A stretch of 22,896 nucleotides of DNA from a virus, in the IMG/VR virus record IMGVR_UViG_3300010318_000058, positions 1 through 22,896 of that record; one strand, written 5' to 3'. Under the pieces are notes generated by a model. That model did no database searches. It was not told the origin of the DNA and worked only from the letters and a program-made list of their open reading frames with translations. The translations under genes were made by a program, and so were the position numbers. This document shows positions 1-22,896 of this stretch, piece by piece. Numbering within the stretch: the first letter of the stretch is position 1; the number at the start of each line of letters is the position of its first letter.

Positions 1-435
1 AGCATCGCTACCGACCTCAACACTCTAGAAGCTAGAACCATTGTATTCAATGGTACTACTAATGAGCTAGAGGTAGACGGTGGTTCTAGTTCAACTATTA
101 CTCTAGGTGATGCTGGTAACTCCATCACTCTTGGCTTGCCAGATGATGTAACTATCGGTAATAATCTTACTGTTTCAAACAACTTAATTGTCAGTGGTGC
201 AGTAACTCTTGGCGAAACCTCGGCAGACTTGGTGAAAGTACAAGGCCAGTTCCGTGTACCAGTATTCGAAGCTGCAGATATTCCAAGTGGATATGTTACT
301 AATCCAGAGCAATATGTTGGTCATATGTTCTATCTCTCTGGTTCAGGTAACTCTGATTTCGTTTACGCAAACAAGTGGTACTTTAACGAGAACGGAGAGT
401 GGTTCGAATCACCATTCTTTGCTTTTAACGAATAA
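1..435 (+). CDS. Fibre-type virion structural protein, C-terminal part (5' end outside window)
   Basis: The frame is open from base 1 to the TAA at 433-435, giving 144 residues of the C-terminus; the internal ATG at 136 is not the true start. The visible part begins with low-complexity beta-type sequence rich in Thr, Asn, Gly, Ser and Val (for example VTIGNNLTVSNNLIVSG), typical of phage fibre shafts. It ends in a compact module of about 65 residues with a Trp/Tyr-rich tail, KWYFNENGEWFESPF. That tail recurs in the 90-residue protein at 6074-6346. Many codons end in C and the gene is followed by a strong terminator, which suggests an abundant late product. I infer a tail or head fibre protein from composition and context; receptor binding cannot be shown. 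No homologue can be named. Confidence 0.7.
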   Translation, partial: SIATDLNTLEARTIVFNGTTNELEVDGGSSSTITLGDAGNSITLGLPDDVTIGNNLTVSNNLIVSGAVTLGETSADLVKVQGQFRVPVFEAADIPSGYVTNPEQYVGHMFYLSGSGNSDFVYANKWYFNENGEWFESPFFAFNE

Positions 436-461
436 TCTGGTTAGTTGAAAAACAAACCTTT

Positions 462-496
462 AAAGGGGTGCCCTTGGGCACCCCTTTATTTTTTTT
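462..496 (+). terminator. Rho-independent terminator
   Basis: Perfect stem AAAGGGGTGCC / GGCACCCCTTT (11 bp) with a 4-base loop CTTG, followed by TTATTTTTTTT-type U-tract. It lies 27 bases after the stop of the first fibre gene and should insulate it from the next gene. Confidence 0.92.
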
Positions 497-569
497 AAAA
501 AAACTAGTATTTTTCTTTTTTTGCGTGATATTTATAGTGTATCCCAAAAAGTCAATAAATAGGTGTTAT

Positions 570-1121
570 ATGTCTCAAGGTTTAGCTGTTTTAAGTGGTT
601 CAACAATAATTCACAAGTTACTAAAAGATGGTACTGCTAGTTTTAGCGGTTCTGTTGTTTTATCTGGAACTATGGAGCCAGATATCGATAATTCAAGAAG
701 TTTAGGTAATTCTAGCAAAAAATGGAAAGAGGTGCATACTCATCACATATCCACTGGTGCTATATTTGAATATGGCCTCGAAACTGAAGGGATAGGACAA
801 TTTGAAACTGGCACAGTTGTTTGTTGGCACGATGGAAAATTACAGCCATCTACTTTTCGCGGTGATGTTTTAGTAATGGGAGTTGTTAAAAATGGCAAAG
901 ATCAACCTATAATATTGGGAGCCGAAGATATACTTGTAACCGGAGAAGTTGAAGAAGGCGATTTTTTAATAACTAGTGATAAAATGGGACACGCTGAAAG
1001 ATTGCCAAAGAATTCGGATTATGCTGCTAAATCTGAAAACATAGGTAAGATTATAGGACAAGCTCTAGAATCTTGCAATCAAGATAGTAAACTGATAAAA
1101 TGCATGATTAATAAAAGATAA
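570..1121 (+). CDS. Fibre/spike-type virion protein with a C-terminal beta domain
   Basis: 183 residues from the ATG at 570, preceded by AGGTG at 561-565. The frame stays open upstream to a GTG at 468, but that start lies inside the terminator hairpin and would add an artificial poly-Phe leader, so it is rejected. Residues 1-35 are Gly/Ser-rich shaft sequence. Residues 38-55 carry SRSLGNSSKKWKEVHTHHIS, the 'SLGS...W..V....I' pattern common near the C-terminus of phage fibres. The rest (residues 70-180: VVCWHDGKLQPS, VMGVVKNG, ILVTGEVEEGDFLITSD, IGKIIGQALES) resembles a beta domain found at the end of many myovirus fibre or spike proteins, including ones annotated as autocleaving (peptidase G2-like). 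No catalytic residue can be assigned here. The role is probably host contact or a baseplate/head decoration, by inference. Confidence 0.7.
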   Translation: MSQGLAVLSGSTIIHKLLKDGTASFSGSVVLSGTMEPDIDNSRSLGNSSKKWKEVHTHHISTGAIFEYGLETEGIGQFETGTVVCWHDGKLQPSTFRGDVLVMGVVKNGKDQPIILGAEDILVTGEVEEGDFLITSDKMGHAERLPKNSDYAAKSENIGKIIGQALESCNQDSKLIKCMINKR

Positions 1122-1144
1122 AAGGTTTTTTGCTATTACGTGCG

Positions 1145-1164
1145 ACTATATAGTATTGTATAAT
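1145..1164 (+). promoter_or_regulatory. Possible promoter upstream of the scaffold gene
   Basis: The 65-base gap before the scaffold gene contains ACTATATA at 1145-1152, a variant of a motif repeated before other late genes, and TATAAT at 1159-1164. No good -35 hexamer stands 16-18 bases upstream (TTACGT at best). A phage-specific late promoter or a weak sigma-70 promoter are both possible; the support is thin. Confidence 0.25.
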
Positions 1165-1186
1165 TGTAACATGGAGATCTTTAGGT

Positions 1187-2272
1187 ATGAATTCAAAACT
1201 TCTAGAAGAAGCGATAATAGACGCTGAAGCGTTACGTAACGCAGCACTAAAAAGTGCAGAACAAGCCGTATTGGAAAAATATGCACCAGAAGTAAAATCT
1301 GCAGTTGAAAGACTTTTGGAACAAGAAGATACTATGGCCGGTGCAGCTATGCCTCCTCTTGGTGGCGATATGTCTGCGCAACAACCTGAGTTGGACGTAC
1401 CTCTTGCTGCTACTGACGAAGAAAAGCTTTGTCCTTGTCCAGATGACAATGAAGTTATAACTATATCACTTGGCGATCTAGAAGATGCTATCAAAAAAAC
1501 TGTTGCAGATACTGCCAGAGCTAGTGCTACACCAGGACAAGAAGAAGAAATGCCTATGGATATGACACCAGATTTAGATATGACGCCAGATTTAGATATG
1601 GAACCAGAACTTCCTCCTCCAGAAGAGGAAGACGAGGAGGAGCCTGCTCCATTAGCATTACAAGAAGATTTTGAAATAAGTGAAGAACTTATTGCTTCTA
1701 TCCTTTCTGAATCTGAAGAGGTTCAACAGGAAGAAAGCGAAGAAACAGTAAAAAAAGAGAAATCAGAAGATAAAAAAGAAATGATGGAAGAAAATAAATC
1801 TCTTTCTACGCAAAATAGCAAACTATTAGTTGAGCAACAGAAAACTACAAAGCAAAACAAGCTCCTAACAGAACAACTCACAAAACTTCTAGAACAACAT
1901 AATAAGATTCTAGAAGAAAACAAGCAATTCAAAGAAACTATGTTAAAAGTTTCTCAGAAATTAGAAGAAAGTAATTTGCTAAACGCTAAGTTACATTTTA
2001 AGAACCAAGCTCTTAGTAGCGTCTCCTTGAATGAGCGACAAAAAAATAAAATTGTCGAAGCTATTTCCCAAGCTGGTTCAGTCGATGAAGCCAAAATGGT
2101 ATATGAAACCCTTAGCAGCGCAGTGGGTTCCTTTGATAACAGAGGACCACAATCACTGAGTGAAGCAGTAGAGAAAAAGGGCGGATTAACCTTAAAGCCT
2201 CGTCAAAAACAAGAAAGCAATCCAAATCCAATGTATAATAAATGGCAAAAGATTGCTGGTATCAGGAAATAG
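1187..2272 (+). CDS. 22: Prohead core scaffolding protein, gp22-like
   Basis: 361 residues, placed directly before the major capsid gene, exactly where T4-like phages carry the prohead core protein gene 22 (269 residues in T4). The protein is very acidic. Residues 1-50 form an Ala/Glu-rich amphipathic helix. Residues 85-160 are Pro/Asp/Glu-rich, with three DM(T/E)P(D/E)L hexapeptides and a run of acidic residues. Residues 185-270 are a long Glu/Lys/Gln/Leu coiled coil (NKSLSTQNSKLLVEQQ...). The C-terminus KWQKIAGIRK is basic and may contact the capsid shell, as expected for a core scaffold. In T4 the prohead protease removes the scaffold; several L-x-E tripeptides here could serve, but none is proven. 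The start at 1187 has AGG at 1183-1185 and GGAG at 1173-1176. The function rests on position, composition and coiled coil rather than a clear motif. Confidence 0.72.
   Translation: MNSKLLEEAIIDAEALRNAALKSAEQAVLEKYAPEVKSAVERLLEQEDTMAGAAMPPLGGDMSAQQPELDVPLAATDEEKLCPCPDDNEVITISLGDLEDAIKKTVADTARASATPGQEEEMPMDMTPDLDMTPDLDMEPELPPPEEEDEEEPAPLALQEDFEISEELIASILSESEEVQQEESEETVKKEKSEDKKEMMEENKSLSTQNSKLLVEQQKTTKQNKLLTEQLTKLLEQHNKILEENKQFKETMLKVSQKLEESNLLNAKLHFKNQALSSVSLNERQKNKIVEAISQAGSVDEAKMVYETLSSAVGSFDNRGPQSLSEAVEKKGGLTLKPRQKQESNPNPMYNKWQKIAGIRK
1559..1612 (+). repeat. Tandem 18-bp repeat inside the scaffold gene
   Basis: Three head-to-tail 18-base units encode DMTPDL, DMTPDL and DMEPEL. The first two differ by one base and the third is more diverged. 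The repeat lies in the acidic, probably disordered linker and may vary in copy number. Confidence 0.85.
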
Positions 2273-2297
2273 TCAAAATCATTTAAGGAGAAAAACA

Positions 2298-4061
2298 ATG
2301 ACTTTATTAAAGAAATTAACTGAAGGTATTGTAGATCGTGATCTATCTAAAGAAGGTCATGCTCTACGTAACAAATGGGAAGCAACTGGTCTTCTCGAAG
2401 GTCTCAAAGATGAGACAACAAAAAACGGCATGGCAGTTCTTTTAGAGAACCAAGCTAAACAATTATTAAAAGAAGCATCCTCAATGGCTGCAGGCGACGT
2501 AGAAGGTTTTGCTGCTGTAGCATTCCCAATCGTTCGTCGTGTATTCGGTTCCTTAATCGCTAACGATTTAGTAGCCGTTCAGCCAATGAGCCTACCATCT
2601 GGCCTCATCTTCTTCCTAGACTTCACTCACAGTGAAGATGTTACAGGAAAATATAAAGGTTCTGGAGATTCCCTATTCGGTGGTGGTGTAAAAGGTAGTC
2701 AAATCACTGGCGGTGTTAATTTAAGTGGCGCCGAAGCTGAAAAATCATTCTATAATATGAACAATGGTCTTTCCTCTGCAAAACATGAAGTTGCCTCTGT
2801 TGATGTTAATGTAATCGATAGTGGTGCAGTTGCGAGTGCCGATGCCGATCTTTTAAAACACATAAGGCATGACGTAGATCTATTATCCGAAGAGGGCGCT
2901 GAAGTTGTCGTATTCACAGTTGCCTTAGCAGATCTAGAAGATGACGGAAAAAGGCCATTTAATAGAAGCGATTTAGTAGCAATTGAAGGTGTTCTAGCAG
3001 GCTCTGTAGATGGCAAAACAGCTAGATTGGTTAGAAGATTAACTCAAAAAGCATCCGCCACAGACGGTGCTGCAGCATCAGGTGACAAATTTACTCATCT
3101 TAAAATGGTTGCAGTTCTTAATTCCGGCGCTTCTTTGAGCCATTTCGCTGACGGTGCGACAAGTTCTGATTTAAAAGATGTTAAGTTCCCACAAGACGAC
3201 GTTCTAGCCAAAGCTGATGCTCTAGGAGCAGTTAAAGGTGGTGTTTATTGGGCACTAGAAGAAGAAGGAGACTTGCCAGAACTTGACATCAAGATTGACA
3301 GTGTTGCAGTTACTGCTAAAACCAAAAAACTCAAAGTCAAATGGACTCCAGAGTTAGGTCAGGATCTTAATGCTTATCACAATCTAGATGCAGAAGTAGA
3401 ACTTACTTCAATCATGAGTGAGCAAATTGCTCTCGAACTAGATCGTGAAATTCTAGAAGATCTTATCAAAGGCGCTACTGCTGCTACCTATTACTGGTCC
3501 CGCCGTCCAGGTAAGTTCGTAAATCGTTCTACTGGTGCTGCTGTTGAAGATTGGTCCAGCGCTGGAGTTGATTCTTCAGCCAACCTTCTCGGTGCTGACT
3601 TCACTGGTAATGTATCAGAATGGTATGAGACTCTTCTCGAAACCGTTAATGATGTATCAGCTCAAATCCATCGTAAGACATTACGCGGTGGTGCAAACTT
3701 CCTAGTCTGCGGACCAGAAGTTGCTGCTGTTCTCGAAATGACCGCTGGATTCCGCGCTAAAGTTGCTCCAGACGATGCATCCGGCCAAGCTGGTGCTGTA
3801 AACGTTGGCAGTATCTCCAAAAAATGGGATGTTTATGTTGACCCATATTTCCCACGTAACGTTATATTGGTAGGTCGCAGAGGCGCTCAGTTCCTCGAAA
3901 GCGGCTTTGTGTATGCCCCATACGTTCCACTACAAGTCACTCCAACTATCTTTGGTGTAGATGACTTCGTACCACGTAAAGGTGTCATGACACGCTATGC
4001 CAAAAAGATGGTACGCCCAGACATGTACGGTCTAGTTATCGTACAAGATATGTTAGGATAA
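2298..4061 (+). CDS. 23: Major capsid protein, gp23-like
   Basis: 587 residues (T4 gp23 is 521). The start is the ATG at 2298 with AAGGAG 8 bases upstream; the open frame back to 2253 overlaps the scaffold gene and lacks a ribosome site. T4 gp23 hallmarks in order: VQPMSLPSGLIFFLDF (residues 94-109; T4 has VQPMNSPTGQVFAL), LKVKWTPELGQDLNAYHNLD (345-364; T4 ELAQDLRAVHGMD), ALELDREI near 378, RGGANFLVCGPEV (463-475), and WDVYVDPYFPRN (510-521) followed by FVYAPYVPL (537-545). It forms the hexameric capsid shell. An N-terminal propeptide is probably removed by the prohead protease: LLE|G at residue 34 fits the L/I-x-E rule, and DVE|G at 69 is close to the T4 cleavage position but does not fit at P3. 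The large region 130-335 before the conserved core is diverged, and its Arg codons differ from the rest of the gene. C-ending codons elsewhere suggest selection for high expression. Confidence 0.93.
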   Translation: MTLLKKLTEGIVDRDLSKEGHALRNKWEATGLLEGLKDETTKNGMAVLLENQAKQLLKEASSMAAGDVEGFAAVAFPIVRRVFGSLIANDLVAVQPMSLPSGLIFFLDFTHSEDVTGKYKGSGDSLFGGGVKGSQITGGVNLSGAEAEKSFYNMNNGLSSAKHEVASVDVNVIDSGAVASADADLLKHIRHDVDLLSEEGAEVVVFTVALADLEDDGKRPFNRSDLVAIEGVLAGSVDGKTARLVRRLTQKASATDGAAASGDKFTHLKMVAVLNSGASLSHFADGATSSDLKDVKFPQDDVLAKADALGAVKGGVYWALEEEGDLPELDIKIDSVAVTAKTKKLKVKWTPELGQDLNAYHNLDAEVELTSIMSEQIALELDREILEDLIKGATAATYYWSRRPGKFVNRSTGAAVEDWSSAGVDSSANLLGADFTGNVSEWYETLLETVNDVSAQIHRKTLRGGANFLVCGPEVAAVLEMTAGFRAKVAPDDASGQAGAVNVGSISKKWDVYVDPYFPRNVILVGRRGAQFLESGFVYAPYVPLQVTPTIFGVDDFVPRKGVMTRYAKKMVRPDMYGLVIVQDMLG

Positions 4062-4084
4062 TATAAACTTAACAAGTTATAAAC

Positions 4085-4122
4085 GCAAGCCTCTATCTTC
4101 GGATGGGGGCTTTGCTTTTTTT
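4085..4122 (+). terminator. Rho-independent terminator with UUCG tetraloop
   Basis: Stem GCAAGCCTCTATC / GATGGGGGCTTTGC with one bulged T and two G-T pairs, capped by TTCG closed by a C-G pair (the very stable UUCG tetraloop), then seven T. It ends the capsid transcript 24 bases after the stop codon. Confidence 0.9.
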
Positions 4123-4152
4123 GAAACTACTTATATATTAAGAGGGTTTTTT

Positions 4153-4314
4153 ATGTCTGCAGATGATGCTGTCACATGGTTATTATATTACATATCTCTT
4201 TTTGCTTTATTGGGATTAGCAATAGTTGTAGAAACCAAAAAAGGCAAAGAAGAACAAAAAAAAACAGAAGATAGAAAGAAGGAAAAAAACTATTTAAATA
4301 ATGAGGAAAAATAA
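4153..4314 (+). CDS. Small single-span membrane protein, unknown function
   Basis: 53 residues starting MSADDAVTWLLYYISLF. Residues 8-26 form one hydrophobic membrane-type segment (WLLYYISLFALLGLAIVVE). The remaining half is highly charged and Lys/Glu-rich (KKGKEEQKKTEDRKKEK). The start has AGAGGG 6 bases upstream, and the stop TAA directly abuts the next ATG (no gap), so it is translationally linked to the neck gene at 4315. The likely topology is N-out with a cytoplasmic charged tail, by the positive-inside rule. Size and topology would suit a holin-like, lysis-accessory or membrane-anchoring protein, but nothing in the sequence decides this. No lysis enzyme is seen nearby. Codon structure, ribosome site and tight packing make it a real gene. 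Confidence 0.72.
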   Translation: MSADDAVTWLLYYISLFALLGLAIVVETKKGKEEQKKTEDRKKEKNYLNNEEK

Positions 4315-5568
4315 ATGTCGTATCCAACACTAACACCAGAAAGTAAATCTAGCAAAGTTATACTTCCAGTAACTGGTACTATAACAAAAGTAGCAGCAAA
4401 TTTACCCTTTGGCGTTTATTCTTCCGATAATGATTTTCTAGTTGGAGCAACAGATCAAGTAGCGTTTACTTATAAAATGCTTGGCGGTGATGTTTTAGAT
4501 ATAGAATTAACAGAACAAAATGTATATGCAGCATATGAAACTGCTGTATTAGAATATTCTTATGTTGTTAATTTACATCAAGCTCAAAATATTTTAAGCG
4601 ATGTTTTAGGTAATACAACAGCATCTTTCGATAATGATGGAGAAATAAAAGAAGGTCAAAGTATATCTACTGTGCTTCCTTCGTTTGATATTGGGTTCGT
4701 AAAGCAAATTTCCACAAAAACATCAGAAGAAGCCAATATTGGTGGCAATATAACACATTATAGTGCATCAATTGACGTAATAACTGGACAACAAGAATAT
4801 AATCTTCAAAAATTGATTTACGAACAGTCACTCGTAACTGGATCTTCTTTTCATAATCTTGTTGAAGGAAAAAGATTAAGTATAAGAAAAGTTTATTATA
4901 AGTCTCCAAGAGCAATGTGGAGATTCTATGGATACTATGGAGGGATAAATACGGCAGGAAATTTATCAACATATGGCATGTATGCAGATGATACAACTTT
5001 TGAAATAATCCCAGCTTGGCAAAATAAACTTCAAGCAATGAACTATGAAGATAATATTTATACTCGCATCTCTCATTATTCATACGACTTAAGAAACAAT
5101 GTTTTAAGACTTTTTCCTTATCCAGAAAGTGAAATTGCAAAAATATGGGTTGAATTTGTAATTCCTGGAAATTCTTATGATATGGATTCTGCAGCAGGAG
5201 TTCCAATAAACAGCAATAAAAATGGAATTAATAATATGAATACAATCCCATTTGCCAATATACCATATAAAAATATAAATTCTATTGGTAAACAATGGAT
5301 TAGGAGATATGCTTTGGCTGTCGCTAAAGAAATGCTTGGTCAAGTAAGGAGCAAGTTTTCAGTAGTACCAATCCCAGGAGAAAATATCAATTTAAACGGT
5401 GATGCTCTGCTTGGTCAGGCAAAAGATGAGCAAAATGCACTGAAAGAAGAATTGAAAACTATACTTTCTGAAATGACTTATGATAAGTTAGCAGAGATAA
5501 CAGCTGGTATAACCGAAAATGCAACCAAAGTGTTGGAAAAAACACCACTTAATATTTTTGTAGGATAA
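4315..5568 (+). CDS. 13: Head-completion neck protein, gp13-like
   Basis: 417 residues (T4 gp13 is 309). The best landmark is the C-terminal part. Near residues 327-345 it has QWIRRYALAVAKEMLGQVRS, then PIPGENINLNGDALLGQAKD and a Glu/Leu helix. This matches, as I recall it, the gp13 pattern of a helix with a 'YA.A..K...G' core, a turn with 'PGG..LNG', and a final helix. The middle (residues 190-290) is Tyr/Trp-rich and beta-like. In T4, gp13 and gp14 close the portal vertex after DNA packaging and prepare the head for tail attachment. The next gene being gp14-like supports the call. It starts immediately after the stop of the membrane gene, so translation is likely coupled. The extra length lies in the N-terminal half. 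Identity as gp13 rather than another neck protein is moderately supported. Confidence 0.6.
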   Translation: MSYPTLTPESKSSKVILPVTGTITKVAANLPFGVYSSDNDFLVGATDQVAFTYKMLGGDVLDIELTEQNVYAAYETAVLEYSYVVNLHQAQNILSDVLGNTTASFDNDGEIKEGQSISTVLPSFDIGFVKQISTKTSEEANIGGNITHYSASIDVITGQQEYNLQKLIYEQSLVTGSSFHNLVEGKRLSIRKVYYKSPRAMWRFYGYYGGINTAGNLSTYGMYADDTTFEIIPAWQNKLQAMNYEDNIYTRISHYSYDLRNNVLRLFPYPESEIAKIWVEFVIPGNSYDMDSAAGVPINSNKNGINNMNTIPFANIPYKNINSIGKQWIRRYALAVAKEMLGQVRSKFSVVPIPGENINLNGDALLGQAKDEQNALKEELKTILSEMTYDKLAEITAGITENATKVLEKTPLNIFVG

Positions 5569-5574
5569 TAAAAA

Positions 5575-6063
5575 ATGACAGAAGAATGGAAAAGACCAGA
5601 AGCTCCACCTCCACCTCTCTTTCTAGGAGAGAAGGAAGCAGATTATGCTAAACAAATAAATGATGAAATAATCGAAAGAGTTGTTGGTCAAACAATACTA
5701 TATTATCCAATTGATTTATTAAATACTAATTTTCACCCATTATATGGTGAAAGTATAGAAAAAACATTTTTACCGCCTATTAAAGTTAATGCTTTAGTAA
5801 AATGGGATGGTCACGAAACTATTACTTCAAATTACGGAGTTGATAAACAAACAAAAATAACTATCAATTTTCACAGAAGAAGATTAGTCGAAGATCAAGA
5901 TTTATATGTAAGAGAAGGAGATTTTATTTTATATGCTTCTCAATATTTCGAAATAGTAAAATTGGGAGAACCAAGACTACTATTTGGTCAACAAGCGAAA
6001 AAATTTGAAATCTCTGCTCAATGTATCAATGCCAGAAGAGGAATATTCCCAGAAATAGAATAA
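5575..6063 (+). CDS. 14: Neck protein, gp14-like
   Basis: 162 residues (T4 gp14 is 256, so this is a short version). Landmarks: VVGQTILYYPID near residue 36, HPLYGESIEKTF near 54, an Asp/His-rich beta segment, then VREGDFILYASQYFEIVKLG near 112 and a final FEISAQCINARRGIF. The order 'YY.I / YGE / EGD.I.....FEI' parallels T4 gp14, in which the same elements read YYIPR, FGED and EGDLIYFP...FEI. gp14 joins gp13 at the portal vertex in T4. The start ATG is 6 bases after the gp13-like stop, with the ribosome site (AGGA) inside the end of that gene. An unusual Pro-rich N-terminus (APPPPLFL) may be a flexible arm. Confidence 0.65.
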   Translation: MTEEWKRPEAPPPPLFLGEKEADYAKQINDEIIERVVGQTILYYPIDLLNTNFHPLYGESIEKTFLPPIKVNALVKWDGHETITSNYGVDKQTKITINFHRRRLVEDQDLYVREGDFILYASQYFEIVKLGEPRLLFGQQAKKFEISAQCINARRGIFPEIE

Positions 6064-6073
6064 GGAGAAAAAC

Positions 6074-6346
6074 ATGTTCGAATTACAAGATCCAAATTCA
6101 AATAATACCGGTGCATCGTTAGTGGGAGTTGGAATAATAGTCCTTGATGCTGCATCTGGTACTGAAGATTTTAATACTTTAATTCAAATAATTAATGATA
6201 AAAATTGTCAATATAGGGGAAGAATAATATATGTCAAGAGACTTTCTCCTGATTACGATTGGCCCGACCCATTTTTATTTGAAAATAAATTTTATTTTAA
6301 TGAAGATTGCGAATGGTATGAAAGCCCATTTGCTGGAACATTTTAG
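6074..6346 (+). CDS. 90-residue virion-associated protein sharing a fibre C-terminal module
   Basis: The start has AAGGAGAAAAAC directly upstream. The C-terminal third, NKFYFNEDCEWYESPF, is clearly related to the tail of the fibre protein ending at 435 (NKWYFNENGEWFESPF). Upstream both also share a 'Y.G....Y' element (YRGRIIYVKR here, YVGHMFYLSG there) and an aliphatic stretch followed by an acidic segment. The protein therefore looks like the fibre's terminal module as a stand-alone protein. Its place between the neck and tail-completion genes suggests a small head-tail or collar decoration, by inference. No T4 counterpart is recognised, and no signal peptide or membrane segment is present. 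Confidence 0.75.
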   Translation: MFELQDPNSNNTGASLVGVGIIVLDAASGTEDFNTLIQIINDKNCQYRGRIIYVKRLSPDYDWPDPFLFENKFYFNEDCEWYESPFAGTF

Positions 6347-6355
6347 GTTAATATT

Positions 6356-7285
6356 ATGTCAGGCAGTTTAGATAAACTAGCAGATTTGGCTTTCGAGCCT
6401 TCTGAAATAGAAAATGTAGATTTAGCTGTATACAATTGGGTTAATCAAGATTTGGCATTATTTTGTTCCACCAATAAAGGGTGGAGCAAAGTTCCTGTTA
6501 TTTGGGTATCTGGAGAAAGATCTTGGCAAGTAAAAAATAATCGTGATTTGAGAGATAGTAATAATAATTTTATATTACCTGTCATTACCGTAGAAAGAAC
6601 TGAAATCTCTAAAGAAAAAGATAAAAAGGGTAAATATTGGGGCGATATTCGTCCATATACGGACGAAAAAGGTGGTTCGATAGCGATACATACTACTATA
6701 AGCCAAAAAGAAACTTCAAAATTTGCTAACGCATATTCCCAGAGAAAGACTAAACAGCCAAACTTCAAAAGAGAAAATCAAAAAGTAGTTTACGAGACAA
6801 AGTTTATACCTATGCCAGTTTATGTAACTATGACTTATGTTATTGATATTAAAACAGAATATCAGCAACAAATGAATGAACTAATGCAACCTTTTTTAAC
6901 ATATCCAGGTGGAACTAATTATCTTGTCATAACAAACGAACAACATAGATATGAAGCATTTATAGATGGCAGCATATCTCAAAAAAACAATCTATCAGAT
7001 ATGCAAGAAAACGAAAGACTTTTTAATAGTCAAATAACAATTAGGGTACTCGGACATTTGGTTGGAATGGGTAAAAATGATTTAAAGCCAAAAATTGTTA
7101 CAAGACAAAATATTGTTGAAGTTTATATAGGAAAAGAATATGAGATGTTAGGAGAAGACATAAATGCCGCGAGTATTAAGACCTTAGAAGGCGCTTTATC
7201 TGAAACTCCTACTGATGGAACACCATATATTTTGGACAGTGATGGAAAATATATAATCCTTGTTGATGATAAAAAAACATGTTAA
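6356..7285 (+). CDS. 15: Proximal tail sheath stabiliser / tail completion protein, gp15-like
   Basis: 309 residues (T4 gp15 is 272). Position between the neck genes and the sheath fits gp15, which caps the tail and docks it to the neck. Sequence landmarks resemble the family: an early VPVIWVSGERSWQVK (T4 has 'VPITYASKE'), LPVITVERTEI (T4 'LPRINLHLVDF'), MPVYVTMTYVIDIKTEY near residue 153 (T4 'IKMIYELSIFTRYEDD'), QQMNELMQPFLTYPGGTNY (T4 'QIVEQILPYFQPHF'), and a closing IRVLGHLVG strand. The C-terminus after residue 240 is an acidic tail of unknown role. The start lies 9 bases after the previous stop with a weak AGG. The parallels are order-of-motif matches from memory, so the call is good but not certain. 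Confidence 0.7.
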   Translation: MSGSLDKLADLAFEPSEIENVDLAVYNWVNQDLALFCSTNKGWSKVPVIWVSGERSWQVKNNRDLRDSNNNFILPVITVERTEISKEKDKKGKYWGDIRPYTDEKGGSIAIHTTISQKETSKFANAYSQRKTKQPNFKRENQKVVYETKFIPMPVYVTMTYVIDIKTEYQQQMNELMQPFLTYPGGTNYLVITNEQHRYEAFIDGSISQKNNLSDMQENERLFNSQITIRVLGHLVGMGKNDLKPKIVTRQNIVEVYIGKEYEMLGEDINAASIKTLEGALSETPTDGTPYILDSDGKYIILVDDKKTC

Positions 7286-7310
7286 ATAAATGATTTTGCA
7301 AAAATAACAG

Positions 7311-7320
7311 ACTATTTATT
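7311..7320 (+). promoter_or_regulatory. Repeated late-gene upstream motif ACTATTTATT
   Basis: ACTATTTATT, 55 bases before the sheath start, in an 80-base gap that otherwise holds only A/T-rich sequence and the ribosome site. The same 8-base core stands before the tube and tape measure genes. Read on the minus strand it contains AATAAATA, close to the T4-type late promoter, but no minus-strand gene follows. A promoter role is a guess. Confidence 0.3.
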
Positions 7321-7365
7321 ATAGAAAACTAATATAGTTATTATATTACAGAGGAGAAAAAAAGA

Positions 7366-10227
7366 ATGCCAGCTAAAAAGTTTCGTTTTGTATCACCTGG
7401 TGTACAAGTAAAAGAAATCGATAAATCCATACTACCTTCACTAGCAGGAACAATTGGTCCTGTAGTAATAGGGCGCTCTTTAAAAGGACCAACTATGGTT
7501 CCTGTAACTGTTAATAGTTATGAAGAATTTGTTCAAGTTTTTGGCGAACCAGATCCAGGCCTGGGATCAGAAGATGTATGGAGAAATGGTAATAATACTG
7601 CTCCAACATATGGCGCTTATGCTGCTCAAGCTTGGTTAGCTAGTTCTAGTCCTCTCACTTTTTTAAGATTAGCTGGTACTCAAAATCATGAAGCCTCCGC
7701 CGATGGACGTGCTGGCTGGAATACAAAAAACATCGGTAGCGCTGTCCAAGCCAACAATGGTGGCGCTATGGGACTCTTTGTGATCCCTTCTTCCGATGTT
7801 AATACTAATCAAACTGGTAGTTTGGCTGCTATATTTTATATTAACGAAGGAAGTATCGAACTCGTCGGCAAATCTCCTACTGATATTGATGTTCCATCCG
7901 GCAAAGGAACTGCCGTGATGGTCAAAAGCCTTAACGATAGAGTATTTAAGGCAATCATTAAAAATGCCAAAGGAGAAGAAGTAGAGAAAGTATCTTTTAA
8001 CTTTATTAAACATTCAAGCAAATTCATTCGTAAAACTTTTAACACAAATCCTACTATTGTCAATAGCAATATATATGAAGCTGATTCTCTTAAAACATAT
8101 TGGCTTGGAGAATCTTTTGAAGATTTTCTCTTTGATAATAAGATTATTTCTGGGTCAGCACAAGGATCTCAATATGCTTTTCTGGCACCTTTGAAAATAA
8201 ATTCAGATAAAGATTTCAGTAACTTTAGAAAACAAGCGAATCCCTCTAAGACAGGTTGGGTTTTTGGACAAGATACTAGTGCCGAAACAGGTAGCTATAA
8301 TCCTGAAATGCAAGCCAAATTATTTCGATTTGTTTGCGGACCAGTTGGCCAAAATGCTGGTAGTGATTGGGAGCAAAATAACTACAAAATCTCCATTTTC
8401 GATATTAAGCCTCCAAAGAATAATTTCCAAAAATACGGAACATTCTCTGTTGGTATTAGAAACATGGGAGATTCAGACAAGTCTCCTGAATTTGTGGAAG
8501 TATTTTCCAATGTAAATCTAGATCCTAGCTCTCCTGATTATATTGCAGCCAGAATTGGCGATAGAAGAGTGGAATGGGTTAGAGACAGCAGTAATAGCGA
8601 AGAAAGATATGTTGAACTTGGAGATTTTGATAATAATTCAAAAATCGTTCGCGTCGAGATGCATCCAACTGCTAATAGTCTAGATGCTTCGATTCTACCA
8701 GCAGGATTCTTTGGGCCAACTAGACCAAAATCCTTTAAAATCCAAGGAGACGACGGCACTCCAACAGAAGTTAGTTCTTCTATCAATGCAGAAAATGCAG
8801 TTCCAAACAAATACGACCCTGCAGCAACAGTAAAAACATTTATTGCAAACTATACTGGCTCTATTGTGTTTCCTTCGTTGCCTCTCTTGGAAAGTTCTGC
8901 AGATGCTGAAGTTCTAGATGATACTCAAGCATATTTTGGCTTTAAAGCATCTGCACCACTTAATCAATCTATCAAAGATTTATTAAAAGTAAAACCAAGT
9001 GGTATTGATAGTCATAAAAAAGATAATGAAACAGAGTATAGTTTCATATTCAGCCTAGATGATGTAAGATATGATCAAGATACAGGTGTGGCATATTGGG
9101 AAGCTGGCTCTAGAGTAAAAGGAACATCTTATACTGCAACTGGTAGTGTCCCTGGCCAATCCGATAATGACTTTGAAGAACTATTGGATTTAGGATTCAA
9201 CAAGTTTACTATGCCATTATTTGGTGGTTTTGATGGTCTTAATATCACTGAAAGAGAACCATTCAGAAACAGTCAATGGAGTGCAACTACTAATGCCAAA
9301 TCTAGTTACTCATTTAATTCTCTTGATAGAGCAATAAAATCTCTAAAAGATCCTGAAGTATTAGATATGAATCTATTGGTGGCACCTGGTATTACTAATA
9401 AAACTTTGACAAATAACATGATTAAAATTTGCGAGAATCGCGCTGACTGTTTAGCGATTATTGACCTCGAAAGTGGATACGTACCTGACACGGAAACAAG
9501 AGTTGCTGATAATGACCCTTCCAGGATAGGTTCGGTGTCATCTACTGTAGCATCTGTTAAAGATAGACAGTTCAATAGTAGTTATGGTTGCGCATATTAT
9601 CCATGGGTACAAATGGTGGATTCGAATGTTAACGTAAAACTATGGATTCCACCATCTATTGTAGCTTTTGGGACTATGGCTTCAAGTCAAGAAAACAGTG
9701 AAATTTGGTTTGCTCCTGCAGGATTTAATAGAGGTGGATTATCTGTAGGTTCTTCTGGTCTAAACATCACTGCAGTAAGAGATAAGCTTACTGCTAAAAA
9801 TAGAGATGCTCTTTATGAAAGAAATATAAATCCAATCGCTTCTTTCCCAAGTGAGGGCCTTGTAATCTTTGGTCAAAAAACCTTGCAAGCATTCCCATCT
9901 GCATTGGACAGAATTAACGTAAGAAGGTTAATAATTTTCTTGAAGAAAGAAATCAGTCGTATTGCTGCAAATGTATTGTTTGAGCCAAATGTTCAAACAA
10001 CTTGGAATCGATTTGCTACACCAACTCGTGACCTATTAGAAGAAGTTAAAACTGGTCTTGGTATCAGCGATTACAGAGTTGTGCTCGATGAAACAACTAC
10101 CACTCCAGAAGAAATCGATAGAAATATGATGTATGCTAAACTGTTTATCAAGCCAGTATACGCTATAGAATTTATTGGAATCGATTTTGTTATTACAAAT
10201 ACTGGCGCTTCTTTTGATGATCTATAA
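7366..10227 (+). CDS. 18: Contractile tail sheath protein, gp18-like
   Basis: 953 residues, against 659 in T4. The N-terminus is classic sheath: FVSPGVQVKEIDKS, then GTIGPVVIGRSLKGP and VNSYEEFVQVFGEP. The C-terminal domain is equally typical: NINPIASFPSEGLVIFGQKT, LDRINVRRLIIFLKKEI, LFEPNVQTTWNRF, DYRVVLDE, and KPVYAIEFIGIDFVITNTGA. The extra ~300 residues lie in the middle (about residues 110-600) and must form added domains on the outer sheath surface, because the conserved N- and C-terminal parts that interlock around the tube are intact. It polymerises around the tube and contracts at infection. The ribosome site GAGGAG precedes the ATG at good spacing. Arg codons are mixed, with CGN mainly at the N-terminus. 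Confidence 0.95.
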   Translation: MPAKKFRFVSPGVQVKEIDKSILPSLAGTIGPVVIGRSLKGPTMVPVTVNSYEEFVQVFGEPDPGLGSEDVWRNGNNTAPTYGAYAAQAWLASSSPLTFLRLAGTQNHEASADGRAGWNTKNIGSAVQANNGGAMGLFVIPSSDVNTNQTGSLAAIFYINEGSIELVGKSPTDIDVPSGKGTAVMVKSLNDRVFKAIIKNAKGEEVEKVSFNFIKHSSKFIRKTFNTNPTIVNSNIYEADSLKTYWLGESFEDFLFDNKIISGSAQGSQYAFLAPLKINSDKDFSNFRKQANPSKTGWVFGQDTSAETGSYNPEMQAKLFRFVCGPVGQNAGSDWEQNNYKISIFDIKPPKNNFQKYGTFSVGIRNMGDSDKSPEFVEVFSNVNLDPSSPDYIAARIGDRRVEWVRDSSNSEERYVELGDFDNNSKIVRVEMHPTANSLDASILPAGFFGPTRPKSFKIQGDDGTPTEVSSSINAENAVPNKYDPAATVKTFIANYTGSIVFPSLPLLESSADAEVLDDTQAYFGFKASAPLNQSIKDLLKVKPSGIDSHKKDNETEYSFIFSLDDVRYDQDTGVAYWEAGSRVKGTSYTATGSVPGQSDNDFEELLDLGFNKFTMPLFGGFDGLNITEREPFRNSQWSATTNAKSSYSFNSLDRAIKSLKDPEVLDMNLLVAPGITNKTLTNNMIKICENRADCLAIIDLESGYVPDTETRVADNDPSRIGSVSSTVASVKDRQFNSSYGCAYYPWVQMVDSNVNVKLWIPPSIVAFGTMASSQENSEIWFAPAGFNRGGLSVGSSGLNITAVRDKLTAKNRDALYERNINPIASFPSEGLVIFGQKTLQAFPSALDRINVRRLIIFLKKEISRIAANVLFEPNVQTTWNRFATPTRDLLEEVKTGLGISDYRVVLDETTTTPEEIDRNMMYAKLFIKPVYAIEFIGIDFVITNTGASFDDL

Positions 10228-10240
10228 AAACAAATAAGGT

Positions 10241-10250
10241 ACTATTTAAA
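10241..10250 (+). promoter_or_regulatory. Repeated late-gene upstream motif ACTATTTAAA
   Basis: Second copy of the ACTATTTA core, 42 bases before the tube gene. A TACTATT heptamer also repeats at 10240-10246 and 10257-10263, 17 bases apart. The function is unproven. Confidence 0.28.
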
Positions 10251-10282
10251 TTAAGATACTATTATACAGGAGAAATAAAATA

Positions 10283-10891
10283 ATGGCATTCTGGGATAAA
10301 CACAACTTTGAACCAAAAAGAGCTTTTAGATGGAAAGTAGAAGTTCTTTCATTTACCGATGCAGAGGGCGAAATAACAGATTCGCATGTAAGTTCTTTTT
10401 TGGCTAAAAAAGTAACAAAACCGTCAATAACTATTCAAGAAGCAGAACACAAGCATTTGAATAAAAGTTATTATTTCCCAGGACATGTTAGTTGGGAGAC
10501 TGTAACTGTCACAGTTGTAGACACAAATGATGGAGAAGTAGTTAGATCGATTGCTGGTGCCTTAAGACATGCTGGATATGATTTTATGGATAATGGTATT
10601 ATAAACAAAGGGATTAATACAAATTCCGCACTAGGAGACGCAGCAAGAACTTTAGGAAAAGGAAATATGGTAGACGGTACCGGTACCCACGCGCAAAAAA
10701 GAGTAAGAATAACTCAGTTAGACTCTGCGGGTATTCCTGTAGAGACTATTATTCTACATAATGCTTGGATCAAAAGTTTTAAACCAAGCGAGCTTTCGTA
10801 TGATACTGAAGATTTGTCTACCTATGATATAGAATTGAGGTATGATTGGGCTTCTTTTGCTGTAGGTGAGGAAGCGGGAAAAGTTATCTAG
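10283..10891 (+). CDS. 19: Tail tube protein, gp19-like
   Basis: 202 residues (T4 gp19 is 163). It directly follows the sheath, as gene 19 follows 18 in T4. The N-terminus NFEPKRAFRWKVEV and the C-terminal ILHNAWIKSFKPSELSYDTE then TYDIELRYDWA fit the tube fold, in which a beta sandwich forms the inner barrel. The segment VSWETVTVTVVDTND near residue 72 matches the tube-family 'W..v.vt..D' pattern. Residues 110-135 hold a Gly/Thr-rich loop that could be the inter-ring loop. It stacks as hexamers inside the sheath. The ribosome site CAGGAG is 9-10 bases before the ATG. A related copy follows immediately. Confidence 0.88.
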   Translation: MAFWDKHNFEPKRAFRWKVEVLSFTDAEGEITDSHVSSFLAKKVTKPSITIQEAEHKHLNKSYYFPGHVSWETVTVTVVDTNDGEVVRSIAGALRHAGYDFMDNGIINKGINTNSALGDAARTLGKGNMVDGTGTHAQKRVRITQLDSAGIPVETIILHNAWIKSFKPSELSYDTEDLSTYDIELRYDWASFAVGEEAGKVI

Positions 10892-10900
10892 GATTTATAA

Positions 10901-11638
10901 ATGTCTAGTGATTCTTCAAAAATTAATGGTTCAAAATTTTCTTTTGATCTTTCGAACTCCAGATTTGAACCAAAGAGAAGTTTCAGGTGGAGACTAGAAT
11001 TTGATAACTTAATAAATCATATTCCTCCACAATATATCGTAAGCGTTTCAAGACCTTCTATAACATGGGAACAACGCACTGAAAATCTTATCGGCGCAGT
11101 AGAATATATTTCTTCAGCGCCTCCTCAAAAATCTCCAATAGAAATAGTGTGTATTGACGATGAACAAAATCTGGTAGGTAACTGGCTTCATTATTATCTA
11201 GCAGTTTCTGGTATTGATACGTCTTATTTTAATTCTTATGATACTACTTCTGGTATGTATATAGAAAAAACAAGAAATATAGAAATATTCATGTTAAATG
11301 AGCTTGGATATGATATAGAGTCTCTTGAGCTTCAAAATGCGTGGATATCTGCTATAAAACATTCAGATTTATCATATTCAGAAACTGGTTTTGCAACTTA
11401 CTCTATAACAATATCTTATAATGGCTATAAATATAAAGTTTCTTCCGAGAGTTCTGTAATAGCTGGAAGCACAGACTATGAAAAATTAAAAACAAAATCA
11501 GATAAACCTTTAATTCCCATAGATACTAAAAAAAATGAGATTTATCATGGTCGTAGTAAACGAAAAATTGCGTCTGGAGTTCCAAGTACGCCTAGTAGTT
11601 CTTCGCCAGGTGGATATAAAAAGCCAAAAGTTTCATAA
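10901..11638 (+). CDS. Second tube-fold protein (gp19 paralogue, possible tube initiator or terminator)
   Basis: 245 residues, only 9 bases after the tube gene. It shares the tube hallmarks at both ends: RFEPKRSFRWRLEF near residue 21 (tube gene: NFEPKRAFRWKVEV) and LQNAWISAIKHSDLSYSETG then YSITISY (tube gene: LHNAWIKSFKPSELSYDTED then YDIELRY). It is thus a diverged tandem duplicate. The middle differs, and a basic Ser/Pro/Lys-rich tail of about 50 residues (ending SSSSPGGYKKPKVS) is unique to it. In T4, gp48 and gp54 adopt the same fold and start the tube on the baseplate, and gp3 ends it, so a capping role is plausible. Which end it caps cannot be decided here. A late-promoter-like TATAAATG covers its start codon but is too close to be used. 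Confidence 0.75.
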   Translation: MSSDSSKINGSKFSFDLSNSRFEPKRSFRWRLEFDNLINHIPPQYIVSVSRPSITWEQRTENLIGAVEYISSAPPQKSPIEIVCIDDEQNLVGNWLHYYLAVSGIDTSYFNSYDTTSGMYIEKTRNIEIFMLNELGYDIESLELQNAWISAIKHSDLSYSETGFATYSITISYNGYKYKVSSESSVIAGSTDYEKLKTKSDKPLIPIDTKKNEIYHGRSKRKIASGVPSTPSSSSPGGYKKPKVS

Positions 11639-11695
11639 TTTTATTCTTAACAAAATTGTGTAAATATCTTATATTCTAAAAAGAAAGGAAAGAAA

Positions 11696-12514
11696 ATGAG
11701 AGATAATCAAGAACGTTTTAGCGTCATGACTGATGACGTTTCCGCATCCGTTTCTTCAAATGCGTTAAGTTTTGTTTCTCCGACAGAACTAGTTTCCCTC
11801 CCTTCGAAGGGGAAATATTATTCACAGAACCACCCACTTCATGGGAAAGAAGAAATAGAAATAAAGTATATGACAGCAAAAGAAGAAGATATACTTAGTA
11901 ATAAATCACTTTTGAAAAAAGGTGTTGCAATAGATAGAATGTTACAAAGTTTAATAGTAGATAAGTCTATTAAGTTAGAATCTTTATTGATAGGAGACAA
12001 AAATGCTATTCTAATAGCAGCGAGGATTTCTGCTTATGGTCCAGAATATGCTTCTCAAGTTACATGCCCTCAATGCGAAACAAGACAAAAGTTTGAATTT
12101 GATCTTTCTGATTTAAGCGAGAAAGAGTGTTCTTCTTTAGAAGAGAATGATGCTATTTTAAATGAAAAAGGAAATTTTGTTTTCAAATTACCAAGATCTC
12201 AAGTAGATGTAGAAATAAAAACAATGACAGTTGGAGATGAAGCAAAGGTTACCCAGGAGCTTATGAAGAAAAAAGACATCTCTTATATAGAACAAATGAA
12301 AACAATTGTTCTCTCTGCTAATGGAGAAACAGATAAAACTTTAATCTCGTCTTTTGTGGAAAACTTAATTGCTTCAGACGCAAGACATATCAGAAAAGTG
12401 ATGTCTGCGCTTTTACCAGACATAGATATGACTCAAACATTTCTATGCTCTTCATGCGATTATGAAGAAGAAATGGAGGTTCCGTTGACAGCGGAATTTT
12501 TTTGGCCTAAATGA
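11696..12514 (+). CDS. 26: gp26-type baseplate hub / tail assembly chaperone-like protein
   Basis: 272 residues, matching as I recall it the T4 baseplate family (gp26 type): LPSKGKYYSQNHPLHGKEEI at residues 35-54, IKYMTAKEEDILSNKSLLKK, AIDRMLQSLIVDKSI, and LLIGDKNAILIAARISAYGP. Two CxxC pairs (Cys124/127 in CPQC, Cys251/254 in CSSC) probably bind one zinc ion. The ribosome site is AAAGGA. The gene ends AEFFWPK with TGA, and a T7 run sits three codons before the stop. It stands two genes before the tape measure, the place held by tail assembly chaperones (lambda G/GT, P2 E/E') in other long-tailed phages. The family role in T4 is baseplate hub assembly. A frameshifted extension of 60 residues is possible; see the site at 12497. 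Confidence 0.82.
   Translation: MRDNQERFSVMTDDVSASVSSNALSFVSPTELVSLPSKGKYYSQNHPLHGKEEIEIKYMTAKEEDILSNKSLLKKGVAIDRMLQSLIVDKSIKLESLLIGDKNAILIAARISAYGPEYASQVTCPQCETRQKFEFDLSDLSEKECSSLEENDAILNEKGNFVFKLPRSQVDVEIKTMTVGDEAKVTQELMKKKDISYIEQMKTIVLSANGETDKTLISSFVENLIASDARHIRKVMSALLPDIDMTQTFLCSSCDYEEEMEVPLTAEFFWPK
12497..12503 (+). other. Candidate frameshift site (T7 run) joining the gp26-like gene to the downstream ORF
   Basis: In the gp26-like frame the codons are GAA TTT TTT TGG CCT AAA TGA. A +1 slip of Phe-tRNA on TTT TTT T re-pairs perfectly with TTT. It then reads GGC CTA AAT GAT GAT TAT into the frame of the 54-residue ORF with no intervening stop, giving a fusion of about 329 residues. A -2 shift or transcriptional slippage on the T run would reach the same frame. 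The downstream ORF has no ribosome site of its own. This is an inference; no frameshift has been shown. Confidence 0.4.
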
Positions 12515-12521
12515 TGATTAT

Positions 12522-12686
12522 ATGCATAATGTTTATGAGCAATTTTTTGCATTAAAATATCATGGAGGATGGAGTTTCATAGAAAGCTACAATCTCCCAG
12601 TTCAGTTGAGGGAATGGTTTTTGAAACGTCTTATTCGACAGAAAAAAGAAGAAAGTGAACAAATAAAAGCTGCTTATAAAAAATAA
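12522..12686 (+). CDS. Small conserved ORF upstream of the tape measure (possible chaperone extension)
   Basis: 54 residues from ATG 12522: MHNVYEQFFALKYHGGWSFI, then ESYNLPVQLREWFLKRLIRQ and a Lys/Glu helix ending AAYKK. The 'YHGGWSF.E.YNLP..LR.WF..RL' core is a dense, clearly protein-like pattern that I associate with short ORFs following gp26-like genes in marine T4-like phages. The ATG at 12522 is the first in frame, but no purine-rich ribosome site precedes it. Expression therefore requires coupling at the ATGATGA overlap or frameshifting from the upstream gene at the T7 run. Position directly before the tape measure, net charge and length recall the T domain of lambda GT, which recruits tail tube subunits to the tape measure. 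Its stop is followed by a terminator. Confidence 0.7.
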   Translation: MHNVYEQFFALKYHGGWSFIESYNLPVQLREWFLKRLIRQKKEESEQIKAAYKK

Positions 12687-12700
12687 ACTAAATATATTTC

Positions 12701-12735
12701 AAAAAGCAAGGATACACATATTCTTGCTTTTTTTT
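12701..12735 (+). terminator. Rho-independent terminator
   Basis: Fourteen-pair stem AAAAAGCAAGGATA / TATTCTTGCTTTTT (one G-T pair) with a CACA loop, then more T to 12735. The A-tract on the 5' side could make it work in both directions. It separates the chaperone-like pair from the tape measure gene, so the latter needs its own promoter or read-through. Confidence 0.85.
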
Positions 12736-12742
12736 ATTTAAA

Positions 12743-12752
12743 ACTATTTATT
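12743..12752 (+). promoter_or_regulatory. Repeated late-gene upstream motif ACTATTTATT
   Basis: Third copy, identical over 10 bases to the one before the sheath, 40 bases before the tape measure start and 7 bases after the terminator. A terminator directly upstream makes a promoter in this 47-base stretch likely, which strengthens the case for this motif. Confidence 0.38.
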
Positions 12753-12782
12753 TTAACACCTTTATTTTATTGAGGAATATTA

Positions 12783-15491
12783 ATGGCCGATCCAATAGAT
12801 CCAACACAAGTTAAGACTATCGAACAAATGCGAGAGGAGGTCTTAAAACTAGTAGAAGACTTAAAGACAGGAGGCAATGGTCTTAAGCAAATACAAGATT
12901 ATCTCACCGCAATGAGTAAGATTGTTAATGGATCTACTGAAGCATATCAAGACTGGGATGGCACTGTAGAGCAAGTACAAGTAAGAATTGAAGATATGGT
13001 AAAATCTTTGATTAAAAAAAATAAATTATCATCTGAAGAATTAGATATAGGTCAAAGATTATCTCTATTAAACAAGGTCGCGGCAGAAAACCAGATAGAT
13101 ATCTTGCTGACCGAAGAGGAAATTTTTGATAAACTTAAAGAAAAAATAGATGAAGAAACAAAATTTTTCTCAAAAGCAAAACTTTTTTCTCAATATGAAA
13201 TGCAGCATATGAGGAATAAAGCATCATTTTTCAGTGTAGAAGCTATACACGAAGGTGAAAAGATAAGAAAATTTTCTATCATTGGAAGTATGCAGCAAGA
13301 TAGGGCGAAACTGGCAAAACAGATATCAGAAGAATTGACAAAAGAAGAAGCTCAAATAGTCGCTATATCCAAAGCTATGGATTTATTAGAAAAAGGATTT
13401 GGCAAAATAGAAGAGTCATTTAGCCGTTTTTCGAAACTTGGAGCAGAACTAAATAAAATGGGTGTTGACGCAACTCAATATACTAATGAAATGATTTCTG
13501 CCTTTCAGTCTACTTCTGGCGTAAGTCAAGAAGAATACATGAAAGCCCAAAAGGATTTGATCAGTAGTTTTTCTATGTTTACTCAGATGTCTTCTGCTCA
13601 GAGAGAAGAAGTTTTAAAGTTTTCTGCTACCATGGAAAAAGCAGGTATATCATCTGCAAGTCAGATGAAACTTTTACAACTCACAACTAAGTCTTTTAAC
13701 ATGTCTGCCACAGAGGGTATGAATGCGATATCTAGAATAAAAACAATGTCGGAAAAAACAGGTATTTCTATGACAGAATTGGACAAAAATATTCAAGATC
13801 TCGGTAATTCTCTTGGCAATTTTGGTTCTCAAAATTTTGAGAGAGTTTTTCAGAGTTTAAGCATCGCTGCCAAAAACACTGGGATAGCAGTAAACGATTT
13901 AATGAGTGTAAGTGAAAAATTTACAACATTTCAAGGTGCTGCTCAAGCAGTAGGAGAATTAAATATAGCATTAGGCACACAGTTAGACACTATGAGTTTG
14001 ATGAAAAATGCCATAAATGATCCAATTAAAGTATTTGAACAATTAAAAACAGAGTTTGATAGAACTGGACAAAAATTTGACGAATTATCGCTAGATAGAC
14101 AAAGATATATAGCTAGTATTTTTGGCCAAGACGTTACTACAGCTAGTGCTTTATTTAGTCAAAGCCTCGGCGCCGCAACTGCTGAAATGGAGTTGCAAAA
14201 AAAAGAACAAGAAGAACTAAATAAAATAGCAGCTGCATCAGCTGATGTAATGACTAGATTAGAAATTATATTTCAAAAGATTACCGCTTCTCCTCTTGTT
14301 ACTTATATGGTTAAGACAGTAGAAGTATTTATTTCGCTTTTCGAATATTTAGGAGAGATACCTTATCTTACTGAGTTTATGTCAGGGCTAGCCGTAGCAG
14401 TTATTACTGTTGCAGGGGTTCTTATGTTAGCCAGAAAAGCTGTAATGGCTTATACATTTTCTCAAACAATATTAAACATAGTACTTGGTAAATCAATAGG
14501 AAATTATGTCAAACAAGGAACGGCTCTTGTTGCCGATACTGCTCAAAAAGCTGCTAATGCTACAGCAACATCCGCTGCAGCCGGTGCCCAAAATGTTCTT
14601 AATGTTTCAACATCAAAAACAGGACCAGGCTTAATGGCCGCAGCCGGCGCAGCATTATTGTTTGGTATTGGGATAGGCGCTGCAGCGTGGGGAATATCAC
14701 TACTAGCAAAAGAAATAAAAGGAATGTCAGCGGCACAAAGAAGATTTTTGGCAGTAATGACATTGATGATTGTCGGTATGATTGCTTTAGCCGTCGCGAT
14801 CTTAGTATTTGCTAAACCTATAGCCATTGCTGCTGGAGTTCTTAGTACATTTGGTTTGATTGTGCTCGGCATAGTCGCTTCTATAGCAGCATTAGCGCTC
14901 GCTTTTAGTTTAGTAGCGGAAGGAATGGCTAGATATGCCGAAGCAGAAGCTAAAAAACAAGAAGCACAAAATAGAAGCATAGAATTATCTATGGCACAAA
15001 GACAACAGACAGTCCTATTAGGTCAAGCCTTAGCTCAACTTTCCAACAATCTCGCAATTGATGGTATAGAAAAACATTTAACAAAATTTGCAAAAGGTAT
15101 ATCAAAAATAGCAGCTGAACTTGAAAAAATACCTAATGATAAAGTGGCTGTACTTGATGGACTAAGTAGGCTTGGAAATCTAGATTCAAATATAGACATA
15201 AATAATAAGGCAAAAACATCAACAGAGAATATGACAATTTTTGTCAACAAAGGTGTATCGATAAGCGATTTAAATCAAAACGAAGAAATGGTTCAAAGAG
15301 CACAAATAGCAACTCAGCAAATAGTTAAACAAAATCTAGAAGCAGCTAACACACGTAGCGCTACCGGTAATAATGAAATACGCGTGATTATTAACTCTCC
15401 CTTGAAACTAGATGGACTAACTATAGGCCAGATTATGCATGATGGAATGGCTCAATATGAAGCAGATAAAAAGAGAGAATATAGAGGATAA
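12783..15491 (+). CDS. Tail tape measure protein
   Basis: 902 residues; the ribosome site GAGGAA precedes the ATG. The first ~230 residues are charged helices and coiled coil. Residues 240-480 contain Met/Ser/Gln-rich helical segments (for example FSMFTQMSSAQREEVLKFSA and GISMTELDKNIQDLGNSLGN), typical of tape measures. Three hydrophobic stretches follow at about residues 532-555, 613-642 and 653-715 (for example AGAALLFGIGIGAAAWGISL), as in tape measures that form a membrane channel. The C-terminus is mixed charged. The protein spans the tube lumen and sets tail length; at 902 residues of mostly helix, the common rule of about 0.15 nm per residue gives a tail of roughly 130 nm. It is the functional counterpart of T4 gp29, though no direct similarity is claimed. 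It sits after the chaperone-like pair and before baseplate genes, as expected. Confidence 0.85.
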   Translation: MADPIDPTQVKTIEQMREEVLKLVEDLKTGGNGLKQIQDYLTAMSKIVNGSTEAYQDWDGTVEQVQVRIEDMVKSLIKKNKLSSEELDIGQRLSLLNKVAAENQIDILLTEEEIFDKLKEKIDEETKFFSKAKLFSQYEMQHMRNKASFFSVEAIHEGEKIRKFSIIGSMQQDRAKLAKQISEELTKEEAQIVAISKAMDLLEKGFGKIEESFSRFSKLGAELNKMGVDATQYTNEMISAFQSTSGVSQEEYMKAQKDLISSFSMFTQMSSAQREEVLKFSATMEKAGISSASQMKLLQLTTKSFNMSATEGMNAISRIKTMSEKTGISMTELDKNIQDLGNSLGNFGSQNFERVFQSLSIAAKNTGIAVNDLMSVSEKFTTFQGAAQAVGELNIALGTQLDTMSLMKNAINDPIKVFEQLKTEFDRTGQKFDELSLDRQRYIASIFGQDVTTASALFSQSLGAATAEMELQKKEQEELNKIAAASADVMTRLEIIFQKITASPLVTYMVKTVEVFISLFEYLGEIPYLTEFMSGLAVAVITVAGVLMLARKAVMAYTFSQTILNIVLGKSIGNYVKQGTALVADTAQKAANATATSAAAGAQNVLNVSTSKTGPGLMAAAGAALLFGIGIGAAAWGISLLAKEIKGMSAAQRRFLAVMTLMIVGMIALAVAILVFAKPIAIAAGVLSTFGLIVLGIVASIAALALAFSLVAEGMARYAEAEAKKQEAQNRSIELSMAQRQQTVLLGQALAQLSNNLAIDGIEKHLTKFAKGISKIAAELEKIPNDKVAVLDGLSRLGNLDSNIDINNKAKTSTENMTIFVNKGVSISDLNQNEEMVQRAQIATQQIVKQNLEAANTRSATGNNEIRVIINSPLKLDGLTIGQIMHDGMAQYEADKKREYRG

Positions 15492-15494
15492 TAA

Positions 15495-16148
15495 ATGAGT
15501 AAAACAAAAGAAGAACTTTTCACAGACTTTATAATACAAAATATGTCTTCTGGCGATGTATTGTATTTCAAGAAACCAAATGTTAACTCATTTTCTATAG
15601 TACAAGAGTTAAAATATGAAGAGACGGCTGTAGTTGGAAGAATGGATCCAATAACAAATTACACTAATACCATAAAAAAATATACTTTTGATATACTTCA
15701 ACAATTTGATGAAATGGATGGCAGAAATCTTTTCTTAATAAAATCAAAAAGTACAGATTCTTCCGAAATAAATAATGTATTTAAAAATGTGAAAAGTCTT
15801 GCTAATAATAATAACTCTGTAGATTTCGAAATGGGAACAAGTGACGTTGGTGAAGCGAACTTGTATAAGTTTTTATATCCTTCTTATAAACAAATAGATT
15901 CTTCGAGTGATTCTTATCATGTTAGTTCTGGTTTGTTTTTTCGTTTTAAATTAGCAAAAGCAGATGATCATGGAAAAGTTTGGCAAAAGGCTTATTGTAC
16001 TATAACTAATATGACGTGGCAATTTGAATCAAGCCAATTAACATCTCTTGTTGATAATTTGAAACCAAAAAATTTAAAAATTAATTTGCAAGGTTCTATA
16101 ATACATGAACACGTATCAAGAATATCTTCAAGAATTATAAAAAAATAG
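15495..16148 (+). CDS. Probable tube-baseplate junction protein
   Basis: 217 residues, starting 3 bases after the tape measure stop, with AGGATAATAA as ribosome site. It has no membrane segments. Landmarks include a VVGRMDPITNYTNTIKKYTF beta segment near residue 46, LFFRFKLAKADDHGKVWQKA near 146, and a closing KINLQGSIIHEHVSR. The pattern of a strand, a long loop and a terminal beta hairpin fits small tube-initiator or LysM-partner proteins. T4 places gene 48, whose product starts the tube, directly after tape measure gene 29, and the next gene here is LysM-like. The assignment rests on synteny and fold-type impression, not on a named motif. Confidence 0.45.
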   Translation: MSKTKEELFTDFIIQNMSSGDVLYFKKPNVNSFSIVQELKYEETAVVGRMDPITNYTNTIKKYTFDILQQFDEMDGRNLFLIKSKSTDSSEINNVFKNVKSLANNNNSVDFEMGTSDVGEANLYKFLYPSYKQIDSSSDSYHVSSGLFFRFKLAKADDHGKVWQKAYCTITNMTWQFESSQLTSLVDNLKPKNLKINLQGSIIHEHVSRISSRIIKK

Positions 16149-16157
16149 GTAAATAAA

Positions 16158-16502
16158 ATGACTTTTTCTAGAAATGACAATAGAAGGAAATTTAATAATA
16201 ATAATGATTTGTATAAACATATAAGAGATAAAAAGGAAATTAAATTTATTATTCAATATACAACTTTTCCTACAAGTAAAGATTTGGATATTGAAAAAAA
16301 GATAAAATATTTTGAATATGAGTGGAAAACAGAAGATAAATTTTACAAACTTGCACAAAAATACTATAATGATTCTAAATTATGGTGGATTATAGCCCAT
16401 TTTAATAATACGCCAACAGAGCATAATATTTCAATAGGACAAATAATTAAAATACCAGAATCTTTTAATTTAGAAGAAACACTAGAACTTTTAGGATATT
16501 AA
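16158..16502 (+). CDS. 53: LysM-containing baseplate wedge protein, gp53-like
   Basis: 114 residues. The C-terminal half is a LysM-type module: YEWKTEDKFYKLAQKYYNDS, then LWWIIAHFNNTPTEHNISIG, then QIIKIPES. It has the usual 'gD..y.LA..yy.....W..Ia..N......i..G..i.IP' order. Such modules occur in T4 gp53 and in baseplate proteins of many contractile tails, where they bind tail proteins rather than peptidoglycan. The N-terminal 40 residues are Lys/Arg/Asn-rich. The start is 9 bases after the previous stop with TAGGTAAATAAA upstream. It presumably links the hub to the wedges. The LysM-like recognition is firm; the gp53 equivalence is by context. Confidence 0.75.
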   Translation: MTFSRNDNRRKFNNNNDLYKHIRDKKEIKFIIQYTTFPTSKDLDIEKKIKYFEYEWKTEDKFYKLAQKYYNDSKLWWIIAHFNNTPTEHNISIGQIIKIPESFNLEETLELLGY

Positions 16503-16503
16503 T

Positions 16504-19089
16504 ATGTCTGACAACCCAACTGAAAAAAAAGAAAGTCCTGGAAATTTTCCCGAAAAAGATGAGGAAACAGATGTATCCTTAGAAGATTCTGATATTTTAG
16601 ATTGTGCTCTTGGTTTTTTTATAGATAAAATAGTTAATCTTAAAGATCGAAACCCAGTAACAGCGAGTTTTTCCCATTCAGTTAATGGTAAAGAAAATAT
16701 TTCTTTTGAAAATGCTTTTTCTAAAAGAGAGGGGATTCCAATAACTGAAAATGATTTTTTTAAAAATTATGAATCTAATACTTTGTTTCTTAACTCTTTA
16801 TATCCAAAAATAACTTTATATAAAACTTATTATAATATGAAAAATGGCAGGATTATTAGTTCAACAGATATACCGTTTAATTTAGAAGCGACATGGTCCA
16901 AGGATGGTGTCGTGAGAAATAAAATTGGATATGATACTAGAAATATAATTCAAAATATTTTGCAAAAAGGTGGCCCAGGTGGAGTAGGTATATCATCCTT
17001 TGAATGGACTTCGCAAGGAAAAAATGAAGGCAACTTAACTTTATATAAAGCAAAAATCAAATTTGTACTACAAAATATATCAGAAATGTCAGTGATTAGA
17101 GGAAGATCTGAAAACGGAATAGAAATAAGTTTATTAGATATGTTATATCAACATTCTTCGAAAAATCTATCTAAAGATTCAGTTGAAAAGTATAACGTAG
17201 AAGATTCTATAATAAAAGCAGTTATAGGCTGGCACACACCAGATCAATATAGTAAAATTAAAAATTATTTTCAAACTACACTAAGGTTATCTATGTATAA
17301 TCATACATTTAACTTTTTAGATAATGGAAAAGTAGAACTAACTGTAGAATTTACTGCTGGAATAGAAGGTTTAATATATGATAAAAATAAGATGAATATT
17401 TTAATTAACAGTGAAGCAGCCGTTATAAAAAAAGATATACAAATTTTACAATCAATGATTTTTATCAAAAACGAACAGGGTATAGGCCAGGGGTTTTATG
17501 ATATGTTCGACCAATATGATCCTATTGGAGAAACACCAGAATTGTTTGAAGAGAATGGATATAAAGCCAAAATCCCCCCAGGTTTGAGTAATAATTTGAA
17601 AGGTCTTTGGGACAGACGGGATTGGAAAGATGGCCTTGAAAAGATGTGGGACCACGCCACTGACCAATGGGGTAGTAACTGGATCGAGTCTCGTTTCGGT
17701 GAAGGTAGCCTTCTAAGGCGATTTGAAAGGGATTTTTTTGTAGAAAAATTACAGGAAAAATTAAGAGAGATAAGCAGATCATTTCTTATAAGCGTATTAG
17801 ATAAGTTAATACAAGAAAAAGCAGTTTATAGTATAGCTTTAGATGAAAAGAACTTTTCAATCTTAAGAGCTTTCGTATCTGTGAAAGAACTCTCACCAAA
17901 AAGATGGAAATCATTGATTGATAAAATAGGTCCCGTAGAAGTCGAAACTCCTCCAATTGAACCTGGCTCTTTTAAAGATGAGTTTGAATCTTCCTCCACG
18001 GCCCGATATTTTGGTTACAGTAATATTTTAGATACTGAAGATTTAAAAGAAGTAGTTACTGATTCTAAAGATAGTCTTTGGACTCCGATCGGTCAATTTC
18101 TTGGCATGACAGAAGATATAAAAAGGGCTCCTTTTATATTTCTAGGTGATTTTTTAAATGTTTGTTTAAAACAATCACTTCAAGAACGTAATGAAATAGA
18201 TTTATTTTTTTCTCCTTTTACTTATATAAAATATGATCAAAAACTCGCATTTTCTGTTGGCTCAACATATGAGTCAAAAAATGAACTAGGCAATATTGTT
18301 AAAAGAATAAATACTGATAGGTTACCTAGAGGTGTAACTTCTTTAGCAAATTTGCCAATCTCTTTTACCGCTTTATTTAAATGGTTTGAAGAAAGAATAG
18401 TTTCAAGAGAGGAAAAAAGCATGTCTTTAGGTGCATTCTTAGATAATATATTTTATCATTTATTGCCAATGTCAATTGGTAGTTCTCAAGCGCCGAATGC
18501 CCCAAAGCAAAATGTTGTAGTAAATAGAAAGTACTTTCAGACAACTAATAAAATAACAACAAATCCCACCATAGATATAGAAGAATTTGCTAAAATATAT
18601 AATAACAGAGAATCTAAAAAGCTAGAAAATAAATCTAATACATATTTTAATTTTTATTTTGGCTCAATAAAACAACATAGTAAGTTAGTTTTAAGGGGAA
18701 ATAAAAAAGAGGACGAACAGAGGGGTATTTTTCATTTGTATACTAACTCATCTCATGGATTTGTGAAAAATATAAAATTTAAAAGAGCGGATAATCCTCT
18801 TTTGGAAACTACAAATTTGATTTCTGCTATGGATAGTGCTGGTAATGAATATCTAAGACATCCATATAATGCAACCATAACAATGTTTGGAAATAATTTT
18901 TTTGAACCAGGAAGTTTAGTTTATATAGTTCCAAATTATATTGGCACAGATCTTTCAAATAATATATATTTTAAAATAGGGTTGGGTGGATATTATCGAA
19001 TATATGAAATAAAATCAAATATAAGTACAAATGGATACGAAACTGTTCTAGAGACTATTTGGGAAAGTTTTCCATATAAGGAGAAGTAA
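16504..19089 (+). CDS. Large baseplate hub-type structural protein
   Basis: 861 residues, one base after the previous stop; AGGA at about 16493. The N-terminal 25 residues are charged and disordered. Residues 255-300 read LRLSMYNHTFNFLDNGKVEL then TVEFTAGIEGL, a beta pattern recurring in phage hub proteins. The C-terminal 90 residues (YNATITMFGNNFFEPGSLVY, then GLGGYYRIYEIKSNI, then ETVLETIWESFP) resemble the end of hub or gp27-type proteins, where 'G...F.PG..v.v' and 'LG.GGYY.V..v.......Y.T.l' are common. It probably forms the central hub below the tube, by inference. A Trp-rich patch at about residues 362-406 has about 50% G+C, unlike its surroundings. The stop overlaps the next start (TAATG). 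Confidence 0.55.
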   Translation: MSDNPTEKKESPGNFPEKDEETDVSLEDSDILDCALGFFIDKIVNLKDRNPVTASFSHSVNGKENISFENAFSKREGIPITENDFFKNYESNTLFLNSLYPKITLYKTYYNMKNGRIISSTDIPFNLEATWSKDGVVRNKIGYDTRNIIQNILQKGGPGGVGISSFEWTSQGKNEGNLTLYKAKIKFVLQNISEMSVIRGRSENGIEISLLDMLYQHSSKNLSKDSVEKYNVEDSIIKAVIGWHTPDQYSKIKNYFQTTLRLSMYNHTFNFLDNGKVELTVEFTAGIEGLIYDKNKMNILINSEAAVIKKDIQILQSMIFIKNEQGIGQGFYDMFDQYDPIGETPELFEENGYKAKIPPGLSNNLKGLWDRRDWKDGLEKMWDHATDQWGSNWIESRFGEGSLLRRFERDFFVEKLQEKLREISRSFLISVLDKLIQEKAVYSIALDEKNFSILRAFVSVKELSPKRWKSLIDKIGPVEVETPPIEPGSFKDEFESSSTARYFGYSNILDTEDLKEVVTDSKDSLWTPIGQFLGMTEDIKRAPFIFLGDFLNVCLKQSLQERNEIDLFFSPFTYIKYDQKLAFSVGSTYESKNELGNIVKRINTDRLPRGVTSLANLPISFTALFKWFEERIVSREEKSMSLGAFLDNIFYHLLPMSIGSSQAPNAPKQNVVVNRKYFQTTNKITTNPTIDIEEFAKIYNNRESKKLENKSNTYFNFYFGSIKQHSKLVLRGNKKEDEQRGIFHLYTNSSHGFVKNIKFKRADNPLLETTNLISAMDSAGNEYLRHPYNATITMFGNNFFEPGSLVYIVPNYIGTDLSNNIYFKIGLGGYYRIYEIKSNISTNGYETVLETIWESFPYKEK

Positions 19090-20420
19090 TGAAAATTAAT
19101 AAAAATTTATCACCTTATCTTTCTTCTATAGCAGAAATTTATACAATAACTAATAAGGGCAAATTTTCTTCTTCCGAGACTTACAAGCAAGAAAAGATAT
19201 TTCAAAATTTAATGTATAATAAAGGTAAAAGCGATAGAATTGTAGATTTTGAAATAGAAAATTTAAAATATGGAAAAATAAATAATAATTTAATGTCTAT
19301 AGAACCAAACAATTCTTATTTTTCTTCTATAACAGAAGATGTGTATGTTTTAAATTTTGTGGCAGATGCATATAATGAGTTTATTACTAAATTGCAAATT
19401 TTAAAACAAGAAAAAATGATCCCTAAAGAAAGCCAGGTATACAAATTTGAGGCACAAAAAATTCCTTTTGGAACAGTTGACGATGAATATTATAAATATA
19501 TGAATAATCTTTATTCTTCTTTTTATGATTTTTTAGAATATTTTAAATATAATAATAAAATTAAAAATTTTGACAGTTTCATAAAAGCCTATATAGATTT
19601 TATAGAAATAAGAACTCCTCAATTTGTTTTTAATAAAAGTTCATTTATACAATCAAAATATTGTCCTAGATATTGTTCTGGCATGTTTATAGATTTATTA
19701 AAGATTGATATTAATGATGATCCTAAAAAAATAGATTTATTTTTTAAACCATTATTTAATTGTGTTTTACAAGATACATTTAATAGTATTTTTTTAAATT
19801 TAATTAAAGAATGTGGTTTTGTCCTCAATAAAGATATACCTTGGCAAATAGTAGCTGATCTCGATTCACCAAAAATGAAATTTCATTTTTATAAAAGATT
19901 CAAAGATATTATACCACAAAATCAAATGCCATTACAACTATCATCTTTAAAATATGAAGAAAATATAGAAAGTTTAGAGAAATTTGACTTAAAGAGTTTT
20001 ATATCTTCAGAAAAAAATATTGACATTTTTAAAATTACAGATTATAAAGATATTGATAATTTAAAAATATTAATGGTTAGGATGTATAATCAATATTGTT
20101 TATCTGTTGAAAAAGCAGTAGAAAAAAAAGTTATAAAAAATAATAATATATTTGAAATACAAGAAAAAGTAACAGAACTAGATTTTATTTCAGAAGATGC
20201 CTTATTAAATCAAAAAATAGACTATATGTGGATTAGATTTTATACTTTTTTAAAAGGTAGAGAAAATAGTGTTTCATGGAACCAATCTAAGTTTGAAGAT
20301 ATAAATACAAAATTTATGAGCATCTTTAAAGGACTTGACATCCGAGCCGCAATGAAGTATCTTCAGTCAGAGATCACTTCGGATCGTAAAAATCTTAAAC
20401 AAAGAAATTTCTTCTTTTAA
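19089..20420 (+). CDS. Structural protein of unknown function, baseplate region
   Basis: 443 residues, starting within the TAATG overlap with the hub gene, preceded by AAGGAG; clearly one operon. Very A/T-rich, with many Lys, Asn, Ile, Phe and Tyr. Visible segments: VLNFVADAYNEFITKLQILK near residue 87, FDSFIKAYIDFIEIRTPQFV near 162, a CPRYC motif near 193, NKDIPWQIVADLDSPKMKFH near 247, and a C-terminus ending LKQRNFFF after FKGLDIRAAMKYLQSEI. The 'GF....PW.ivaDl.S..M' segment is one I associate with large conserved virion proteins of marine T4-like phages, without a known role. The position after the hub suggests a baseplate or fibre-network component. No catalytic motif is seen. Confidence 0.6.
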   Translation: MKINKNLSPYLSSIAEIYTITNKGKFSSSETYKQEKIFQNLMYNKGKSDRIVDFEIENLKYGKINNNLMSIEPNNSYFSSITEDVYVLNFVADAYNEFITKLQILKQEKMIPKESQVYKFEAQKIPFGTVDDEYYKYMNNLYSSFYDFLEYFKYNNKIKNFDSFIKAYIDFIEIRTPQFVFNKSSFIQSKYCPRYCSGMFIDLLKIDINDDPKKIDLFFKPLFNCVLQDTFNSIFLNLIKECGFVLNKDIPWQIVADLDSPKMKFHFYKRFKDIIPQNQMPLQLSSLKYEENIESLEKFDLKSFISSEKNIDIFKITDYKDIDNLKILMVRMYNQYCLSVEKAVEKKVIKNNNIFEIQEKVTELDFISEDALLNQKIDYMWIRFYTFLKGRENSVSWNQSKFEDINTKFMSIFKGLDIRAAMKYLQSEITSDRKNLKQRNFFF

Positions 20421-20427
20421 GGGTCAG

Positions 20428-21609
20428 ATGTCATTTGTATTATTAGATAGTAAAGATTGGTGTAAAGGTATTTACGAAAAAGGAAATTTGCATTTTGAAA
20501 AAATGCCAACAGACTTATCATCAACATGGAAATATTCTCCATGTTTGAGTGATAGAGAAGTTGTCTATGCCTCATTATATGCCCAAGGAAGAAGCATAGA
20601 TGAAGTATGTCCTTTATCATTAAAGCAAGAGTGGGATTCCAGAAAGCAGAAACTTTCTGCTTTTCATAAATCATTTAAGAAAGCAAAAATTGATTTAAAT
20701 CAAACATGTTTTTATGACTTAGTTCCACAGCAATTTTTGTTAGAACTTTGCGAAACAAAAACAAAGATAATAGATCACGTTATAGAAACTTTTGAAAAAC
20801 CAAAAAATTATGATTTGCTACTTGAAACTGAAAAAGTAATAGAACAAATATCTAATCAAAAATTGAACATAGATCTATCTTTGTTACTGCAGGAAGTTCA
20901 TAAAAACAGGACAAGAACAATCTTGCAAAGGTTGAATAAAGCATCGTTATATATAAAATATAATTTATTCGGCTCTAAAACAGGCAGATTAACAACAAGA
21001 ACTGGAACTTTTCCTATTTTAAATTTGGATAAAAATTATAAATCAATAATAAAGCCGGTAAATGATTTATTTATCGAATTAGATTTCAATGCAGCAGAAG
21101 TTAGAGTTCTATTAGGCCTTAGTGGAGAACAGCAGCCACAAGAAGATATCCACGAATGGAACGCTAAAAGGTTAGGATGTTCAAGAGAAGAAGCTAAAAG
21201 AGATATATTTGCATGGCTTTATGGTTCTAGTAAAGTTGAATCATCAAAGTTTGAAAGTTTATTTAATCTTAACAAAATAATGCAATCAAAATATGATGGT
21301 GATTATGTAGAAAGTTTATATGGAAGAAAAATAAAATCGGATTCTTTTCATAGTCTAAATTATTTAGTACAAAGTAGCACATCAGAATTGGTATTAGAAC
21401 AAATGATAAAAATAAATAAAATTTTAAAAAACAAAAAAAGTTTTATAAGTTTTATAGTGCATGATTCAATTGTGATAGATTTATCAAAAGAGGATAAAAG
21501 TTTGGTACAGGATTTAGTAGATACTTTTACTAAAACTAAACTAGGAGACTTTCCGGTTAATATTTCAATAGGAAAAGATTATGGAAATTTAAGGAAAATA
21601 AAATGTTAA
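20428..21609 (+). CDS. Family A DNA polymerase, polymerase domain only
   Basis: 393 residues; AAGGG stands just before the ATG. Pol I motifs in order: SKTGRLTTRTG (183-193); motif A IELDFNAAEVR with catalytic Asp219, Glu224 and Arg226; DIHEWNAKRLG; motif B REEAKRDIFAWLYG with Arg253, Lys257, Phe261, Tyr265 and Gly266 equivalent to R754/K758/F762/Y766/G767 of E. coli Pol I; NYLVQSSTSELVLEQM; and motif C IVHDSIVID with His345 and catalytic Asp346. Ser347 replaces the usual Glu of HDE. Both metal-binding Asp residues are present, so it should be active. Residues 1-150 carry no recognisable 3'-5' or 5'-3' exonuclease motifs (no DxE of ExoI or DEDD set), so proofreading would need another protein. 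The neighbours are a structural gene before and a MazG-like gene overlapping by 7 bases after. T4 uses a family B polymerase instead. Confidence 0.9.
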   Translation: MSFVLLDSKDWCKGIYEKGNLHFEKMPTDLSSTWKYSPCLSDREVVYASLYAQGRSIDEVCPLSLKQEWDSRKQKLSAFHKSFKKAKIDLNQTCFYDLVPQQFLLELCETKTKIIDHVIETFEKPKNYDLLLETEKVIEQISNQKLNIDLSLLLQEVHKNRTRTILQRLNKASLYIKYNLFGSKTGRLTTRTGTFPILNLDKNYKSIIKPVNDLFIELDFNAAEVRVLLGLSGEQQPQEDIHEWNAKRLGCSREEAKRDIFAWLYGSSKVESSKFESLFNLNKIMQSKYDGDYVESLYGRKIKSDSFHSLNYLVQSSTSELVLEQMIKINKILKNKKSFISFIVHDSIVIDLSKEDKSLVQDLVDTFTKTKLGDFPVNISIGKDYGNLRKIKC

Positions 21610-21920
21610 TAAGGGACAATGTTGGAAAAACTTTATCTGAAGCACTAAAGAATGTTCAAGATAAAGATTTTGAAATAATAAAATTGCAAACAAATCAAGA
21701 TTTTTTTGAAGCATTAATTAGCAAAATAAAAAGTGAGATAGAAATTCTAGAAAAAACAAAATCACTAGATAGTTTAGCAGAAATAATAGAGTTAGTTGAT
21801 TGGATCAATATTTCTCTAGGACTGACAAATGTTTCTAATCTAATAGAAAGTAGAGCAGAAAAATTAGGTTTGTATTGGGAAAAATATTATATTAAAGATA
21901 AAATAGGAAAACCTGAATGA
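21603..21920 (+). CDS. MazG-like / phosphoribosyl-ATP pyrophosphohydrolase-type protein
   Basis: 105 residues; the start overlaps the polymerase stop by 7 bases, with AAGG upstream. The layout LIRDNVGKTLSEAL, FFEALISKIKSEIEILEKTK, SLAEIIELVDWI and ESRAEKLGLYWEKYYI follows small phage and bacterial PRA-PH/MazG proteins ('K.vRD.i', 'L..KL.EE..E', 'eElaDvlEv', 'K....GgF...i.L'). These all-alpha enzymes hydrolyse (d)NTPs to monophosphates. The metal-binding pattern is degenerate: the first EExxE is seen as SEIEILE and the second EExxD as IELVD. Activity is therefore uncertain. Sharing a unit with a polymerase suggests a nucleotide-pool or ppGpp-type role, as proposed for other phage MazG proteins. 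It overlaps the next gene by ATGA. Confidence 0.6.
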   Translation: MLIRDNVGKTLSEALKNVQDKDFEIIKLQTNQDFFEALISKIKSEIEILEKTKSLDSLAEIIELVDWINISLGLTNVSNLIESRAEKLGLYWEKYYIKDKIGKPE

Positions 21921-22723
21921 TAAGCGTGATAGGTATTGGTAATACAGGATGCAAAATAGTAGATATACTTTCTGCATACAATTATTATCACGTATTTAAA
22001 ATCGATGAAGGTCTAAATATAAAAAAACAAAAAACTGCTGAAGAATATGAAAAGAAATGTCCTTCATTTAAAAAAAATTTTTCATCTTTTTCAGAAAAAG
22101 TATGTGTTTTTTTAAACTGTTCTGGAAATATTTCTGGCATTTCACTTAAAGTATTAAAGCAACTTAAAAATAAAGATTTAAATGTAATATGTATTATCAC
22201 AGATCCATCTCTTTTATCTACGACTGGAAAAATACATCAGAATCTTGTAAAAGGAGTCTTGCAAGAATACGCAAGATCTGGTTTGCTAAAAAAACTCTAT
22301 TTGATAGATAATCAATGCATAGAATCTTTAATAGGCGACGTTTCTCTTTCAGAATATTATCAAAAAATAAACGAAATAATAGCTTATACATTTCATACTA
22401 TGATGTTTTTTGAAAACACTAAGCCTCTTCTTTCTTCAAGAGAAGAAAAATCTGATATTTCAAGAATAAGCACATTTGGAATTTTAGATTCTCAAAGAAA
22501 TAAAAAACTTTTTTATAATATGAAAGAAGTTAGATTTGAAAAATATTATTATTCAAAATCAAAAAATGAAATAGAACAAAATAAAAAAATATTACAACAA
22601 ATAAAAGAAGATCTTGCAGAAGAAGAAAATATAAGTAAATCTTTTTCTATATTTGAATCTGAAACTCAAGATCAAAATACATACATAGAACTAACAACTC
22701 ACATAGTTCAGAATTCTGTATGA
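21917..22723 (+). CDS. Tubulin/FtsZ-like protein (diverged), unknown function
   Basis: 268 residues, starting in an ATGA overlap with the MazG-like gene. The protein opens with a Rossmann-type strand and glycine loop, ISVIGIGNTGCKIVDIL. Then comes VCVFLNCSGNISGISLKVLK (residues 62-81), at the place of the tubulin signature GGGTGTG loop; a strand VICIITDPS; a helix VKGVLQEYARSGLL; LYLIDNQCIESLIGD (127-141), like the FtsZ 'vIviPN..Ll' segment; and YYQKINEIIAYTFHTMMFF, like the helix H7 entry with its conserved Asn. The order and spacing suggest the GTPase domain of a tubulin/FtsZ relative without a clear NxDxxD T7 loop or full C-terminal domain. The last 60 residues are a Glu/Lys/Gln coiled-coil-like helix and an acidic tail. 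I recall similar sequences as conserved hypotheticals in marine T4-like phages. Fold by inference; function unknown. Confidence 0.5.
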   Translation: MISVIGIGNTGCKIVDILSAYNYYHVFKIDEGLNIKKQKTAEEYEKKCPSFKKNFSSFSEKVCVFLNCSGNISGISLKVLKQLKNKDLNVICIITDPSLLSTTGKIHQNLVKGVLQEYARSGLLKKLYLIDNQCIESLIGDVSLSEYYQKINEIIAYTFHTMMFFENTKPLLSSREEKSDISRISTFGILDSQRNKKLFYNMKEVRFEKYYYSKSKNEIEQNKKILQQIKEDLAEEENISKSFSIFESETQDQNTYIELTTHIVQNSV

Positions 22724-22738
22724 TCAGCTTCGGGTCGC

Positions 22739-22767
22739 TTGACAAGTTAAACGATCTGTGCTAGAAT
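22739..22767 (+). promoter_or_regulatory. Strong sigma-70 type promoter
   Basis: TTGACA (22739-22744), a 17-base spacer, then TAGAAT (22762-22767), with TGC just before it giving an extended -10. The expected transcription start is about 22774. It lies in the 105-base gap after the tubulin-like gene and drives the probable ssDNA-binding protein gene, as an early or middle host-type promoter. Confidence 0.85.
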
Positions 22768-22772
22768 GCAAT

Positions 22773-22820
22773 GGATCGCAAGATCCCAACAACAACTCGC
22801 CCGAGAAGGGTGTAACGGAG
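22773..22820 (+). promoter_or_regulatory. Structured 5' leader with two hairpins before the gp32-like gene
   Basis: GGATC-GCAA-GATCC (22773-22786) forms a 5-pair stem with a GNRA tetraloop at the very 5' end of the predicted transcript. CGCCC-GAGAA-GGGTG (22798-22812, one G-T pair) forms a second stem just before the ribosome site GGAG (22817-22820). T4 gene 32 mRNA is known to be autoregulated through a 5' structure and an unstructured operator over the start. A similar role here is an inference. Confidence 0.45.
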
Positions 22821-22828
22821 AAAAAACA

Positions 22829-22896
22829 ATGGCTATTGATATTAGTAAAATGCGCAACAAATTGAATACCTTGAAAGGTAAAGGTGGACAACTAGC
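22829..22896 (+). CDS. 32: Probable single-stranded DNA-binding protein, gp32-like, N-terminal part
   Basis: Only 22 full codons are visible: MAIDISKMRNKLNTLKGK, then GGQL, before the window ends. The pattern 'MA.D.S..R.KL..L......' with a basic, Gly/Lys-rich continuation matches the N-terminus of many phage gp32-type proteins (B-domain, cooperative binding), which usually continue into a 'W.P..G...vRi.P' segment that is outside this window. The ribosome site GGAG-AAAAAACA-ATG and the strong promoter fit a highly expressed early gene. It probably opens the replication module. With so few residues the call is tentative. Confidence 0.55.
   Translation, partial: MAIDISKMRNKLNTLKGKGGQL

Follow-up and report, generated by a model that had tools for sequence, protein, structure and literature searches.

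In phage lambda, the tail assembly chaperones (TACs) gpG and gpGT are related by a -1 frameshift (Xu, Hendrix and Duda 2004, 2013; summarised in PMC5009743). T4 was still listed as an exception in 2016 (PMC5009743); its gp26 and gp51 have been assigned as the short and long TAC by Vladimirov et al. (2022, Virology 566:9-15), as that work is cited in PMC10885494 and PMC12846349. Some T4-like phages have separate genes for the short and the long TAC (PMC10885494), and poly-T -1 signals have been reported in T4-like TAC-N genes (cited in PMC12846349), with GTTTTT in TAC genes of the Vandenendeviridae and Andersonviridae; both the TAC identity of gp26/gp51 and frameshifting in T4-like phages are already known. 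Elsewhere, forward TAC shifts are known; the set used to train PRFect includes 350 forward cases (PMC10885494). In phage 0305phi8-36, two domain-sharing proteins, gp143 and gp144, stand in for G and GT, but without a frameshift and, by description, from a different protein family (PMC2147016).

The locus at 11696-12686 of the window (the whole 22,896-nucleotide stretch analysed here, a 22.9-kb viral contig) is very probably, as judged by comparison with its relatives, a frameshifted TAC gene of a T4-related contractile-tailed phage, with TAC-N as the short form and TAC-NC as the long form arising via a +1 shift on a run of seven T (T7; Table 1). Upstream of it the contig encodes a major head protein, a head-tail adaptor, a sheath and two tail tube genes, in the order sheath (7366), tail tube (10283 and 10901), TAC and probable tape measure (12783). 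Two ORFs lie between the tail tube and tape measure genes, as in loci of the lambda G/GT type, and the second is in another frame, open across the first stop and joined at a slippery site; the differences are that lambda shifts -1 and the window locus +1, and that the window TAC-N is larger than lambda gpG and carries CxxC pairs. The TAC-N product matches PF12322 with an E value of 1.2e-18 (68.1 bits against a curated cut-off of 24.5) and also matches PHROG 150 (baseplate hub). The two tail tube (gp19-like) paralogues adjoin each other at 10283-10891 and 10901-11638, are 24% identical and represent a duplicated tube gene.

Table 1. Features of the TAC locus and the adjacent tape measure gene in the window.
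Feature	Position	Strand	Remarks
TAC-N, gp26-like gene, 272 aa, zero frame	11696..12514	+	PF12322 T4_baseplate, PHROG 150
GGAGG Shine-Dalgarno-like element, 22 nt upstream of T7	12475..12479	+	candidate pausing/stimulatory element
T7 slip site, zero frame TTT TTT T(GG)	12497..12503	+	proposed +1 re-pairing of Phe-tRNA from TTT to TTT
TAC-C, 60 aa (GLNDDYMHNVYEQFF...KK)	12504..12686	+	conserved +1 domain, stop 12684-12686
54-aa ORF of the first-pass annotation	12522..12686	+	ATG within first predicted TAC-C helix, not conserved
Terminator-like hairpin with T-rich tail	12701..12742	+	stem of 14 pairs, 3 G-C, then TTTATTTAAA
Probable tape measure protein gene, 902 aa	12783..15491	+	position, length, weak Mel-JY01 similarity

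The first-pass annotation had proposed that a gp26-like gene is fused by a +1 slip to a 54-residue ORF that has no ribosome site and lies just upstream of the tape measure gene. Its placing of T7 and its reading of the gene end are correct: the gene closes with GAA TTT TTT TGG CCT AAA TGA, in which T7 comprises codons 268 and 269 and the first base of TGG. From 12504 the +1 frame reads GGC CTA AAT GAT GAT TAT (GLNDDY), continues as MHNVYEQFF... and, as claimed, is free of stops, up to a TAA. The missing ribosome site is borne out as well, since no Shine-Dalgarno core was found in the window at normal distance before ATG 12522. The order of the genes is as described, but 96 non-coding bases, with the hairpin (itself 12701-12732) among them, separate the second ORF from the tape measure ATG. 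The hairpin is called terminator-like by consensus match only; from its place between TAC-C and the tape measure gene it may lower expression of the tape measure relative to the chaperone. The probable tape measure product is weakly similar (E 2e-5) to the gene at the same place in Mel-JY01 and shows no similarity to the annotated tape measure of immuto.

We propose that most ribosomes would reach the stop codon of the gp26-like gene and yield the 272-aa TAC-N. In a minority, the Phe-tRNA in the P site would move from codon 269 TTT to the overlapping TTT, with TGG in the A site, and these ribosomes would add the 60 residues of TAC-C to residues 1-269, giving a TAC-NC of about 329 aa. By analogy with lambda G/GT, the expected role of TAC-N is to coat the tape measure protein, and that of TAC-C to recruit subunits of the tail tube. 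The efficiency of the slip, the ratio of the two proteins and their binding partners, like the slip itself, are what we infer from the comparisons below.

Relatives were collected by tblastn against named phages, which gave 30 records, and 12 loci were inspected in detail. The small domain lies in the +1 frame in L002, Mel-JY01, immuto, SP-15, GXN1, LIS04 and BRock, and in the -1 frame in L007, XacN1, Atu_ph07, PA5oct and RAS14. Another 160 loci came from two IMG/VR scans; an IMG/VR search with the window protein as single query returned no match, and a search with the XacN1/RAS14 pair returned no loci with which to extend the -1 set. The longest alternative frame is +1 in 164 of the 171 loci with a readable end, the median open length past the stop being 64 aa in the +1 frame and 11 aa in the other alternative frame. 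For L134 and L163 an assignment to -1 from ORF length was rejected: both alternative frames are open there, and the conserved domain is in +1. After inspection the main set comprised 166 +1 loci (window included), all sharing frame offset and layout, and five -1 loci. The extension is likewise +1 at four loci from bacterial metagenome bins, of which two bear names (Saprospiraceae and Winogradskyella). Clustering at <80% identity left 115 representatives. In a widened set, 220 loci were classified by domain profile as 201 +1 and 19 -1; its phages include those of Microcystis, Flavobacterium, Bacillus, Listeria, Streptococcus, Streptomyces, Pseudomonas, Agrobacterium, Stenotrophomonas and Xanthomonas, and the arrangement is kept down to about 20-30% protein identity.

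The slip site itself is under strong constraint. TTTTTTTGG is present in 100 of the 115 representatives, and within the +1 group 143 of 166 loci carry exactly TTTTTTTGGCCT. The ratio of observed to expected synonymous variation falls to 0.20 at codon 268, 0.09 at codon 269 and 0.05 at codon 271, the lowest among 269 columns (gene median 0.97); CCT is kept at codon 271 because Leu (CTN) is needed in the +1 frame. TGG, the codon in the A site, is neither a stop nor clearly rare. Downstream mRNA structure was not seen as a stimulator in the window (z +0.58), and in the relatives it has little support, their mean z being barely lower than that of the control (-0.57 against -0.31).

T7 in the window, taken by itself, permits a +1 or a -2 shift. 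A -2 slip, known for phage Mu, would give the same offset with one more Phe: a tRNA positioned on TTT at 12500-12502 can pair again at 12498-12500, and a GGAGG at long spacing upstream might pull the ribosome back. The variant sites of the relatives, however, are explained by +1 alone, as the first-pass annotation had favoured. TTC TTT, TTT CTT and TTT C retain +1 re-pairing, and most of these break the -2 slip or the T homopolymer. At TTC TTT TGG (L037, L039, L082), TTC TTT CGT (L006), CTG TTT CGC (L010) and AAC TTT CTA (L002), all without the T7 homopolymer, +1 re-pairing (TTT to TTY) is available but no good -2 re-pairing, and TTT CTT matches the CUU-U (CUU-to-UUU) slip of RF2. By parsimony the window would thus shift +1, and we consider a -2 slip unlikely. 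With RF2 (prfB) the proposed +1 slip has in common the forward movement of the P-site tRNA, and relatives with TTT CTT TGG share the CUU-U re-pairing; in RF2, however, the A site holds a stop codon and a Shine-Dalgarno sequence lies 3 nt upstream, whereas the window has TGG in the A site and a GGAGG 17 nt before the T run, and its site is not of the RF2 type.

TAC-C carries its own evidence of translation in the +1 frame. Over the first 44 +1 codons, differences between close relatives number 4418, 2987 and 12418 at codon positions 1, 2 and 3, a pattern by which TAC-C is under coding selection in that frame. Its first two residues, GL, lie upstream of any start codon and are invariant in 27 aligned relatives. 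A structure model of TAC-C shows three helices (pLDDT 84.6), and the first (H4-20) begins before Met 12522. The second ORF had been drawn as 54 residues from this Met; the ATG is there, but the conserved part starts at the slip (GL). A separate 54-aa gene expressed by re-initiation at this ATG, which lies just 8 nt past the TAC-N TGA, would agree with the small separate ORFs that annotators of other phages call here. Such an ATG is not conserved, however: of the 115 representatives, 37 have any ATG within the first 22 codons of the extension, and 1 has a start codon preceded by a Shine-Dalgarno core for the second ORF (85 for TAC-N itself). Initiation there would cut the first helix, would leave conserved codons upstream, and would give no reason for the constraint on T7, TGG and CCT. 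We regard a separate gene as very unlikely, and some re-initiation may occur besides frameshifting. The +1 slip proposed earlier as the fusion mechanism is supported by the conserved offset and the site constraint, and the comparisons suggested with it (T run, frame offset and missing ribosome site of the second ORF in relatives) all came out in its favour.

In GenBank records the extension is called a hypothetical gene, either separate or truncated, or is unannotated (L003 2890-3970, L004 3720-3943, L005 3747-3946 and L009 after 3666). The long chaperone form is without annotation in the relatives, the small ORFs being missed or called separate hypothetical genes.

In 75 of the 115 representatives a GGAGG precedes the T run by 12-36 nt, the expectation from synonymous shuffling being 20.8 (at most 30 in 300 shuffles); it stands at -22 in 50 and at -28 in 17, and is nearly absent from the rest of the TAC-N gene. 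In L015-L174 and the window it is within the coding region, 17-27 nt before the T run, and in the window it ends 17 nt before T7. Known stimulatory Shine-Dalgarno spacings are 3 nt in RF2 and about 10 nt in dnaX. The spacing seen here is unlike either; we suggest the element as a candidate pause site. As an initiation site of a second protein the GGAGG was rejected, the usual start positions downstream of it being without a conserved start codon.

The direction of the shift varies with the codon phase of the T run. With A TTT TTT and its extension in +1, the window site does not have the form of a canonical -1 site (X XXY YYZ), and the known poly-T -1 TAC genes, which also have poly-T at the 3' end of TAC-N, differ in codon phase and shift in the opposite direction. 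A T before TTT TTT is found at 0 of 103 +1-group sites, where 34% would be expected from third-base T (p 1.4e-19). Asp before TTT is encoded by GAC in 48 of 48 cases in the +1 group, against 71% GAT elsewhere in these genes, and the two loci alone that have GAT there both have TTC next. In the widened set T TTT TTY occurs in 18 of 19 -1 loci (among them L007, L008 and L011-L013, all PF12322 relatives) but in 3 of 201 +1 loci, an association with direction that has a Fisher p of 3e-18 at 80% clustering and 0.007 at 35%. The three +1 loci with T TTT TTY (L182, L198, L199) are exceptions to the phase rule, and the -1 locus L219 is without a TTT TTY pair. The +1 loci L203, L206, L207, L208, L212 and L213 are also without this pair and end in TTA TTY AAT CCC AGT or CTA TTC AAT CCC AGT; AAT CCC A in this sub-lineage is possibly another +1 site, of the CCC-A type.

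We put forward tentatively, with not quite an even chance of being right, that direction depends largely on the codon phase in which the T run lies (forward at V TTT TTT T or TTT C, backward at T TTT TTY; V, non-T), that there was at least one switch of mode with the same C-terminal domain throughout, and that the large forward clade also makes use of a Shine-Dalgarno element placed 17-27 nt upstream, a distance that fits neither of the known stimulatory geometries. Two direction changes are needed on the tree built here, a number that depends on the tree since its branches are long. The same protein junction would be reached via +1 or -1 on near-identical T-rich letters, which makes the determinant of direction directly testable.

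Codon phase also bears on transcriptional slippage, by which T7 would give rise to a mixed mRNA population. Most loci do have the seven-base homopolymer. Seven bases, however, are short for slippage of this kind, loci with T3CT3, T2CT4 or TTTC keep the frame without the homopolymer, the constraint tracks codon phase and not run length, and an extra 5' T is avoided, all of which leaves transcriptional slippage a very improbable source of the longer product. That an open frame stands beside the T run by chance, in an AT-rich window where T runs are common, is refuted by the comparative data (distant conservation, +1-frame coding selection and site constraint) and has a negligible probability, an accidental frame being rejected because +1 is the longest alternative frame in all but a few loci.

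The structure model of TAC-N (pLDDT 89.9) is consistent with a TAC fold, though the matches are weak. Its first Foldseek match in the PDB is the HK97 tail assembly chaperone 2ob9, a weak one (E 0.69, prob 0.69). VIA-align gives modest Z values of 5.2 for YqbN (3klu), 4.5 for 3fgx and 4.2 for 2ob9, the next row being unrelated at Z 2.8, with no competing fold. We take YqbN 3klu and 3fgx to be XkdN-type chaperones. T4 gp26 (208 aa) and gp51 (249 aa) both match PF12322, and gp51 amounts to a gp26-like protein extended by a tail of about 45 residues. TAC-C of +1 loci and TAC-C of -1 loci are related to each other (HHalign probability 95.7). Their relatedness to the gp51 C-terminus is weaker: each scores better than 100 of 100 column shuffles (23.8 and 26.9 against shuffle maxima of 15.8 and 14.7), with an absolute probability of only 30-66. 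Against T4 gp26, HHalign found no match for TAC-C of either group. Since TAC-C matches the gp51 tail and not gp26, gp26 corresponds to TAC-N and gp51 to TAC-NC; together with the HK97 TAC among the three best folds, the gp51-like tail makes the locus a very probable TAC-N/TAC-NC pair. The link from the gp26 family to general tail chaperones that the first-pass annotation had expected is supported in this way, although for T4 it is not new, having been published by Vladimirov et al. (2022), as cited in later papers.

In T4 the short and long forms are two divergent paralogous genes, whereas the window and its relatives have one gene with a frameshift and no separate genes for the two forms; the window TAC is also directly upstream of the tape measure gene, unlike T4 gp26/gp51. 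The gp26/gp51 pair thus has one-gene frameshift counterparts in a large, mostly uncultivated clade, so that the two-gene form of T4 fits a later duplication or split. What appears to be new is the forward (+1) direction within this clade, along with its dependence on the phase of the T run and the conserved upstream GGAGG; no report of these three was found in the literature searched, in which Vladimirov et al. (2022) is represented through the papers citing it.

Two minor observations concern gene arrangement. In RB43 (L175 2501-3794) and Klebsiella phage RCIP0002 (L179 2501-3795), gp51 and gp26 stand in tandem, overlapping by a few bases, which is consistent with duplication. In the window, a 393-aa ORF at 20428-21609 matches the C-terminal part alone of phage DNA polymerase I (PHROG 17, 964-1236/1445), and the 5' part of that gene may lie in the neighbouring ORFs.

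Follow-up and report, generated by a model that had tools for sequence, protein, structure and literature searches.

A divergent, minimal protein with a predicted tubulin/FtsZ fold encoded beside a PolA-type DNA polymerase in gp23-bearing phages

Introduction

To our knowledge, the phage tubulins known to date, PhuZ and TubZ, are cytomotive and accessory. TubZ is a partition tubulin of plasmids and phages, while PhuZ is encoded by nucleus-forming jumbo phages and has as its hallmark a C-terminal helix H11 followed by an acidic tail. In FtsZ and tubulin, the guanine base is contacted by the Asn of loop T6 and by an Asn or Asp at the start of helix H7. CetZ, an archaeal cell protein, carries the canonical G-box. 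According to the available text of PMC10299810, PhuZ is dispensable and no more than 66.2% of the phages that encode chimallin have it, whereas the gene described here has the distribution of a core gene linked to a polymerase.

Here we analyse a stretch of phage DNA, the window, which corresponds to an IMG/VR virus record of 22,896 bases. In the open-licence literature on phage tubulins (marine, T4-like, Far-T4 and polymerase contexts) we found no description of the family reported below, the available text of PMC10299810, PMC7162821, PMC7824862, PMC13282480, PMC4360716, PMC7198788 and PMC13037479 included. The words tubulin and FtsZ are absent from the main text of the three Far-T4 papers among these, and we found no open-licence paper joining "Far-T4" and "tubulin".

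Results and Discussion

The Locus in the Window

Genes for a Gp23 capsid protein (match 3.8e-71) and a tail sheath, together with other tail and baseplate-like genes, lead into the following elements:

20428..21609, + strand: PolA-type DNA polymerase, apparently limited to the polymerase domain (DNA_pol_A, 4.3e-12)
21603..21920, + strand: 105-aa ORF between the polymerase and tubulin-like genes, overlapping both
21917..22723, + strand: predicted tubulin/FtsZ-fold protein, 268 aa, ATG start, open frame (ORF list, predicted model, structural matches)
22739..22767, + strand: promoter-like site TTGACA-17-TAGAAT, between the tubulin-like gene and ssb
22829..22896, + strand: SSB (gp32-like) gene, of which the window contains only the start

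The ORFs of the polymerase, the 105-aa protein and the tubulin-like protein overlap in succession, the last sharing 4 bp (ATGA) at its start with the ORF upstream. The promoter-like site is of the sigma-70 type and agrees with 11 of 12 consensus positions; the best such site scores at least 10/12 in 57 of 107 relatives, with a mean of 9.46 versus 8.22 in shuffles. Given its location between the tubulin-like gene and ssb, the latter may be the start of a separate transcription unit. The 105-aa ORF had been labelled MazG-like in the initial annotation, an identity that is not established; comparison with the remaining gap ORFs recovered just two relatives (E about 4e-5 and 8e-5).

The tubulin-like ORF is a real, conserved gene. 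The single window protein used as query recovered 10 loci, a nine-sequence alignment produced 44 relatives, and a 33-sequence alignment identified at least 551 relative-encoding stretches in IMG/VR among the 600 matches listed. Selection on the gene is purifying, the median dN/dS being 0.081 across 47 usable pairs; one pair, which involves L050, a duplicate on the same contig, reflects a frame artefact. Once 14 loci that were duplicates or unrelated had been set aside by hand, 116 contigs carry the gene, the window included. While environmental virus contigs thus hold relatives by the hundred, the phage collection gave no hit (0 in 50,697 phage records, searched with the protein or its alignment), and a single scan across 84,980 prokaryote genomes yielded 159 stretches fitting a pattern, none of which encodes a relative. 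Neither the protein nor its alignment gave a usable sequence match in Pfam, PHROGs, PDB sequences or cultured phages.

Predicted Fold

Structure prediction points to the tubulin superfamily. An AlphaFold model of the window protein, built with a 33-sequence alignment, has a pLDDT of 91.3 and a pTM of 0.90, and a second model, of the homologue at locus L029 (33% identical, 83-sequence alignment), reaches 94.8 and 0.92. Against the PDB, Foldseek places FtsZ (4m8i) at the top for both (E 1.3e-11 and 4.4e-13). By VIA-align the closest structures are those of archaeal CetZ (PDB 3zid, 4b45, 4b46): the window model matches CetZ 3zid_B over 247 residues (Z 24.1, rmsd 2.8), followed by FtsZ 2r6r (23.3), CetZ2 4b45_A (23.3) and TubZ 4ei7_B (22.4), all full-length matches, and the second model gives CetZ (Z 25.1, rmsd 2.7, 256 residues), CetZ2 (24.2) and TubZ (23.5). 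All 50 displayed rows in each of the four structural lists obtained with the two models belong to the tubulin superfamily. The best neighbours of the window model in the viral library BFVD are two FtsZ-like proteins of uncultured phages, A0A6J5RW92 and A0A8S5UFG9 (E 2.0e-11 and 3.0e-8), which are 452 and 387 residues long and share 13% and 9% identity with the window protein.

In both models an N-terminal nucleotide domain, the core helix H7 and a C-terminal sheet domain are combined in one protein, and the elements follow the tubulin/FtsZ order (S1-H1-S2, S4-H4-S5-H5-S6-H6-H7, S7-S10, with names assigned in this analysis). Helices H8 and H9 are missing: in L029, H7 (154-173) leads through coil into S7 (191-197), and a hairpin takes the place of H9. 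The models stop a few residues after S10, leaving nothing that could form an H11 tail.

Profile comparison gives a fainter signal. Against six FtsZ sequences, hhalign aligned 159 columns and placed T1, T4, T6 and the beginning of H7 on their FtsZ counterparts (score 26.8, probability 3.7%); against seven PhuZ sequences it aligned 97 columns (score 33.3, probability 23.6%). Scores for seven further protein families encoded at these loci were 12.9-22.6. Alignment of a single PhuZ to the family profile fails (probability 0.1%). With probabilities this low, the profile result backs the fold match and would be insufficient alone. In the domain libraries all matches are sub-threshold: TrkA_N is the commonest in Pfam (13/83 members, best 6.8e-6), and Tubulin and FtsZ appear in 7/83 members each (Pfam, best 0.019; NCBIfam, best 0.0018). 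Both fall short of the PF00091 and TIGR00065 cut-offs, and PF00091 is above its cut-off in 0 of 7 records.

The two models place the protein in the tubulin/FtsZ fold superfamily, as a divergent and minimal member that constitutes its own predicted family. The initial annotation had proposed such a relationship, and had set as its check a top structural match to FtsZ, TubZ or PhuZ in which residues 6-11 and 67-74 align with the GTP site. FtsZ 4m8i is indeed the top Foldseek match, and the hhalign register with FtsZ agrees for the GTP site, albeit at a weak score. A plain Rossmann or ThiF fold, or no tubulin match at all, had been named as the refuting outcome, and the models instead contain H7 and a tubulin-type C-terminal domain. 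The proposed coiled-coil tail was mistaken, since in the models residues 207-261 fold into the strands and helices that make up part of the C-terminal domain.

Nucleotide Site

The landmarks of the protein are listed below; column counts refer to 83 representatives less than 85% identical, and those for T5, T6 and T7 depend on MAFFT placement.

21932..21952, + strand: T1 loop, residues 6-12, GIGNTGC (family GLGxAGC), from column counts
22046..22051, + strand: Tyr44-Glu45, a pair specific to the family and close to the degenerate T3 region, from the alignment
22118..22138, + strand: degenerate T4 signature loop, residues 68-74, from hhalign and row and column counts
22202..22204, + strand: T5 Asp96 (D in 75/83)
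22262..22279, + strand: family-specific invariant Q116, R120 and S121 at the end of helix H5 (83/83 each)
22310..22312, + strand: T6 Asn132, equivalent of the guanine-contacting Asn (78/83, hhalign register)
22346..22414, + strand: core helix H7, residues 144-166; Asn152 occupies the guanine position and His160 is invariant, from model, hhalign and column counts
22415..22465, + strand: T7 region, residues 167-183, without the N-x-D motif and without H8, from models and row and column counts
22466..22720, + strand: reduced C-terminal domain with S7-S10 and H10, a hairpin replacing H9, from models

The T1 loop is nearly invariant (G6 83/83, G8 83/83, G11 81/83, C12 82/83) and provides the GxGxxG/C motif after strand S1 expected of a superfamily member. 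Asn152 of H7, which hhalign aligns with the guanine position of FtsZ, is kept in 78/83 representatives. The canonical T4 box GGGTGTG occurs in 0/103 rows, a set that includes second loci of contigs already present (L050, perhaps others), and is replaced by a family box of G, S/A, G, any residue, I/V, S/T and G/A (family consensus G[SA]Gx[IV]SG); one family T4 pattern, matched by 76/103 rows, was too permissive and was left unused. Accepted PhuZ proteins likewise vary at this box. The catalytic N-x-D pattern of T7 was found in 0/103 rows. Besides these loops, the family has invariants of its own (L77, Q116, R120, S121 and H160, 83/83 each, with Y44-E45 nearly so), and the window protein is an outlier within it at C68, T95, T161 and M163. 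The motifs named in the initial annotation are all present (GIGNTG at 6-11, NCSGNISG at 67-74, IDN at 130-132 and an Asn-helix at 144-166 with N152), and the loss of the catalytic T7 motif that it described extends to all 103 rows.

Since T1 is retained along with the Asn residues of T6 and H7, the protein probably binds a guanine nucleotide, and because the T7 N-x-D, H8 and the canonical T4 and T3 are lost, it probably does so without classical hydrolysis. These are predictions, and the changes at T3 and T4 may mean that nucleotide binding has been lost as well.

Comparison with Described Tubulins

Set against its closest structural match, CetZ, the protein shows 14-16% identity, has lost the canonical T4 and T7 and has a shorter C-terminal domain; CetZ moreover belongs to archaeal cells, whereas the genes described here are those of phages with gp23 and lie in a replication setting. 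With FtsZ it shares the whole predicted fold, but lacks GGGTGTG, the N-x-D of T7, H8/H9, and the C-terminal linker and peptide. Like PhuZ it is a phage-encoded protein with a tubulin fold, and PhuZ gave the higher hhalign score of the two families tried. In contrast to PhuZ, however, there is no C-terminal H11 tail in the models, and the carriers are gp23 phages of about 113-204 kb in eight large records. TubZ, finally, matches both models (Z 22.4 and 23.5), yet differs from the present protein, which is shorter and without canonical T4 and T7.

Phage Lineage

Eight large records (112,740-203,859 bases) contain one tubulin-like copy each, and in all eight a Gp23 gene lies ~17-21 kb from it. 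When the phage collection was searched for similar capsids, the closest came from Flavobacterium phage immuto, RM378, Microcystis phage Mel-JY01 and two large uncultured phage records; RM378 is given as the reference Far-T4 phage in the available text of PMC4360716 and PMC7198788. The lineage is gp23-bearing, part of the T4 supergroup with the Far-T4 phages as nearest cultured relatives, and is seen here only in environmental contigs. Homologues of the tubulin-like protein were found in none of five Far-T4-type records (Mel-JY01, immuto, LR756508, LR756511, RM378), some of which have a more distant PolA. In Mel-JY01, immuto and LR756508 the interval between PolA and SSB holds another small family, HRKKxxNTxYTINxLN (L053 5867-6256, L054 1346-1801 and L148 5374-5763), which was not found in the tubulin-bearing loci.

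PolB was detected in 0/8 large records, with controls working, so a gp23 phage may here rely on a minimal PolA to replicate its genome. The shell protein (chimallin) of 201phi2-1 was likewise found in 0/8, in a search run without a positive control.

Linkage to Polymerase and SSB Genes

The setting beside a polymerase, noted initially for the window, proves far more general. The polymerase is the nearest annotated upstream neighbour in 86/87 contigs with more than 1 kb upstream, and SSB the nearest annotated downstream neighbour in 101/101 contigs with more than 1 kb downstream, where the families sought were polymerase, SSB, RecA, FEN and two structural families, so that other genes may intervene. 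The gap between polymerase and tubulin-like gene is at most 30 nt (overlaps included) in 51/86 cases, 280-410 nt in 27/86 and longer in 7/86. When loci were selected by the polymerase only, the tubulin-like gene lay downstream in 80/80 of those kept, a result that covers the closest 80 of 574 loci. Distances between tubulin-like proteins correlate with those between polymerases (0.79; 0.60 after removal of SSB and RecA, 58 loci), but linkage alone could also produce this correlation, and synteny and co-divergence are no proof of contact. ORFs fusing the tubulin-like protein to polymerase or SSB were not found among the loci. An apparent read-through in L096 was rejected: the TAG is a normal stop, and SSB follows in the same frame.

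Proposed Role and Alternatives

From the constant position beside the polymerase we infer a partner role with PolA. Our leading, still tentative, interpretation is that this is a nucleotide-binding, not classically hydrolysing family of the tubulin superfamily that acts as a core partner of a phage PolA-type polymerase. The protein would bind guanine nucleotide without classical hydrolysis and would most likely act as a nucleotide-switched scaffold, possibly a short or slow-turnover oligomer, by which the replication complex of the phage is held or positioned. The lack of the gene in the five Far-T4-type records counts against this interpretation. That relatives keep the polymerase/tubulin-like pair hints at a recruitment of the tubulin fold into viral DNA replication. 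In its most far-reaching form, which we regard as possible but doubtful, the fold would be a core replication part across a large lineage of environmental phages: a non-motile partner that binds GTP and serves the polymerase as scaffold or processivity factor, both proteins being produced jointly from overlapping frames.

Alternatively, the protein might polymerise with GTP into a cytomotive filament like those of PhuZ and TubZ, positioning phage DNA or capsids, the polymerase link being a matter of gene order only. The full-length structural match to TubZ, FtsZ and CetZ, the retention of T1 and the guanine-pocket Asn, and the deviation of accepted PhuZ proteins at the canonical T4 box are all compatible with such a filament; nevertheless, the N-x-D of T7 is missing from every row, H8/H9 and any H11-type tail after S10 are missing, and the link to the polymerase is constant, unlike the patchy occurrence of PhuZ (only 66.2% of chimallin-encoding phages in the available text of PMC10299810), which makes it rather unlikely. 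A late assembly or packaging function would suit a gene located at the end of the structural block, where the capsid, tail and baseplate-like genes of the window run into polA and the tubulin-like gene, and within ~17-21 kb of gp23 in the eight large records. Yet its immediate neighbours on both sides are replication genes, and the promoter-like site, which may open the next unit, comes only after it, so we consider this improbable. A dead FtsZ mimic that blocks host division by using its one intact face to cap the filaments of host FtsZ seems quite improbable too. In its favour, the nucleotide-side longitudinal face is better kept than the T7 side, but accessory host-takeover genes are not typically so placed, so constant or co-diverging with a polymerase as this gene between polymerase and SSB. 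We give scarcely any credence to a plain Rossmann nucleotide-binding protein of the TrkA-N or dehydrogenase type, which the commonest weak Pfam match would suggest and which was already disfavoured by H7 and the tubulin-type C-terminal domain of the models and by the uniform composition of the four structural lists.

The predicted tubulin fold is without canonical catalytic loops and is nonetheless retained wherever the polymerase was sampled, that is, in the closest 80 of 574 loci. If the partner role is true, the superfamily would extend beyond cytoskeletons, and the capacity of its fold to serve DNA replication would become directly testable. The family also gives a warning that sequence libraries miss such proteins or point to TrkA_N.

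Other Genes in the Intervals

Some intervals of these loci contain further ORFs, named here by eye. Thioesterase-like and nucleotidyltransferase-like ORFs lie between the polymerase and the tubulin-like gene in L001 (754-2381). Between ssb and recA, L029 (7816-10162) carries a ParB/methylase-like pair and an FKBP-type ORF, and an FKBP-type ORF is also present in L009 (2398-2832).
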